DNA of 64,000 nucleotides, taken from Hyphomicrobium sp. (GTDB lineage Bacteria; Pseudomonadota; Alphaproteobacteria; Rhizobiales; Hyphomicrobiaceae). The notes under the pieces were generated by a model, which was not told the origin of the DNA, did not search any database, and saw only the letters and a list, made by a program, of their open reading frames with translations. Positions 1 through 64,000 of this stretch are shown here, piece by piece. Every line of letters begins with the position of its first letter. Positions within the stretch are counted from its first letter, which is position 1. Location: positions 62,001 through 126,000 of the forward strand of contig JASBSU010000037.1 in assembly GCA_030148725.1 (NCBI GenBank), given 5' to 3'. The translations under genes were made by a program, and so were the position numbers.

Positions 1-858
1 GCCGGCGAGCTCACCCTCGCCCTGGTTGTACTTGATCGACGTCTCGGCGATGAACATCGGCGACGTAAACGGAAACAAAAGGCCGTTCGGGTTGCACTCC
101 TGGGGGACTTCGTCGTCGGGGCAATCGCCCGCCGGATCGCCCGCAAACAGACCAAATAGAAAACCGATCGTATCGTTGGGGTCGAACGCGAGGCGCGCTC
201 CAGGCGAAGCCAACGGATATGACGGACCGCCATCCGGCAGGTTGATGCCCATGATCGAAGGCCAGCCAAACGAGCCGTTGAGGAACGCGGCGCCGCTCTC
301 GCCAATGGCGAACTCTGAATCTGCCGAAAGCTGGCCGACGCGCAGCGACAACCGATCGTCGAGGAGCTTCTGCTCCAGGTAAATCTCGAAAAGCCGCGTC
401 GATGGCAACGCCTCGATGAAGCCGACCGGCATCAGCACGCCGAGGTTCATCGCGGAGATGCTCTGGCCGTGGATCTGGTAGCCGTTGGCGAAGAACCTCA
501 GCCCTTGCCACCCGACAGCCTTTTCGAGATCGATACCGATGTCGACGCCCAGCCGCCCGATATAGCGTGGCTTCTGGGAGTAGCCACCGACCGGATTGCC
601 GGCGGTATCGGCGATGTAGTTGATGGCGTAGGTGATGCCCCGGCCGGCCAGCATGGCCCGTACTCCGCCGGGATCAGCGAATGCTCGCGGAAAATTCGAG
701 GCGATGGACGGCTCGGGAAGGCCCGGCACGCGGTCGCTCTCGTCCTCGATGGACTGTCCTGCGGCGGGCGAACTGCACAACGCTAAGGCAGCACAGAGGG
801 TCGCGATGACGGACGCATGTCTGGAAACGTCCCGAGCGCGATAGGGCCCGCGAGGCAT
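1..858 (-). CDS. OprB-family carbohydrate-selective porin, partial (C-terminus beyond window)
   Basis: The reading frame stays open from an ATG at 858 down to base 1, so the gene runs off the left edge; 286 codons are visible. It begins with an Arg-rich n-region and a hydrophobic stretch ending near residues 30-35 (signal peptide). The mature part has the OprB pattern: 'LAGRGITYAINYIAD', 'GGYSQKPRYIGRLGVDI', 'FFANGYQIHG' and 'LRVGQLSADSEFAIGESGAAF'. OprB proteins are outer-membrane 16-stranded barrels that pass sugars and other small solutes. Family assignment rests on my recognition of these motifs; the substrate is unknown. Confidence 0.82.
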   Translation of the reverse strand, partial: MPRGPYRARDVSRHASVIATLCAALALCSSPAAGQSIEDESDRVPGLPEPSIASNFPRAFADPGGVRAMLAGRGITYAINYIADTAGNPVGGYSQKPRYIGRLGVDIGIDLEKAVGWQGLRFFANGYQIHGQSISAMNLGVLMPVGFIEALPSTRLFEIYLEQKLLDDRLSLRVGQLSADSEFAIGESGAAFLNGSFGWPSIMGINLPDGGPSYPLASPGARLAFDPNDTIGFLFGLFAGDPAGDCPDDEVPQECNPNGLLFPFTSPMFIAETSIKYNQGEGELAG

Positions 859-1234
859 TTTCGATCCAGTGCTCCCTTCGCCGGGGCGATCCCAGCGCGA
901 CCGACCGACGTCGGTCCGACCTGCTGCACGCAGAATTGGCACGATTCGCGCGGGCGCAGATCGGAGCTGCCACATCGACTGTAAGGTCCTGATGATTCGT
1001 GACGACACGTGGTCTCAAGCACGCCTTTTTGGGTCGGCCCGAGCACGGGGCGCTCTCCCTATCCGCGTCCCGCAACAGCCGTGTGACCGTCAAAACACGT
1101 CAAGTCGTGGATTCGCCAGCGATCGCGACACGCATCAGGGCAGGCCGGACTTGTCGCGCTGCACCGAAGCCGCTAGCCATCTACAAATGGCTCCGGCGGC
1201 AATATCGCCTAAGCCAAGAACTCGGAGAGCGCAT
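859..1234. other. Divergent intergenic region between the OprB-like porin and the CDGSH gene
   Basis: About 375 bases separate two divergently read genes, so promoters for both should lie here. The frames open across it have poor composition and no convincing ribosome-binding site. I see no RNA gene or strong hairpin. Confidence 0.5.
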
Positions 1235-1477
1235 ATGGCGGAAGAAGCAATCGTGGCACAGGCCGGGCCGTACCAGGTCGAGCTGACGGAGGGGAAACCC
1301 TACTTCTACTGCCGCTGCGGGCGCTCCCAGAAGCAGCCCTTCTGTGACGGCACGCACACGGGCACGGGCATCGAGCCGCTGCGCTTCGTCGTCGACCACA
1401 CCGGCACCTTCAACATCTGCGGCTGCAAACAGACCGATGACGAGCCATTCTGCGACGGATCGCATCTTTTGCTCTAG
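1235..1477 (+). CDS. Tandem CDGSH iron-sulphur domain protein (80 aa)
   Basis: The 80-residue protein contains two complete CDGSH zinc-finger-type motifs, C26-x-C28...C37-D-G-T-H41 and C62-x-C64...C73-D-G-S-H77. Each should bind one [2Fe-2S] cluster through three Cys and one His, as in mitoNEET relatives. A longer frame is open upstream, but homology starts only at the ATG at 1235 (MAEEAIVAQAG). Small cytosolic proteins of this type are linked to redox or Fe-S handling; a precise role is not known. It sits 33 bases ahead of livH but has no obvious functional tie to the transporter. Confidence 0.88.
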   Translation: MAEEAIVAQAGPYQVELTEGKPYFYCRCGRSQKQPFCDGTHTGTGIEPLRFVVDHTGTFNICGCKQTDDEPFCDGSHLLL

Positions 1478-1510
1478 ACTACAGGTGATAGACCGGGGAT
1501 CGGGGGAAGA

Positions 1511-2425
1511 ATGGACTATTTCGTTCAGCAGCTGATCAACGGTCTCTCGCTCGGCTCCATCTACGGGCTCATCGCCATCGGATACACGATGGTGTTCGGC
1601 ATCATCGGCATGGTGAACTTCGCCCATGGCGACGTGTTCATGGTCTCGGCGTTCATCGCGCTGATCCTGTTTCTTATCCTCACGCAAATTCTCGGCGTCG
1701 CAGCGATCGGGCTTGCGCTGCTCATCGTGCTGGTGCTCGGCATGGTCCTGACCGCGCTGTGGAGCTGGGTGATCGAGCGTGTCGCCTATCGACCGCTGGC
1801 GGGCTCTTTCCGCCTCGCCCCGCTCATCTCGGCAATCGGCATGGCGATCTTCCTGTCGAACTTCGTGCAGCTCACACAGGGCCCGCGCAACAAGTCGGTG
1901 CCGCCGATGCTCAACGGGACCGTTTCGATTCCCATCGGCAACGGCTCTGTGACGATCTCGGAAAAGCAGTTCCTGATCTTCGCTGTGACGGCCGTGCTGC
2001 TGATCGCATTCTGGGCGCTCGTGCAGAAGACCAAGCTCGGCCGGGCGCAGCGTGCCTGTGAGCAGGACCGGCGAATGGCGGCGCTGCTGGGCGTCGACGT
2101 CAATAGAACAGTGTCCCTCACATTCGTTATCGGCGGCGCGCTGGCAGCGGTCGCGGGGGTGATGTTCATGACCTACTACGGCGTCGTGAACTTCGCAGAC
2201 GGCTTCACGCCGGGCGTCAAAGCATTCACGGCCGCCGTTCTCGGAGGCATCGGCTCATTGCCGGGAGCGGTCATCGGCGGCTTGCTGATCGGCCTGATCG
2301 AGACGATGTGGTCGGCGTATTTTTCCATCGACTATAAGGACGTCGCGGCATTCTCCATTCTCGCCGTGGTTCTCATTTTCATGCCATCCGGCCTGCTCGG
2401 CCGCCCCGACGTCGAGAAGGTCTGA
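1511..2425 (+). CDS. livH: Branched-chain amino acid-type ABC transporter permease LivH
   Basis: This 304-residue polytopic inner-membrane protein starts with the family hallmark 'QQLINGLSLGSIYGLIAIGYTMVFGIIGMVNFAHGD'-type opening (residues 5-40) and has the C-terminal 'VLGGIGSLPGAVIGGLLIGL' coupling region. LivH forms the membrane pore with LivM for branched-chain amino acids, amides or urea. It is preceded by a G-rich ribosome site (GGGGGAAGA) at good spacing and followed by livM three bases after its stop, so both belong to one operon. The substrate class is inferred; related systems also carry urea or short-chain amides. Confidence 0.93.
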   Translation: MDYFVQQLINGLSLGSIYGLIAIGYTMVFGIIGMVNFAHGDVFMVSAFIALILFLILTQILGVAAIGLALLIVLVLGMVLTALWSWVIERVAYRPLAGSFRLAPLISAIGMAIFLSNFVQLTQGPRNKSVPPMLNGTVSIPIGNGSVTISEKQFLIFAVTAVLLIAFWALVQKTKLGRAQRACEQDRRMAALLGVDVNRTVSLTFVIGGALAAVAGVMFMTYYGVVNFADGFTPGVKAFTAAVLGGIGSLPGAVIGGLLIGLIETMWSAYFSIDYKDVAAFSILAVVLIFMPSGLLGRPDVEKV

Positions 2426-2428
2426 GAT

Positions 2429-3838
2429 ATGAGCGCCGGCAGCCAGGGCGGGCTGCCGCCCGCAGCATCACAGCATTCGCTGACAGAGATCATCAAGGAC
2501 GCGGGTCTTTGGGCGCTGGTCACGCTCGGGCTGTGCTTTCCGCTCATCGCCTTCCGCACCGAGCAGAACCTATCGCTGCAGACCGCGCTCGAGCCGCGAC
2601 CGCTGCTGGTGCTGCTGACTGTCGCCGTGGTTTTTGTCGGTCGGTTGTTGTGGCGGCTCTATGCGCATCCCAGCCGTCCGCGCCGGGTGCTGTTTCCGCC
2701 GCTCGACCTCAGCGAGCACCGCAGGCGGTACGGCCCACGGATCGGGCTCGCCTTGCTCTTGCTGTTTCCGGTTCTCGCTCTCGCCTTTGCGGGTCAAGGA
2801 GGGGCGATCAAGTGGATCAATAACTTCGGCGTTCAGATCCTCATCTACATCATGCTCGCGTGGGGCCTCAATATCGTGGTCGGCCTCGCGGGCCTGCTGG
2901 ATCTCGGATACGTCGCCTTCTATGCGGTCGGCGCCTACACCTATGCGATCATCGCCGCTTACGTCATCCCGGCGACCGTACCGATGCTGGGGCCGTGGGC
3001 GTTCTGGATCTGCCTGCCGCTCGCGGGCATCCTCGCCGCGTTCTGGGGGATGCTGCTCGGCTTTCCGGTGCTGCGATTGCGCGGCGACTACCTCGCCATC
3101 GTCACGCTCGCGTTCGGCGAGATCATACGCCTGGTGCTGATCAACTGGGTCGCGCTGACGAATGGCAGCGCTGGCATTCAGACCCCTTACATCACCTTTT
3201 TCGGACTACCGTTCACCTCGCGCAGCGGGCAGACGACCTTCAGCGAGACGTTTGGCTTATCCGGCTCGCCGACGCTCCATCGCGCGATATTCCTCTACTA
3301 CGTCGTGCTGGCTCTGGCGCTGCTGGTGGCGTTCGTTACCCAGCGCATGCGAAGATTGCCGGTCGGTCGCGCTTGGGAAGCGTTGCGTGAGGACGAGATC
3401 GCCTGCCGGGCGCTCGGCATCAATACGGTCAACACCAAACTGACGGCGTTCGCGATGGGCGCGATGTTCGGTGGTCTTGCCGGTTGCATATTCGGCGCGA
3501 GCCAGAGCCTCGTCAGCCCGCGCTCGTTCGAGTTCATGGAGTCCGCGACGATCCTCGCCATCGTCGTGCTCGGCGGCATGGGGTCCCTGCTCGGCATCGC
3601 CATAGCAGCCGTCGCGATCATCGGCGGGATAGAACTTCTGCGCGAACTCGACTGGTTGAAGGCTGTGTTCGGATCGGGCTTCGATCCCACGCAATACCGG
3701 ATGCTGATTTTCGGCCTGGCGATGGTGCTGATGATGGTGTGGCGTCCGCGCGGCCTCATTGCAGCACGCGAGCCATCGATCTCGCTCAACGAGGCCAAGG
3801 CCATATCCAGCGCTCACGTGAAGGAGGGCCACGGCTGA
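2429..3838 (+). CDS. livM: Branched-chain amino acid-type ABC transporter permease LivM
   Basis: The 469-residue polytopic membrane protein has the LivM core ('MLAWGLNIVVGLAGLLDLGYVAFYAVGAYTYA'-like segment around residues 140-175, 'GDYLAIVTLAFGEIIRLVLINW' near 215-240 and a 'VLGGMGSLLG' motif near 385). The extra N-terminal ~110 residues with further hydrophobic segments match the extended LivM form seen in proteobacteria. Its TGA shares bases with the livG start (TGATG), which indicates translational coupling. It pairs with LivH as the second half of the permease. Confidence 0.93.
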   Translation: MSAGSQGGLPPAASQHSLTEIIKDAGLWALVTLGLCFPLIAFRTEQNLSLQTALEPRPLLVLLTVAVVFVGRLLWRLYAHPSRPRRVLFPPLDLSEHRRRYGPRIGLALLLLFPVLALAFAGQGGAIKWINNFGVQILIYIMLAWGLNIVVGLAGLLDLGYVAFYAVGAYTYAIIAAYVIPATVPMLGPWAFWICLPLAGILAAFWGMLLGFPVLRLRGDYLAIVTLAFGEIIRLVLINWVALTNGSAGIQTPYITFFGLPFTSRSGQTTFSETFGLSGSPTLHRAIFLYYVVLALALLVAFVTQRMRRLPVGRAWEALREDEIACRALGINTVNTKLTAFAMGAMFGGLAGCIFGASQSLVSPRSFEFMESATILAIVVLGGMGSLLGIAIAAVAIIGGIELLRELDWLKAVFGSGFDPTQYRMLIFGLAMVLMMVWRPRGLIAAREPSISLNEAKAISSAHVKEGHG

Positions 3839-4758
3839 TGCGGTGGCTGCGCGATCCTTTGCTGGTCGTCGAAGGTCTGACCATGCGCTTCGGCGGCCTC
3901 GTCGCCGTGCGTGACCTCGCCTTCTCGGTTGGCCGGGGCGACATTACCTCGCTGATCGGGCCGAACGGGGCTGGCAAGACCACCGTGTTCAACTGCATCA
4001 CCGGCTTCTACAAACCGACCAGCGGGCTGATGGTCCTTTCGACGGACGGCCCGATCCAGTCGCAGGCGGTTGCCGATCTCACGGCGTCGAGCCGGCGCTT
4101 CGTATGCCGCGACGACAAGATCGGCGGCGGTGGGCTGTTCCTGCTCGAACGCATGCCCGACTTCGAGATCACGCGCCGCGCGCGCGTCGCGCGGACGTTC
4201 CAGAACATCCGGCTGTTCGTCGGCATGACTGTGCTGGAAAACCTCGTCGTTGCGCAGCACACCGCGCTGATGCACGCCTCGGGCTGGTCGCTCGTCGGCC
4301 TCGTCGGTGCTCAGAGCTACAAGCAGGCGGAAGCGTCGGCCGTCGACGTGGCGCGCTATTGGCTGGACCGCATCGGGCTAACGCATCGCGCGGATGACGC
4401 GGCGGGTGCGCTCCCCTACGGCGACCAGCGCCGGCTGGAGATCGCGCGCGCCATGTGTACCGATCCGGTTCTGCTGTGTCTCGATGAGCCGGCGGCCGGT
4501 CTCAATCCGCGCGAGAGTCTGGCGCTCAACGAACTGCTGCGCGCCATTCGCGACGAGCATGGAACGTCAATCCTGCTCATCGAGCACGATATGTCGGTGG
4601 TGATGGAGATTTCCGACCATGTCATCGTGCTGGAATACGGCATCAAGATCTCGGACGGCACGCCCGACAGCGTGAAAAACGATCCGCGCGTCATCGCGGC
4701 CTATCTCGGGGTCGAGGATGAGGAAGTCGCCGAAGCGGAAGCGGAGGTCGGTCTATGA
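3838..4758 (+). CDS. livG: Branched-chain amino acid-type ABC transporter ATP-binding protein LivG
   Basis: The start was set at the ATG overlapping the livM stop (TGATG at 3836-3840), giving 306 residues; a longer frame upstream lies inside livM and is not real. Walker A is GPNGAGKT at 41-48. The signature is the LivG form 'LPYGDQRRLEIARAM', and Walker B is 'VLLCLDEPAAGLNP'. Between the Walker A region and the Q-loop ('VARTFQNIRLF') there is a long Ser/Arg/Gly-containing insertion that many LivG proteins lack. The acidic tail ('EDEEVAEAEAEV') is also unusual. It forms the ATPase dimer with LivF. Confidence 0.93.
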   Translation: MRWLRDPLLVVEGLTMRFGGLVAVRDLAFSVGRGDITSLIGPNGAGKTTVFNCITGFYKPTSGLMVLSTDGPIQSQAVADLTASSRRFVCRDDKIGGGGLFLLERMPDFEITRRARVARTFQNIRLFVGMTVLENLVVAQHTALMHASGWSLVGLVGAQSYKQAEASAVDVARYWLDRIGLTHRADDAAGALPYGDQRRLEIARAMCTDPVLLCLDEPAAGLNPRESLALNELLRAIRDEHGTSILLIEHDMSVVMEISDHVIVLEYGIKISDGTPDSVKNDPRVIAAYLGVEDEEVAEAEAEVGL

Positions 4759-5492
4759 CGTCGCCGCTCCTTTCGCTGAGCTCGGTTACGACGTGCTACG
4801 GCAGCATCACTGCGCTGCACGGCGTCAGCCTCGACGTTCCGGCTGGTCAGATCGTCACGCTGATCGGCGCAAATGGTGCCGGCAAGTCGACGCTGATGAT
4901 GACCATCTTCGGCAATCCGCGTGCGCAGTCGGGGCGCATCGTGTTCGACGGCCGCGACGTCACCGAGATGCCGACGCACCAGATCGCACGCCTCGGGTTG
5001 GCGCAGTCTCCCGAGGGGCGGCGCATCTTCCCGCGCATGACGGTGGAAGAGAACCTGCGCATGGGCGCGGAGTTCTCCGGGAGCACCGATTACGCCACCG
5101 AGCTGGAGCGCGTCACGGCGATCTTTCCGCGCCTCAAGGAGAGGCTGCATCAGCGGGGCGGGACGCTGTCGGGTGGCGAACAGCAGATGCTGGCGATCGC
5201 GCGCGCGTTGATGAGCCGTCCGAAGCTGTTGCTGCTCGATGAGCCGTCGCTCGGCCTTGCCCCGCTGATCGTGAAGCAGATCTTCAAGGTGATCGCGGAT
5301 CTCAACCGGGAGGAGGGACTGACCGTGTTCCTCGTCGAACAGAACGCGTTTCACGCGCTGCGCTTGGCGCATCGGGCCTACGTCATGGTCAACGGCCGCA
5401 TCACGCTGAGCGGCACGGGGCAGGAATTGCTCGCGAGCCCGGAGGTGCGCGCGGCCTACCTCGAAGGAGGCGCGCGACATGAGCTTCTATGA
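4755..5492 (+). CDS. livF: Branched-chain amino acid-type ABC transporter ATP-binding protein LivF
   Basis: The gene overlaps the livG stop by four bases (ATGA). The 245-residue protein has Walker A GANGAGKS at 38-45, the 'QSPEGRRIFPRMTVEENL' stretch typical of LivF, the signature 'LSGGEQQMLAIARAL' and Walker B 'LLLLDEPSLGLAP', followed by the switch His region. It is the second nucleotide-binding subunit of the transporter. Confidence 0.95.
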   Translation: MTSPLLSLSSVTTCYGSITALHGVSLDVPAGQIVTLIGANGAGKSTLMMTIFGNPRAQSGRIVFDGRDVTEMPTHQIARLGLAQSPEGRRIFPRMTVEENLRMGAEFSGSTDYATELERVTAIFPRLKERLHQRGGTLSGGEQQMLAIARALMSRPKLLLLDEPSLGLAPLIVKQIFKVIADLNREEGLTVFLVEQNAFHALRLAHRAYVMVNGRITLSGTGQELLASPEVRAAYLEGGARHELL

Positions 5493-5847
5493 AACCGGCG
5501 ACAACGGGCTCTGGATCTTCCTGCTCGTCACGGTGCTGATGGGAGGTGCCGCAGCCCATGCCGCCGGCTCTGCCATCGCCGCGACGTGGCGTCCGCCGTG
5601 GCAGGTTTTCGGTGCGGCCCTGCTCCTCACCTTCGCGGTGCGATTCTTTCACTACGCGCTGTTTCAGGAGCCGCTGCTTTCGTTGAGCAATTTCATCATC
5701 GATTACATCGTGGTGGCTACGGCCTGCGCGTGGGGATACCGCATGATGCGGGTGCGCCAGATGGTTCACCAGTATCCGTGGGCGTATGAGCGCGCGGGGC
5801 TTTTCTGGTGGCGGCGGAAGGGAACACCCCACCAACCCCGGGGGTGA
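5479..5847 (+). CDS. Small membrane protein of the liv operon (DUF6867-like)
   Basis: This 122-residue protein starts 14 bases before the livF stop, so it is cotranslated with the transporter. It has three hydrophobic segments (about 12-34, 44-62 and 70-90) and a basic, Trp-rich tail. The 'AGSAIAATWRPPWQV' and 'VRQMVHQYPW' stretches resemble the small protein, I believe DUF6867, that follows livF in many Hyphomicrobiales. No biochemical function is known. The fixed position suggests an accessory role in transporter assembly or activity, which is inference. Confidence 0.75.
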   Translation: MSFYETGDNGLWIFLLVTVLMGGAAAHAAGSAIAATWRPPWQVFGAALLLTFAVRFFHYALFQEPLLSLSNFIIDYIVVATACAWGYRMMRVRQMVHQYPWAYERAGLFWWRRKGTPHQPRG

Positions 5848-5945
5848 CTTTTGCAACAATTCGGATGAACATGGCCGACATGCGTGGCCGGCTGCGTTGC
5901 GCAATGCCGTCCTGCTCGCCCTTCCATCGATCTCGAGAGGTTTTC

Positions 5946-7073
5946 ATGAGACCAGCAGCCCTTCTTGCGACCTTGGCGCTCGCCTTCGCCGCCGTTGTTT
6001 CAGGCTGTGACAGTGGTCCCGCTAAACTCAAGCTTGGCGTCGCCGGCCCGATGACGGGTGCGGACGCGGCGTTCGGCACGCAGCTCAAGAATGGCGCCGA
6101 GCAGGCCGTTACCGATATCAACGCGGCGGGGGGCATCAATGGCCAGCAGATCGAGTTGCTGGTCGGCGATGATGCTGCCGATCCGCGCCAAGGCGTTTCA
6201 GTGGCGAACAATTTCCTCGGTGAGGGCGTGCATTTCGTGGTCGGGCACTTCAATTCCGGCGTCACGATCCCGGCGTCGGAGGTCTACGTCGAGAACGGAA
6301 TGCTCATGATCACCCCCGGCTCGACCAATCCGGTGGTGACCGAGCGGCAGATGTGGAACGTGTTCCGCACCTGCGGGCGCGACGATCAGCAGGGCGCGGT
6401 TGCCGGCCAGCACATCGCGCAGAACTTCAAAGACAAGAAAGTCGCCATTCTCGACGACAAGACGCCCTACGGCCAAGGTCTCGCGAACGAGACCCGCAAG
6501 GCGATGCAGGCCGGCGGCGTGACCGAGGCGATGTCAGAGAGCGTCGGCGCGCAGGAAAAGGATTTCAGCGCCCTCGTCTCGAAGCTGAAGAATGCCGGCA
6601 TCGAACTCGTCTATTGGGGCGGCGTGCATACGGCGGGCGGCCTCATCTTGCGGCAGATGCGCGAGGCCGGCGTCAACGCGGTGTTCATGTCGGGTGACGG
6701 CATCGCCAGCGACGAGTTCGCAGCGATCGCGGGCCCGGCAACGGAGGGCGTGCTGATGACGTTCGGCCCGGATCCTCAGAAGCGTCCGGAGGCGAAGGAA
6801 ATCATCGACCGTTTCGAAGCGCGGGAATACAAGCCTGAGGCCTATACGCTGTACAGCTACGCGGCCGTACAGGTGATCAAGCAGGCTATCGAGGCGACGA
6901 AGTCCGTCGATCCGAAGACCGTGGCGGCCTACATGCGCACGGGTGTTACTTTCAACACGGTGATCGGCGATCTCGCATTCGACGAGAAGGGCGACATCAA
7001 GCAGGTTGGCTACGTTCTCTACACGTGGGTGAAGCAGCCGGATGGCCGCATCACGTACGTTCAGAACAACTAG
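5946..7073 (+). CDS. livJ: Branched-chain amino acid-type ABC transporter substrate-binding protein
   Basis: The 375-residue product is a periplasmic type I binding protein ('LGVAGPMTGADAAFGTQLKNGAEQAV', 'VGHFNSGVTIPASEVY', 'PGSTNPVVT'). The start at 5946 follows GAGAGG and gives a 20-residue hydrophobic leader ending in V-S-G-Cys21, a lipobox-like motif, so it may be a lipoprotein or an ordinary periplasmic protein. The upstream-extended frame lacks a plausible leader. It delivers ligand to LivHM. The gene symbol is by family; the true ligand could be leucine/isoleucine/valine or another amino acid. Confidence 0.9.
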   Translation: MRPAALLATLALAFAAVVSGCDSGPAKLKLGVAGPMTGADAAFGTQLKNGAEQAVTDINAAGGINGQQIELLVGDDAADPRQGVSVANNFLGEGVHFVVGHFNSGVTIPASEVYVENGMLMITPGSTNPVVTERQMWNVFRTCGRDDQQGAVAGQHIAQNFKDKKVAILDDKTPYGQGLANETRKAMQAGGVTEAMSESVGAQEKDFSALVSKLKNAGIELVYWGGVHTAGGLILRQMREAGVNAVFMSGDGIASDEFAAIAGPATEGVLMTFGPDPQKRPEAKEIIDRFEAREYKPEAYTLYSYAAVQVIKQAIEATKSVDPKTVAAYMRTGVTFNTVIGDLAFDEKGDIKQVGYVLYTWVKQPDGRITYVQNN

Positions 7074-7090
7074 CGTGCGAGATGTTGGGA

Positions 7091-7116
7091 CGCTTCGGGC
7101 CGCACGGTCCGAAGCG
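7091..7116 (+). terminator. Possible stem-loop after the liv operon
   Basis: An 8-base perfect inverted repeat (CGCTTCGG / CCGAAGCG) lies 17 bases after the binding-protein stop. No U-run follows, so it may act with Rho or as a 3' stabiliser, not as a classical intrinsic terminator. Confidence 0.4.
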
Positions 7117-7150
7117 TACTAAACATCGGTTAGCTTCGGACCTCCGCAAG

Positions 7151-7185
7151 ACAAAACAAAAGCGCCGCGGCATTGCCACGGCGCT
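7151..7185 (-). terminator. Intrinsic terminator for the small leftward gene at 7284-7484
   Basis: Read on the minus strand, AGCGCCG pairs with CGGCGCT and is followed by TTTTGTTTTGT. It lies ~100 bases beyond the stop of the leftward gene at 7284. Confidence 0.65.
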
Positions 7186-7283
7186 AACGCGACCGAAGAT
7201 CTGTAGTGAGACCGTCCCTGCAGCGACATTCAACGCGTCGCCATTCTTATGGGGTTCGTGAGAACCTGGACGGCCGGAAAAAA

Positions 7284-7484
7284 TCAGTCGCGGCCCTGTG
7301 AGGCGGCGAGGCACTCGGCCACCAACCGCTTCTCGATGAGCACGAGATCGTCCGGAACTTTCACGCCAGCCTGGCGGTAACCGCGGATCTTGGCCTGCAC
7401 CTTCACATAGCCCTCACGCGGGTCGTCGGTCTCTTCCAGCTCTGAATTGAGCTGCGCGATTTCGCCTTGCATTTGGTTCGACAT
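7284..7484 (-). CDS. Small conserved-looking hypothetical protein (66 aa)
   Basis: The 66-residue protein is soluble, charged and probably helical: an N-terminal amphipathic helix (MQGEIAQLNSELEE), a 'DPREGYVKVQAKIRGYRQAGVKVPDDLVLIEKRL' body rich in heptad-like spacing, and a short tail. No family is recognised. A U-rich terminator downstream on the same strand supports a real transcript. It lies alone between the liv operon and purB. Confidence 0.6.
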   Translation of the reverse strand: MSNQMQGEIAQLNSELEETDDPREGYVKVQAKIRGYRQAGVKVPDDLVLIEKRLVAECLAASQGRD

Positions 7485-7925
7485 TACGCGGCCTTTGCCC
7501 TCGTTGTTGTCCTGCCTTTTTGAATTGACCGGCGACTCCGGTCTTGGCGTCTTGGTTATAAATACGAGTTAGGCGCCGCTAAGTAACGTTTCGTTTCACT
7601 CCCACACATTCAAGAGTAGAGGCATGAACTTCCTGGCTAACGTGACAAACTGTCCACAGTCACCATTGACGCCGCGCAAAGCGCGCCGGGCGAAATTGTG
7701 GCAGCATCTTGGCATTACTAAACTGTTACTAGTATAAACCAACATTGTCTTGTGTGCGTTGCAGCAATATCGCGGCAGTGTGGATTTTCTGTCGGATTGG
7801 ACTTCGCTAAACTGCAACAAACAAGTATTGCCAAGCCCACTCTTCCTCATTGTTCCGATTGAAGCGCGGTGCCCGCGTCTGCTAGGGCTCCGGCCTTCCT
7901 TCCTGCCCTTCCCTGCGAGGCCAAA
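7485..7925. other. AT-richer divergent intergenic region before purB
   Basis: About 440 bases between a leftward small gene and purB. It is clearly more AT-rich than its surroundings, for example around 7690-7760, and holds a short hairpin (GACCGG/CCGGTC, 7527-7543). Promoters for both flanking genes are expected here. A frame open on the minus strand through it is the antisense of purB. Confidence 0.5.
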
Positions 7926-9233
7926 ATGATCCCGCGCTATAGCCGTCCCGAGATGGCGTCGATCTGGGATGCCGAAACCCGTTTTCGCATCTGGTTCGAG
8001 ATCGAGGCGCATGCCGCCTCCGCCATGGCAGAACTGGGCGTCATTCCGCATCTCGCCGCCAAGAAGATCTGGGACAAGGGGCGCCACGCTCAGTTCGACG
8101 TCGCACGCATCGACGAGATCGAGCGCGAGACGAAGCACGACGTGATCGCCTTCCTCACGCACCTTGCGGAGATCGTCGGTCCGGAAGCACGCTTCGTGCA
8201 TCAGGGTATGACGTCGTCGGACGTGCTCGACACCTGTCTCAACGTGCAACTGAAGCGCGCCGCCGACCTGCTGATCGCCGACGTCGATGCACTGCTCGCG
8301 GCATTGAAGCGTCGGGCGCTGGAGCACAAGACGACCCCGACCATCGGGCGAAGCCATGGCATCCACGCCGAGCCGGTGACGTTCGGCCTGAAGCTTGCCT
8401 TCGCGCATGCCGAGTTCCAGCGCGCACGCGAGCGGCTCGTTGCAGCGCGCGAGGAGATCTCGACATGCGCGCTCTCCGGCGCGGTCGGCACCTTCGCCAA
8501 CATTGATCCGCGCATCGAGGTGTATGTCGCCGACAAGATGGGATTGAAGCCCGAACCCGTCTCGACACAGGTCATCCCGCGCGACCGGCACGCGATGTAC
8601 TTCGCGACCCTCGGCGTCGTTGCGTCGTCGATGGAGCGGCTGGCGATCGAGATCCGCCACCTGCAGCGGACCGAGGTGCTCGAGGCGGAGGAGTATTTCT
8701 CCGCCGGCCAGAAGGGCTCGTCAGCCATGCCGCACAAGCGCAACCCGGTGCTGACCGAGAATCTCACCGGCCTCGCCCGCATGGTGCGCGCCTACTCGAT
8801 CCCGGCGATGGAGAACGTTGCGCTCTGGCACGAACGCGACATCTCGCATTCCTCCGTCGAGCGGATGATCGGCCCCGATGCGACGGTGACGCTCGACTTT
8901 GCTCTGGCGCGGCTTACCGGCGTCATCGACAAGCTCGTCGTCTATCCGGAAAACATGCAGAAGAACCTCGACAAGCTTGGCGGCCTGCATAACTCGCAGC
9001 GCGTCCTGCTGGCGCTCACGCAGGCGGGAGCCTCGCGCGAGGACGCTTATAGGCTCGTGCAGCGCAATGCGATGAAGACGTGGCTGGAGGGCAAGGACTT
9101 CCTTGCCGAGCTGAAGGCCGACAAGGACGTCACCGACAAGGTGAAGCCGGCCGAGCTCGAGGCGATGTTCGACCTCGGCTACCACTTCAAGCACGTCGAC
9201 ACGATCTTCGAGCGCGTGTTCGGGAAATCCTAA
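7926..9233 (+). CDS. purB: Adenylosuccinate lyase
   Basis: PurB splits SAICAR to AICAR plus fumarate and adenylosuccinate to AMP plus fumarate. The 435-residue length with a start at 7926 (MIPRYSRPEM) is normal for bacterial PurB; the upstream extension is not conserved in type. The fumarase/aspartase superfamily signature 'SSAMPHKRNP' is at residues 265-274, with the conserved 'TSSDVLDT' near 97-104 and 'GRSHGIHAEP' near 140. It stands apart from purC by 3.7 kb but on the same strand. Confidence 0.96.
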   Translation: MIPRYSRPEMASIWDAETRFRIWFEIEAHAASAMAELGVIPHLAAKKIWDKGRHAQFDVARIDEIERETKHDVIAFLTHLAEIVGPEARFVHQGMTSSDVLDTCLNVQLKRAADLLIADVDALLAALKRRALEHKTTPTIGRSHGIHAEPVTFGLKLAFAHAEFQRARERLVAAREEISTCALSGAVGTFANIDPRIEVYVADKMGLKPEPVSTQVIPRDRHAMYFATLGVVASSMERLAIEIRHLQRTEVLEAEEYFSAGQKGSSAMPHKRNPVLTENLTGLARMVRAYSIPAMENVALWHERDISHSSVERMIGPDATVTLDFALARLTGVIDKLVVYPENMQKNLDKLGGLHNSQRVLLALTQAGASREDAYRLVQRNAMKTWLEGKDFLAELKADKDVTDKVKPAELEAMFDLGYHFKHVDTIFERVFGKS

Positions 9234-9263
9234 GCCGTTCGCTCGCGGGCCGGGGATGCGTGC

Positions 9264-9539
9264 TTAGCCGGACGGCGGGGTGACGTTCTGCGGCGCGACA
9301 TCGTTCGGCTGCGGTCCCAGCCGGCGGCGGAACTCCTCCTGCGTCTTGCCGCAGACATTCTCGCACGGGATGCCGTCACCGTCGCCGTCCCGGATCGTTT
9401 CGCCGCAAACGGTGAGGTGATGGTAGGCCTCGGCGCAACTGTACATCTCGCTGCACTTCTTCTCGATGCAGTCGAAGGCGGCGACAGGTGTCGCTAGGAC
9501 CAGAGCGGCGGCGCTGGCCAAGTTTATCGTTGCGCGCAT
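9264..9539 (-). CDS. Small secreted Excalibur-type calcium-binding protein
   Basis: The 91-residue protein has a signal peptide (residues 1-21, ending AAF) and six Cys (24, 29, 35, 45, 59, 63). The 'D51-G-D-G-D-G-I-P-C-E60' motif is the Excalibur DxDxDG-CE signature, an extracellular calcium-binding loop related to that of EF hands. The Cys spacing suggests disulphides in the periplasm. It converges on purB with a 30-base gap. The role is unknown. Confidence 0.75.
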   Translation of the reverse strand: MRATINLASAAALVLATPVAAFDCIEKKCSEMYSCAEAYHHLTVCGETIRDGDGDGIPCENVCGKTQEEFRRRLGPQPNDVAPQNVTPPSG

Positions 9540-9639
9540 GCGATTGGTTGACCTACGGGACGTGTTCCGAAGGTAACCGCCTTTTGGCCACGTGCAGGCA
9601 TCATGGCGGCGGTTGGTTTATTGGCGAGCAGGGACGGGT

Positions 9640-10731
9640 ATGCAGGGGCCGCACGATCGGACGTTCTGGAGGCGCGCGGGCATCACTGTGGGCGTGCTCA
9701 TCGCCTATTACGTCGGCATGCACGTTCCTCTTCCCGGACTCGACGCCAAGATCGTCGGTCAGCTGGGGCAGGCCAGCGGCAGCGGGGCCGTCGGGCGCAT
9801 CTCGATTCTTTCGCTCGGAATCATGCCTCTCCTCAACGTGCTGATCCTGGCAGAGATCCTCAAGCTGATCCTGCCGCGCGTGCGCCAGTGGGAGATGGCC
9901 TCGCTGCGCCATCGGGACCGGCTGAACCTCATCGTCGTCTGTTGCGCGCTGGCAATGGCGCTGATCCAGGCCGGCGGCCTCACTTCGGCGCTGGAGGACG
10001 TGTCCGGCCTCGTCATCGATCCGGGCCGTGACTTCCGCTTCATCGCGATCTTCACGCTCATCGGCGGCGCTGCGCTGGCCATCACCTTCGCCACGATCAT
10101 CGACCGGGCGGGGCTCGGCTGCGGGATGTGGCTTTTGTTTCTCGCACCGGCGCTGATCGATCTGCCGTCCAGGCTCGCCGGCATGACACTGCTGACCTGG
10201 CGCGGTGACTACAGCGCGGATCTCATCGTACTTGCGCTTGCCTACTCCGCGGTCGCGGTGGCGGGTGTCGTCAGCATCGTCATGGCGGCGCGGGCGGCAC
10301 AGCCGACCGTCACCACGTGCGTCTGGACGCCGCTCCTGGTGAACTCTGCGCTGGTGCCCGTGCTGTTCATGGCGACATGGCTCGGGACGATGGACGTCGA
10401 CGAGGCGGTGAATTTTGCAACCAGCGCCAGTCCGTTCTGGTATCTGGCACTCGTGCTCGGCGTCTGGCTGACCGTGTGGCTCTATGCGCGTTCGTTCGCG
10501 CAGGCTGGCGAGGCAAGCCCCATTCCCGTCGCCCCGGTGGCTGGAACGCTCGCGGCGATCCTCGTCGCAGCACCGATCTTAGAGGCTTATCTCGGCGTCC
10601 TGCTGCCGCTCGGCAGCACGCAATTGATTGTCGCCGCGGCGGTGGCGGCGACGCTGATCATTCGTTGGAGGAGCCGAGAGGTCTCGGCGGATCCGGTTGG
10701 AGAACCCGCCGAGGCTGCCGATAACCCTTAG
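9640..10731 (+). CDS. SecY-like membrane protein, reduced paralogue
   Basis: The 363-residue polytopic protein has about ten hydrophobic segments. Its first half aligns by eye with SecY: 'VPLPGLDAK' (29-37) matches the SecY post-TM1 'IPIPGIDA', 'GRISILSLGIMP' (52-63) matches the SecY TM2b 'SIFALGIMP', and 'GLVIDPG' (123-129), 'TIIDRAGLGCGM' follow in order. Normal SecY is ~440 residues; here the plug segment is shortened and the two large cytoplasmic loops (between TM6-7 and TM8-9, which bind ribosome and SecA) are almost gone. There is no secE, secG or secA nearby. An alternative start at 9592 exists; 9640 is favoured by AGGGA upstream. It may be a membrane insertase-like relic or a new activity. 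Confidence 0.75.
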   Translation: MQGPHDRTFWRRAGITVGVLIAYYVGMHVPLPGLDAKIVGQLGQASGSGAVGRISILSLGIMPLLNVLILAEILKLILPRVRQWEMASLRHRDRLNLIVVCCALAMALIQAGGLTSALEDVSGLVIDPGRDFRFIAIFTLIGGAALAITFATIIDRAGLGCGMWLLFLAPALIDLPSRLAGMTLLTWRGDYSADLIVLALAYSAVAVAGVVSIVMAARAAQPTVTTCVWTPLLVNSALVPVLFMATWLGTMDVDEAVNFATSASPFWYLALVLGVWLTVWLYARSFAQAGEASPIPVAPVAGTLAAILVAAPILEAYLGVLLPLGSTQLIVAAAVAATLIIRWRSREVSADPVGEPAEAADNP

Positions 10732-11522
10732 TATCCGTCCTCTGGACGGAACAGGTAGCTGGCGCGCAGCATGATCTGCGAAATCTCGGCGTTGCCGCTG
10801 ATAGCTGCCGGCTGGCCGATCGGGATGCCGATCAAGCATAGGTCGCAGGAGGCGGCCGTGCTGAGGTTGAGGTCGATGTATTGGTAGTCGACACCGACGA
10901 TGAAACTTGGGTGCCAAGCGTATTCGAGGCCGCCACCGAGCGTCCAACCGTCGACGAAATCCGTTTTCGAGAAGGTCGCCGTTCCACCGCCACCGTTCGG
11001 TCCGCTGGCGCTGAATTTGGCGTCACCGCCGACCCAGCCGCCCTTCACGAACACCATGTAGCGATCCCAGGCAAAGCCCAGGCGCGGCTCGACGAAGAGC
11101 AGCCAGTTGATCTGTGTAGAGAAGGTGTCGGTGCTGACAACCGGGCTCACCGTCTGATTGAGGCCGGTGCCGAGGAACGAAGCCTCGAGACCGAAGACCC
11201 AGTTGCCCATCTGGAGGTTGCCGCCACCGAACACTCCGCCCGCGAAGCTGCTGGGTGTGAACTTGGCGCCGGAGCCAGCGTTGAACTCGGAGAAGTTCTC
11301 CGACCAGCCGATATCACTCCACATGCCGCCGAGCTTGCCGCCAATGTAGAAGCCGCTCCAGTCGCTGACGAGCTGAGAGTCGGTCATGGGTGTGCCCGGT
11401 ACCCAGCGACCGGGTTCTCCCGGTCGCCAGCCATCGGCGTTCGCCTGATGTGCGCCCATTGCGAGTGCACCGGCCGCGATAGCGACCAGCGCGAGATGCC
11501 TCGCGGCCTTTGGCTTGCTCAT
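10728..11522 (-). CDS. Outer-membrane beta-barrel protein (Omp25/RopB-like)
   Basis: The 264-residue protein has a signal peptide (cleavage after ANA, ~29) and then the 'WSGFYIGGKLGGMWSD' opening characteristic of Omp25-like eight-stranded barrels. It has alternating aromatic strands, 'VEPRLGFAWDRYMVFVKGG' near the middle and a C-terminal strand ending in 'RASYLFRPEDGY'. Such proteins stabilise the outer membrane of Hyphomicrobiales. It converges on the SecY-like gene, the two stop codons overlapping by four bases. Confidence 0.85.
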   Translation of the reverse strand: MSKPKAARHLALVAIAAGALAMGAHQANADGWRPGEPGRWVPGTPMTDSQLVSDWSGFYIGGKLGGMWSDIGWSENFSEFNAGSGAKFTPSSFAGGVFGGGNLQMGNWVFGLEASFLGTGLNQTVSPVVSTDTFSTQINWLLFVEPRLGFAWDRYMVFVKGGWVGGDAKFSASGPNGGGGTATFSKTDFVDGWTLGGGLEYAWHPSFIVGVDYQYIDLNLSTAASCDLCLIGIPIGQPAAISGNAEISQIMLRASYLFRPEDGY

Positions 11523-11624
11523 GCATCACCGCTTAATGATCTTTTTCCCCTCTGCCCTTCTAAAGTGAGTCGGCCTCAGCGCATAATTTGTCCTCAGGAA
11601 ATCCACGCACTCCGAACAGGCAGC

Positions 11625-12206
11625 ATGAAAACCGCAGACGTCGACATTCTCATCGTTCCTGGCTGGCTCAACTCGGGCGACGACCACTGGCAATCCCGCT
11701 GGGAGCGCAATCTCGTTACGGCGCGGCGCATCGAGCAGGACGACTGGCACGCGCCGAGCAAGGACGAGTGGGTGGCAAACATTCTATCTGCCGTCGCAGC
11801 GACGACGAAGCCGGCGGTGCTCGTCGCCCACAGCCTCGGCGTCATCGCCGTCGCGTACGCGGCAGCAAAGCTCGACAAAGCGAAGATTGCAGGAGCGTTT
11901 CTGGTGGCGCCCGCCGACGTCGACAACTCGTCGACGTGGCCGTCGAACCAGGGGCACGTCTGGCCAGCGGACAGCTTCGGCTTTGCGCCGGTGCCGATGG
12001 CGCCCCTCGGCTTTCCGGCGCTGCTGCTCAACGCCTCCGACGACCCCTACTGTTCGCAGGAGCGCGCCAAGGCGATTGCGGCCGCATGGGGCGCAGAATT
12101 CGTGGATGCGGGGCAGGCCGGCCACATCGCCGACCAATCTGGGCACGGTCCGTGGCCCGATGGCCTGCTCCGCTTTGGAAAGTTTCTAGCCGGCCTCAAG
12201 GGCTGA
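11625..12206 (+). CDS. RBBP9/YdeN-family alpha/beta hydrolase
   Basis: The 193-residue cytosolic protein has the small serine-hydrolase layout: 'VPGWLNSGDDHWQSRWE' (oxyanion loop), nucleophile elbow A68-H-S70-L-G72, acid 'NASDDPYC' (Asp139/140) and His167 in 'QAGHIAD'. The N-terminal extension that is open upstream lies in noncoding or antisense sequence; 11625 is the first ATG with homology. Substrates of this family are poorly known. Confidence 0.88.
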   Translation: MKTADVDILIVPGWLNSGDDHWQSRWERNLVTARRIEQDDWHAPSKDEWVANILSAVAATTKPAVLVAHSLGVIAVAYAAAKLDKAKIAGAFLVAPADVDNSSTWPSNQGHVWPADSFGFAPVPMAPLGFPALLLNASDDPYCSQERAKAIAAAWGAEFVDAGQAGHIADQSGHGPWPDGLLRFGKFLAGLKG

Positions 12207-12223
12207 GGCCGTCTAGAGCCGGA

Positions 12224-12547
12224 TCAGCGCGACGACTCGACTTCGCCAACCGCCTTGGCGAGCAATTCGATCATCTGGGTGCGGATATCGTTGTCCGAGA
12301 TCGCCAGGCCCGCGGCTGCGAAATCACCCTTAATTTTGCGAAAAACGTCCTCGTCGCCCTTCTCTTCCAGGTCCGCCTTTACGACCGAGCGGATGTAGTC
12401 GGGCAGCGCGTCGGCCCCGATCGAGAGCTTGGCGGCGGCCCACTCGGCCAGGAGCTTGTTGCGCCGGGACTCAGCGCGAAACTTAAGGTCTTGATCCAGC
12501 GCGAACTTTTTCTCAAAACCCTTCTCGCGATCGTCGAACGTGGTCAT
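12224..12547 (-). CDS. F1F0-ATPase inhibitor subunit zeta (DUF1476)
   Basis: The 107-residue protein opens with 'MTTFDDREKGFEKKFALDQDL', the hallmark of DUF1476/zeta, and continues with 'FRAESRRNKLLAEWAA' and a helical 'EDVFRKIKGDF' part. In Paracoccus this subunit blocks ATP hydrolysis by the F1 rotor, acting through its basic N-terminus. Nine extra N-terminal codons are open but the homology and the usual length favour 12547. It is divergent from purC, not near atp genes. Confidence 0.9.
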   Translation of the reverse strand: MTTFDDREKGFEKKFALDQDLKFRAESRRNKLLAEWAAAKLSIGADALPDYIRSVVKADLEEKGDEDVFRKIKGDFAAAGLAISDNDIRTQMIELLAKAVGEVESSR

Positions 12548-12895
12548 TCGTATCTCCACCAAGAGCATGTCGCCGCAGGGCCGCGCCCCGTGGCTGGAAA
12601 GGTTGTATCGCCTGCCAGCAAATCAACGGCCGGGGGAGCCATAACCCTTCCCTTTCCGGGGTTCAATCACCAGTTCCAAACCGTTAGCGACACTTGCGAC
12701 CTTTCCCATCCTTAAGATTGTTTCCGGGGATGGGTTCGGCTAGTGTCGGGGCCGGTGTCCGATGTTGCCAGCCTATCCCCCAAAGCGACACCAGCAGACA
12801 AGAAAAAATTCGCAACTACAAAGACTTGGCTCTTGTCAGCGGGTCTTTCTAAGCGTCGCAGCACACGTAATTTCTCGTCAAAGGACAATGGCTCA
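12548..12895. other. Divergent control region between zeta and purC
   Basis: About 350 bases. The purC frame stays open ~50 codons upstream, but that part has poor protein character, and conserved PurC sequence starts at the ATG at 12896. CCATCC and GGATGG repeats occur near 12709-12736. No gene is seen. Confidence 0.45.
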
Positions 12896-13690
12896 ATGAA
12901 CAGGCGTCGTCGCATCTACGAGGGCAAGGCCAAGGTGCTTTACGAAGGCCCGGAGCCCGGCACGCTGATCCAGCACTTCAAGGATGACGCGACCGCGTTC
13001 AACGCCAAGAAGCATGCCCTCATCGAAGGCAAGGGCGTGCTCAACAACCGCATCTCCGAATACATCTTCATGCGCCTCGGCGAGATCGGCGTGCCGACGC
13101 ACTTCGTGCGCCGCCTCAACATGCGCGAGCAGCTGATCCGCGAAGTCGAGATCGTGCCGCTCGAGGTCGTCGTGCGCAACGTCGCCGCCGGTTCGCTCGC
13201 GACGCGCCTCGGCCTCGAAGAAGGCATGCAGCTGCCGCGCTCGATCGTCGAGTTCTACTACAAGGACGACGCGCTCGGCGATCCGATGGTGTCGGAAGAG
13301 CACATCACGGCGTTCGGCTGGGCGACGCCCCAGGAGATCGACGAGATCATGCAGCTGGCGCTGCGCATCAACGACTTCCTCGTCGGCCTGTTCCTCGGCA
13401 TCGGCATCCGCCTCGTCGACTTCAAGATCGAGTTCGGCCGCCTGTGGGAGAACGAGCAGATGCGGATCGTGCTCGCGGACGAGATCAGCCCGGATTGCTG
13501 CCGCCTGTGGGACATCGCGACCTCCGACAAGCTCGACAAGGATCGCTTCCGGCGCGACCTCGGCGGCCTGCTCGAGGCGTATCAGGAAGTGGCGCGCCGC
13601 CTCGGTGTGTTCACCGGCAACCGTCCGGCAAAGGGTGCGGGCCCGGTGCTGGTCGCCTCGAACCCCACTGCCAACGGAAAACCGAATTAG
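12896..13690 (+). CDS. purC: SAICAR synthetase
   Basis: Phosphoribosylaminoimidazole-succinocarboxamide synthase joins CAIR and aspartate with ATP. The 264-residue product starts with '[18 protein letters not shown]' (ATP-binding YEGKAK), has '[19 protein letters not shown]' near 80-100, 'DEISPD' and '[17 protein letters not shown]'. The last ~15 residues, rich in Pro, Ala and Asn, exceed the usual end. It opens the purC-purS-purQ run. Confidence 0.96.
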
Positions 13691-13743
13691 GCAGTAGGCA
13701 GCGAAGGCAGTTGGCAGTACTTGATGCGCCACTGCCTGCTGCC
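13690..13743 (+). repeat. Imperfect inverted repeat of GGCAGT units between purC and purS
   Basis: GGCAGTAGGCAG (13690-13701, overlapping the purC stop) can pair with CTGCCTGCTGCC (13732-13743) with one G-U, and an inner GGCAGT (13713-13718) with ACTGCC (13731-13736). The two pairings compete. It may act as an RNA hairpin or be a decayed dispersed repeat. Confidence 0.5.
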
Positions 13744-13766
13744 CATCGCCTATTGCCGAGAAAACC

Positions 13767-14009
13767 ATGAAAGCTCGCATCCGTATCACGCTCAAGAACG
13801 GCGTCCTCGATCCGCAGGGTAAGGCGATCCAGAACGCCTTGTCCGCTCTCGGCATCACCGGCGTCGAGGATGTGCGGCAGGGCAAGTACATCGAGGTCCA
13901 GCTCGCCAATACGAGCGAGGCGCAGGCCAAGGAAACGGTCGAGCGCATGTGCAAGGACCTGCTCGCGAACAGCGTCATCGAGAATTACAGCTACGAGCTG
14001 GCCTCCTGA
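13767..14009 (+). CDS. purS: FGAM synthetase subunit PurS
   Basis: The 80-residue PurS is the bridging subunit of the three-part formylglycinamidine synthase (PurS-PurQ-PurL). Motifs: 'MKARIRITLKNGVLDPQGKAI', 'LGITGVEDVRQGKYIEV' and the 'CKDLLANSVIENYSYEL' end, all normal for the family. It lies two bases before the next gene. Confidence 0.95.
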   Translation: MKARIRITLKNGVLDPQGKAIQNALSALGITGVEDVRQGKYIEVQLANTSEAQAKETVERMCKDLLANSVIENYSYELAS

Positions 14010-14011
14010 CC

Positions 14012-14458
14012 ATGCCTCGCTGCCGGACCGCAGTGTGGCTCGCCGGGATGATCCTGCCGGCTGCCGCGGCGGCCCAGACGACCGCTCCGCCGCCCTTCGA
14101 ATGCGATATCGGGTTCAAGGCGCTGCAGGCTTCGGTGCAAGCGCTGCCTGGCGCAAAACTCAGCGAGGACAGCGGCTTCGAGGTGGTGACCGTCGAAGCG
14201 CCGGACGCCTGGAAGGCCGAGCTTTCGTTCACCACGCGCTGGCATCCGGCATACCCTGCCGCCACGATGCGCACCTTCCGCAAACAGGTGACGGGCGTGT
14301 GGACCGCGCAGAGCAAATCCTGCGGCTATGGCGACCAGGGCCAGTTCGCCGCTCTTGTCGAGCAGATGAAGGCCGGCGATAAGGCGCTGACAGATGCTTC
14401 GCGGGACGAAGTCGAGCGGGCGAAGGCGAGCCGATCGCCGCTGGCGCCCGCGCCCTGA
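14012..14458 (+). CDS. Exported hypothetical protein between purS and purQ
   Basis: The 148-residue product starts two bases after the purS stop and has a signal peptide (residues 1-21, ending AAAAAQ). The mature part contains two Cys ('FECDIGF', 'SKSCGYGD') that could form a disulphide. It includes 'GFEVVTVEAPDAWKAELSFT' and an Arg/Ala/Pro-rich end. I recognise no family. Its tight spacing shows co-transcription with a cytosolic purine enzyme, which is odd for a periplasmic protein. Confidence 0.7.
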   Translation: MPRCRTAVWLAGMILPAAAAAQTTAPPPFECDIGFKALQASVQALPGAKLSEDSGFEVVTVEAPDAWKAELSFTTRWHPAYPAATMRTFRKQVTGVWTAQSKSCGYGDQGQFAALVEQMKAGDKALTDASRDEVERAKASRSPLAPAP

Positions 14459-14485
14459 CACTACGCACTCGAGTGGAGCCTTAGA

Positions 14486-15190
14486 ATGCTGCGCGCTTCC
14501 GTCGTCGTCTTTCCGGGATCCAACTGCGATCGTGACGTGCAAGTCGCGATCGAGAAGATCACGGGCTTTCCGGTGAAGATGGTCTGGCACGGCGATGCCT
14601 CGGTGCCGCCCTCGGACCTCATCGTGCTGCCAGGCGGCTTCTCCTACGGCGATTACCTGCGCTGTGGCGCCATGGCCGCCCACTCGCCGATCATGCGCGA
14701 CGTGATCGCCAAGGCAAAAGCCGGAACGCCGGTGCTCGGCATCTGCAATGGCTTCCAGGTGCTATGCGAGTCCGGCCTGCTGCCGGGCGTCCTGATGCGC
14801 AACGCGTCGCTGAAGTTCATCTGCCGCGACGTGACGCTACGCGTCGACAACGACCAGACCTTCTTCACCAAATGCTACCGCAAGGACCAGGTGGTGAAGC
14901 TGCCGATCGCGCACGCGGAGGGCAACTACTTCGCCGACCAAGAGACGCTCGACCGACTCGAGGGCGAAGGGCGCGTGGTGTTCCGGTATTGCGACGAGGC
15001 AGGCGAGGCGACGCCGCAATCGAACCCCAACGGCGCCCAGAGGAACATTGCCGGCATCTGCAGCGAGGACGGGCGGGTGGTCGGCCTGATGCCGCATCCT
15101 GAGCGCCTGTTCGAATTGCCGCTCGGTGGCGCCGATGGCCGCCGCATGTTCGAGAGCGCTCTCGTCAGCGTGCTGGAGCCTATGAGTTAG
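14486..15190 (+). CDS. purQ: FGAM synthetase glutaminase subunit PurQ
   Basis: This class I glutamine amidotransferase, 234 residues, supplies ammonia to PurL. The nucleophile is Cys87 in 'VLGICNGFQVL', and the His/Glu pair lies in the C-terminal 'LMPHPERLFE'. The start is 'MLRASVVVFPGSNCDRD', the normal PurQ N-terminus, with GTGGAG upstream. Confidence 0.96.
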   Translation: MLRASVVVFPGSNCDRDVQVAIEKITGFPVKMVWHGDASVPPSDLIVLPGGFSYGDYLRCGAMAAHSPIMRDVIAKAKAGTPVLGICNGFQVLCESGLLPGVLMRNASLKFICRDVTLRVDNDQTFFTKCYRKDQVVKLPIAHAEGNYFADQETLDRLEGEGRVVFRYCDEAGEATPQSNPNGAQRNIAGICSEDGRVVGLMPHPERLFELPLGGADGRRMFESALVSVLEPMS

Positions 15191-15290
15191 TTCTGGGCTG
15201 ACACAAGCTGAGAGAAGCTTTGTGTGCGGCAAGCGTTACGCGAGTTGATGTCCGGCGCTCGCGCCGGGGCGCCTTGCGCCCTTGCCGCCT
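15191..15290 (+). repeat. Dispersed ~100-base intergenic repeat, copy A
   Basis: Directly after the purQ stop. It matches 51996-52096 from TTCTGGGC to GCCGCCT, near-identical over the last ~50 bases, with a short palindromic core (GGCGCTCGCGCC) and a second GGGCGC-rich hairpin. See the matching finding. Confidence 0.8.
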
Positions 15291-15413
15291 TCGCCGGCGT
15301 TCTTTTTCCGAGCCACGCGAGGTGATGTAAGCGTTGGCTGCGGCGGAAGTGACGCATTTTGCAATGCGAAACCGCCGAGACGCCCGTGCGTTGCTCTCTC
15401 AAGGAGACCTCGC

Positions 15414-15569
15414 ATGGAAACGATGAATCGTCCCAATAGATCAGGCACTGGCCGGAGATGGATCGTGGTGCGTCCTGATGATCGTGCCCGCATGGCCAGC
15501 TATGCCGACAAGCCTACGGCGCAATCAGCGGCCAGCCGGTTGCTCAGGATCACTGCCGCTATGAAGTGA
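15414..15569 (+). CDS. Possible small basic protein (51 aa)
   Basis: A frame of 51 codons starts at ATG 15414 with an excellent AAGGAG site seven bases upstream. The product is basic (METMNRPNRSGTGRRWIVVRPDD) and soluble, with no recognised family. It occupies the gap between purQ and a leftward gene. The ribosome site is the main support; the frame is short. Confidence 0.45.
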   Translation: METMNRPNRSGTGRRWIVVRPDDRARMASYADKPTAQSAASRLLRITAAMK

Positions 15570-15685
15570 TCGAGGAAGTCGCAAACGCTTCGTGAAAAAC
15601 GCGCCGGGCCTGAGCCCGACGCGCTTTGACTACCTCGCCGAAAAGGCAGCCTGTTCGCAGTCCCGCTGCGGATATGGTGACGGCG

Positions 15686-16075
15686 TTAGCGAGCGACCGG
15701 CGTGTAGGCGGTCTGCTGCATGGTCTCGACCGACATCGCGGCGGCTGCCGGACCGCAGTAGAAGGCAAGCTCCTTGCCCTCGCCAGTGTCGAAGCTGACA
15801 CGCTGTCCAGCCTTGACCGAAGCGCGGAAGCGCGACGGGGCGACGTCGACGACGCCCTCTGCGGTCGGCTCCTCGCCGACGACCAGGGTCAGCTCGCAGA
15901 CGCCCGACACCGGCTGGAAGTAGCCGATCCCGTGCTTGGAGCCGACGTGGACGCTCACGGCGTGCATCGGCTTGAATGTCTTCTGTGGCTCGCTTGCGGT
16001 GGCATTCTGAACAGCGAATGCGGTGAACCCGGCAAGCATGGCGGCTACAATAGTGCCCTTCTTGATTGCGGACAT
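15686..16075 (-). CDS. Periplasmic hypothetical protein (129 aa)
   Basis: The start was set at 16075 (MSAIKKGTIVAA), with AAGGAG upstream; the longer frame lacks a leader. A signal peptide covers ~1-27 (ending TAS). The mature part has two Cys ('VSGVCELTLV', 'LAFYCGP') and a beta-rich pattern. It is unlike any family I can name. It lies antisense between purQ and purL. Confidence 0.7.
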   Translation of the reverse strand: MSAIKKGTIVAAMLAGFTAFAVQNATASEPQKTFKPMHAVSVHVGSKHGIGYFQPVSGVCELTLVVGEEPTAEGVVDVAPSRFRASVKAGQRVSFDTGEGKELAFYCGPAAAAMSVETMQQTAYTPVAR

Positions 16076-16565
16076 GCTCCAGCTCCTTTTGCTGCGAGAA
16101 AGGCCGGCAGGATCGGGAGGAAATTCCCCGCCGGCGACTGAGACATAGTTAAGCCGCGGACTCCGCGAGGAAAATACAGATTGGTGCATCGCAGCAATGA
16201 GCCGGACGCAGCGCGCAACTGTCGCGGGTGGGCGGGTCGCCCCACCCACCTGGGTGGTTGTCGCACCTTGGACCTCGATCCGAAAAACTCCGATTGCGCT
16301 GAAACTGCGGGCGTTTCGGACGAGTCGGGCATGTCAATGACGGAGCCGGGTCCATGTGCGCGCACCCACTGCGCCGGAGATGGGATTGAGCGATGTCATT
16401 GCCGTGCCGCATGGCTGGCGGTGGGATCTGGCGTGGGATGCGTCGTTGCATCCGAGGCAACGCGTGCATCCATCTCCAAGAGCGGGCGACAACGGCGAGC
16501 GCCGCCGCTATAAGCGCAGGCATCTCGACCTTCAGAATCGCACAAGAGACCAGAAGCGCCCGCGC
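16076..16565. other. Long leader region before purL with competing hairpins
   Basis: Nearly 500 bases without a convincing gene. At 16226-16257 GGGTGGG can pair with CCCACCC (16241-16247), which in turn can pair with GGGTGG just downstream. The purL frame is open upstream to 16356, but the conserved protein begins at 16566. Confidence 0.4.
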
Positions 16566-18809
<2,244 letters not shown>

Positions 18810-18847
18810 CGTTCACAGAGGACGGCCGGAGTTGCGCCCGAAAGCCT

Positions 18848-18865
18848 GGGCGCGTTTGCGCGCCC
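18848..18865 (+). other. Stem-loop between purL and bolA
   Basis: GGGCGCG (18848-18854) pairs with CGCGCCC (18859-18865) over a TTTG loop. No U-run follows, so it may tune read-through or stability. Confidence 0.35.
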
Positions 18866-18930
18866 CATTGGGCAACAACGCAAATCGGCTTATGCTCGCC
18901 GTCAGGACCAGTTTTCAAGGAGATGCGCGG

Positions 18931-19161
18931 ATGGCCATGGACGCCGGCGAAATCGAGCGGCTGATCAAAGCCAAGTTTCCCGACGCGCAGATCGAGATCC
19001 GCGATCTGGCGGGGGATGGCGACCACTACGCCGCCCACATCGTCACGGCGGAGTTCAAGGGCAAGACGCGCGTCCAGCAGCACCAGATGGTGTACGAGGC
19101 CCTGGGAGGGCGCATGGGCGGCGTTCTGCACGCCCTGGCCCTGACGACAGCCGCGCCCTGA
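18931..19161 (+). CDS. bolA: BolA/IbaG-family protein
   Basis: The 76-residue protein has the BolA fold signature: 'IEIRDLAGDGDHYAAHIV' and 'RVQQHQMVYEALGGRMGGVLHALAL', including the conserved His residues that coordinate a shared [2Fe-2S] cluster with a CGFS glutaredoxin. The partner grxD is just downstream. AAGGAG precedes the ATG at 18931; the longer frame is not conserved. Symbol by family; paralogues exist. Confidence 0.93.
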   Translation: MAMDAGEIERLIKAKFPDAQIEIRDLAGDGDHYAAHIVTAEFKGKTRVQQHQMVYEALGGRMGGVLHALALTTAAP

Positions 19162-19248
19162 TTTCCGGCGTCTAGGCCCTGTCAGCTACTGCATGCAGTG
19201 TCGGAGCGCAGGGCGCCGGCGCAGCTGCTCTGCGCCGGCCGATCATTT

Positions 19249-19605
19249 CTACCGCAGGGCTCGCTGTTCGCCCCGATCGTTGGCTGGCAACCGCATAGGG
19301 TATGCCGGCTGCTCGTGATCGTGGATCACTCGGTAGCTCAAGCCCTTGGTGATCGCGTAGCTGATGGCGGCCGAGAGGGTGTGGAACGGGATCCGGCAAT
19401 CCTCGTCGGTGCTGTTCGAGGGCCAGGCCCCCGGCTGCAGATGCACGATCCAGCGGCTCGCCTCGCGGTAAATCCTGCAGAAGCGCCGGCCGGACGAGCC
19501 ACTGGCGGCAATGGGAATGCGCGGCGGCTTGCGACCGTCTCCAGCCGCCAGGGCTTCGGTGATTGCCGAGGTTGCTGGTTTAGAAGCACAGCATGCTGTC
19601 GCCAT
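19249..19605 (-). CDS. Small protein with NDUFS4-like C-terminal motif
   Basis: The 118-residue frame starts behind an AAAGGAG site with eight-base spacing on the minus strand, which strongly supports it. The middle and end ('RRFCRIYREASRWIVHLQPGAW', 'IPFHTLSAAISYAITKGL', 'SYRVI') resemble the beta/alpha pattern of the complex I NDUFS4 region, where a 'F-T-x-x-AI-YA-xx-G-x-Y-V' signature is typical. It lies antisense between bolA and grxD. The similarity is weak by eye and needs a profile search. Confidence 0.6.
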   Translation of the reverse strand: MATACCASKPATSAITEALAAGDGRKPPRIPIAASGSSGRRFCRIYREASRWIVHLQPGAWPSNSTDEDCRIPFHTLSAAISYAITKGLSYRVIHDHEQPAYPMRLPANDRGEQRALR

Positions 19606-19860
19606 GACCGAATCTCCTTTCTCAGCGACGGTTAAAGGACGTTGAGCGAGGTAGTTTTTCGTCGCCCGGATTCAAGCCCTCCTCCCGGGTGGAAATCTTG
19701 GCGGGTGAACCGCCCTGACATTGTATCGGGGCGCACCGGGCGCTCCCCGATTGACTTCCCGGCCGCAATCCACACATTGCGCCTGATGGAGCGCGGCGGC
19801 AGAGTGCGCTCAGAACCCACGGGCGGTCGGCGCCCGAGCCAACGATTTCGAGAGGCCCAC

Positions 19861-20217
<357 letters not shown>

Positions 20218-20242
20218 CCTTTCTTCGGCACCGATTGTTCAA

Positions 20243-20273
20243 AAAGGGCGCTCATCGAGCGCCCTTTCTTTTT
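20243..20273 (+). terminator. Intrinsic terminator after grxD
   Basis: AAAGGGCGCTC (20243-20253) pairs perfectly with GAGCGCCCTTT (20257-20267) over a three-base loop and runs into CTTTTTG. Confidence 0.9.
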
Positions 20274-20401
20274 GACGTTGCCGATGCTGCACTCTCCCCC
20301 AGCCGCAAATGCGGCCCTAGTTTTGCCGCGCCGGCTGCATTGAGTGTTCGCGGCGCGAAGGCGTATCATCGGCGTCGAGACATCGTGAGGACGATTGGCC
20401 C

Positions 20402-21541
20402 ATGCGGCTCGGTGGCCGGCGCTTCCTGTTGAGTTTCGCGATCATCGGCGCCGCCGTCTGCCTGGCGCTCGGCATCAGCCTGCCGATCCTGCGGCTCACG
20501 AAGTTCATCTTCTGGACGAGCGAATATTCGCTGCTGACGACGGTCGAACTGCTGCTCAAGCAAGGGCAGACGTTCCTCGGCCTCGTGGTGCTGGTGTTCT
20601 CGATCGTCTTTCCGGTCGTGAAGCTGCTCTATCTGCTGCTCGTCTCGACGCTGCCGGCGACGGAGCTGCGGCGACACTCCAAACGCCTTAAGGCCATCGA
20701 GTGGATCGGCAAATGGTCGATGCACGATGTGCTGGTGCTGGCGCTGACGATCTTCTTCCTCAAGAGCCAGGGTATCTACGATGCCGCCAGCCTGCCGGCC
20801 GTCTACTTCTTCACGGCTGCCGTGGCGTTGATGATCCTGTCCTACGCGTGGCTGAAGACTGACGTCGTTGGAACCGCCGACATCATGGCGGCTGAGCCGC
20901 GCGTGCCCAAGCAGCTCTCCGTGGTGCGCAACTTCTTCCTCAGTTTCCTCATCATCCTCGCGACGGTGTTCTTCGCGCTCGGTGTCATCCTGCCGGTCAT
21001 CCGCTTCACCACGATCTACGTCTGGACCAACGAGCACTCGATCGCGACGATCATCTGGGCGCTGTACGACAGCGAGGAGTATTTTCTCTGCACCGTGGTG
21101 TTCGCGGTGTCGGTGTTCTTTCCGTTCCTGAAGCTGTTCTACCTGTTGACGCTCGTGACATCGCCCGACCTGTCGCCGGAGTTCCGCAGGCGCTCGATCT
21201 CGACGATGGAATGGCTGGGGCGCTACTCGATGACCGACGTCATGGTGCTGGCGCTGATGATCTTCTACGTGAACTCGTCGGGCTATACGGAAGCGGTCGT
21301 CATGCCGGGCGTCTACTTCTTCGCCGCCTCAGCGATCATCACGATGCTGGCGTATGGCTGGGCGAACAGTGTGCCGGCGGCGCGGCCGGCCCCGGTGAAA
21401 GCGGATTCGGTCGTGGACTCAGCGCCTTTGGCACCGGGTGGCCAGATCGTGACGCTGCCGACCAACCCGGCGCGTCGACATCGCCCGCAAGCAAACGAGG
21501 CGGGGTTTGCCTCTCCCGTCGCCGATCCCGAGCCGCTTTAA
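20402..21541 (+). CDS. PqiA/LetA-family membrane protein, duplicated domain, no zinc ribbon
   Basis: The 379-residue inner-membrane protein consists of two PqiA-like halves (~1-165 and ~170-325). Each carries 'FPVVKLLYLL'/'FPFLKLFYLL' and then 'GKWSMHDVLVLAL'/'GRYSMTDVMVLAL', the PqiA signature. The Cys-rich zinc ribbons that precede each half in Escherichia coli PqiA are absent. About 50 Pro/Ala-rich residues follow. PqiA/LetA proteins normally work with MCE proteins (PqiB/LetB) in lipid transport, and no such gene is next to it. Confidence 0.8.
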   Translation: MRLGGRRFLLSFAIIGAAVCLALGISLPILRLTKFIFWTSEYSLLTTVELLLKQGQTFLGLVVLVFSIVFPVVKLLYLLLVSTLPATELRRHSKRLKAIEWIGKWSMHDVLVLALTIFFLKSQGIYDAASLPAVYFFTAAVALMILSYAWLKTDVVGTADIMAAEPRVPKQLSVVRNFFLSFLIILATVFFALGVILPVIRFTTIYVWTNEHSIATIIWALYDSEEYFLCTVVFAVSVFFPFLKLFYLLTLVTSPDLSPEFRRRSISTMEWLGRYSMTDVMVLALMIFYVNSSGYTEAVVMPGVYFFAASAIITMLAYGWANSVPAARPAPVKADSVVDSAPLAPGGQIVTLPTNPARRHRPQANEAGFASPVADPEPL

Positions 21542-21591
21542 CGCTCCCACGCTTTAGGTTGCCGGCGGGAGCGGACGGCTCCGCCAAAACA

Positions 21592-21621
21592 GAAAAGGCC
21601 CCCGCGAGCGGAGGCCTTTTC
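21592..21621. terminator. Bidirectional terminator between the PqiA-like gene and rpsD
   Basis: GAAAAGGCC (21592-21600, then CCC) pairs with GGAGGCCTTTTC with one mismatch. A-run and T-run flank both sides, so it can serve the rightward gene and the leftward rpsD. Confidence 0.75.
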
Positions 21622-21646
21622 GAATTTGATTCGGTTGCCGGATCGC

Positions 21647-21686
21647 TTAGCGCGAGTAGAACCGGTCCTATTAGCGCGAGTAGAAC
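21647..21686 (-). repeat. 16-base direct repeat at the rpsD 3' end
   Basis: TTAGCGCGAGTAGAAC occurs at 21647-21662 and 21671-21686, 24 bases apart; the second contains the rpsD stop and last codons (minus strand). A short tandem duplication has copied the end of the gene downstream of the stop. Confidence 0.7.
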
Positions 21687-22288
21687 TCGACGACCAGGTT
21701 CGGTTCCATGTGCACCGGGTATGGCACATCCGAGAGCGTCGGCACGCGCAGGAACTTGGCGGCCATGCGGTTGTGGTCGGCCTCGACGTAGTCCGGCACG
21801 TCGCGCTCGGGGCTCTTGATGGCCTCGAGGACGAGCGGCATCTGGCGCGACTTCTCCTTCACCTCGACGACGTCGCCGACCTTGCAGCGATAGCTCGGCA
21901 CCGTCACGCGGCGGCCGTTGACCGTCACGTGGCCGTGGCTGACGAATTGGCGGGCGGCGAACACCGTCGGCACGAACTTGGCGCGATAGACGACGGCGTC
22001 GAGACGGCGCTCGAGCAGGCCGATCACGTGCTCGGAGGTCGAGCCCTTGAGGCGCGAAGCTTCGACGTAGATGCGGTGGAACTGACGCTCGTTGAGGTTG
22101 GCGTAGTAACCCTTGAGCTTCTGCTTCGCCTTGAGCTGCTGGCCGTAGTCGGACAGCTTCTGGACGCGGCGCTCGCCGTGCTGGCCGGGACGCGACTCAC
22201 GGCGGTTCAGCGGGCTCTTGGGACGACCCCAGATGTTCTCGCCGAGGCGACGGTCGATCTTGTGCTTGGCGCGAATGCGCTTGGTCAT
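21671..22288 (-). CDS. rpsD: 30S ribosomal protein S4
   Basis: The 205-residue product begins '[21 protein letters not shown]' and has the S4 RNA-binding domain ('[12 protein letters not shown]...[14 protein letters not shown]', about 93-150). S4 nucleates 30S assembly on 16S rRNA. The C-terminus '[11 protein letters not shown]' is normal. The start at 22288 matches the alphaproteobacterial S4, which lacks the four-Cys zinc finger. A solo gene is usual in this order. Confidence 0.97.
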
Positions 22289-22405
22289 GGTAACAGCACT
22301 CCAACGTTGCTTGTTTCTGTCGTGGAGCGCCCCCTCCTCTGCTCTGCCAGGCCGAAGCCTCAGAGCCGACAGGCCGCGCCGTAAAAGGCGCTGCCGCAGG
22401 TGCGC

Positions 22406-22440
22406 AATTAAAACGCGGGCCATTAACGTTTGGCCCGCGT
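22406..22440 (-). terminator. Intrinsic terminator of the 22506-23129 gene
   Basis: On the minus strand ACGCGGGCCA pairs perfectly with TGGCCCGCGT (10 bp, 8-base loop) and is followed by TTTTAATT. It separates the upstream gene from rpsD. Confidence 0.85.
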
Positions 22441-22505
22441 CAGAGGTGGCTAGATACCGATTGTCAGCCGCGCCGTCAACCTGAAGGCAGGTTTAAAGGG
22501 CGCCT

Positions 22506-23129
22506 TTACTTCGGCGTGGAGCCCGTGGTGCCAGCCGGAGCGGCGGCGGGGCTCGATGAGGCGAGGGCCGGACCCGACTTCACGTAGGTCGCGATCAGCT
22601 CCTTAACCTTGTCCTTCTGCTCGGCGGTGCAGCTCTGGGCAGCCTTCTGCGTCTCCTCGGCGACCACGACCTCCTTGGCCTCGGCACCGGCAACGTCGCC
22701 TTCGGGGCGCTCGACCAGCTTGATGCGGCCCGTGAGCAGCATGACCACGGTCAGGTGCAGCTGGTTGATGTAGACCATCTGCTGCGGCGACCACTTCTTG
22801 GACTGGGCCTGACGGCGCATCAAAGACGAGTGATTGTCCGCCTGCTCCTGGGCGAGGTTGCAAACCTGAGCATGGGCCGAGAGGCGGCCAACGCGAATGA
22901 CTTCGCGCGCCACGTCGAGCGGGACCATGACGGCGTCGCGCTTCGTCTTATCGATCAGGATCGTCTCACCGTTGGGCTTGGTGAAGCGCTCAGGTGTCAG
23001 TGTCCATGCGTATTCCATGAAGGTGCGCGTCGCTTTTTCCGACAGCTCCTGCGCGTTGGCGGGCGCTGCCGCAAAAGCCGCCGCGGTCATCAACACCGCG
23101 TACGCCCAACCCCTCCCCGCCCATTTCAT
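22506..23129 (-). CDS. Periplasmic hypothetical protein (207 aa)
   Basis: The start at 23129 follows AGGAG with nine-base spacing and gives the leader 'MKWAGRGWAYAVLMTAAAF' (cleavage after ANA near 25). The mature protein is mainly helical, with 'KATRTFMEYAWTLTPERFTKPNGETILIDKTKRD' and three spaced Cys-poor stretches, ending in an Ala/Ser/Pro tail. No family is recognised. A terminator follows, so it is likely a monocistronic unit. Confidence 0.7.
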   Translation of the reverse strand: MKWAGRGWAYAVLMTAAAFAAAPANAQELSEKATRTFMEYAWTLTPERFTKPNGETILIDKTKRDAVMVPLDVAREVIRVGRLSAHAQVCNLAQEQADNHSSLMRRQAQSKKWSPQQMVYINQLHLTVVMLLTGRIKLVERPEGDVAGAEAKEVVVAEETQKAAQSCTAEQKDKVKELIATYVKSGPALASSSPAAAPAGTTGSTPK

Positions 23130-23266
23130 GATCGACATCTCCTGAAACCGTCCCTGTGTTATATTGTTACTGTTGGCTCTAACGGCGTTCACCGGTGCGC
23201 GCTGGAGCGTCATCAGCTCGTTGGGAGCGGCATCGCTCGGCTTTAAACTTGGCCAGATCAAGGCAG

Positions 23267-24490
23267 CTAAGATGACGGGTTGCGGGCATTTCCCTTGCCC
23301 TTGGCCAGCGTTGCAACAATACCACGCAGGGTGCGGACTTCCTGCTCCGTGGCGCCCATCCGAGAGAACATCGTGCGCAGATTGCGGATGACCGTTGCAC
23401 GCTTATGCGACGGATTAAAGAACCCGGATCGCTCCAGTTCTCCTTCGATATGCAGGAAGAATCCGATCAGTTCTTCCTTGGTCGCCGGCCGGTCGTCGTT
23501 CATGTAGAGGCCGCTCTCCAGAGGCTTCTCGTACGTGGTGACCCGGCCGAGACTATGACCGTCGCCGGCCCTCATCCATTCGTATCCCAGGATCAGCACG
23601 GCCTGGGCGAGATTGAGAGAAGCGAAACGAGAATTTACCGGGATCATGACCAGCGCATCGGCGTTGGCGACCTCGGTGGTCTCGAGGCCGGAGCGTTCCC
23701 GGCCAAACAGCACGCCACAGCGCTCCCCTCTGGCGATTCGGCGGCGCATCTCGGCCACGGCCTCGAGCGGGGTCATGACCGGCTTGCGCAGGTCACGCTG
23801 GCGGGCGGTGGTGGCCGCCATCCAAGTGAGATCCCCCATCGCCTGCTCGAGCGAGGGGAAGGCCGTCGTGTCGTCGATGACGTAATTGGCGCCGGACGCG
23901 GCAATGCGGGCTTTCTCGTTCGGCCAGCCGTCCCGCGGGGAAATGAGTCGGAGGTCGTCCAGCCCGAAGTTGGCCATGGCGCGGGCGACCATGCCGATGT
24001 TGTCGGGCAGTTGCGGCTCCATGAGGATGACCGCGGGCGTCTCCCCGGCATCGGCGAAGGGGGCACCGGAAACGCCGCCGCGGCGAATGCCGTGACGCAA
24101 CTTGCGCAGGACGCGGCGGGCCCAGAACCAATAGTTCTCCCCCGACCAAGTCTTCTCCAGGGCGGCCATGGCCGGTGTGTGGAGGGTGCCTTCCCCTTGG
24201 CCCAGGAGCCGGGCCGCGCCGTCGCCGACCACGATCTCCTTGTGGCGGGCGATGAAGTCGTCGAGGGAATGGATCCCCAGCGCTTCGGTGCGCCGTTTAC
24301 AGCCGGGGCAGGTGACGTCGTCGGCCTCGCAGGTCAGCCGGGCGCAGTAGTTGAGGAGCGGGTCCAGCGTCTCGCGGTCGAGGCCGTCGATGGCGAGGTA
24401 GGGCAGCGCCACGTCGATCGTGCGCTCGTGGCAGGCGTGGACGATGGCGGCGACGGCAAGACCCGTCGTCCCAACGATCGGGGCCTTCAT
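23267..24490 (-). CDS. TrmJ-type tRNA (cytidine/uridine-2'-O)-methyltransferase with extra N-terminal domain
   Basis: The last ~250 residues are a SPOUT 2'-O-methyltransferase with all three motifs: 'PDNIGMVARAMANFG', 'GVLFGRERSGLETTEVANAD' and 'IPVNSRFASLNLAQAVLILGYE'. It likely methylates position 32 of tRNAs. About 140-165 residues precede it: 'APIVGTTGLAVAAIVHAC' resembles DUF433, and 'CARLTCEADDVTCPGC' offers four Cys that could bind metal. The frame opens to a GTG at 24538 (423 residues); the ATG at 24490 (407 residues) is an alternative. The upstream gene is divergent. Confidence 0.85.
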   Translation of the reverse strand: MKAPIVGTTGLAVAAIVHACHERTIDVALPYLAIDGLDRETLDPLLNYCARLTCEADDVTCPGCKRRTEALGIHSLDDFIARHKEIVVGDGAARLLGQGEGTLHTPAMAALEKTWSGENYWFWARRVLRKLRHGIRRGGVSGAPFADAGETPAVILMEPQLPDNIGMVARAMANFGLDDLRLISPRDGWPNEKARIAASGANYVIDDTTAFPSLEQAMGDLTWMAATTARQRDLRKPVMTPLEAVAEMRRRIARGERCGVLFGRERSGLETTEVANADALVMIPVNSRFASLNLAQAVLILGYEWMRAGDGHSLGRVTTYEKPLESGLYMNDDRPATKEELIGFFLHIEGELERSGFFNPSHKRATVIRNLRTMFSRMGATEQEVRTLRGIVATLAKGKGNARNPSS

Positions 24491-24561
24491 CCCGTCCACA
24501 ATTGCAGTACTGATGGGTAGCGCTTGTTGAGCCGTCACGTGCTTTCAGACTTCCACATGCG

Positions 24562-25302
24562 ATGCCGCAATTGACCACTAAGACGCAATATGACGAGGGT
24601 GAAACCTCGCTCAGCCCACGCGGACCGTTCGGGGCGCGCGGCTCTTCACCAATCGTGCCCCTGCTCGGGTACGCGGTGCCGATCTTCGTCCTGGCGCTCG
24701 ACTATGCCTACTTCGGGCCAATCGTGCACTTCGGCCCGTTTATCGCATGGACGCTGGCGGCGCTAGGCATGGTGGGCCTATTTGCCAGCCGGTTCCGCGA
24801 TATGGAGCCCTACGCTGCGGGCGTTTGGAGCGCGTTTCTCGCCGGTGGGGCCGTACTGGCGACAGCGCTCTTCCTGGTCTACCTGCCAATCCTCGCCGTC
24901 GCGCCCTCGTGGGGGCTGGCGGGGATCGAGATCGGGCTGGCGGGGGCGGCGCTCGCCTACTGGACGCGGCGGCACTTCTATGTGCGCGAGACGCGGCGCG
25001 AAGGGTGGACCGGCGGCGCCGTCGCGGGCGTCGCTCTCTGCGTCGCGCTGCCCGTTACCTTTCAGTTCTTGCACGAATGGCACTTCGACGACAGGCTCGC
25101 CGACCTTTCGAACGCGGATGCCAGCGTGCGGTCGAGGGCCCTCGACTCGCTGGTGCGATCCCGCTTCTGCTGGAATGCGTGCACGCGCGCGGTCTGCGCG
25201 GCGCGAAACAATCTCGACCGGGAGACGGTGATTGCCGTCCTCGGCACGCGCGACGTCGACCTCACATGCGATGACCCGGGCATGGGCGAGCTGGGCGGGT
25301 AA
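24562..25302 (+). CDS. Multi-pass membrane protein, unknown (246 aa)
   Basis: Four to five hydrophobic helices (roughly 33-55, 58-75, 88-112, 116-135 and 150-172) are followed by a soluble ~75-residue C-terminal part with 'NADASVRSRALDSLVRSRFCWNACTRAVCAARNN'. That part resembles a HEAT-type repeat and contains five Cys. It is divergent from the RNA methyltransferase and precedes icd by 117 bases. No family recognised. Confidence 0.65.
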   Translation: MPQLTTKTQYDEGETSLSPRGPFGARGSSPIVPLLGYAVPIFVLALDYAYFGPIVHFGPFIAWTLAALGMVGLFASRFRDMEPYAAGVWSAFLAGGAVLATALFLVYLPILAVAPSWGLAGIEIGLAGAALAYWTRRHFYVRETRREGWTGGAVAGVALCVALPVTFQFLHEWHFDDRLADLSNADASVRSRALDSLVRSRFCWNACTRAVCAARNNLDRETVIAVLGTRDVDLTCDDPGMGELGG

Positions 25303-25419
25303 TCCTGAAACCCAGATTCCGCGTCTTCTTTACGCGATGGGCCGCACAACCTTGTTGCGGCGCAGCACCGTGGCTAAAGTGCGAACCGAGATAGCCCACC
25401 CACCGCAAGGTAATCCCGA

Positions 25420-26640
25420 ATGCAGAAGATCAAGGTAGCCGGCACCGTCGTCGAACTGGACGGCGACGAGATGACTCGCATCATCTGGAAGCTCATCAAG
25501 GAAAAGCTGATCCACCCGTATGTGGATGTGCCGCTCGAATACTACGATCTGTCGGTCGAGAACCGCGACGCCACCAACGACCAGGTGACGATCGACGCGG
25601 CCAACGCCATCAAGAAGCACGGCGTCGGCGTGAAGTGCGCGACGATCACGCCGGACGAAGCCCGCGTCAAAGAGTTCAACCTCAAGGAAATGTGGAAGAG
25701 CCCAAACGGCACCATCCGCAACATCCTGGGCGGCGTGATCTTCCGCGAGCCGATCATCTGCAAGAACGTGCCGCGCCTGGTGCCGGGCTGGACGCAGCCC
25801 ATCGTCATCGGCCGCCATGCCTTCGGCGACCAGTATCGCGCCACCGACTTCCGCTTCCCCGGCAAGGGCACGCTGACGATCAAGTTCGTCGGCGAGAACG
25901 GCGAGACCATCGAGAAAGAAGTTTTCAAATCGCCGGGCTCGGGCGTCGCGATGGCGATGTACAATCTCGACGATTCGATCCGCGAGTTCGCGCGCGCGAC
26001 CTTCAACTACGCGCTGAACCGCAACTACCCGGCATATCTCTCCACCAAGAACACGATCCTGAAAGCCTATGACGGCCGCTTCAAGGATCTGTTCCAGGAA
26101 GTGTTCGACGCCGAGTTCAAGGCCGAGTTCGACAAGCGCAAGCTGTGGTACGAGCACCGCCTGATCGACGACATGGTTGCATCGGCGCTGAAGTGGTCGG
26201 GCGGCTACGTGTGGGCGTGCAAGAACTACGATGGCGATGTGCAGTCGGACATCGTTGCGCAGGGCTTCGGCTCGCTCGGGCTGATGACCAGCGTTCTGAT
26301 GACGCCGGACGGCAAGACGGTCGAGGCGGAGGCTGCGCACGGCACGGTGACCCGCCATTACCGCGAGCATCAGAAGGGCAAGGACACCTCGACCAACTCC
26401 ATCGCCTCGATCTTCGCGTGGACGCGGGCGCTCGCGCATCGCGCCAAGCTCGACGACAACAAGGCGCTGGCTGATTTCGCAGCCGCACTGGAGCGGGTGT
26501 GCATCCGCACGGTCGAGTCCGGCTTCATGACGAAGGATCTGGCGCTGCTCGTCGGCGACAAGCAGAAGTGGCTGTCGACCACGGGCTTCCTCGACAAGGT
26601 CGACCAGAACCTCAAGGCCGAGATGGCCAAGGCAGCGTGA
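25420..26640 (+). CDS. icd: NADP-dependent isocitrate dehydrogenase
   Basis: The 406-residue enzyme of the dimeric (eukaryote-like) class oxidises isocitrate to 2-oxoglutarate with NADP in the TCA cycle. Motifs: '[17 protein letters not shown]' (isocitrate-binding region), '[41 protein letters not shown]' (metal ligands) and '[19 protein letters not shown]' (NADP pocket). AAGG precedes the ATG. Downstream no terminator is evident. Confidence 0.97.
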
Positions 26641-26677
26641 ACGCAACGCAGCGGACCGCCATCGATCGAAAGCCGCC

Positions 26678-27493
26678 TTGGAACGACTTTTGATCCTATT
26701 GGCGACTACAGCGCGGGCCGTGTGGCCCTCGCTGTTCGGCCGCGCCAGTATTCCCGGCAGCGTCAAAGCGATATATCAGCACGGAAATGTAGTCTGCCGC
26801 GTGAGGGTAGCGGGTCTCAGGCTCGGTCTGCCGACCGCCCCGGTCTTCAGCGTCAGCGTCGCTAACGGGATCCAAACCCGCCTCTATTGTTTTGAGATCC
26901 CCGCCGATCTCGTCCTCCTCAGTGAGAGGACGAGGCAAGGTAGCCGAGAGACCTCCGCTATCGTTGTCGGCCTCATGTTCCATGACGTGTTCAAACTATG
27001 GATGCCATGGAAGATCGCCTGCCTTATGGGCGGCTGCAGGTGGCCAGCCGCCGTGCGCGACATCGTCATACAGGGCACGAGAGACTACCGCGGCAATCGG
27101 AACTATCCGACGCGCGCACATATTTTCGCGCTCGATGCGCGGGGAGAGCCGCCGCAGGGGTTTGGGCTGCTTACGCCCTCGACGTATGCAGACTCTGTCG
27201 CCGGGAGGCCGGTGACGGGAGAAAAAATACGCAATCCCGCCGACCTGAAATGGAGTTACGAGCGAAGCCCGACCAGGGTCACTCCGGACGGCAACCCGTT
27301 CACCACCGCTTGGCAACGCGTGCCGAATGGCTTGGCGAATTGCCGAGCCACGTACCATTGGAGAGACGGTGCGCACGTCCACATCGTGTTCCAGTCTCCA
27401 CCCGATGAGATAGAGCTGCGCGGCAGCATCGCGGACGAGCACTTGAGGAAGCTTTTGGAGACGCTTGGTCGCGAAACTCCCTACGACACGTGA
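26678..27493 (+). CDS. Hypothetical protein with atypical codon use
   Basis: A 271-residue frame starts at a TTG (26678), though internal starts are possible because no ribosome site is clear. The product is soluble with two Cys-pair regions ('KIACLMGGCRW', 'NCRATYHW') and a beta-rich pattern. It uses AGA, ATA and other codons that neighbours avoid and is more AT-rich, suggesting a recent acquisition. No family recognised. Competing frames are shorter and worse. Confidence 0.5.
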   Translation: MERLLILLATTARAVWPSLFGRASIPGSVKAIYQHGNVVCRVRVAGLRLGLPTAPVFSVSVANGIQTRLYCFEIPADLVLLSERTRQGSRETSAIVVGLMFHDVFKLWMPWKIACLMGGCRWPAAVRDIVIQGTRDYRGNRNYPTRAHIFALDARGEPPQGFGLLTPSTYADSVAGRPVTGEKIRNPADLKWSYERSPTRVTPDGNPFTTAWQRVPNGLANCRATYHWRDGAHVHIVFQSPPDEIELRGSIADEHLRKLLETLGRETPYDT

Positions 27494-27550
27494 ACGCTTG
27501 CCGGTGCGGTCAAATATCTCGACCGCGCCGGCTCGCAGTGCTGGTCTCAG

Positions 27551-28030
27551 TTAGCGGCCGGGGCGGAGTTCGAGTTCCGAGATGCCGACGGCGACGTTGA
27601 GGCCTTCCTGAACCTGGCCGCTCAGAGGCTGCAGCGCGATGGAGCTGCTCGAGCCGCCCAGCAGTGCGTTGGCGCCGACGCCGAGACCGACCGTCGCTTC
27701 GGCTGAAACGCCGCCATACTTGCCGGCGAGTGCGCCCTGCGGGATGTCCTTCGACGGCGCGAGCACTGTCCACACGAGGTAGGAGCTGCCGGTGAAGCCG
27801 AGGTCGACGCCGAACTTGTTGATCGAGTCGTGATAGGCTTCGCGGGCGCCGTTGATCCCTTCGTACTTGCACTCGAGGTCTTTGCTCGATCCGAAAACGA
27901 AGCCAGCGCCTCCGGAGACTTTACAGCTGAGCACGCCGACCTGGACGTGTGCAGCGTTCGCAGTTGCGGCGGTGACGATGATCGCGGCAATAGCCGCCGC
28001 GGCGAGGCGCGGGAGTTGTGCGGTACGCAT
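27551..28030 (-). CDS. DUF992 exported protein
   Basis: The 159-residue protein has a signal peptide and then a full DUF992 pattern: 'VGVLSCKVSGGAGFVFGSSKDLECKYEG', 'FGVDLGFTGSSYLVWTVLAPS', 'ALAGKYGGVSAEATVGLGVGANALLGG' and 'GLNVAVGISELELR'. GGGGA lies nine bases before the ATG at 28030; the ATG at 28039 is too close to that site. DUF992 proteins are periplasmic and common in Hyphomicrobiales; function unknown. Confidence 0.85.
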   Translation of the reverse strand: MRTAQLPRLAAAAIAAIIVTAATANAAHVQVGVLSCKVSGGAGFVFGSSKDLECKYEGINGAREAYHDSINKFGVDLGFTGSSYLVWTVLAPSKDIPQGALAGKYGGVSAEATVGLGVGANALLGGSSSSIALQPLSGQVQEGLNVAVGISELELRPGR

Positions 28031-28450
28031 TGATGACATTCCCCGTGGCTGAAGCGTGATGCTGAAGGCTTCTTAGCACACTGCTCGCTGTCGGGTCAGC
28101 GTGCGCGCGGCTCCTCGCCCGGGAGGGTAAATTCTGCCGGCGCCAGGGGCGTCAGGTTTAGCGCGCATTCAGGACGTGCGCCGATGAGCGATCGGCACGA
28201 TGACAATCGGCCGATCCGCCTCGTGGGCCGGCGGCTCGGTCTGTGGCGGCGTCTGCTGCTGGCCCTCGGAGTGCCGGACGTGCAGGAGGAGCATCCGCAT
28301 TTTCGCGGGAAGTCCGGGCCAGTTTTTGCTTACAGGCATGTCCATGGCGCGCAAACGCCGCCGCCATTTGAATGTTCCATAAGGCGGCCGGAACGTTGTC
28401 GGCAGCCTGCATGTTTTCACTGCAGTTTTGTATGAATTGGACCGAAAGCC
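28031..28450. other. Intergenic region, no confident gene
   Basis: Short frames on both strands (28184-28435 plus, 28169-28420 minus) overlap here. Neither has a good ribosome site or a recognisable product, so I leave both uncalled. Confidence 0.4.
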
Positions 28451-28675
28451 ATGGCCAGGATCATCACCGAAGAGACGAACCTCGATTCAGAGGACGTGGT
28501 CGTGCGGAAAGCCGCACCGAGGGAGCGCACGTCTGTGCTCGCGGTGCTCGTACTGCTGGCGTTTTTCGCGACGTGCGCGGTGGTGTTCACGACCGCGCTG
28601 CGCGCTCCGAGCGAGAGCGTACCGCCGGCCGCAGCGCCGACCGCAACGCAGACGCCAACGGCGCCCGCGCCTTAA
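28451..28675 (+). CDS. Small single-pass membrane protein (74 aa)
   Basis: The 74-residue product has an acidic/basic N-terminus (~27 residues), one hydrophobic helix (about 28-50) and a Pro/Ala/Thr-rich tail, the layout of a bitopic inner-membrane protein. Its ribosome site is weak (GGACCGAAAG). It converges on the antiporter gene 22 bases away. No family recognised. Confidence 0.55.
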   Translation: MARIITEETNLDSEDVVVRKAAPRERTSVLAVLVLLAFFATCAVVFTTALRAPSESVPPAAAPTATQTPTAPAP

Positions 28676-28696
28676 GCGTTGGCGGTAGCGTGCCGC

Positions 28697-30487
28697 TCAG
28701 ATGGTTTTCTTCAGCTGACTGGCGCGCAGGCCGCGCGTCGGTCGCCCGGCGGCGCCCTGCAGCTGCTCGCGGAACTCGTCGCGCTTTTCATGGATCGAGG
28801 CGATGACGGGACCGGTCGGCACCCCGAGGCCTACCAGCGTCGCCTCTGACAGCTGCAAGCTCGCCTCGATGGTTTCGGGGACGGCGTCCGTCACCTTCTG
28901 CTTGTAGAGGTGGCGTGCGTGCTCGGCGTCGCGGGCGCGAGCGACGATGAGCATGTCTTCGCGAAGGGTGCGCATCGTCGTCACTATTTCGCTGACTGCC
29001 GACGCCTTATTGATGGTGATGACGACGCCCTTCGCCTGCTCGATGCCGCAGCGCTTGAGGAACAGGGGGTTCTTCGCGTCGCCGAAGTAGACCGGCAGCC
29101 CCTCGGCGCGGCCGCGCGACACGGAGGCCGGATCGTTCTCGACGATGATGTGCTTGATGCGGTGCCGGCCGAGCATGTCGGAGACGAGGCGGCCGACGCG
29201 GCCTGCGCCGATGACAACCGCGTCGACGTGCTCCAGCGGTGGCTCGACCAGCAGTGCCGGGTTGGCCGGCTGCTGCGCCCTGATCTTTCGCGATAGGCGC
29301 CGCGCGGCATAGTCGAGGACCGGCACCAGCGCCATCGAAAACGATGTGATCGCCAGCACGAGCGCGCCACGGCTCGGCGATATGATGCTGGCGGCCACGG
29401 AAAGGCCGATCACGATGAACGCGAACTCGCCGCCCGGCCCGAGCAGGATCGAGGTCTCGATGGTCGATGGCCAGGACACTTTGAACAGGCGCAGCAGCGC
29501 GACCAGAACGGCGCCTTTGATAATGAGCAATCCGGCGATGCCGGCGATGATCGGGAGCGGGTCGGATACCAGGGCTGCGAGGTCGAGGCTCATGCCGACC
29601 GAGAAGAAGAAGACGCCGAGCAGTAATCCCTTGAAGGGATCGATCGTCGCCTCGATGGCGCGGCGGTATTCGCTTTCGGATAGCAGCAGGCCGGATACGA
29701 ATGCGCCGAGCGCCATCGACAGGCCGGCGGCGGCCGTCGCAAGACCACTGCCGACGACGACGAACAAGGCTGCGGCGACGAAGAGCTCTGTTGAATCGGC
29801 AGACGCGACGAGGCGGAACAGGGGGCGCAGCAGCAGCGTGCCGACGAGCGCGATCACGCCGATGACCAGCAATGCTTGAGCGAAGGCTTGTGCCAAGCCG
29901 CTGAGCAGGCTGCCCTGGTGCTCGGGGCCAAGGATGGTGACGAGGAACAGTAGCGGGACGACCGCGAGATCCTGCATGAGCAGGATGGAGAACGACGTGC
30001 GGCCGGTCGTCGTGGCGAGGCGGCCAGTGCGGGACAGCACCTCGATCACGATGGCGGTCGAAGACAGCGCCAGCGAGAAACCGATGATCAATGCTGCGCC
30101 GGGCTTGGAGCCAAACAGCGCGGCGATCGTCCCGATGATGATGGCGGACAGCGCGACCTGGGCTGATCCGAGACCGAACACAAGTCGGCGCATGGTGATC
30201 AGGCGCTTGAACGATAGCTCGAGGCCGATGATGAAAAGGAGGAAGACCACGCCCAGCTCCGCCATGGCGCCGAGGCCGCGCTCCTCCGACACCGTGATCC
30301 ACTTCAGCGGCGGCAGGTAGCCCGACAGAGCGCCGAGGCAGTGCGGCCCGAGAACTGCTCCGGCTATGAGGAAGCCGAGGATCGGGCTGATCTTGAAACG
30401 CTGGCCAATGGGAACGAGAACGGCGGCGGTGGCGAGGATGACCATCGCCTCGCGGTAAATGGTGAAATCGGTGCCTTCCGCCGTCAT
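28697..30487 (-). CDS. KefB-type cation/proton antiporter with TrkA-N domain
   Basis: The start at 30487 has GGAG at five bases. The 596-residue protein has ~12 membrane helices of the CPA2 antiporter family ('FLLFIIGLELSF', 'ALSSTAIVIEVLS', 'LLMQDLAVVPLLFLV', 'LLGVFFFSVGMSLDL', 'ILLGPGGEFAFI'). A cytosolic TrkA-N (RCK) domain follows ('DAVVIGAGRVGRLVSDML') that senses NAD(H) or other ligands. Such systems exchange K+ (or Na+) for protons and may respond to glutathione adducts. KefC/YbaL-like assignments are equally possible. Confidence 0.88.
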   Translation of the reverse strand: MTAEGTDFTIYREAMVILATAAVLVPIGQRFKISPILGFLIAGAVLGPHCLGALSGYLPPLKWITVSEERGLGAMAELGVVFLLFIIGLELSFKRLITMRRLVFGLGSAQVALSAIIIGTIAALFGSKPGAALIIGFSLALSSTAIVIEVLSRTGRLATTTGRTSFSILLMQDLAVVPLLFLVTILGPEHQGSLLSGLAQAFAQALLVIGVIALVGTLLLRPLFRLVASADSTELFVAAALFVVVGSGLATAAAGLSMALGAFVSGLLLSESEYRRAIEATIDPFKGLLLGVFFFSVGMSLDLAALVSDPLPIIAGIAGLLIIKGAVLVALLRLFKVSWPSTIETSILLGPGGEFAFIVIGLSVAASIISPSRGALVLAITSFSMALVPVLDYAARRLSRKIRAQQPANPALLVEPPLEHVDAVVIGAGRVGRLVSDMLGRHRIKHIIVENDPASVSRGRAEGLPVYFGDAKNPLFLKRCGIEQAKGVVITINKASAVSEIVTTMRTLREDMLIVARARDAEHARHLYKQKVTDAVPETIEASLQLSEATLVGLGVPTGPVIASIHEKRDEFREQLQGAAGRPTRGLRASQLKKTI

Positions 30488-30616
30488 GGGATCTCCAGCC
30501 ACGAGCCGGAGCAACAGCTTATGCTGGCGCCGACCGTTCGCCGATCAATCGCGCAATGTTCCCGCAATTATGGCAGGCGAAGTCTGCGGCCGCAGCTAAA
30601 ACCGCGCGTGTGGCTT

Positions 30617-33277
30617 TCAGGCTGCGTTGAGCCGCGCTTCGATCGCCTCGAGTGCTGCATCGGCGCGCGAGCCGTCGGGGCCGCCAGCCTGCGCCATGTC
30701 GGGACGACCGCCGCCGCCTTTGCCGCCGACCGCCTCCGAGCCGGCGCGTACCAGATCGACAGCGCTCACCTTGTCGGCGAGATCGCTGGTGACGGCGACG
30801 ACGATGCCGAGTTTGCCGTCGGCAGAGTTGTTGGCGATGGCGACGATGCCGGAACCGATCTTGGCGCGGCCGTCGTCGGCCATGGCCTTCAGGTCCTTCA
30901 TGTCGACGCCCGACACCGACAATTTGAGGAACTTCCGGCCCGCAACCTCGACGATGGCAGGCCCGGCATCCTTGCCACCGCCGCTGAGCGCGAGCTGCTT
31001 CTTGGCGTCAGCGAGCTGGCGCTCGAGCTGCTTGCGCTCATCGACCAGCGCCTTCACGCGCTCGGCGACGTCCTCGGGGCGTACGTGCAGCGCCGACGCG
31101 ATCTCACGGATGCGCGCCTCGTGCTGCGTCAGGTATGAGCGCGCGGCATCGGCCGTCAGCGCCTCGATGCGGCGCACGCCCGATGCGCTGGCGCTCTCGG
31201 CGACGATCTTCACGAGGCCGATGTCGCCGGTGCGCTTGACGTGCGTGCCACCGCAGAGTTCGACCGACCAAGCCTTGTTGGCATTGGGACCGGCGTCGCC
31301 CATCGAGACGACGCGAACCTCGTCGCCGTACTTCTCACCGAAGAGCGCCATGGCGCCCGACTGCATCGCATCCTCAATGGCCATCAGGCGCGTCTCGACG
31401 GCGGTGTTCTGCAGCACGATGGCATTGGCGCGCTTCTCGACCTCGGCGATCTCCTCAGCGCTCATGGGCTTCTGGTGGGAGAAGTCGAAGCGCAGGCGGC
31501 CCGGTTCGACAAGCGAACCCTTCTGGGCAACGTGGGGGCCGAGAACCTGGCGCAGTGCTTCGTGCAGAAGGTGCGTCGCCGAGTGGTTGGCGCGGATCGC
31601 GGCGCGGCCCACGTGGTCGACATCGAGATCAACGGCATCGCCGGTCTTGAAGGTACCCTTCTCGACCTTGCCGACATGGACGAACAGACCGCCGGCCTTC
31701 TTCTGCGTGTCGGTGACGCGGAAAAGCGCGCCTTTCGCACCGACGATGACACCTTCATCGCCGACCTGACCGCCGGATTCGCCGTAGAATGGCGTCTGGT
31801 TGACGACGATGGCGGCTTCGTCCCCGGCCTTGAGGCTCTTGGCTTCCTTGCCGTCTTTGACGAGCGCGACGATGGCGCCTGCCGCGCCCTCGGTGTCGTA
31901 GCCGAGGAACTCGGTCGCGCCGAGTTTCTCCTTCAGCTCAAACCAGATGGATTCGGTGGCGGCCTCGCCCGAGCCCTTCCAGGCTTTGCGGGCTTCGGCC
32001 TTCTGGCGCTCCATGGCAGCGTTGAAGCCTTCGGTGTCGACAGTGACGCCGCGGGCGCGCAAGGCATCCTCGGTGAGGTCGAGCGGGAAGCCGTAGGTAT
32101 CGTAGAGCTTGAACGCGGTTTCGCCGGACAGCACCGCACCCTTGCCGAGCTTACCGGTGGCCTCGCCGAGCAGGCCGAGGCCCTTCTCCAGCGTCTTCTT
32201 GAAACGCGTTTCCTCGAGCATCAGGGTCTCGGTGATGAGCGGCTGAGCGCGCTGCAGCTCGTGATAGGTGTCGCCCATCTCGTGCACGAGAGCCGGCACC
32301 AGCTTGTACATCAGCGGTTCTTCGGCGCCGAGCAGATGCGCGTGGCGCATGGCGCGGCGCATGATGCGGCGGAGGACGTAGCCGCGGCCTTCATTCGAGG
32401 GCAGCACGCCGTCGGCGATGAGGAAGCTCGCGGCACGCAGATGGTCCGCGATGACGCGATGCGATGCCTTGTGCTCGCCGGTCGCAGACACGCCCGTGGC
32501 GGCCACAGAAGCTGAGATCAGCGCCTTGAAGAGATCGATGTCATAGTTGTCGGTGACGCCTTGCAGGACGGCCGCAATGCGCTCCAGGCCCATGCCGGTA
32601 TCGACGGACTGCTTCGGCAGGTTGATGCGCTCGCCGCCCGGCAGCTGCTCGAACTGCATGAAGACGAGATTCCAGATCTCGACGAAGCGGTCGCCGTCGG
32701 CGTCGGGCGATCCAGGCGGGCCGCCGGGGATCTTGTCGCCGTGGTCGAAGAAGATCTCCGAGCACGGGCCGCACGGCCCGGTGTCGCCCATCTGCCAGAA
32801 GTTGTCGTTCGTCGCGATGCGTATGATCTTGTCGTCGGATAAGCCCGTCAGCTTCTTCCAGATGTCATATGCCTCATCGTCGGTGTGGTAGACGGTGATG
32901 GTCAGGCGCTTCTTGTCGAGGCCGAGATCCTTTGTAAGGAGGTTCCAGGCAAGAGGGATCGCCTGCTCCTTGAAGTAATCGCCGAACGAGAAGTTGCCGA
33001 GCATCTCGAAGAACGTGTGATGGCGTGCGGTGTAGCCGACGTTGTCGAGGTCGTTGTGCTTGCCGCCGGCGCGGACGCACTTCTGCGAGGATGCGGCGCG
33101 AACGTAGGGGCGCGTTTCCTGGCCGGTGAAGACGTTCTTGAACTGAACCATGCCCGCATTGGTGAACATCAACGTCGGGTCGTTGCGCGGCACCAAAGGT
33201 GAGGACGGCACGACTTCGTGGCCGTTCTTCTTGAAGAAGTCGAGAAACGCGCGGCGGATGTCGTTGACGGAGGCCAT
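30617..33277 (-). CDS. alaS: Alanyl-tRNA synthetase
   Basis: The 886-residue class II synthetase begins '[20 protein letters not shown]'; the frame is open further upstream but that part is not conserved. Catalytic motifs are present: '[20 protein letters not shown]', '[18 protein letters not shown]'. The editing domain has '[14 protein letters not shown]' (HxxxH) and '[13 protein letters not shown]'. The C-terminal C-Ala domain is present. It charges tRNA-Ala. Confidence 0.97.
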
Positions 33278-33513
33278 GGGTCGCTTTCGAACGGTCGCTG
33301 TCGGGGGCTGAGGTGCCGGGCCGCATGTATGGGCCCGATTTGCCGGGCTTATCCGTCGCGGATCGGACGGCTCCGTGTCAAGCGCCTGCGGCGCTTTTGG
33401 GCAGGGGAGGTGTTCGGCAGCCGAGTTTCGGAGGGGCACCTACGGACCGGGCGATGAGCGCCCGCCGTTGCCCGCGGTCCGGAAACGGCGGCGCCGGAAG
33501 CGCCGCAACGTCC

Positions 33514-34287
33514 TCAGGCGGAGTTCGGGGCAGCCGGAAGCGCAGCCAACTCCGTGAAAAAGCGCTGCATCGACGCTTCCTGGTAGTCGGCGAATCCCGA
33601 GTATAGGGCGTTCGTTGCGGTCCCCGGTCCCACCCCAAGGAGGGTGTGCTTCAATGCAGCCTGATCCCGGGAATCCAGTTCGACATTGGCGATGACGGCT
33701 GGCGTCGGCAAATCAGAGATGCGCGCCAAGACCTTCGTCGACTTCGCATTGTTGGGCTGCGCGATCCAGACGTCCTCATAGACCATCGTGGCATCGATCG
33801 ATCTGTTCACGACGGCATCTATCTGTCCCTGCCAGGGCGGGACGGCAAAGGAGTCAAAGAAGCTCGTCAGCGCAAATCCATCCGCAGCGAGGAGAATGGA
33901 CGGCGCGAAATAGCTGGTGGTGCAAAAGGTGTTTATGTAGCCGTAGCGCTTGCCTCGCAGCTGGCGCCAATCCGTCGCCGGGTTATCGTGCGCGACCACG
34001 AATACGCTGGTCTGCCGAGGCAGACGTGTGACGGCGGTCACGGCGCTGGCAACACCAACGTAGGGCGCCTTGCGCAGATAAAAGCAATTTGCCGAAGGGA
34101 GATAGGCGAACGCGTAGGAACCGTTATGGAGCGCCGTCGTGAGAAGAGCGAGATCGGTATAGGTTGTCGCCTCGCAGCCGCGCTGCCGAACGAACGCCTC
34201 CCAGGCGGAGGCGTCGAATGGAAACCTCAGGTTGGCGTCGAATGCGCCAGCAAGCCGCGTCACAGTCTGTGAGGCACCCGACGACAT
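33514..34287 (-). CDS. PhnD/SsuA-type substrate-binding-fold protein without signal peptide
   Basis: The 257-residue protein has the PhnD-like ligand-binding pattern ('LTTALHNGSYAFAYLPSANC', 'VFVVAHDNPATDWRQLRGKRYGYI', 'DATMVYEDVW'). The start at 34287 is fixed by GGAGGCGAC, and the N-terminus 'MSSGASQTVTRLAGAF' has no hydrophobic leader. It thus appears cytosolic, unusual for a binding protein. No permease or ATPase gene is adjacent. It might be a ligand-sensing or degraded form. Confidence 0.7.
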   Translation of the reverse strand: MSSGASQTVTRLAGAFDANLRFPFDASAWEAFVRQRGCEATTYTDLALLTTALHNGSYAFAYLPSANCFYLRKAPYVGVASAVTAVTRLPRQTSVFVVAHDNPATDWRQLRGKRYGYINTFCTTSYFAPSILLAADGFALTSFFDSFAVPPWQGQIDAVVNRSIDATMVYEDVWIAQPNNAKSTKVLARISDLPTPAVIANVELDSRDQAALKHTLLGVGPGTATNALYSGFADYQEASMQRFFTELAALPAAPNSA

Positions 34288-34416
34288 GTCGCCTCCACAT
34301 GAAGATTTGTGGAGGCTAGCCCGGGCGGCCTTAATCGCCGACTAGCGGCGTGCACAAGCCGAGAGCGCGGTTAATCAGTTGCAAAGGTCACGTTGCAAGA
34401 GCGAGACATCGAAATC

Positions 34417-34436
34417 GGCGCCGGATGGCCGGCGCC
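34417..34436. other. Perfect 8-bp stem-loop downstream of recA
   Basis: GGCGCCGG-ATGG-CCGGCGCC forms a perfect hairpin between the recA terminator-like structure and the next gene. No U-run on either strand. Confidence 0.4.
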
Positions 34437-34467
34437 GCGCGGTGTAGGGAGGCCGATGAGGGTTCGG

Positions 34468-34499
34468 CCGGATCGCTGCTTTAAGCAGCAGCGGTCCGG
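34468..34499 (-). terminator. Hairpin just after recA
   Basis: A 13-base arm (34468-34480) pairs with 34487-34499 with a single mismatch, just past the recA stop on its strand. A U-run is lacking, so it is a possible terminator or stabiliser. Confidence 0.45.
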
Positions 34500-34505
34500 G
34501 TTGTG

Positions 34506-35654
34506 TCAGCGCTTGGCGCGTGCCGGCTTCTTGGCGCCGTCGGCGTCATCGGGAAGCACGCCATCCTCGTCGGGCTGCTCACCCTCCGCGTCAGCCTGCT
34601 CCTCAATCAAGAGTTTATCGACGATGAGGCCGGCGTTCTGACGGACGGCCTTTTCGATCGCCTGGGCAATCTTGGGGTTTTCCTTGAGAAACGCCTTGGC
34701 GTTCTCGCGGCCCTGGCCGATGCGGTCTCCCTCATAGGAGAACCAGGCGCCGGACTTTTCAACCACGCCCACCTTGGACCCGAGGTCGATCAGCTCACCG
34801 ACCTTGGAGATGCCTTCCCCGTACATGATGTCGAACTCGACCTGCTTGAACGGGGGCGCGACCTTGTTCTTGACGACCTTGACGCGCGTCTGGTTGCCGA
34901 CGACGTCGTCACGCTCCTTGATCTGGCCGATGCGGCGGATGTCGAGACGCACCGAGGAGTAGAACTTCAGGGCGTTGCCGCCCGTGGTCGTTTCCGGGTT
35001 GCCGAACATGACGCCGATCTTCATGCGGATCTGGTTGATGAAGATGACCATGCAGCGGGTCTTGGAGATCGATGCCGTCAGTTTGCGCAGCGCCTGACTC
35101 ATGAGGCGGGCCTGGGCGCCCATCGTCATGTCGCCCATCTCGCCTTCGAGCTCTGCCTTGGGGGTCAGAGCGGCGACACTGTCGACCACAATGACGTCGA
35201 CAGCACCGGAGTGCACAAGGGTGTTGGTGATTTCCAGTGCCTGCTCGCCGGCGTCCGGCTGGGAGACGAGGAGGTCTTCGATTTTCACGCCAAGCTTCTT
35301 GGCGTAGGTCGGGTCGAGGGCGTGCTCGGCGTCCACGAAGGCGCAGGTGCCGCCCTTTTTCTGCGATTCCGCGATCACCTGCAGGGCAAGTGTCGTCTTG
35401 CCCGAGGATTCCGGGCCGTAAATCTCGACGACGCGGCCTCGCGGGAGGCCGCCGATCCCAAGGGCGATGTCGAGGCCGAGGGAGCCGGTGGAGATCGCCT
35501 CGATGTCCATCGAGCGCTCGTTCGCGCCGAGGCGCATGATCGAGCCCTTGCCGAAGTTCTTGTCGATCAACTCCAGGGCATGCGCCAGCGCCTGCGCCTT
35601 ATTCTTGTCCATCGCTCCCCCGTCAACGACCTTGAATTCCGGCCGGTTCGTCAT
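34506..35654 (-). CDS. recA: Recombinase RecA
   Basis: The 382-residue product (start ATG 35654, AGGTGA upstream; a GTG nine bases earlier is also open) has Walker A 'GPESSGKT' at 80-87, '[14 protein letters not shown]', '[17 protein letters not shown]' and '[28 protein letters not shown]'. RecA drives strand exchange and SOS induction. The acidic C-tail with repeated Asp/Glu then a basic end 'KKPARAKR' is present. A hairpin follows the stop. Confidence 0.98.
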
Positions 35655-35703
35655 GTCGTTCACCTATATGGCAAGCGCTCTACGTTCTCAATTCGACTCG
35701 AAT

Positions 35704-35718
35704 GTACACATTTTGTTC
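35704..35718 (-). promoter_or_regulatory. Possible LexA/SOS box upstream of recA
   Basis: GTAC-N7-GTTC (35704-35718) differs in one base from the alphaproteobacterial SOS consensus GTTC-N7-GTTC. It lies ~50 bases before the recA start. A perfect 13-base palindrome ATTCGA-C-TCGAAT (35691-35703), with a GACTC methylation-type site inside, abuts it. Confidence 0.5.
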
Positions 35719-35836
35719 TCATTGGTCCATAGGTGTTGTAAGTCGGCTGTTGGTTGTGGCCCCAGCTGTTAAGTCCGAGGAAACGGGTGGTCGGCGAGGC
35801 TCGGCCTTCGTTCCTGGTACAGCGTAAGGGTTCGAC

Positions 35837-36130
35837 GTGTTCAACGTTTTCGCCATCGCAGCCGATGGGCTGGCGGCCCAAAGCCGGAGAATCGAAGCCG
35901 CGGCGCGTGCTATCGCGTCTACGGGCTCCGCCCCGCCCGTCGGCGGCAATTCGCCTGAAAACGGTTCTCCGGTGCGCATCGGCGCGCTGCCCGTCGGCGA
36001 TCCTATCGAAAACGTGGTGACGCTGCTGGAGGCCGAACTCGCCTACCGCGCCAACGTCGCGGTCATCAGGGCGGCGAGCGATATGCTCGACACGCTGCTC
36101 GACGCCGTTCACCCCAAGGCGCGAACGTAG
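35837..36130 (+). CDS. Mini flagellar-rod-like protein (FlgC-type termini only)
   Basis: The 97-residue protein starts at GTG 35837 behind AAGGG. Its N-terminus 'MFNVFAIAADGLAAQSRRIEAAA' matches the N-terminal helix of flagellar rod/hook proteins. Its C-terminus 'DPIENVVTLLEAELAYRANVAVIRAASDMLDTLLDAV' matches the C-terminal coiled-coil (Flg_bbr_C). The globular middle of FlgC is absent. No flagellar operon lies next to it; it is divergent from recA and 106 bases from the TonB-like gene. Confidence 0.75.
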   Translation: MFNVFAIAADGLAAQSRRIEAAARAIASTGSAPPVGGNSPENGSPVRIGALPVGDPIENVVTLLEAELAYRANVAVIRAASDMLDTLLDAVHPKART

Positions 36131-36239
36131 ATTTCGCGACGCAAAAATCGCGTGTGCATGGTGGCCAATTGGCCGCAAGCGCACGCCTGCCAACGCGCTA
36201 AACTCACTCGATATTCGATGAGCCGATTCGCGTGGCTTG

Positions 36240-37283
36240 ATGTCCGACATCGAGAAAGTTGCGCAAGAGCTGGCGGCTCAGACTTCGCCAGCCGAGGCGC
36301 CTGCGCCCGCTGATGAGCCCGCACCGCAAGCCGATGAAAAGGCCGCGGCGAAGGAGCTTATCGGTGCGCTCGATGCCGACCAGCGTATTCGCGCCAACGC
36401 CGAGCGGGACGGACGCAGGCTGTGGGCCAGCGCGGCGTTCGTCACGTTCCTCTATATTTCGATCATCGCCGTGCAGGTGATGAACCTCGGCGGGCTGTCG
36501 TCGCTCCAGCACGAGCTGGAACAGCAGCAGCGCGAGCGCGAGCGGATCGGCCAGGGTGGAGATTCGATCAGCGTCGAACTCGTCCCCGATCCGGATAAGA
36601 ACTCCAAGACCGAGAAATGGCAGGAAGGCGCCGGTGGGCCGCCGAACCCTGCTCCGCCGCAACCGCAGCAGCAGGCTTCGCTGCCTCAGCCGATGACCGA
36701 GCAGCCGCAAGAGCAGGTCGAGAAACCGGAGGAGAAGCCGCCGGAGAAGGCAGAAGAGAAGCCGGAAGAAAAGCCTGAGGAAAAGGCCGAAGAAGAGCAG
36801 AAGGAAGAGCCGAAGGAGCCCGAGCGCGAGAAGGATCGCGACGCCGGGCAGCCGTCGCTGCCGGACCTCGAAACGATGCTAGACGCTGCCGCGACGGACC
36901 TCGCCGAGCAGGTCAAGGAGCACTACGACCGCAAGGCACGGCGATCAGCGCCGCGGCCGCAGCAGCAAGCGATGATGTCCGGCGGGGGCATGCAGGTGCG
37001 CGGCGTCGGGGCGGGCGGGAAATCCGACGCGTTCTCGAAAAGCGTCATCGATGCGCTCATGAAAACGCGGCCGGGGCCGGTCGCGCTGTGGGGACGCGTT
37101 CTCGTCTCCTTCCAGATCACGCAGCAGGGAGACCTGCTCTACGTGCGCGTGCTGCGCTCCAGCGGCAACAAGGCGATGGACGATGCGGCCGTGAATGCCA
37201 TCCACCGCGCCAAGTTCGTAAAGCCGCCGCCCGATCTGCCCCCGGAAGCGCGCACCTACATCATCGACTACATCTTCGGCTGA
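36240..37283 (+). CDS. TonB/TolA-like energy-transducing protein
   Basis: The 347-residue protein has an acidic N-terminal ~60-residue cytoplasmic part, one membrane helix (61-81), a long Pro/Glu/Lys/Gln linker with repeats of the EKPEEKP type (~120-200) and a TonB C-terminal domain ('VALWGRVLVSFQITQQGDLLYVRVLRSSGN', 'AVNAIHRAKFVKPPPDLPPE'). TonB links proton-motive force to outer-membrane receptors. No exbB, exbD or tolQR genes are adjacent. Start ATG 36240; a TTG three bases earlier is also open. Confidence 0.85.
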   Translation: MSDIEKVAQELAAQTSPAEAPAPADEPAPQADEKAAAKELIGALDADQRIRANAERDGRRLWASAAFVTFLYISIIAVQVMNLGGLSSLQHELEQQQRERERIGQGGDSISVELVPDPDKNSKTEKWQEGAGGPPNPAPPQPQQQASLPQPMTEQPQEQVEKPEEKPPEKAEEKPEEKPEEKAEEEQKEEPKEPEREKDRDAGQPSLPDLETMLDAAATDLAEQVKEHYDRKARRSAPRPQQQAMMSGGGMQVRGVGAGGKSDAFSKSVIDALMKTRPGPVALWGRVLVSFQITQQGDLLYVRVLRSSGNKAMDDAAVNAIHRAKFVKPPPDLPPEARTYIIDYIFG

Positions 37284-37337
37284 GCGGCAGAATCGGAGCA
37301 GTGTGCACGGAGGATGTCGTCCGCATGGAGGGGCGCC

Positions 37338-38138
37338 ATGCGCATCGCGATTGCGCTTCTGATCTTGCTTCTGCCGGCTGGCGCCTTTGCCGAAGACGAG
37401 GAGCTCTTCAAGCTCGCCAAGAAAGCCGCAAACCCCATAGCGGACCTCGCCACCGCACCGCTGCTCTACAATTGGGATGGGCAGATCGGCGCCGATCGTG
37501 ACGGCACATCCAACTACCTCCGCTTCGAACCGGTGGTGCCGCTGCACGTGTCGCAGGACTGGAACGTCATCACGCGCCTCTTCATGCCGATGATCGAACA
37601 GGCCGACGTCACGCCAGGCTCGGGCACGGACTACGGCCTCTCGGGCGTCAACCTGAGCTTCTTTGCGTCTCCCACGGCGCCGGTGTCGCGCGGACTTTCC
37701 ATCGGCCTTGGACCGGTGGTCGGTTTTCCCGCGAGCGACAGCGCGCTCGGCTCGCAGAAGTGGAGCCTTGGCCCAACGGCCGCAATCATCTGGCAACCGG
37801 ACGGGCCGTGGACCATCGGGCTTCTGACGCGGCAACTTTGGTCGGTCGGCGGGAGCGCGAAAGAGGCAGACGTCAACGAACTCTACTTGCAGCCGATCCT
37901 CAGCTACACGACGAAGGACGCGTGGACGCTCGGCGTCAACAGCGAGGCGTTCTATTACTGGACCGACGACGAAGCGTCGGTGCCGATCAACGTGTCGCTC
38001 ACCAAACTCATTCGTTTCGGCGGCGTTGCGCTGAGCATCGGACCGGCCGTCCGCTACTGGGTGGAGAACCCGAACTCGGATGCGCACGGCTGGGGCGCGC
38101 GCTTCACGGCGGCGCTGGTGTTTCCAGACGATCCGTGA
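37338..38138 (+). CDS. Outer-membrane transporter-like protein (MetA/phenol-type)
   Basis: The 266-residue protein has a signal peptide (MRIAIALLILLLPAGAFA) and the family pattern 'NPIADLATAPLLYNWD', 'RFEPVVPLHVSQDWNVITRLFMP', 'GLGPVVGFPAS', 'KWSLGPTAAIIWQPDGPW', 'LQPILSYTTKDAWTLGV'. This family of periplasmic/outer-membrane barrels is named from the phenol-degradation MetA-type transporter. GGAGG precedes the ATG at 37338. Substrate unknown. Confidence 0.75.
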   Translation: MRIAIALLILLLPAGAFAEDEELFKLAKKAANPIADLATAPLLYNWDGQIGADRDGTSNYLRFEPVVPLHVSQDWNVITRLFMPMIEQADVTPGSGTDYGLSGVNLSFFASPTAPVSRGLSIGLGPVVGFPASDSALGSQKWSLGPTAAIIWQPDGPWTIGLLTRQLWSVGGSAKEADVNELYLQPILSYTTKDAWTLGVNSEAFYYWTDDEASVPINVSLTKLIRFGGVALSIGPAVRYWVENPNSDAHGWGARFTAALVFPDDP

Positions 38139-38240
38139 ACGCACGTCCCGCGTGCTCTGTGGCCCTATGACCACGACAGGCGTCCAGCGAATCAGACAAT
38201 GTGCATAACCTGTGGGAATCCCGCCGACGGGAGGCTGGAA

Positions 38241-39128
38241 ATGCGCTTGCCTGTAATCGCCGCCGCCGCCGTTCTTTGCGCGGGCGTGGCACACGCCGAC
38301 GGCGCCGTGACGCAAACGTCGCAATCGCCGATCGCGCCGGGTCCGAGCGGCTGGCATTTCAAATTCACGCCTTACGCGTGGCTGCCGTGGATCAACGGCG
38401 ATGCGACCGTCAGAGGCCGCGACTTCTCGGTGGAGCAGAACCCCGCGCAGGTGCTGGGTTCGCTCGACTTTGCGTGGATGAGCTACCAGGAGGCGCGTCG
38501 CGGCGCGATCACCCTGTTCTCCGACGTCATGTTCACGAAGAACACCAACTCGGGCAGCTTCGCGCGCTCCAAGCAGTTTTCGCGTCACGTCGATGGGACG
38601 CTCGGCGCGGCGATTTCCGCTGACTACAAGCAATGGATCGTCGAATTCGGCGGCATGTACGAGACCAACCGCTGGCGGCTGGGGCCCGGTCCCGGCGCCG
38701 CCGACACGACACTCGACCTGCTGGCGGGCGGCCGATACTGGCACCAGGAGCTCGACGTCGACGTCGGCCTTGCAGGCACGCTGAATGTCGACGGGCTGGT
38801 CATTTCAGGCAACCGGGCGCTGGCGCGATCGGGCGGCGTCGACTGGGTCGATCCGTTCATCGGCGCGCGCATGACCTATCACCACAGCCCGACGGACTCG
38901 TTCGTGCTGCGCGGCGATATCGGCGGCTTCGGCTGGGCCAGCCGCTTCACGTGGCAGGCGCTCGCCACGTACAATTTCTATCTCGGCTCGCATGCCGCCA
39001 TCGATTTCGACGGCTACCTTGGCTACAAGGCGCTTTCGGTCGACTACGTGCAGGGTGACGGCATCAACCGCTACGAGTTCGACGTCGTGCAGCAGGGCCC
39101 GGTGGTGGGGATCACGGGGCGGTTCTAA
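38241..39128 (+). CDS. Outer-membrane beta-barrel protein (295 aa)
   Basis: The start ATG 38241 follows GGGAGG and gives a signal peptide (cleaved near AHA, ~22). The mature protein has the alternating aromatic strand pattern ('WHFKFTPYAWLPWINGD', 'ITLFSDVMFTKN', 'LDLLAGGRYWHQ', 'WVDPFIGARMTYH', 'FDGYLGYKALSV') ending in 'VVGITGRF', a terminal Phe as in barrel proteins. No specific family can be named. It likely forms a unit with the transporter-like gene 100 bases upstream. Confidence 0.75.
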   Translation: MRLPVIAAAAVLCAGVAHADGAVTQTSQSPIAPGPSGWHFKFTPYAWLPWINGDATVRGRDFSVEQNPAQVLGSLDFAWMSYQEARRGAITLFSDVMFTKNTNSGSFARSKQFSRHVDGTLGAAISADYKQWIVEFGGMYETNRWRLGPGPGAADTTLDLLAGGRYWHQELDVDVGLAGTLNVDGLVISGNRALARSGGVDWVDPFIGARMTYHHSPTDSFVLRGDIGGFGWASRFTWQALATYNFYLGSHAAIDFDGYLGYKALSVDYVQGDGINRYEFDVVQQGPVVGITGRF

Positions 39129-39152
39129 GCGCTTTTGCTGTCACTCCCGTCA

Positions 39153-39170
39153 TGCCGGCTAAGGCCGGCA
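39153..39170. repeat. REP-like palindrome
   Basis: TGCCGGC-TAAG-GCCGGCA lies within the ‘tcatgccggctaaggccggcac’-type context seen in dispersed bacterial intergenic repeats. It is between a rightward barrel gene and a leftward gene. Confidence 0.55.
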
Positions 39171-39233
39171 CCCGCGCAAGTCGCCGCAACCGATCCGGTG
39201 CGCTCAACCCAACCTACGCTACACGTGCGGTGG

Positions 39234-39692
39234 CTACTCGGCGGCTTGGAGGGGTTTCCAGGTGGGGTCGTCGAACTCGTCGGGGTAGCGGGCAAGGGCG
39301 GCGTCGACGCGGCCGAGCGCATCGATGGCGTCGGTGCCATCGGTGGGCTTTGCGATAGCGCCAAGGCCGGTGACGATCTCTTCCAGCAGCGCCTTGAGCT
39401 TATTGAGCGAGTCGCCCGAAAGGCTCGTGGTCGCGAGGATCTTGTCGGCCTCGATCTTTACCTGAGCCGCAAACCGTTGCGCGTGGTCGGGCGGCATGCG
39501 CCGGTGCGTGACCAGCGAATGATTGGTGCGCACGAGATCGCGGATCGTGGCCATGCCTTTCTGCACCGCCGGATCGGTCGGAAGCGGCGCAATGGCCTGG
39601 CCGGCGCGCGGGACGATCTTTTCGGCAGCTGGCGCCGGCGCGGAAAAGGAGAGCGCCAGCATCAGAAACGCGACGATGCGAAGGAAGGCCAT
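39234..39692 (-). CDS. Exported helical hypothetical protein (152 aa)
   Basis: The start at 39692 (MAFLRIVAFLML) gives a clear signal peptide ending near APAA. The mature part is helical ('KGMATIRDLVRTNHSLVTHRRM', 'AAQVKIEADKILATTSL', 'LNKLKALLEEIVTGL') and resembles cytochrome c'-type four-helix bundles but lacks a CxxCH heme site. Its ending 'DDPTWKPLQAAE' is unremarkable. It is unlike any named family. Confidence 0.65.
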   Translation of the reverse strand: MAFLRIVAFLMLALSFSAPAPAAEKIVPRAGQAIAPLPTDPAVQKGMATIRDLVRTNHSLVTHRRMPPDHAQRFAAQVKIEADKILATTSLSGDSLNKLKALLEEIVTGLGAIAKPTDGTDAIDALGRVDAALARYPDEFDDPTWKPLQAAE

Positions 39693-39872
39693 GAAAACTG
39701 ATCCTGCCAAATCCAGCGGCGCACTCACTCCCAGCCGCGACGGGCCGCAGGGCATCGCGGGTGTTGTCGCGATTACAGCAACAGTTGCGCAGGCTCTGCA
39801 AGTTTCACCGCCTGCGCCTTGATTAATCGCAAGCGGCGCGAGCCCTGGGCGGGAAGACGCTCGCCGCGCACC

Positions 39873-42458
39873 TCAGCGGGCGAGTTCTTCCTTCACCTTG
39901 GCGGCAAGCTGCGGCAGCGAGAAGGGCTTCGGCAAGAACGCGAAGTTCTCATCGCCCAGCGCCGACTTGAAGGCGTCGTTGGGATAGCCCGACACGAAGA
40001 TGATCTTGATGTCGGGGTTCTTCTTGCGCAGTTCCTTCAGAAGCGTCGGCCCGTCCATCTCGGGCATGACGACGTCGGAGACGACGATGTCCACCTTGCC
40101 CTTGTTCTTCTCCATCACCTCGAGCGCCTCGACGCCGCTGCCAGCCTCGAGCACCTTGTAGCCCTGGCGTTTCAAGGCGCGCGCCGCGAAGTTGCGCACG
40201 ACTTCCTCGTCCTCGACGAGAAGCACGCGGCCGGTGCCGGTGAGATCGGCAGCCTTCTGCTCCTTCTTCTTCTCCTTCACCGGGACGATCTCCTCGTCCT
40301 TGTCCGGATGATAGCGCGGCAGGTAGATGCGGAACGTGGTGCCCTTGCCGATCTCGCTGTCAGGGTAGATGTAGCCGCCCGACTGTTTGACCATGCCGTA
40401 CACCGAGGCGAGGCCGAGGCCGGTGCCCCTGCCGATGGCCTTGGTGGTGAAGAACGGCTCGAAGATCTTGTCCATCACCTCGCGCGACATGCCGTGGCCG
40501 GTGTCGCTGACCTCTATCAGCACGTACTCGCCGGCGACGAACTCGCGGTTCTCGATCTTCTGAGACTCGCGCTCTGGAACGTTGCGGGCGCGGATGGTGA
40601 TCGTGCCGCCATCCTGCATCGCGTCCTTCGAGTTAGTGACGAGGTTGAACAGCGCCTGGCCGAACTCGTGCTCGTCTACCATCACGTGCCAGAGATCGGG
40701 CGCGGAGGAGATCTTCAGCTCGCTCTTCTCGCCGAGGTAGCCCTTCAGCACGTTGAACTGATCGGTGATGACGTCGCCGAGATTGATCACCTCGTTGCGC
40801 AGCGTCTGCTGACGGGCGAGGGCGAGCAGCTTGCGGACCAGCTCAGCGGCGCGGTTGGCGCTGGCCTTGATGTTGGAGAGATCCTTGTAGGCGACGTCCT
40901 TTGGGCGATGCTGGGCGAGCAGCATGTCGGAGAAGCCGAGGATCGCGGTCAGCATGTTGTTGAAGTCGTGCGCGATGCCGCCAGCCAGCTTGCCGACGAC
41001 TTCCATCTTCTGGCTCTGCGCAAAGCGGGCTTCGAGCGCCTTCTGCTCGGTGGCGTCGACGACGTAGAGGATCGCGGCCTCGCGGGCGCCGCCGCTGGTG
41101 AAGGGGCTCATGTAGACGCGGGTGACGAGATCGCGCTTGGCGCCAGAGGTGATGTCGATCGGCACGTTGTGGACACGGCCGGAAATGACCTGCTTCAGGC
41201 CTTCCTCGACCGCCTCGCGGGTCGCCGCGTCGGTGGCGCGACCCAGCGCGTCTGCTGCCGAGACGCCGGCACCTGCCGCGCCATCGAGCACGATGCGGCA
41301 GAAGGCGGAGTTGGCGCTGACGATGCGTCCATCGGAGCCGAGCATTGCGATGCCGAACGGCGCCGACTGGAAGAAGCGGGCAAAGCGAGCACCCGAGTCA
41401 TCGCCTTCGAACTCGGAGGCACCTTCGCCCACGACGTCGACCACGGCGACGGTGAGACCCTTGCCGCTCGGTACGGTGCGCGCGAGCAGGCGTGCCGGCA
41501 TCACGCGGCCGTCCTCGCACGAGAGGTCGATGTCGATCGTCTCGAGCTGGTCGGGCACCGAGGCGCCGCTGAGGCGCGTCAGAAGCGCTGCGCCGTCGCC
41601 GGCCGCAATGTCGGCCAGCGTCAGACGCTGCTCGAGGACGCTGCGCGGCGAGCGGCCGATCCATCGCGCCAGAGTTGCGTTGACATGCAGCAGCGTGCCG
41701 TCAGGGCCGACCGAAGCCAGGCCGATCGGCGCGTTGTCGAACTGGGCGAGCTGGATCTCGACAGCGGCGATGCGATCGGCTTCGCGGCGACGGTCTGCGG
41801 TCACGTCGGTCAGGCGCCACAGCACGAGCCCGGAAGAAGCGCCCGCTGCCTCGCCCGGAACCGGCTTGACCGCGAGTTGCAGGGTGGTGCGAACGCGGCT
41901 GCGTGCTCCACCACGGCCGAGAGAGAATTCCTCGGCGTGAGTTTCGCCGCGCTCGGCGGCGCGCGTGAGACGGAACAGGGCCGAGCTTGCTTCTGCGTCA
42001 CCCGAAAGGAGCTGCTGCAGCGCGGTGCGCGCATCGCGCTCGCCATCGCCGACGATCGCGTCGAACTTGGTGTTGGTGTAGAGCGGCTCGCCGTCGCGGC
42101 TGGCGATCATGACGCCAACGTCGATGTTGTCGGCGGCGGTCATCACGACGTCGGCGAGCGGCGTGCGCTGGCCGAAGCGGATGTAGCCCGCGGAATAAGC
42201 GAAGAGCCCGAAGAGGCCAACCGAGGCGAGCGCCACCAGGATGGCGACGAGCACGGGCGTGCCCGCGCCGCTGGCGACGATGCCCAGCGCGATCAACGCG
42301 CCGAGCACAACCGCGCCGGCAGTCGGCAGGTAGCCGCCCCAACCCTGCATCCGCATGATGGCATCAAACGGAGCGGACGGCAGTTCGATTGCGTCGTGCT
42401 CTCGCATGCGCAGGGAAGCTATACGATTCTGAGTGCTGGATAGGTGGGGCGCCGGCAT
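39873..42458 (-). CDS. cckA: Cell-cycle hybrid histidine kinase CckA
   Basis: The 861-residue protein has two N-terminal membrane helices (~45-80), PAS-like domains (~100-470), an H-box '[19 protein letters not shown]' with His497, a HATPase domain ('[10 protein letters not shown]', 'DTGHGMS', '[18 protein letters not shown]') and a C-terminal receiver with Asp795 ('[10 protein letters not shown]'). CckA phosphorylates ChpT, then CtrA/CpdR, in the alphaproteobacterial cell cycle. The start at 42458 (MPAPHL) is preceded by a TTG codon; an ATG at 42407 is another option. It is divergent from the FliO-like gene. Confidence 0.93.
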
Positions 42459-42600
42459 GGGCAATGTACTCTGTACGCATTACACACAAGAAGCTCGCAT
42501 CGGTTCCTAACGCGGCAGACTGGGGATCAGGCCCATATTTTCTGGCACGGAGGAGGTCTCGGTTGCGGCGCTTTACCCGTCAACAGTTCAATCATTAGGG

Positions 42601-42615
42601 TTAAAATCGCCTAAA
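42601..42615 (-). promoter_or_regulatory. Possible CtrA-type box between cckA and fliO-like gene
   Basis: On the minus strand TTTA-GGCGATT-TTAAC matches the CtrA consensus TTAA-N7-TTAAC except one base. GANTC sites occur nearby (42425, 42632). Location in a divergent control region fits, but function is inferred. Confidence 0.4.
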
Positions 42616-42708
42616 CTGGCTGTTACAGCCTGAGTCAGTTTTTCGCGCCGCGACGGCGGCTTTCAAAACTGTCAACGATATGTGCACCTTACGTTCGCGA
42701 AGTGAGAA

Positions 42709-43044
42709 ATGACTGAAGTTCTGCCGCGCGTCCTTGCCTTTGCTTTCGTGGTCGTCGCCATCGTCGTGACGGCGGTGATTGCGCGAAAAATTATGGGCAG
42801 GCCCGGCCTGTCGGGGCTGCTCAGCTCCAAGCCGCAACGGCGTATCGACATCGTCGAGCAGGCTCCGATCGACAATAAGCACCGGCTCGTGCTGGTGCGC
42901 CGCGACGACGTTGAGCACCTCATCCTGATCGGAGGGCCGGCGGATATCGTCGTCGAGAGTGGTATCGTTGCACGATCTCCCGACGCGGAGACGAAATCGA
43001 CTGCCGCGCGGCGCTCACATCAGATCGGCGTCGCAGCCGAGTAG
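42709..43044 (+). CDS. fliO: FliO-like flagellar export membrane protein
   Basis: The 111-residue protein has an N-terminal membrane helix (~8-26) and a short cytoplasmic domain with 'IDNKHRLVLVRRDDVEHLILIGGPADIVVESGI', the FliO-like signature. FliO helps assemble the flagellar type III gate (FliP). In many Hyphomicrobiales it sits next to cckA and not in a flagellar operon. No other export genes are in the window. Similarity is short, so the name is tentative. Confidence 0.65.
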   Translation: MTEVLPRVLAFAFVVVAIVVTAVIARKIMGRPGLSGLLSSKPQRRIDIVEQAPIDNKHRLVLVRRDDVEHLILIGGPADIVVESGIVARSPDAETKSTAARRSHQIGVAAE

Positions 43045-43077
43045 CGCCGTTCCATCGTTTCCGCGCGGAGGCAATCG

Positions 43078-45651
43078 ATGCGCCCGACAGTGCCGTTGAC
43101 ATCCATTTTCGCTGCGGTGGTCTGCATCGCCGGCATGATCGCGGGCGGCGCGTTGGCGCAAACGACTGCGCCGGCGCCACAGCCGCCTGCCGCGACGGCG
43201 GCACAGCCGCAGCCTCCTGCCGCGGCCGCGCCCTCCACTCCCGCGCAACCGTCGGCGCCTGCCGATGCAGGTCAGGCGCCGGCAGCCGCGGCGCCCGCGG
43301 CGCCTGCAGCACCGGTCGGAGAGCAGAAGGCGTCCGGGATTCCCATCGAGGAGCTGGTGCGGCCCGTCAACGCGCTCAGCACCGCGATCGACGCGGCTGA
43401 GAAAAATCTCGAGCAAGCTCCGGGCGGTCAGCGAGACCTCGCGGCGCTGCGTGCCGAGATTGAGAAGATCGAAGCCAGCGCCAAGAAGGCCAGCGAGTCG
43501 CTCGCGCCGCGCCTGGAAGAAGTTCGCTCGCAGATTGCCAAGCTCGGGACGCCGCCGGGACCTAACGGTCCGCCGGAAGCGCCCGACGTCGTTGCGGAGC
43601 GCCAGCGCCTCAACGGCATCGCGGCGCAGATCGACGGCGCCATCAAGAAGGCCGCACTTATCGAGCTGCGGTCGCGCCAGCTCGTCAGCCGCGTGCAACA
43701 TGCACGGCAGGGCGTCTTCACACGCTTCCTATTCCGGCAGATCGATACGCCGCTGCAATGGAAGGTCTGGACACAGGCCGCAGACCAGCTGCCACTCGCG
43801 AGCAAGCAGATCGGCTTCATTCTGTCGAACTGGTGGTCGGTTGCGAGGCTGAACGCGACGGGACTGGCGACCGTGGTCGGCGGCGCGCTATTGGCGTTCG
43901 CCGGCCTCTACCTGCTGCGGCGACGGCTGATGCGCTCGCGTCTCGATGCGGGCGGCGCGTCGGTTCCAACGCTGTCCGAGCGTGCTGCGGCGGCGGCCTG
44001 GGTTGCACCGGCGATTGCGCTGCCGGCTGTAGCGGCCATTATCGTTCTCTACGTGGGGCTGGACGAACTCGGCCTGCTCTATTGGCAGGTGGAGAAGTTC
44101 GCATATGCCGCGCTGTTCCCGCTGTTCGTCGCGATCGCGATTTCGGCGCTGGCGCGCGCGCTCCTGCAGCCAACGCGCCCGCGCTGGCGGCTCTTCGACA
44201 TCGGCGATGGAAGCGCAAGGCGGGTCACGCTCGCGGTGCAGGGCATCGCCGTGGTCTACGCGCTCGACTATCTGACGAATCGGCTGGCGAGCATCCTGTC
44301 GCTGCCGCTTTCGACGAGCATCGTGTCTGCGTTCATATCGAGCGTGCTCATTGCCGGCCTGCTGCTGTTCATCGCGCGGACCAACCTGACCTCGCCCAGC
44401 CGCGCACCGGGCGTTGCCGTTTCGAGCTGGTCTCCAGTTTGTCTCAAACTGCTGCTCGTCGGACTGGCGATCGTCCTGATCGCCACCTCGCTCTTGGGCT
44501 ACGTATCGCTCGGCCGCTTCATCACCACGCAGCTCCTGACGACGGGCGCGGGCATCCTGGTCGTCGCGGTGCTCTACATTGCGATCCATGCCATCGTGCC
44601 CGAGCCGAGCGAACGCCCCACCGGCATGAACGCGATTATCGAGCAGCAATTCAGCCTCGACGATTTCGGGCGCACGCAGCTGGTTCGCGTCCAGCACGGT
44701 TTTCTGACGATGGCCCTGTTCGCGGTCGCCATCCCGCTGCTGCTGCTGTCGTGGGGGCTTTCGGTCACCGACATCCGCAGCTGGGTGCGCGCAGCGCTGT
44801 TCGGGTTCGAGATTGGCGGCACGCGCATCTCGCCGGCACGCATCCTGGTGGCGCTGGCGATCTTCGTCGGCGTGCTGGCCGTCACCCGCTTCCTGCAGCG
44901 GTGGCTCGCCTCGGGAGCGCTGGCGCAGGGGCGCATGGAAGCGGGTCTTGCAAACTCGATTTATACGGGCGCGGGTTACGTCGGTTTTGCGGTCGCAACG
45001 CTGGCGGCCATCTCATACGCCGGCCTCGACATCACGAGCCTCGCCATCGTTGCCGGTGCGCTGTCGGTCGGCATCGGCTTCGGCCTGCAGTCGATCGTCA
45101 ACAATTTCGTCTCCGGTCTCATTCTGCTCGTCGAGCGTCCTATCAAGGTCGGCGACCGCGTGACGGTCGATGGGCAGGAGGGGTTCGTGCGGCGCATATC
45201 GGTGCGCTCGACGGAGATCGAGACCTTCGATCGCGCCAGCCTCATCGTTCCCAATTCGGAGTTCATCACGAAGACGGTGACGAACTGGACGCATCGCAAC
45301 GCGCTCGGACGCGCAGTGGTGAAGGTGACGGTCAGCAATCAGTGCGACCCGGACAAGGTGATAGAGCTGCTGCTCATTGCCGCCGCGGAGTGTGGGCTGG
45401 TGCAGAAGCATCCGCCGCCGTGGGCGGGGCTCGACAACTTCGGACCGGATGGCCTCGACTTCACGCTCATCGGCGTCGTCAGCGACGTCAACAAGGTGGG
45501 CGATGCGCGGTCGGATATGCGCGTGCGCATCTTCAAGGCATTCCGCGAGGCCGGCGTCGAGTTTCCGACGCAGCAGCGGGACATCCATTTCCCCGACAGC
45601 GAACAGGTGGAGAGAGTGCTGGCGCGCTTCGCCGCTCAGGACGCGCGCTAA
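43078..45651 (+). CDS. Large MscS-family mechanosensitive channel
   Basis: The 857-residue protein starts behind GGAGG. A signal peptide (~27) is followed by a Pro/Ala linker, a coiled-coil periplasmic domain (DUF3772-like, ~100-240), then ~10 membrane helices. The MscS core (~640-840) has 'SVGIGFGLQSIVNNFVSGLILLVERPIKVGDRVTVDGQEGFV', with the pore-lining helix and Asn/Gly pattern, and the beta domain. It should open under hypo-osmotic shock. It belongs with the MscK/YbiO-like large forms. Confidence 0.9.
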   Translation: MRPTVPLTSIFAAVVCIAGMIAGGALAQTTAPAPQPPAATAAQPQPPAAAAPSTPAQPSAPADAGQAPAAAAPAAPAAPVGEQKASGIPIEELVRPVNALSTAIDAAEKNLEQAPGGQRDLAALRAEIEKIEASAKKASESLAPRLEEVRSQIAKLGTPPGPNGPPEAPDVVAERQRLNGIAAQIDGAIKKAALIELRSRQLVSRVQHARQGVFTRFLFRQIDTPLQWKVWTQAADQLPLASKQIGFILSNWWSVARLNATGLATVVGGALLAFAGLYLLRRRLMRSRLDAGGASVPTLSERAAAAAWVAPAIALPAVAAIIVLYVGLDELGLLYWQVEKFAYAALFPLFVAIAISALARALLQPTRPRWRLFDIGDGSARRVTLAVQGIAVVYALDYLTNRLASILSLPLSTSIVSAFISSVLIAGLLLFIARTNLTSPSRAPGVAVSSWSPVCLKLLLVGLAIVLIATSLLGYVSLGRFITTQLLTTGAGILVVAVLYIAIHAIVPEPSERPTGMNAIIEQQFSLDDFGRTQLVRVQHGFLTMALFAVAIPLLLLSWGLSVTDIRSWVRAALFGFEIGGTRISPARILVALAIFVGVLAVTRFLQRWLASGALAQGRMEAGLANSIYTGAGYVGFAVATLAAISYAGLDITSLAIVAGALSVGIGFGLQSIVNNFVSGLILLVERPIKVGDRVTVDGQEGFVRRISVRSTEIETFDRASLIVPNSEFITKTVTNWTHRNALGRAVVKVTVSNQCDPDKVIELLLIAAAECGLVQKHPPPWAGLDNFGPDGLDFTLIGVVSDVNKVGDARSDMRVRIFKAFREAGVEFPTQQRDIHFPDSEQVERVLARFAAQDAR

Positions 45652-45708
45652 TCACTCGGAAGGTTGGGCGAACCTCGACCAGAGGAACGGCAGCCGGGCG
45701 CGCTAGCG

Positions 45709-46338
45709 TCAGTCCTCGCGGTAGACGCGCTCGCGGCGCTCGTGGCGCTCTTGGGCCTCGACCGACAGCGTCGCGATGGGGCGGGCGTCGAGGCGCTTCA
45801 GGCCGATCGGCTCGCCGGTTTCCTCGCAATAGCCGTAGGAGCCATCCTCGATGCGGGCAAGCGCGGCATCGATCTTGGCGATCAGCTTGCGCTGACGGTC
45901 GCGGGCCCGCAGCTCCAGCGCGCGGTCCGTCTCGGATGTCGCGCGGTCGGCGAGGTCGGCGTGCTGCGTCGATTCCTCGTGCAGCCCGGCGAGCGTCTCC
46001 TTGGTCTGGCGGATGATCTCATCCTTCCAGGCAAGCAGCTTGTTGCGGAAGTACATCCGCTGGCGCTCGTTCATGAACGGCTCGTCCTCGGAGGGACGAT
46101 AGTCAGGTGGCAGCACAATCGACGAAGACTTGGCGCGTGCCGTCATCTTTTTCCCCGCAACGTTCTGCTTCTCGACAACCTGTCTCTCGACGGTCTTCTT
46201 GTCACTCGACCTCAGATTTGAGGCAGCCTTTGTCTTGGAAGCCTTGCCGGCGATTGCTTTTGGGGCGCGCGCTTGCGATGCGCGGCTCTCTGAGGAGGCC
46301 TTCGCCTTTCCGGGCTTCTTGGCGCTTCGCTTGCTCAT
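45709..46338 (-). CDS. dksA: DksA/TraR-family RNA polymerase-binding regulator
   Basis: The 209-residue product starts behind AAAGGAGG. A Lys/Ala/Ser-rich N-terminal ~68-residue stretch precedes the DksA core 'DYRPSEDEPFMNERQRMYFRNKLLAWKDEI'. The coiled-coil tip has 'DLADRATSETDRA'. The zinc finger keeps only Cys171; the other three positions are T174, S192 and A195, as in other alphaproteobacterial DksA. Shorter starts exist at residue 65 (MTARAK). It tunes rRNA and amino-acid promoters with ppGpp. Confidence 0.9.
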   Translation of the reverse strand: MSKRSAKKPGKAKASSESRASQARAPKAIAGKASKTKAASNLRSSDKKTVERQVVEKQNVAGKKMTARAKSSSIVLPPDYRPSEDEPFMNERQRMYFRNKLLAWKDEIIRQTKETLAGLHEESTQHADLADRATSETDRALELRARDRQRKLIAKIDAALARIEDGSYGYCEETGEPIGLKRLDARPIATLSVEAQERHERRERVYRED

Positions 46339-46663
46339 CCGTGCCTCCTTTGAGGCTTGAAGAGAACGGCCGGCCCCTCAACCGGCGGTAACAAGCTGCT
46401 TCAGGCGCCTCCTATTGGCGGCAGCGGCCGGTTCTGTCAAGGCGTTCTGCGGCACTTCGTAAGCTACGGGCGGGACAGGAAAAAGGAACCGCCTACGAAT
46501 CGTTCGGTTGGTCCGAGACGGCCTAAGGTCGGCTGGCTACTTATTATCCGGGTCATATAACGCCCTTGCGGCACCGGAACCGCCCTCCCCTTCTTGCTCC
46601 CGCAGGCTGCCGGCCCCTAATGTCGCGCAGGCTCGCTGCATCGCACAGGAACCGCTACCCCCA
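46339..46663. other. Divergent intergenic region between dksA and the MoxR gene
   Basis: About 325 bases; the MoxR frame stays open to 46508 but conserved sequence starts at 46664. No RNA gene or strong hairpin is seen. Confidence 0.4.
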
Positions 46664-47509
<846 letters not shown>

Positions 47510-47518
47510 GTGGCGGTG

Positions 47519-48370
47519 ATGGCAGGTAAAGAGCCAGCGTCCTACACCATCTCAGACACGGCCAATTGGGTCGCGCGGTATCGTGCCGTCGAATCCGCGC
47601 GGCCGGACGCCGTTTTCAAGGACCTGCTCGCAGAACGGCTCGCCGGCGAGACCGGGGCGGCGATCGTCGCCCGCGCGCCGAAGTCGCTGCATAACGGCTG
47701 GCCGGTCATCGCGCGGACGGTGGCGATCGACGACATCATCCTCACCGCCATCGCGGAAGGATGCGACACGGTCATCAGCTTAGCGGCTGGCCTCGACACG
47801 CGGCCATACCGGCTCGATCTTCCGCCTACCCTGACGTGGATCGAAGCCGACCTTCCGGGAATGATCGAGGAGAAGAACCGTCTCCTCGCCGACGAGACAC
47901 CTCGCTGTGCGCTCGAGCGGGTCAAAGTCGACCTGTCGGATAGCACGGCGCGCGCCGCTTTCCTCGATCACGCTGCGCAAGGCCGGCGCCGCATTCTGGT
48001 GCTGAGCGAAGGCTTGCTCATGTACCTCGATGAGCCGACGGTTGCGGCGCTCTCCGCCGATCTGATGGCTGCCGGCGTCACATGGTGGGTGTCGGATCAG
48101 ATCAGTCCCGCGGTGCGCGATATGTTCATGGCGGATATGCGGGACATCCTCTCGCAGGCTCCGATGCATTTCGCGCCGGCGAATGGCGTTGCTTTCTATG
48201 AGAAGCTCGGCTGGCGGGTTTGCGAGGTGCGGTCGAGCGCCGAGGTCGCCCAGCGCCTCAATCGGCTACCCTGGCCGATGTGGCTGCTGATGATGCTGCC
48301 GCTGCCGCAGCCCGATCCCCGCAACCTCGGAAAGGCACGCTGGGGTGGCGTCGTCTGGCTGGAGCGCTGA
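47519..48370 (+). CDS. Leucine carboxyl methyltransferase-like SAM methyltransferase
   Basis: The 283-residue protein has the 'VISLAAGLDTRPYRLDLP' SAM-binding signature of the LCMT/PPM1 family, 'WIEADLPGMIEEKNRLL' and 'ILVLSEGLLMYLDE'. The family methylates small-molecule or protein carboxyls; the substrate here is unknown. An AGG site lies eight bases upstream of the ATG at 47519; GTG starts at 47510 and 47516 are also in frame. It begins a few bases after the MoxR stop and is probably cotranscribed. Confidence 0.82.
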   Translation: MAGKEPASYTISDTANWVARYRAVESARPDAVFKDLLAERLAGETGAAIVARAPKSLHNGWPVIARTVAIDDIILTAIAEGCDTVISLAAGLDTRPYRLDLPPTLTWIEADLPGMIEEKNRLLADETPRCALERVKVDLSDSTARAAFLDHAAQGRRRILVLSEGLLMYLDEPTVAALSADLMAAGVTWWVSDQISPAVRDMFMADMRDILSQAPMHFAPANGVAFYEKLGWRVCEVRSSAEVAQRLNRLPWPMWLLMMLPLPQPDPRNLGKARWGGVVWLER

Positions 48371-48496
48371 GGGCAGGCTGCTGGCGCCGCTTAACTTCAG
48401 TTACATACCGTGAACTGAGACGCCATCCGCCCGCCGCAATGGCGCGGCGTGGATTGCCCCGTCATCTTGGACCAGGCGGTCCTACGGGGAGACGAC

Positions 48497-49219
48497 ATGA
48501 CGACCACCAGCGGGGGCGCCCGACCGGGCGATGATCGCACGCTTGCGAGCCTGACTGCAGCCATCGGGTACGGCGGCATCCAGGCGACCATCCTGTCGGC
48601 GGTGGCGCTCGTGATCTCAGCCTTCTCGCTCTATGAATCGAGCTTTAAGACCGCCGAGATCGAGCTGTTCGTTCCGCCCGTCATCCAATACGCACGCGAC
48701 GGCGGCGGCGACACCGAAGTGTTCGTCGTGCCGCTCACGATCACCAACTCGGGGGCGCGGACCGGCACCGTGCTGTCGATGGAGCTCACGGCGGAGAACC
48801 TCACGACGAAGCAGACGAAGCGTTTCTACAGCGCGTTCCTCGGCGAGCATCAGGTCGACGCCGACGCGCCGAACCGGTCGTTCGCGCCGCTCTCGATCCC
48901 CGGGCGCGGCACGTTCACGGAGACCGTGCGCTTCTATCCCGTGGGCAATCCGTTTCCGAAGATCGCGGAGGAAGCGGGCGATTTCCGCTTCACGCTGAGC
49001 CTCGTCACCGCCGCGCCCGCGCGACCCGATTTCGTCGACAGGCTGTTCGCGCAAAAGCTGGAGCCGGCGGTGTTCGAGCGGACGCTGCCCTGGGTTTCCG
49101 AGCAGCAGCTCGGGTCGCGCCGCATCACAATCTCGATGCCGGAAAAGGGCTGGACGGCGATGCCGGCCACGCCACCGGCGACCGACTCATCGGTCGCGGC
49201 GCCCGCAGCGCCACAGTGA
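48497..49219 (+). CDS. Single-pass membrane protein, unknown (240 aa)
   Basis: The ATG at 48497 follows GGGGAG. One hydrophobic helix (~27-50) anchors an extracytoplasmic beta-rich domain with 'VVPLTITNSGARTGTVLSMELTAEN' and 'FRFTLSLVTAAPARPDFVDR' patterns. A Pro/Ala tail follows. No family recognised. Confidence 0.6.
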   Translation: MTTTSGGARPGDDRTLASLTAAIGYGGIQATILSAVALVISAFSLYESSFKTAEIELFVPPVIQYARDGGGDTEVFVVPLTITNSGARTGTVLSMELTAENLTTKQTKRFYSAFLGEHQVDADAPNRSFAPLSIPGRGTFTETVRFYPVGNPFPKIAEEAGDFRFTLSLVTAAPARPDFVDRLFAQKLEPAVFERTLPWVSEQQLGSRRITISMPEKGWTAMPATPPATDSSVAAPAAPQ

Positions 49220-49325
49220 TCGGCGAGGCCAACATGAACAGGTGCTGAAACTGCGCTTCAGAGGACGTTCAAAGATTGCGGTCTATCCTCTGGGCAACAA
49301 CGGAACAATCGACGTGGAGGGAGTC

Positions 49326-49412
49326 ATGACGGAGTTCATACGTGGCGGGCTCATCTTCCTGATGGGGATGACCGTGATGGCCGCCGGCATTCTGGTCATT
49401 TTCTACGGCTGA
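49326..49412 (+). CDS. 28-residue membrane peptide
   Basis: The frame of 28 codons starts behind GGAGGGAG (49316-49323, five bases from the ATG) and ends TGA at 49412. The product begins 'MTEFIRGGLIFLMGM' and is hydrophobic throughout residues 8-26. It is too short to be a pseudogene of a known family. The near-perfect ribosome site and hydrophobic composition support translation. Confidence 0.6.
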   Translation: MTEFIRGGLIFLMGMTVMAAGILVIFYG

Positions 49413-49501
49413 TCTCACGGCTGACGGGCGACGGCACGTTCGCGCAACTTGCCGCCGCGCCGACTTCGCACTAGCTAGGGGTACCTTCGAGAGGTTCCCC
49501 T

Positions 49502-50971
49502 TTGTCGACACCCGACATGCCCCCAGACCGCGACGTGCCGGTGCAGCAGCCCTGGCACCGCGCCGGCGCATTGCTGACCGACATGATGACGCCCACGCTG
49601 CGGCTCGGCGTCACGGGGTTGTCGCGGGCGGGCAAGACCATCTTCATCACATCGCTGATCCGCAATCTCGTGTCCGGTGGGCGCCTGCCGTTCTTCATCC
49701 CGGAGGCGGAGGGCCGCATCGAGCGCGCATACCTCGAGCCGCAGCCGGACGATCAGGTGCCGCGCTTCGACTACGAGGGCCATCTGGACGACCTCGCGCG
49801 CGATCCCCCCGATTGGCCGGAGAGCACGCGGCGTCTGAGCCAGGTGCGGGTAACGATCGAATTTCGGTCGGCGAGCGCGCTGCGTCGCGCGTTGGGGGTA
49901 TCGCGGCTGCATCTCGATGTTGTCGACTATCCCGGTGAGTGGCTGATCGACCTGCCGCTCCTGGAGATGACCTACGAGCAGTGGTGTGCCGAGGCTGTCG
50001 AACAGGCGCGTGCGCCGCGCCGCCAGGCGCACTCGAAGGCGTGGCGGGAGTTTCTGGAGACTGTCGATCCCAGCGCGCCGCAGGACGAGCGCATCGCCCA
50101 CCGGGGCGCGCAGCTTTTTGCCGCTTACCTCAAGGCGGCGCGCGCGGACGACCACGTCCTGCACACGACCGGTCCGGGGCGCTTCCTGCTGCCGGGCGAT
50201 CTCGAAGGCTCACCGCTGCTGACGTTCTGTCCGCTGCAGCTGGGCGATGCGCAGAGCTACGGGCGAAACTCGCTCGCGGCGATGATGGCGCGGCGCTTCG
50301 AGAGCTACAAAACGCACGTGGTGAAGCCGTTCTTCCGCGATCACTTCAGCCGCCTCGACCGGCAGATCGTGCTGGTCGATGTGCTCGGGCCGCTGAATGA
50401 AGGCGGCGAAGCGGTCGTCGATCTGCAGCGCGCGCTCGACGGCATTCTCAAAGTATTCCGCATCGGATCGGGTAACTGGCTGACGGCGCTTTTCACGCGG
50501 CGCATCGACAAACTGCTGTTCGCCGCCACCAAGGCCGATCACATCAACTCCTCCAGTCACGATCGCCTGGAAGCGATCCTGCGCGTCATTATCGACCGGG
50601 CCATGGGCCGTGCCGAGGACACCGGCGCCGACGTCGGCGTGCAGGCGCTGGCGGCCATTCGTGCGACGCGTGAGGCCGACGCCAAATTCGGCGACGAGTG
50701 GCTGCCGTGCATCGTCGGCGTGCCGATGCCGGGGCAGCGCATCGGCGATCAGGTGTTCGACGGGCGCAAGGAGACGGCGATTTTCCCCGGCGACTTGCCG
50801 GCGAACCCGCGCGATGCGTTACGTCCGAACGCAGCCCCGGCCGGGTTGCATTTCGTACGCTTCCGGCCGCCGCGGCTGAAACCGCCCGGGGTCGATGGCG
50901 AAGCACCGCCGCTGCCGCACATCCGGCTTGACCGGGTACTCGATTTCCTGCTTTCGGATTGGCTCGTGTGA
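49502..50971 (+). CDS. ycjX: YcjX-type P-loop protein (DUF463)
   Basis: The 489-residue protein has P-loop 'GLSRAGKT' (39-46) and the YcjX core 'LHLDVVDYPGEWLIDLPLLEMTYEQWC', 'PGRFLLPGDLEGSPLLTFCPL', 'LVDVLGPLNEGGEAV' and 'RIDKLLFAATKADHI'. The start is a TTG at 49502 with GAGAGG seven bases before. YcjX/YcjF are induced by stress (phage-shock context in enterics). The next gene overlaps by one base (TGATG). Confidence 0.9.
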   Translation: MSTPDMPPDRDVPVQQPWHRAGALLTDMMTPTLRLGVTGLSRAGKTIFITSLIRNLVSGGRLPFFIPEAEGRIERAYLEPQPDDQVPRFDYEGHLDDLARDPPDWPESTRRLSQVRVTIEFRSASALRRALGVSRLHLDVVDYPGEWLIDLPLLEMTYEQWCAEAVEQARAPRRQAHSKAWREFLETVDPSAPQDERIAHRGAQLFAAYLKAARADDHVLHTTGPGRFLLPGDLEGSPLLTFCPLQLGDAQSYGRNSLAAMMARRFESYKTHVVKPFFRDHFSRLDRQIVLVDVLGPLNEGGEAVVDLQRALDGILKVFRIGSGNWLTALFTRRIDKLLFAATKADHINSSSHDRLEAILRVIIDRAMGRAEDTGADVGVQALAAIRATREADAKFGDEWLPCIVGVPMPGQRIGDQVFDGRKETAIFPGDLPANPRDALRPNAAPAGLHFVRFRPPRLKPPGVDGEAPPLPHIRLDRVLDFLLSDWLV

Positions 50972-52017
50972 TGTCGGAAAACGAAACACGGCGACCGCGG
51001 GCATTCTCGACCGACGATCCGGCGTTGCGTGCGGCTGCGCCTGAAGCGCCTCAGACAACCACCGCCGATGAAACTGGCCCGCTTGCAGGGCGTCGCAGAC
51101 GGCAGGCAATGCGGACGACGGTGCGTCCGACGGCCGGGGATCTGAAGCGGGGCATCCGCTGGGGTGCGATGCTGATGTCCGGCCTCGCCGGCCTCATCGC
51201 GCTCGCCACCGTGACGTGGTTCATCAACTACATCCAGATCGCGCTCGCACGTCAGGACTGGATCGGCTGGCTGGCATTCGCGCTGCTGTGCCTTGTCGGA
51301 CTGTCGGCGCTGGTGCTGATCCTGCGCGAGATCTACGGATTGTTTCGACTGCGTCGGCTCGGCGCGCTGCGCCAGGAGGTGACGCACGCCATCGACACGC
51401 GCGACGCCGCAAGCGAACGGCGGGCACTGAAGGACCTCAAGGCTCTGCTTGCCGGGCGCGCCGATCTTCAGTGGCCGCTCGCACGCTTTACCGAGCATGA
51501 GCGTGCGGTGCTCGATCCGGGCGAGTTGCTGTCGCTCGCCGATCGCGAGCTCATCATGCCGCTCGACCAGGAAGTGCGGCGGACGGTTCTGGCGGCGGCA
51601 AAGCGCATCGGCATGGTGACGGCCATCAGCCCGATGCCATGGATCGCGATGCTCTATGTGCTGATCGAGAACCTCAGGATGCTGCGCGCGATTGCCGGGT
51701 TGTACGGCGGACGCCCTGGACCTTTGGGCGCGCTACGTCTGGCGCGGCTCGTCGTGGGGCACATCCTGGCGACCGGCGGTGTCGCGCTGACCGACGACCT
51801 GCTGGGACAGTTCCTCGGCCAGGACATGCTCCGTCGGCTGTCGCGGCGGCTCGGCGAAGGCGCGTTCAACGGCGCGCTGACGGCGCGTGTCGGCGCGGCG
51901 GCGGTGGAGGTGTGCCGTCCCCTACCCTTCATCTCAGCGCCACCGGTGCGGGCGCGCGACATGCTGGCGGAAGCCTTCCGGCGGAATGCTACGTCTTCTG
52001 GGCGTGATACGAGTTGA
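50971..52017 (+). CDS. YcjF-type membrane protein (TIGR01620/DUF697)
   Basis: The 348-residue protein has an N-terminal Ala/Arg-rich region, two membrane helices (~65-87 and 100-125) and the DUF697-like tail ('AAAKRIGMVTAISPMPWIAMLYVLIENLRMLRAIAGLYGGRPG', 'DDLLGQFLG'). It overlaps ycjX by one base, the usual partner order. The last codons lie inside a dispersed repeat (51996-52096), so the C-terminus 'SSGRDTS' may be altered by it. Confidence 0.85.
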   Translation: MSENETRRPRAFSTDDPALRAAAPEAPQTTTADETGPLAGRRRRQAMRTTVRPTAGDLKRGIRWGAMLMSGLAGLIALATVTWFINYIQIALARQDWIGWLAFALLCLVGLSALVLILREIYGLFRLRRLGALRQEVTHAIDTRDAASERRALKDLKALLAGRADLQWPLARFTEHERAVLDPGELLSLADRELIMPLDQEVRRTVLAAAKRIGMVTAISPMPWIAMLYVLIENLRMLRAIAGLYGGRPGPLGALRLARLVVGHILATGGVALTDDLLGQFLGQDMLRRLSRRLGEGAFNGALTARVGAAAVEVCRPLPFISAPPVRARDMLAEAFRRNATSSGRDTS

Positions 52018-52096
52018 AGGAATCTCGGTGTGCGGCGGGCGTTGCGAGAGCTGATGGCCGGCGCTCGCGCCGGGGCGCCTTGCGCCCTTGCCGCCT
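51996..52096 (+). repeat. Dispersed ~100-base intergenic repeat, copy B
   Basis: Near-identical to 15191-15290. It begins inside the last codons of the YcjF-like gene and continues into the intergenic space before opgH. Confidence 0.8.
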
Positions 52097-52174
52097 CGGC
52101 GGCGGCGAAGTGATGGCCGCCCCAGGTTAGCTTAAGGTGCGGCCACGAACACAGCATGCACGCGTGAGCGAGCA

Positions 52175-52207
52175 AGAAAAAGCCGGGTCCCATCAGCGAC
52201 CCGGCTT
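52175..52207 (-). terminator. Intrinsic terminator of the opgGH operon
   Basis: On the minus strand AAGCCGGGTC pairs perfectly with GACCCGGCTT (8-base loop) and runs into TTTTTCTT, 29 bases beyond the opgH stop. Confidence 0.9.
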
Positions 52208-52235
52208 AAGCGCTCAGAGCCGAAAACCGCGGCCG

Positions 52236-54179
52236 TTAGGCGGCGCGGATTTCGACGACGTTGCTGGTCTCGATGGCGCGGAGGGCAATGTGGTCAGCCC
52301 ATTCGCCCGATGCCCGGCGTGCACTCTCGACGATGGCCGGCGGCGAGCGGTTGTCAGGCGTCGAAAGCAGCGCGCTCAGGAAGCGGGGTGCTGCGCGTGA
52401 GGTCAGCCAGCTCAGCGGCGCCGCGAGAATGAGGCCGACGATGACCGGCGACATCCAGGCCAATACCAGCGGCGAGGCTTCCCAGCAAACCAGTCCCGTC
52501 AGGACGCCGATGAGCATATGCCAGCGGTGATAGCGCACGGCATCCATGAAGCGGATGCCGTTGCCGTCACGGCTCTGCGCGCGCCAACCGGAGTCGATGC
52601 CGAACAGGACCTGGAACACCGCCGCGGTCTGGGTGACCATGAGGATCGGCGACAGAAGGATCGAGAACAGCGTCTCGGTCAGCACACCAGCGACGGCACG
52701 AACGCGGCCAAAAGACTCGTGCGCGCGACGGGTTCGCTTCAGCTCGAGGGCGAGCCCAAGAAACTTCGGCATGAGCACGATGAGCATGGTGGCGAAGAAG
52801 AGCCGCAGTGCCGCGCCAGGGTCGGTGACCGGCCAGACGGGGAACAGCGTCTTCTCGTCGATGAAGTAGCTCGGGATCATCTGCTGGCCTTGCAGGGCGA
52901 GGATGATGCCGACGATCAGCGACGAGGCCCAGACGAGCGACATCAGATAGGAGGTGGCACCCATCAACAGATGCAGACGGCCCATGGTGGTGATGTTCGA
53001 CGTGAAGACGATGCCGAGATGCTGGAGATTGCCCTGCGCCCAGCGCCGGTCACGCGCGACCACGTCCGGTAGTGTCGGCGGCTGGCCTTCGTAGGAGCCC
53101 TCGACCGTCGGCACCATGTGCACGCCCCAATCGGCCTTTGCGAGCAGGACCGCTTCGACGAAGTCATGGCTCTGAATGTCGCCGCCGAAGGGAGCGCGGC
53201 CCGGAAGGGTCGGCAGACCGGCAGCGGATGCGAAAGCAACCGTGCGAATGATCGCGTTGTGGCCCCAGTAGTTGCCCTGGTCGCGATGCCAGACGGCGAG
53301 GCCGGCGGCGACCAGCGGTCCGTAGACGTTGGAGGCGAACTGCGTGAGGTACTGAAGCAGCGTCGTCGCCCCTGTCAGGCGCGGCACAGTCTGGATAAGG
53401 CCGGCGGTACCGTCACGCTGCATGGCGAGCGAGAGCCGGGCCAGCGTGGTGCCGGACATGACGCTGTCGCCGTCGAGAATGACGAAATGCTCGTAGGCTC
53501 CGCCAAAGCGGCGCACCCAATCCTTGATGTTGCCTGCCTTGCGCGCGTGGTTCTCACGGCGGCGGCGGTAGTAGACGGGGATGATGTCCTTCAGCCGGTG
53601 GCGCAGCGCACGGTAGGCGCTTTCCTCGGCAGCGCCTTCACGCTCGTCGCGCGTGTCCGAGAGGATAAAGACATCATAAGCGGAGGCCGCGTCTAGCGAC
53701 TGCAACTCTAGCGCAATCGCCTGCACGGTGCCGGCAATACGCGCCGGGTCCTCGTGGTAGACCGGAAACAGCAGTGCCGTGCGGCTCGTCAAAGGCGCAC
53801 CGACAGGCGGCAGGTCGATGGTGTCGGCTTTCTCACCGCCGAACAGCGGGATGAAGCCCAGTGCGGCATTCAGCGAGCCAAGCGCGATCCAGCCGAACGC
53901 GATCGTCGAGAGGATGAGGAACAGCACCTGCAGCGGTGTCGGCTGCTCGACAGCCAGCACGCCGTAAAGCTCGTATGCGAAGGCGCCAGTTAGCAGAGCC
54001 GCGCCGGTGAACACCGCGGCGCGTGGCACCCAATATCCACGACGGCGACGCGGCGTTGCGCCACGCGCCTTGAAGTCCTGATCCGGCATCTCGAGCGGCA
54101 TCTCGGATGGGAGCAGTTCGGGACTGCTTGCATCAGGAATGCGGCCGACCTTCTGACCAGCCACAGTGATGTCGCTCAT
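52236..54179 (-). CDS. opgH: Glucans biosynthesis glucosyltransferase OpgH
   Basis: The 647-residue multi-pass membrane enzyme is a GT2 family member with 'LFPVYHEDPARIAGTVQA', 'FILSDTRDEREG', 'FVILDGDSVMSGTTLARL' and 'RDRRWAQGNLQHLGIV' (the QxxRW-type site). It builds the beta-1,2/1,6-type periplasmic glucan backbone with UDP-glucose. Its ATG overlaps the opgG stop (ATGA), so the two are coupled. A strong terminator follows. Confidence 0.94.
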   Translation of the reverse strand: MSDITVAGQKVGRIPDASSPELLPSEMPLEMPDQDFKARGATPRRRRGYWVPRAAVFTGAALLTGAFAYELYGVLAVEQPTPLQVLFLILSTIAFGWIALGSLNAALGFIPLFGGEKADTIDLPPVGAPLTSRTALLFPVYHEDPARIAGTVQAIALELQSLDAASAYDVFILSDTRDEREGAAEESAYRALRHRLKDIIPVYYRRRRENHARKAGNIKDWVRRFGGAYEHFVILDGDSVMSGTTLARLSLAMQRDGTAGLIQTVPRLTGATTLLQYLTQFASNVYGPLVAAGLAVWHRDQGNYWGHNAIIRTVAFASAAGLPTLPGRAPFGGDIQSHDFVEAVLLAKADWGVHMVPTVEGSYEGQPPTLPDVVARDRRWAQGNLQHLGIVFTSNITTMGRLHLLMGATSYLMSLVWASSLIVGIILALQGQQMIPSYFIDEKTLFPVWPVTDPGAALRLFFATMLIVLMPKFLGLALELKRTRRAHESFGRVRAVAGVLTETLFSILLSPILMVTQTAAVFQVLFGIDSGWRAQSRDGNGIRFMDAVRYHRWHMLIGVLTGLVCWEASPLVLAWMSPVIVGLILAAPLSWLTSRAAPRFLSALLSTPDNRSPPAIVESARRASGEWADHIALRAIETSNVVEIRAA

Positions 54180-55729
54180 GACTTTGTCCATCGATAGAGC
54201 CAAGTCTCGGAAATCTGCTGATCTCCAAGCTTCAAAGCCAAACGAAGTTCGGATAGTTCGGTTCCGCCCGGATCGAGTTCGAAGCTGACGCGAACGCCAC
54301 TCGACTCGGGGTTCTCGTGCACGGAAATGTCGGAAACGGTACCGGGGTTTGCGGTGACGACCGCCACAGGCAACTGGCGCACGGGCGTGACAGAAGGTCC
54401 GGTGAAGTCCACGACAAACTTCGTCGTGCCATCACGCTTGCCGCGCCCGACGCGCGTTGCGGCCGTCGAAGCGCCCGCCCAGCCGATGGGGAGCGCCTCG
54501 GTCCAGTACATGCGGTAGCCGAAGTTGTATGGCGTGCCGGCTTCCGGGCCTTTTGCCGGCTTCCAGTAGGCGGCGATATTGTCGTGGATCTCGACGGTGG
54601 TCGGGATCTCGATGAGCTCAATGTAGCCCGAGCCCCACGTGCCCTTCGGCTCGATCCACAGGCTGGGGCGCTTCTCGTAGCGCGCCTCCAGGTCCTCATA
54701 GGAGTGGAAGTTGCGGGCGCGCTGGCAGAGGCCGAAGCCTTTCACGTTCTTGTCGAGGAAGGCGCTGATCTGCAGCGTGCGCGGATTGGTGAGCGGGCGC
54801 CAAATGCACTCGCTATTGCCATTAAATATCGCGAGGCCGTCGCTGTCGTGGACAGCGGGCCGGAAGTCGTCGTCGATGCGATGATGGCCAGGACCGTGCA
54901 GGTACATGCTGGTGAGCGGCCCGAGGCCGACATGGGTGAGCGTACGGCGGGGATAGAGTGTCGCTTCCACGTCGACGGTGGTCGCTTCGCCCGGCTCCAC
55001 CACGAATCGATAGGCGCCGGTGGTCGAGACACTATCGAGCAGTGCGTGAATGACGATTGAACGTGAGCCGAGCGCCGGCTTCTCGATCCAGAAGGCGCGG
55101 AAGAGCGGAAACTCCTCGCCGCCAGGGCGCGCGGTATTGATCGCCAGGCCGCGTGCCGACAAGCCGTAAAGCTGATTGCGGCCGACGGCGCGGAAGTAGC
55201 TCGCGCCCTGGAAGACGATGTACTCGTCGAAATAGTCGGGGCGATTGATGGGGCCGTGGACGCGGAAGCCCGAGAAGCCATATGGCGCGCCGGGGCCGGC
55301 GTCCTTGATGAGAGGCCCGATCGAGAAAAGATTGCTGTCCGCTTTGAGACGCCGCGCGGCGCCGGAATCCACGAGCCAGATCTCGACCGGCGTATTGTAG
55401 AGCCAGCCCACCGGGAGCAGCTGCAGCTCGAAATCCGTCTTGTCGCCGCGCCAGATCGCCTGATCGGTGCGGAAGCGCACGTCGCGGAACTGGTCGTACG
55501 ACAGCTGCTTGAAAGAGTCGGGCAGCTCCAACGACGGGCTTGCAAACTCCGTCGTCGACAGCTGCTGCGCAAGATTCTGCACCAGTGCCGGGTCGAATGC
55601 CGTACTGGCGTCCGTCACCGGCTCGGCAAGTGCGCGAGCGACGTCGCCCGTGCGCACGCTGATACCGAGCATGGCAAAGGCACCCGCCGTTAAGAGGACC
55701 GATCGCCGATCCAATCGCGTCGCATCCAT
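54176..55729 (-). CDS. opgG: Periplasmic glucan biosynthesis protein OpgG/OpgD
   Basis: The 517-residue protein starts 'MDATRLDRRSVLLTAGAF', a twin-arginine-like leader (DRRSVLL), as in the Tat-exported OpgD. The mature part has 'FDPALVQNLAQQL', 'SYDQFRDVRFRTDQAIWRGD', 'YNTPVEIWLVD', 'FLDKNVKGFGLCQRARNFHSYEDLEARYEKRPSLWIEPKGTWGSGYIELIEIP'. It works with OpgH to make osmoregulated periplasmic glucans. Whether it is OpgG or OpgD cannot be settled from the sequence alone; I use the operon partner name. Confidence 0.9.
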   Translation of the reverse strand: MDATRLDRRSVLLTAGAFAMLGISVRTGDVARALAEPVTDASTAFDPALVQNLAQQLSTTEFASPSLELPDSFKQLSYDQFRDVRFRTDQAIWRGDKTDFELQLLPVGWLYNTPVEIWLVDSGAARRLKADSNLFSIGPLIKDAGPGAPYGFSGFRVHGPINRPDYFDEYIVFQGASYFRAVGRNQLYGLSARGLAINTARPGGEEFPLFRAFWIEKPALGSRSIVIHALLDSVSTTGAYRFVVEPGEATTVDVEATLYPRRTLTHVGLGPLTSMYLHGPGHHRIDDDFRPAVHDSDGLAIFNGNSECIWRPLTNPRTLQISAFLDKNVKGFGLCQRARNFHSYEDLEARYEKRPSLWIEPKGTWGSGYIELIEIPTTVEIHDNIAAYWKPAKGPEAGTPYNFGYRMYWTEALPIGWAGASTAATRVGRGKRDGTTKFVVDFTGPSVTPVRQLPVAVVTANPGTVSDISVHENPESSGVRVSFELDPGGTELSELRLALKLGDQQISETWLYRWTKS

Positions 55730-56234
55730 TATCTACTTCTGCTTTCCGTGCCCGTTGGGCGTCCCTCGTCGGTTCTGGCTCCGCGCACTTGCATGCGCCT
55801 CTGCCGAAACCCCGCTCGAAGGACTTTGTTTCCTTGGAGCGGACCTTCTTTGCAGCGGATTAACAGCCCTGAACGGAGTTTCCTTCCGAACCGACTTTCG
55901 AACGGCGCGCAACCCCAGACCTGGCGCGAGTGCCCTGTCCCCCCGGGATCAACGAACGCGTTCGACGGCGCTTTTTTGCGCTGCAGCAGAATACTGTAGC
56001 CGCAGGATTTGGGCAAGCAGATGACAGCGTTAAGGATTCAAAATCTTGGCGAGGGCTGCGACGCCGCGACCGCTTGGCGCGGGTGGTCATAATGCTCGCA
56101 TATTCGCGCCGCAAAGGTTAGCGGCCGGCGGGTGCTCGAGGGGGAGCCTCGCCAGGGCGTGTCGTTGAGTTCAAGTTGCTTGGTGTAACGGTGCCCAGTC
56201 CCTTCGACCGGCACCGTAGGGGGACGGGCCGTAA
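55730..56234. other. Divergent region upstream of opgG
   Basis: About 500 bases; should hold the opgGH promoter. The minus-strand short frames lack good ribosome sites and recognisable products. No RNA gene is seen. Confidence 0.4.
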
Positions 56235-56675
56235 ATGATCCAGGAAGCCACGCTTATCGAGGCGATCCTCTCGATCCGATCGCAGGTCGACTTTCTTTGG
56301 CAGTTCTTCGTCACGGCCCACATCGCCATCTTCGCTCTGCTCTTCATCTATGATGACGCCGTCGAGAGCCTGAACGTCGTTGCCCGCTTCCTGGCTCTGG
56401 CCGGCATTGCGCTGTTCGAGTGGATCAACGGCAAGGCGCTGGCCAACACCTACATGCTGCTCGACGCGACGCTGGGCCAGTATCGGGCGCTTTATGGCGA
56501 TCCTTCCCGGTTCCAGCCAGAATTCTTCCAGCATTTCGTCGGGCAGAGCTTTGCCGATCGCCCCGCCATGGTGCTCGTGACGCACAGCATGGCGTTCGTG
56601 GTGATCCTGCTCGCGCTCCTGTCGCGTGAGTTCATCCAATCGCGGCGCAAGCGCCAACAGGGGACAGTCGGTTAA
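56235..56675 (+). CDS. Small multi-pass membrane protein (146 aa)
   Basis: Three hydrophobic segments are visible (~20-40, 50-68, 110-130) with 'DDAVESLNVVARFLALAGIALFEWINGKALANTYMLLDATLGQYR' between. The basic C-terminus 'SRRKRQQG' is cytoplasmic by charge. ATG 56235 has only a weak G-rich ribosome site. No family recognised. Confidence 0.6.
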   Translation: MIQEATLIEAILSIRSQVDFLWQFFVTAHIAIFALLFIYDDAVESLNVVARFLALAGIALFEWINGKALANTYMLLDATLGQYRALYGDPSRFQPEFFQHFVGQSFADRPAMVLVTHSMAFVVILLALLSREFIQSRRKRQQGTVG

Positions 56676-57028
56676 CCGTGCCGGAGGCCGTCGGGAGGCG
56701 TGGCCAAACTCACATAGGTTTATCCGCTTTGGGGATAAATACCGCCGACGCGGGGGTTCTCTGCGTCGGAAAATCTATGTGCACCAATGGCTTGCCTGCC
56801 AAACGCTCATCGTTGCAAGTGAGACACAACGCCTGGGGATTCCACTCGTTTTGGCAGTTCGTCTGTTTCCTGGGCAATCAATCTCTGCTTAATCTTTTGC
56901 CCTGAGCGGTGATTCGGTCCCTGGGCCGCCGCGCGGCAAGTGAACGAGGTTGCGTCTAGTTTTGTAGGGAGTAGGCGGCACTTGTGCGTGGCGTCGCCAT
57001 CAGAAAGTAAGCAGACGGGAGTAGGTCA
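56676..57028. other. Promoter/leader region of the first porin
   Basis: About 350 bases, more AT-rich than average. A GGGAGTAGG site lies just before the porin ATG, similar to the GACGGGAG before the second porin. No other gene is supported. Confidence 0.45.
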
Positions 57029-58261
57029 ATGAAAAAGTATAGTTTGTGTGCCCTCGTGGCAGCAGGCCTGCTGGCTGGCGGTCTTTCCGCCGGAAGCGCC
57101 TCCGCCGCGGACTTGGGGGGTAACTGCTGCGCCGATCTTGAAGAGCGCGTAGCAGAGCTGGAGGCGACGACGGCTCGCAAGGGCAATCGCAAGGTCTCTC
57201 TGACGGTTTCGGGCTGGGTCGCTCAGCAGGTCGTCGGTTGGGATGACGGCTACGAGGAGAACGTCTACGTTGGCGACATCGGCGCCACGCTGTCCTCGCA
57301 CTTCAAGTTCACGGGTCAGGCCACGATCTCTCCTGGCTGGTATGCTGGCTACGTGCTGCACGTCGAAGTCCGTAACTTCGACTCCCTCAGCATCACCCAG
57401 AACTGGAGCAACAGCAACGCACTCGGTGGCGTCGCTCTTCTGCAGTCGTTCTGGTTCGTCAAGAGCGACCACCTCGGTAAGTTGAGCGTCGGTCTGCAGT
57501 CGCAGGCTTCGGACAACACCGCGATCCTCGTCGACGGTTCGGGCTCGCTCGTTCCGGCCAACTGGGTGGCCTTCGACTACAATGGCTTCTTCATCCGCAA
57601 CTCGGCCAACCCGAACGCTGTGACCCCGACTTGGGGCAGCATCGGCGGCTGTAAGGGTGGCGGCGCGATCGGCGACTGCAACGGCATCACGCAGAACGTC
57701 ATTCGCTACGACTCACCGACCTTCGGTGGCTTCTCGGTGTCGGCCTCTTGGGGCGAAGACGACATGTGGGACGTCGCAGCTCGTTACGCGGGTGAGCACG
57801 CCGGCTTCAAGTTCGCCGCTGCTGCTGCGTACAACGAGAACTCGACGGAGCGCTTTGGCATCCTCGCAGGCGATACGTTCCAGTACTTCCAGGTTGGTGC
57901 CTACCTCGAGCACGTTCCGACGGGCCTGTTTGCTTACGGCGCCTACGGCAACTCTCAGTATGACATCCAGGCTGGCGAGTCCGACACCTATTACGTGAAG
58001 GCTGGTCTTCGTGAGCGTTGGACGCCGCTCGGCCACACGGTTCTCTACGGCGAGTACGAGAACAACAAGGCTGACCTTGCGTTCGCAAACGCTGGCACCT
58101 CGACGGACTTCAACCTCTGGGGTCTGGGCGTTGTCCAGGAGATCGATGCTGCTGCCATGTCGCTGTGGGTGTCCTACCGTCACCTCGACTACAGCAACAA
58201 CACTGGAAACAGCTACGAAGACTTCCAGTACATCAAGGCTGGCGCGCTCATCAACTTCTGA
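57029..58261 (+). CDS. Alphaproteobacterial porin, paralogue 1
   Basis: The 410-residue porin has a signal peptide (to SASA, ~26), a short coiled-coil head 'CCADLEERVAELEATTARKGNRKVSLTVSG' (two adjacent Cys at ~33-34) and then a 16-stranded barrel of the Omp2b/‘porin’ family ending in 'YIKAGALINF' (terminal Phe). Repeated 'WDVAARYAGEHAGFKFAAAAAY' and 'YVKAGLRERWTPLGHTVLYGEYE' segments are typical. A strong terminator follows. Its upstream ribosome site is GGGAGTAGG. Confidence 0.92.
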   Translation: MKKYSLCALVAAGLLAGGLSAGSASAADLGGNCCADLEERVAELEATTARKGNRKVSLTVSGWVAQQVVGWDDGYEENVYVGDIGATLSSHFKFTGQATISPGWYAGYVLHVEVRNFDSLSITQNWSNSNALGGVALLQSFWFVKSDHLGKLSVGLQSQASDNTAILVDGSGSLVPANWVAFDYNGFFIRNSANPNAVTPTWGSIGGCKGGGAIGDCNGITQNVIRYDSPTFGGFSVSASWGEDDMWDVAARYAGEHAGFKFAAAAAYNENSTERFGILAGDTFQYFQVGAYLEHVPTGLFAYGAYGNSQYDIQAGESDTYYVKAGLRERWTPLGHTVLYGEYENNKADLAFANAGTSTDFNLWGLGVVQEIDAAAMSLWVSYRHLDYSNNTGNSYEDFQYIKAGALINF

Positions 58262-58285
58262 TCCGAGCGTCACCTGAAGACAGCG

Positions 58286-58318
58286 GAAGCCGCCCCACCG
58301 GGCGGCTTCTTGCTTTTT
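58286..58318 (+). terminator. Intrinsic terminator after porin 1
   Basis: GAAGCCGCCC (58286-58295) pairs perfectly with GGGCGGCTTC (58300-58309) and is followed by TTGCTTTTT. Confidence 0.9.
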
Positions 58319-59015
58319 GGACGTCCGTTCGTCGGCGACGCCGGCCTCCGGCAGGCAGGCTGGCGCCACACCGCCGCCTCCGAGCCAACAACCTAGCTGG
58401 CCGATATCCACCAACCTGCATGCGTCATATGTAGAGAGATGCGGTTTGGGCTGACGCGCGAGCCTCTATTGACAGCTCGGCGCAAGCGTTCGGCGGGCCT
58501 GCCGCTGCTTCCTGGGCAGACCGCCGGATTTGGGGCCGATCATGGCGCCAATCGCGTGAAAAGCCCCAAAAGTAGTTTTCCACACGCCATCCCCAACCAA
58601 AAAGGGACAGCGTCAGCGTGGCCCGTTGCGGTCGACAGACAGCGCGCGCAGGCTTGCTTGCCGGCTGGGATTCATTTCCGCGTCGCTTTCGATGCTCAGC
58701 CCGGCAAACCGTTGAGGTTTGCAGGCTTTCTGGTCCGCGTTGGCTTTGGATCGGGCTTCTTAAGCAGCCGTAAACGGCCATTTTGAGTGGCGTTCCCCAA
58801 GTACCGCTCGTTGCCCCACCGCCACAGTCGTGGATTCGTCACCACCAATTCGGCACTGCCTAATTGTTGCACTCCGGCGAATCACAGCAGTGTCCGCCCT
58901 GGCACGCAGCGATCCTTGAGGGATACGCATTGCGCATTGCTAGGGCGGTTTTCTTGTCTCGCGTTCCATCAGTTTTGCGTCCGCCAGAAGCTGAGACGAA
59001 GACGGGAGACTAAAG
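58319..59015. other. ~700-base region between the tandem porins, no confident gene
   Basis: Frames of ~115 codons are open on both strands (58439-58786 plus, 58425-58781 minus) but neither has a good ribosome site or recognisable product. The end carries the second porin's ribosome site (GACGGGAGACTAAAG). A regulatory or small-RNA role is possible but nothing specific is seen. Confidence 0.4.
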
Positions 59016-60464
59016 ATGAATAAATTCAGCCTTAGCGCCCTGGTGGCAGCGGGCCTGCTCGCGGGCGGTCTCTCCGCCGGCAGCGCGTCCGCAGCCGACC
59101 TCGGCGGCAACTGCTGCGCGGACCTCGAGGAGCGTATTGCCGAGCTCGAAGCGACTACGGCCCGCAAGGGCAACCGCAAGGTGTCGCTCACGATCTCCGG
59201 TTGGGTCGGCGAGCAGGTTATGTGGTGGGATGACGGCGCAGAGCAGAACGTCTACGTGACGGGTCTCGGCTCCACGCTGGCCTCGCACTTCAAGTTCACC
59301 GGTCAGGCCACGATCTCTCCGGGCTGGTCGGCTGGTTACGTGATCCACGTCGAGGCGATGGACAGCGACTCGCTGACCCTCAACCAGTTCTCGCAGCACA
59401 ACGTGTCGGCCCTTCAGCCGAACAACCTGTCGTCGGGTGCTTACGGGGTTCAGCTCCTCCAGTCCTACTGGTTCATCAAGAGCGACCACCTCGGCAAGCT
59501 CGGCGTCGGTCTGCAGTCGTCCGCTTCGGATAACGCTGCGATCCTGGTCGACGGCTCCGGCTCGCTCGTTCCTGCGAACTGGGTGATGTTCGACTACAAC
59601 GGCTTTATCGTTCGCAACAAGAACACCGGTGGTCTCACCAACGTTAACTGGCAGCAAATGGGCGGCTTCTGCTACGGCGGCGGCGGCGCAGGCGGTGACT
59701 GCTTCGGTGCTCCTCGTGACTCGGTTCGTTACGACTCTCCCACGTTCGCCGGGTTCTCGTTCTCGGCTGCTTGGGGTGAAGACGACTTCTGGGACGTCGC
59801 GGCTCGCTACTCGGGTGAATTCAACGGCTTCAAGCTTGCTGCTGCCGTTGCCTACACTCAGTTCAGCCAGGACTTCTTCACGGAGCCGGGCATCATCAAC
59901 GTCGGTTCTCCTGGCACTGTCGGTGGCGCAGCAGCGGTTATCATTCCGCCGTCCTCGCAGTTCGACAACCGCTGGGTTGATTACTTCCAGCTCGGTGCCT
60001 ACGTCGAGCACGTGCCGACTGGCCTCTGGCTGTACGGCGCCTACGGTCACATCGACCCGAACGGCGTGACGGCTGCTACGGTCAACCTCGACACCGGTGC
60101 TCTGGTTGCTGCCGGCGGAAACAACCGTGCAGCGGGCGACACCTACTACATCAAGGGTGGTCTCCGCGAGCGTTGGACGCCGCTTGGTCACACGGTTCTC
60201 TACGGCGAGTACGAGAAGTTCTCGAATGCGAACCCGGACTCCTTCGTGAACCTCGGTGTGTCGGCTAGCACGGATCTTTGGGGCCTTGGTGTCGTGCAGG
60301 AAATCGACGCTGCTGCGATGTCGCTGTGGCTCTCCTACCGTCACATCAACGCTGGTCTTGAGGGTGTTGGTTGCACCAACGGCAACGCTGACGCTCTTAC
60401 CAACGGCGGTTGCAGCCTCGAGAGCTTCCAGTACATCAAGGGCGGCGCTCTGATTAACTTCTGA
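59016..60464 (+). CDS. Alphaproteobacterial porin, paralogue 2
   Basis: The 482-residue porin repeats the design of porin 1 with the same leader, the coiled-coil head and the barrel, but has longer loops ('YTQFSQDFFTEPGIINVGSPGTVGG' region near 285-310). The C-terminus 'YIKGGALINF' matches porin 1. It is about 70 residues longer than porin 1. It probably arose by tandem duplication and divergence. Confidence 0.92.
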   Translation: MNKFSLSALVAAGLLAGGLSAGSASAADLGGNCCADLEERIAELEATTARKGNRKVSLTISGWVGEQVMWWDDGAEQNVYVTGLGSTLASHFKFTGQATISPGWSAGYVIHVEAMDSDSLTLNQFSQHNVSALQPNNLSSGAYGVQLLQSYWFIKSDHLGKLGVGLQSSASDNAAILVDGSGSLVPANWVMFDYNGFIVRNKNTGGLTNVNWQQMGGFCYGGGGAGGDCFGAPRDSVRYDSPTFAGFSFSAAWGEDDFWDVAARYSGEFNGFKLAAAVAYTQFSQDFFTEPGIINVGSPGTVGGAAAVIIPPSSQFDNRWVDYFQLGAYVEHVPTGLWLYGAYGHIDPNGVTAATVNLDTGALVAAGGNNRAAGDTYYIKGGLRERWTPLGHTVLYGEYEKFSNANPDSFVNLGVSASTDLWGLGVVQEIDAAAMSLWLSYRHINAGLEGVGCTNGNADALTNGGCSLESFQYIKGGALINF

Positions 60465-60491
60465 TCGCCACTCTTCTATCTCTCTCACTTG

Positions 60492-60524
60492 AACCGCCCT
60501 GGCTTGCCAGGGCGGTTTTTTCTT
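60492..60524 (+). terminator. Intrinsic terminator after porin 2
   Basis: AACCGCCCTGG (60492-60502) pairs with CCAGGGCGGTT (60507-60517) over a four-base loop and runs into TTTTTTCTTT. Confidence 0.93.
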
Positions 60525-60662
60525 TGCCGCAGGACTTCGTGCAGCGGCGCATCACATTCGCTCTCTGCACAGGGATTGGCGTCTCGGCAGTGCAAGCGCA
60601 TGTCGCGACTCAGTGTGCGTGCTAGCGATCGTTCGTCCCTTTGCTGCTCTCTGCGGAAAGCC

Positions 60663-61385
60663 GTGAACCAAGCCACCGACTTCGCCCAGCCTCGCATCAG
60701 ACGATGGCGCAATTTGATTGTTGCGGCCGCTGTCGGCAGCGTCGTCGCTGGCTGCGCGTACAGCGGCAATGGTCCGGTCGAGGTTCACTATCAGAAATAC
60801 AAAGCGCGGATGCCCGAGGGCGACCGCGTGTTCGTTTGCAGCGCTTACGGTTGCCGGACACAGACGCCGTTTCGCTTTGCATCTGCGGATCTCGCCAACG
60901 TGAAGAAGATCATGGCCGCCGGCGCGGCGTCGCCTGCAGCAGAGCGCGAGGCGACGAAGAAGGCGCTCGCGTGGATGGGCCACAAGGCCGACACCGCCGT
61001 CGGGACAGCGAACGACCGACCCGGCGATGACATGGCGGGCAACGGCGATCCCGGGCAGATGGACTGCGTGGATGTCGCGACGAACCTGACGAGCTACATG
61101 CTGATCATGGAGCGCAACAAGCTGTTCAAGCATCACGCCGTCGGCTCGATGTACGTGAAGGAGGACATCCGTCGCGGCTGGAGCGGTTGGACGCACTACG
61201 CGGGTATCTTGATCGAGAACACGTCCAAGCAGAAGTTCGCGGTCGACGGCTGGTTGCTCGCCAGCGGCAAGCCGCCCGAGATCGTCGAGGTGGAGCGCTG
61301 GTACATCGACGACAAAGATCTGCTGTTCGGCGGCGGCGGTGCGGTGGCCTCAATGAAGCCTGCCGCGAACAAGACCGAGAAATAA
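60663..61385 (+). CDS. Lipoprotein, unknown (240 aa)
   Basis: The product has a lipobox V-V-A-G-Cys (about residue 31 with the start at GTG 60663) after 'RRWRNLIVAAAVGS'. An ATG at 60600 in the same frame would give 261 residues with a long polar n-region, less likely. The mature part has 'DCVDVATNLTSYMLIMERNKLF', 'KHHAVGSMYVKEDIRRGWSGWTHYAGILIENT', 'KFAVDGWLL' and two Cys in 'VCSAYGCRTQ'. The pattern hints at a cysteine/His-type peptidase-like fold but no family is certain. Confidence 0.7.
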   Translation: MNQATDFAQPRIRRWRNLIVAAAVGSVVAGCAYSGNGPVEVHYQKYKARMPEGDRVFVCSAYGCRTQTPFRFASADLANVKKIMAAGAASPAAEREATKKALAWMGHKADTAVGTANDRPGDDMAGNGDPGQMDCVDVATNLTSYMLIMERNKLFKHHAVGSMYVKEDIRRGWSGWTHYAGILIENTSKQKFAVDGWLLASGKPPEIVEVERWYIDDKDLLFGGGGAVASMKPAANKTEK

Positions 61386-61487
61386 GCGCTTTCTACGCGC
61401 AGCAGCGGCAGCGTGTGCCGCCAGTTGGCACGGCCGCGGCCGTTTCCTATGCTGACCACCAGCAAGCGTGAGCGGATCGGCAAGCCA

Positions 61488-62663
61488 ATGTTCGTCAAGT
61501 TCTTCCATGCCCTCAAACGCGCGGGACTGCCCGTCTCGCTACGCGAATACCTGACGCTGCTCGAAGGTCTCGATGCGGGCGTCACGGGGCGACAGGTCGA
61601 GGACTTTTACTACCTGTCACGGGCCTGCCTCGTGAAGGACGAGCGCAACCTCGATCGCTTCGACCGCATTTTCGGTGAGACATTCAAAGGCATCGCCGCG
61701 CTTCCCGATGCCGTCGAGGCAGAGATCCCGGAGGAGTGGCTGCGCCTCATGTCCGAATTGCATCTCAGCGAAGAGGACAAGAAGCGTATCGAGGAATTGG
61801 GCGGTTGGGAAAAGATCATGGAGACGCTGAAGAAGCGTCTCGAAGAACAGAAGGAACGGCACGCCGGCGGCAACAAGTGGATCGGCACCGGGGGCACCTC
61901 GCCATTCGGCGCGTACGGCTACAATCCGGCCGGTGTGCGCATCGGCCAGAAGGAGAGCCGTCACCGGCGGGCGATCAAGGTGTGGGACAAGCGCGAGTTC
62001 AAGGACCTCGATTCGACCGTGGAGATCGGCACGCGCAACATCAAGGTCGCGCTACGTCGCCTGCGTTCCTTCGCGCGCACCGGCGCGGCTGACGAGCTCG
62101 ATCTTTCGGGAACGATCCGCGGCACTGCCGAGAAGGGGTATCTCGATATCCGCATGCTGCCGGAGCGGCACAACGCGGTGAAGGTGCTGATGTTCTTCGA
62201 CGTCGGCGGCTCGATGGACTGGCACATCAAGGGCGCGGAGGAACTGTTCTCGGCGGCGCGCTCGGAATTCAAACACCTCGAATACTACTACTTCCACAAC
62301 TGCATCTACGAAGGCGTCTGGAAGAGCAACGCGCGGCGGCACACCGATATCATTCCGACATGGGATGTGCTGAACACTTATCCTGCCGATTACAAAGTCA
62401 TCTTCATCGGGGATGCCTCGATGAGCCCGTATGAGCTTTCGCACATCGGCGGGGCGGTCGAGCACATGAACGACGAGCCCGGGGCCCTGTGGCTGAGGCG
62501 CGTGACCCAGACCTGGCGGCACAGCGTTTGGCTCAACCCGGTAAAAGAGCAGCATTGGGGCTACACGCCATCAATTGCCATGATCCGGGACATAATGGAG
62601 GGGCATATGTATCCGCTGACGCTCGAGGGACTCGATCGGGCGATGGTGGAACTGATGCGGTAA
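61488..62663 (+). CDS. VWA-domain protein (CoxE-like)
   Basis: The 391-residue protein has an N-terminal helical part ('FFHALKRAGLPVSLREYLTLLEGL'), a charged helix 'ELGGWEKIMETLKKRLEEQKERH', and the VWA-type C-terminal part with 'VKVLMFFDVGGSMDWHIKG' (a D-x-G-x-S MIDAS-like site with Gly, DVGGS). It is the usual partner of MoxR ATPases in maturation systems. The MoxR gene is 14 kb away. The start at 61488 (MFVKFFHALK) is taken from homology-like onset; the frame extends upstream. Confidence 0.82.
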   Translation: MFVKFFHALKRAGLPVSLREYLTLLEGLDAGVTGRQVEDFYYLSRACLVKDERNLDRFDRIFGETFKGIAALPDAVEAEIPEEWLRLMSELHLSEEDKKRIEELGGWEKIMETLKKRLEEQKERHAGGNKWIGTGGTSPFGAYGYNPAGVRIGQKESRHRRAIKVWDKREFKDLDSTVEIGTRNIKVALRRLRSFARTGAADELDLSGTIRGTAEKGYLDIRMLPERHNAVKVLMFFDVGGSMDWHIKGAEELFSAARSEFKHLEYYYFHNCIYEGVWKSNARRHTDIIPTWDVLNTYPADYKVIFIGDASMSPYELSHIGGAVEHMNDEPGALWLRRVTQTWRHSVWLNPVKEQHWGYTPSIAMIRDIMEGHMYPLTLEGLDRAMVELMR

Positions 62664-62788
62664 CGGGGCTGATCGAGTTGTCTAGGCCGCTCGGTGGATC
62701 GCGCCGTAACCGCAATTGACGGCGCGGCAATTGGCGCTAAGGTCCGCGCGATGGGGATGTCCGCACGCATGCGAATGAGGGGCACGTC

Positions 62789-63298
62789 ATGAAGGCCGCA
62801 GGCTCAATGCTGGTGCTGACAGCGCTGGCGCTCGGAGGCTGCTCGAGCACCGGGAGCGAACTGCTGTCGACCGGGTCTCTACTCGGCAATGACAAGCCCT
62901 CGGCTCCGGTTAACGACGGACCGGCACGTGCTTTCCAGGTCGGCACCGTTTCAGCGCGTGCCATCAAGTGCGGCTTCAATTTCGACCCTGCGAAGCTGAA
63001 GACCAACTACCTCACCTACGAGCGTCAGCAGCCCGGTGTCACGGACGTGGCGAAGGTCGAGAAGATCTACGACGTGTCGTTCAATGCCGTGGCGAAGGCT
63101 GTGGCTGCCGAAGGCGAGTATTGCAGCGACGCAAAGACGAGGACCATCAAGGCCGACCTCGGCCGTCATCTTGCCGGCGACTACACGCCGTCCGCGCCGC
63201 CGGAGCAGCAGGACGAGGGCTTGTTCTCCGGATGGGGTAGCGGGGGCTCCGAGAAGGAGTTCAAGATGAAGCACCCGATGGACAACAGTGGCGACTGA
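62789..63298 (+). CDS. Small lipoprotein, unknown (169 aa)
   Basis: The ATG at 62789 follows GAGGGG. The leader 'MKAAGSMLVLTALALGGC' is a lipobox L-G-G-Cys18. The mature part has 'KCGFNFDPAKLKTNYLTYE', 'YDVSFNAVAKAVAAEGEYC' and a Gly/Ser/Lys tail. No family recognised. Confidence 0.7.
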   Translation: MKAAGSMLVLTALALGGCSSTGSELLSTGSLLGNDKPSAPVNDGPARAFQVGTVSARAIKCGFNFDPAKLKTNYLTYERQQPGVTDVAKVEKIYDVSFNAVAKAVAAEGEYCSDAKTRTIKADLGRHLAGDYTPSAPPEQQDEGLFSGWGSGGSEKEFKMKHPMDNSGD

Positions 63299-63333
63299 CG
63301 GCCTTTTGCCGTCGGTGCCTGAGTACCGCTGAC

Positions 63334-63693
63334 GTGCAGCAGCTCCTTTGGATCGAGACCCTGTTGAAGTTCTCCGCCGGCGCGCTGCTGGCGGTATTTC
63401 CTATGATGACGCTGCGACTGTTGGGGCTGCCGAGGCCGCCCTCAGGCTTTTGGCCGCGCGTCTGCGGCGTCCTGCTGCTCGGCATCGCTGGAGCGCTGTT
63501 TCTTGAAGGCACGTCGAAGGGGCACGGGCTCGGACTGGCGGGCGTCGTCATCATTAACCTTTGCGGCGTCGCCCTGCTCGCTTGCGTCCTCGTTCTCGAC
63601 GGCGGACCGGATTCCCTGCGCGGCCGGCTCGCCGTGTGGCTTGTCGTGTGCCTGCTCGTGATCTTGAGCGTGCTCGAGATCGCGATGCTCTAG
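63334..63693 (+). CDS. Four-helix membrane protein (119 aa)
   Basis: A GTG start at 63334 gives four hydrophobic segments (~6-27, 42-57, 64-86, 98-119). The product is small and mainly hydrophobic, with no recognised family. It lies 35 bases after the lipoprotein and may be cotranscribed. Confidence 0.6.
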   Translation: MQQLLWIETLLKFSAGALLAVFPMMTLRLLGLPRPPSGFWPRVCGVLLLGIAGALFLEGTSKGHGLGLAGVVIINLCGVALLACVLVLDGGPDSLRGRLAVWLVVCLLVILSVLEIAML

Positions 63694-63804
63694 GGCGCAT
63701 TAACGGATCGCTGGCAAGGTCCTTGCTTAGCTCCGGAGGGTATCCGCCAAGGGTGATCCTACGCCTGGACCGACAGGGTCCGACACGATCGTCTGGGAGC
63801 ACGT

Positions 63805-64000
63805 ATGAGTTCAGTATCCGCAGCCATTCGCATGAATGACCGCAGGGTAAACGGCGTGTCCTCGGGCGCGGGCAGCACAGCGCTGTCAGACGCGCCATCG
63901 CTCAATGAGCACCCAGCGGCAGTCGCGTACGAGATCGTCACAAAACGTGCCGTTTTCGACGGTCTTGCCACGGAATGGAACGCTCTCTTTGCGCGTGCGG
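63805..64000 (+). CDS. GNAT/CelD-like acetyltransferase, partial (C-terminus beyond window)
   Basis: The frame runs from ATG 63805 to the window end (65 codons). The visible part ends 'YEIVTKRAVFDGLATEWNALFARA', resembling the N-terminal 'FDALEPEWxALFERA' motif of CelD/BcsL-type GNAT proteins used in polysaccharide synthesis. The first ~35 residues are polar and variable. The call rests on one motif. Confidence 0.55.
   Translation, partial: MSSVSAAIRMNDRRVNGVSSGAGSTALSDAPSLNEHPAAVAYEIVTKRAVFDGLATEWNALFARA

What the first reader, a model, noticed from the sequence alone, without database searches (positions are those of the whole stretch)
9640..10731. SecY-derived protein with the ribosome/SecA docking loops removed
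The N-terminal half aligns by eye with SecY in order (VPLPGLDAK; GRISILSLGIMP; GLVIDPG; TIIDRAGLGCGM). The protein is ~75 residues shorter than SecY, with a reduced plug and minimal C4/C5 loops, which in true SecY bind SecA and the ribosome. It is isolated from sec genes and converges on an Omp25-like barrel gene by four bases, next to an Excalibur protein. A degenerate second SecY could be an insertase-like or lipid/peptide channel of unknown role. The SecY identity is inferred from motifs.
Basis: partly seen in the sequence, partly recalled or inferred. Interest (0 to 1): 0.75.

Follow-up and report, generated by a model that had tools for sequence, protein, structure and literature searches.

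The report
Plugless, motor-free SecY channel relative
A soil bacterium carries, besides its normal protein-export channel SecY, a shorter relative that has lost the channel's plug and most of its docking loops yet has conserved residues of its own, which suggests that a SecY-type protein has been put to a new, still unknown use.

Summary
Window 9640-10731 (+) encodes a 363-aa SecY homologue (Pfam SecY 2e-13) beside a full-length secY elsewhere in the genome. Compared with SecY it lacks the plug and most of loops C4 and C5 but keeps hydrophobic pore-ring positions and homology over both halves. It is not decay. Relatives occur in 18 of 103 genomes of its family (the window lies in Hyphomicrobium), in three more families of the order and on Rhizobiaceae plasmids. 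They form one branch with residues absent from all SecYs compared: Glu for Gln93 (27 of 27), Trp for Ser188 (24 of 27) and a TM7 Trp (25 of 27). dN/dS is about 0.17, against 0.02 for SecY. In Hyphomicrobiaceae it adjoins a serine hydrolase in 18 of 18 loci, though that gene is common without it. My searches found no description. Likeliest function: a SecA- and ribosome-independent lateral-gate protein for hydrophobic helices; ion channel or toxin decoy remain open. The mechanism is inferred; the AlphaFold model is weak.

The parts
9640..10731 (+). SecY-like paralogue (SecYL), 363 aa, stop codon included
   Evidence: ORF; Pfam SecY; profile-profile; Glu/Trp signature. A consensus scan found no sigma-70-like promoter (0 found, 0.4 expected by chance), which says little.
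9781..9786 (+). site of the plug deletion (between codons 48 and 49; E. coli 61-70 absent)
   Evidence: alignment
9853..9855 (+). Glu72, TM2b, in place of SecY Gln93 (27 of 27 SecYL rows; Gln in all SecYs compared)
10129..10131 (+). Trp164, TM5, in place of SecY Ser188 beside pore-ring positions (24 of 27 rows)
10285..10320 (+). remnant of cytoplasmic loop C4 between TM6 and TM7 (about 12 residues)
10324..10326 (+). Trp229, TM7 (25 of 27 rows), set against SecY Ile275 in most but not all of my alignments
   Evidence: other register
10489..10530 (+). remnant of cytoplasmic loop C5 between TM8 and TM9 (about 14 residues)
11625..12206 (+). serine hydrolase (PF06821), next in line on the same strand in 18 of 18 Hyphomicrobiaceae loci; overlaps SecYL by ATGA in 3
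7926..9233 (+). purB, upstream border of the conserved site (found upstream in 13 of 18 Hyphomicrobiaceae loci)
12224..12568 (-). ATPase inhibitor subunit zeta (PF07345), beyond the hydrolase; then purC, purS, purQ, purL
10728..11522 (-). outer-membrane beta-barrel gene, convergent, a neighbour found only in Hyphomicrobium
9264..9539 (-). Excalibur-domain protein, divergent neighbour, not consistently linked

Best explanation
Shown by sequence: an old paralogue of SecY that is kept by selection, has lost the plug and most of the loops that in SecY bind SecA and the ribosome, and has fixed new residues in helices that in SecY line the pore and the lateral gate (Glu in TM2b, Trp in TM5, Trp in TM7), while keeping a hydrophobic pore ring and the TM3 glutamine. 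Inferred: it no longer takes part in SecA- or ribosome-driven export. It most likely works as a stand-alone membrane protein, perhaps sharing the cell's single SecE, whose remodelled lateral gate binds a hydrophobic helix, peptide or lipid and holds it or lets it into the membrane passively, as an accessory, dispensable function.
For: Full-length profile match to SecY (E 1.5e-38) with both halves collinear; pore-ring positions hydrophobic or aromatic in nearly all of 20 paralogues and Gln131 in 20 of 20; plug, C4 and C5 reduced; mean C4 net charge +4.97 in 31 SecYs, -0.25 in 20 paralogues; signature residues defined on 20 rows and then seen in 7 further rows: Glu93 7/7, TM7 Trp 7/7, Trp188 5/7 (some of these rows were found with a C-half profile that contains the TM7 Trp, none with one that contains Glu93 except through the tblastn query); Gln93 and Ser188 in 43 of 43 further SecY loci, some of them the same genomes; dN/dS about 0.17; one SecE match in the genome. 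Published passages assign SecA binding to SecY's cytosolic loops, ribosome binding mainly to C5, and TM2b/TM7 to the lateral gate (PMC8082313; PMC8675477).
Against: No usable structure: AlphaFold pLDDT 49. No test of SecE binding, substrate or gate opening. No neighbour shared outside Hyphomicrobiaceae. Some members keep much of a loop in length: C4 in G248 and G294, C5 in G019. The TM7 Trp does not align with Ile275 in every alignment. Bulky Trp and Phe residues could equally shut the channel.
Confidence: 0.35

Rival explanations
1. Decoy or immunity protein: a mock SecY that binds toxins or natural inhibitors which enter through or attack SecY, so sparing the real channel.
For: Fast evolution and patchy presence. 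On two Rhizobiaceae plasmids it lies among immunity-like genes: in Shinella a DKNYY protein next to it and a YcxB protein nearby, both above cut-off; in Sinorhizobium sp. RAC02 TPR proteins and, about 9 kb away, DUF1963 above cut-off. Two CDI toxins enter E. coli through SecY, and a TM7 change gives full resistance to one of them (PMC7858069: passages and Discussion).
Against: In Sinorhizobium the gene annotated YcxB gave no Pfam match, and TsiV and SMI1/KNR4 are below their cut-offs. At the f41, f50 and G435 loci I recognised no such gene in ORF maps by eye, without a domain search; of the window's neighbours scanned with Pfam none is of that kind. Two-partner-secretion (TPS) domains are not clearly commoner with SecYL: 5 of 18 genomes against 11 of 85, Fisher p 0.15, and none was found in the window's own genome (none of the 14 control genomes rang either). 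No PADLOC match. The polymorphic-toxin survey PMC3482391 does not mention SecY in the text held (cut at 300,000 characters).
Confidence: 0.2
2. Ion channel or leak valve: without a plug the pore passes small ions, for example chloride, possibly gated by Glu72.
For: Plug absent, pore positions kept. Mutations at the SecY plug/pore interface are predicted to make SecY leak chloride and helped Methylobacterium grow on dichloromethane (PMC4271186, passages); Hyphomicrobium too is a methylotroph (recalled).
Against: Pore-ring positions stay hydrophobic and become bulkier (Phe at E. coli 191 in 12 of 20, Phe at 187 in 10 of 20), which argues for a tighter seal. A constitutive leak would be costly.
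Confidence: 0.2
3. A decaying gene without function.
For: Fast divergence (44-51% identity in three within-genus pairs against 96-97% for SecY; 37% to G001 and G002), absence in two genomes of the genus, a truncated plasmid copy in Rhizobium tumorigenes.
Against: Open frames in the 20 full-length rows used, dN/dS about 0.17 in two independent close pairs, Glu93 in 27 of 27 rows although mean pairwise identity is 28%.
Confidence: 0.05
4. An alternative translocon that still works with SecA, like accessory SecY2.
For: Same family; weak SecY2 profile matches; C5 nearly full length in G019 and in the partial G033 copy.
Against: SecY2 models score about 20 bits against cut-offs of 250 and 353; the loops named for SecA and ribosome binding are mostly gone; the SecA matches of the genome lie on other contigs than SecYL.
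Confidence: 0.05

Closest known systems
SecY / Sec61alpha, the protein-export channel (PF00344, TIGR00967)
   Same: Collinear profile match over both halves, hydrophobic pore ring, TM3 Gln131, Gly motifs of TM5.
   Different: No plug, C4 and C5 mostly gone, positive C4 charge lost, Glu and Trp replacements, set among purine genes, dN/dS seven to eight times higher.
Accessory SecY2 of Gram-positive bacteria (TIGR02920)
   Same: A second, diverged SecY in a cell that has SecY.
   Different: Score 20 against a cut-off of 250 bits. SecY2 is linked to secA2 and adhesin genes (recalled); here the neighbours are purB and a hydrolase.
Hypothetical plugless proto-SecY and the Oxa1/YidC insertases
   Same: A plugless SecY-like core that could work without SecA; Lewis and Hegde suggest a plugless ancestor (PMC8675477, passages).
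   Different: SecYL looks like a derived paralogue that lost these parts: it keeps both fused halves and one partial copy is intermediate.
SecY plug-region mutants predicted to leak chloride (PMC4271186)
   Same: Loss of the plug's seal.
   Different: [quoted passage not shown] SecYL is a separate gene with a bulkier pore ring.

Membership tests
SecY superfamily (PF00344) | score above Pfam's gathering cut-off | tested here: met
   50.7 against 32.2 bits; two Rhizobiaceae members 37.0 and 40.7
SecY superfamily (PF00344) | collinear homology over both halves | tested here: met
   E 1.5e-38 whole, C-half 2e-4 with swapped-half controls 0.78 and 0.88; C-half profile hits true SecYs down to 1.9e-12
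SecY superfamily (PF00344) | SecY ten-helix fold | tested here: inconclusive
   ten long helices predicted but pLDDT 49, pTM 0.35; Foldseek's first six PDB hits are all SecY, E 1.1e-4 to 1.5e-3, with TM-scores near 0.3
Bacterial SecY translocase subunit (TIGR00967 equivalog) | score above the equivalog cut-off | tested here: not met
   70.6 against 253.6 bits
Bacterial SecY translocase subunit (TIGR00967 equivalog) | plug helix (TM2a) | tested here: not met
   13 plug positions reduced to 3 or fewer in 24 of 27 rows, 6-7 in the other three; 13 in each of 43 further SecY loci
Bacterial SecY translocase subunit (TIGR00967 equivalog) | C4 and C5 loops for SecA and ribosome | tested here: not met
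   window protein: 4 of 26 C4 and 7 of 34 C5 positions; 27 rows: C4 16 or fewer in 24, C5 18 or fewer in 25
Bacterial SecY translocase subunit (TIGR00967 equivalog) | hydrophobic pore ring | tested here: met
   six positions hydrophobic or aromatic; the small or odd ones are 2 Ala and 1 Gly of 20 at E. coli 408 and 1 Cys at 191
Bacterial SecY translocase subunit (TIGR00967 equivalog) | binds SecE and SecG; supports export | not testable with these tools
   needs pull-down and complementation
Accessory SecY2 (TIGR02920) | score above cut-off | tested here: not met
   20.3 against 249.6 bits
Immunity or defence protein | match to a defence family, with a toxin or immunity genes next door | tested here: inconclusive
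   no PADLOC match; immunity-like neighbours only at the two annotated Rhizobiaceae plasmid loci; toxins next door were not searched for

The most novel reading that the evidence does not exclude
A separate branch of the SecY family that has given up motor- and ribosome-driven protein export and was turned into a self-contained accessory membrane device of Hyphomicrobiales, such as a decoy that intercepts toxins which enter cells through SecY. That would be a natural SecY whose job is not protein export.
Probability: 0.2. Interest if true: 0.85.

Novelty: new variant of a known kind. Interest (0 to 1): 0.6.

Why it matters
SecY is universal and essential (established knowledge), so natural relatives freed from SecA and the ribosome are informative. 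This family shows which parts evolution keeps (helices, pore ring, TM3 Gln) and which it drops (plug, C4, C5) once export is, as I infer, no longer the job. It gives a living parallel to the plugless ancestor proposed for SecY and YidC, and a testable candidate for a SecY-derived insertase, channel or decoy. It is also an annotation trap: it passes the Pfam SecY threshold but fails the SecY equivalog model, and the plasmid copies are annotated 'hypothetical protein' or carry no annotation in PLSDB's incomplete gene table.

Tried and rejected
Serine hydrolase as dedicated partner: it is next to SecYL in 18 of 18 Hyphomicrobiaceae loci and overlaps it in 3, but a match at E <= 1e-10 occurs in 86 of 103 family genomes (in some only a weaker paralogue), most of them without SecYL, and there is no hit at 1e-4 at the nine f41, f50, G435, Shinella and Sinorhizobium loci. 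So it is a stable neighbour, not a proven partner.

Hidden, strongly diverged SecYL in genomes that seemed to lack it: I fetched 20 sites around the hydrolase; none of the 20 gave a SecYL hit at 1e-4. In 14 both border genes were found, and in 8 of these they are 0-175 bp apart, true empty sites.

Ser76 and Gly81 as signature residues: dropped, because E. coli SecY itself has Ser76 and Gly81 and SecYs of the class and order vary there. Trp105 dropped: 19 of 20 rows, but 3 of 7 later ones.

Two-partner secretion as correlate of SecYL: no clear association. Antisense reading of the region: a stop after 50 codons. The first scan of genome contigs with the single protein found no relative; the second, with four aligned relatives, found four. 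Foldseek on a weak model: weak support only.

Rows left out: the G064 contig-end fragment (could be ordinary SecY), G244 and G270 (look like near-copies of G291), one Shinella record (H2, not fetched) and another (L231, used but not 110), the truncated R. tumorigenes copy. Alignment A4 used 18 of the 20 rows (L040 and L101 left out); A6 and A7 used chosen subsets.

Full report
1. The observation. It passes the Pfam SecY threshold (50.7 against 32.2 bits, residues 55-217), matches the SecY equivalog TIGR00967 at E 1.2e-19 but far below its cut-off (70.6 against 253.6 bits), and finds only SecY among PDB sequences (13 of 13 at E <= 10). The genome holds a normal secY on another contig (400.9 bits), one secE match and SecA matches on other contigs (the two strong ones lie at contig ends, so one or two genes). 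The four-base overlap with the barrel gene and the upstream Excalibur gene are as described.

2. Who carries it. Four relatives found in named genomes are all Hyphomicrobium, on contigs whose lengths equal those of 'same genus' genomes, so the window lies in Hyphomicrobium or its nearest kin. In the family, 18 of 103 genomes have a full-length copy: 6 of 8 in the window's genus, 2 of 2 in g5, 1 of 1 in g13, 6 of 8 in g21, 2 of 6 in g23, 1 of 22 in g10; G033 has a partial one. In a sample of 397 genomes of the order, a C-half profile gave 12 genomes at E <= 1e-15, in families f1, f41, f50 and f23; it missed G107, which has a copy, so 12 is a lower bound. In 385 genomes sampled from the class, no row outside the order in the (truncated) listing covers the profile's first 27 positions or beats E 1.9e-12; by coverage these look like ordinary SecYs. 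Plasmid records gave copies in Shinella and Sinorhizobium sp. RAC02, and a truncated one in Rhizobium tumorigenes.

3. What is missing and what is kept. Against E. coli SecY numbering, 61-70 (plug), 242-264 (C4), 344-357 and 361-373 (C5) are gaps in at least 60% of 20 paralogues. With 27 rows the trend holds with exceptions: the plug is down to 3 or fewer of 13 positions in 24 rows (6-7 in G019, G090, G033); C4 to 16 or fewer of 26 in 24 rows (22, 21 and 17 in G248, G294, G033); C5 to 18 or fewer of 34 in 25 rows (31 and 33 in G019 and G033). The window protein keeps 2 of 13, 4 of 26 and 7 of 34. Forty-three further SecY loci keep all positions. Mean net charge of C4 drops from +4.97 (31 SecYs) to -0.25 (20 paralogues), that of the C-tail from +2.97 to -0.10. 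Residue 357, recalled as important for SecA, is a gap in 13 of 20 and Arg in 2. The six pore-ring positions stay hydrophobic or aromatic with few exceptions and shift to larger side chains (Phe 12 of 20 at 191), and Gln131 of TM3 is invariant.

4. Own signature. The 31 SecYs of the order and E. coli have Gln93, Ser188 and Ile275; the paralogues have Glu in 27 of 27, Trp in 24 of 27 and Trp in 25 of 27. In 43 further SecY loci (19 of the class, 24 of the order, at least one from a genome already counted) position 93 is Gln in 43, 188 is Ser in 43, and 275 is Ile or Met. The signature was defined on 20 rows and then seen in 7 later ones: Glu93 7, TM7 Trp 7, Trp188 5. Caveats: several rows are near-copies, so these are not 27 independent events; some later rows were found with a C-half profile that already holds the TM7 Trp; and the pairing of that Trp with Ile275 appears but not in the alignment, so the TM7 register is not certain. 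Mean pairwise identity is 28% (minimum 18%; 26 rows) against 78% for SecY. TM2b and TM7 are the helices named as lateral gate (PMC8675477, passages); 188 lies between the TM5 pore-ring positions 187 and 191.

5. One origin, not decay. Paralogues form one side of a branch with support 100/98 on 53 rows and SH-aLRT 99 on 59 rows with the signature columns taken out. Branches are long and the programme warns of long-branch joins, so the root of the family is unsure. Profile comparison supports homology of both halves. Close pairs give dN/dS 0.055/0.323 (G001-G002) and 0.061/0.369 (G116-G117), against 0.004/0.194 and 0.006/0.263 for SecY of the same genomes (NG86). The G033 partial copy looks intermediate: plug reduced, Glu93 and Trp188 present, but Ile275 and much of C4 and C5 kept; it ends at a contig end and its genome has 5% contamination.

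6. Place in the genome. In Hyphomicrobiaceae the order, where the stretch reaches, is purB, SecYL, serine hydrolase (PF06821), ATPase inhibitor zeta, purC, purS, purQ, purL. The hydrolase follows on the same strand in 18 of 18 loci (17 plus the window), purB precedes in 13 of 18; the gap is under 120 bp in 10 of 18, of which 3 are ATGA overlaps. G019 and G090 keep SecYL next to the hydrolase with no purine gene found in the stretch. But the hydrolase is common without SecYL, empty purB-hydrolase sites exist, and no window neighbour except a distant substrate-binding protein in f50 is found at nine loci of f41, f50, G435, Shinella and Sinorhizobium. On the Rhizobiaceae plasmids the neighbours are partly immunity-like: DKNYY and YcxB in Shinella; TPR proteins and DUF1963 in Sinorhizobium, where a gene annotated YcxB has no Pfam match and TsiV and SMI1/KNR4 are below cut-off.

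7. Structure. AlphaFold with five sequences gave ten long helices but pLDDT 49 and pTM 0.35. Foldseek on that model puts six SecY chains first (E 1.1e-4 to 1.5e-3; next hit 0.89), with TM-scores near 0.3 and rmsd 17-19. I count this as weak support only.

8. Mechanism. Shown: loss of plug and docking loops, retained pore positions, new conserved residues, purifying selection. Inferred: no SecA or ribosome docking, hence no driven export; a gate that binds something hydrophobic. I put 0.35 on a passive, motor-free lateral-gate protein (insertase or holdase), 0.2 each on toxin decoy and ion channel, the rest on others. CDI toxins do exploit SecY and a TM7 change protects against one (PMC7858069: passages and Discussion read), but TPS domains are not clearly enriched in genomes with SecYL (5 of 18 against 11 of 85, p 0.15).

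9. Literature. Searches for a second, paralogous, truncated or SecY-like protein turned up no description of this family (open-access PMC only, listings seen; 25 of 31, 1 of 1 and 10 of 10 papers listed). Lewis and Hegde's passages on a plugless proto-SecY are a conceptual parallel (PMC8675477). Of PMC12247911, on fast-evolving orphan immunity genes, I saw abstract and outline.

Noticed in passing
L033:2195-3208 (G033:C574): Partial SecY relative that looks intermediate: plug reduced, Glu93 and Trp188 present, Ile275 and much of C4/C5 kept.
   Followed up: partly
L229:7965-8510 (Rhizobium tumorigenes plasmid) and Neorhizobium galegae plasmid CP090555.1, 1673203-1673348: A truncated copy and a short match that may be a remnant of the same gene, hinting at loss in some Rhizobiaceae. 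Described only.
   Followed up: no
window 10728-11522; L037-L041: The beta-barrel gene lies between SecYL and the hydrolase at the six Hyphomicrobium loci with SecYL and was not found at the two without it (G004, G007); those two are sisters in the SecY tree, so this may be one event.
   Followed up: partly
plasmid records H8-H10, H19 (Paraburkholderia fungorum, Comamonas odontotermitis): Genes annotated as secY on plasmids outside Hyphomicrobiales; not examined.
   Followed up: no
L139 (G007), interval between purB and the hydrolase: In place of SecYL there is an open frame of about 219 codons that gives no SecYL hit; other sites hold other insertions.
   Followed up: no
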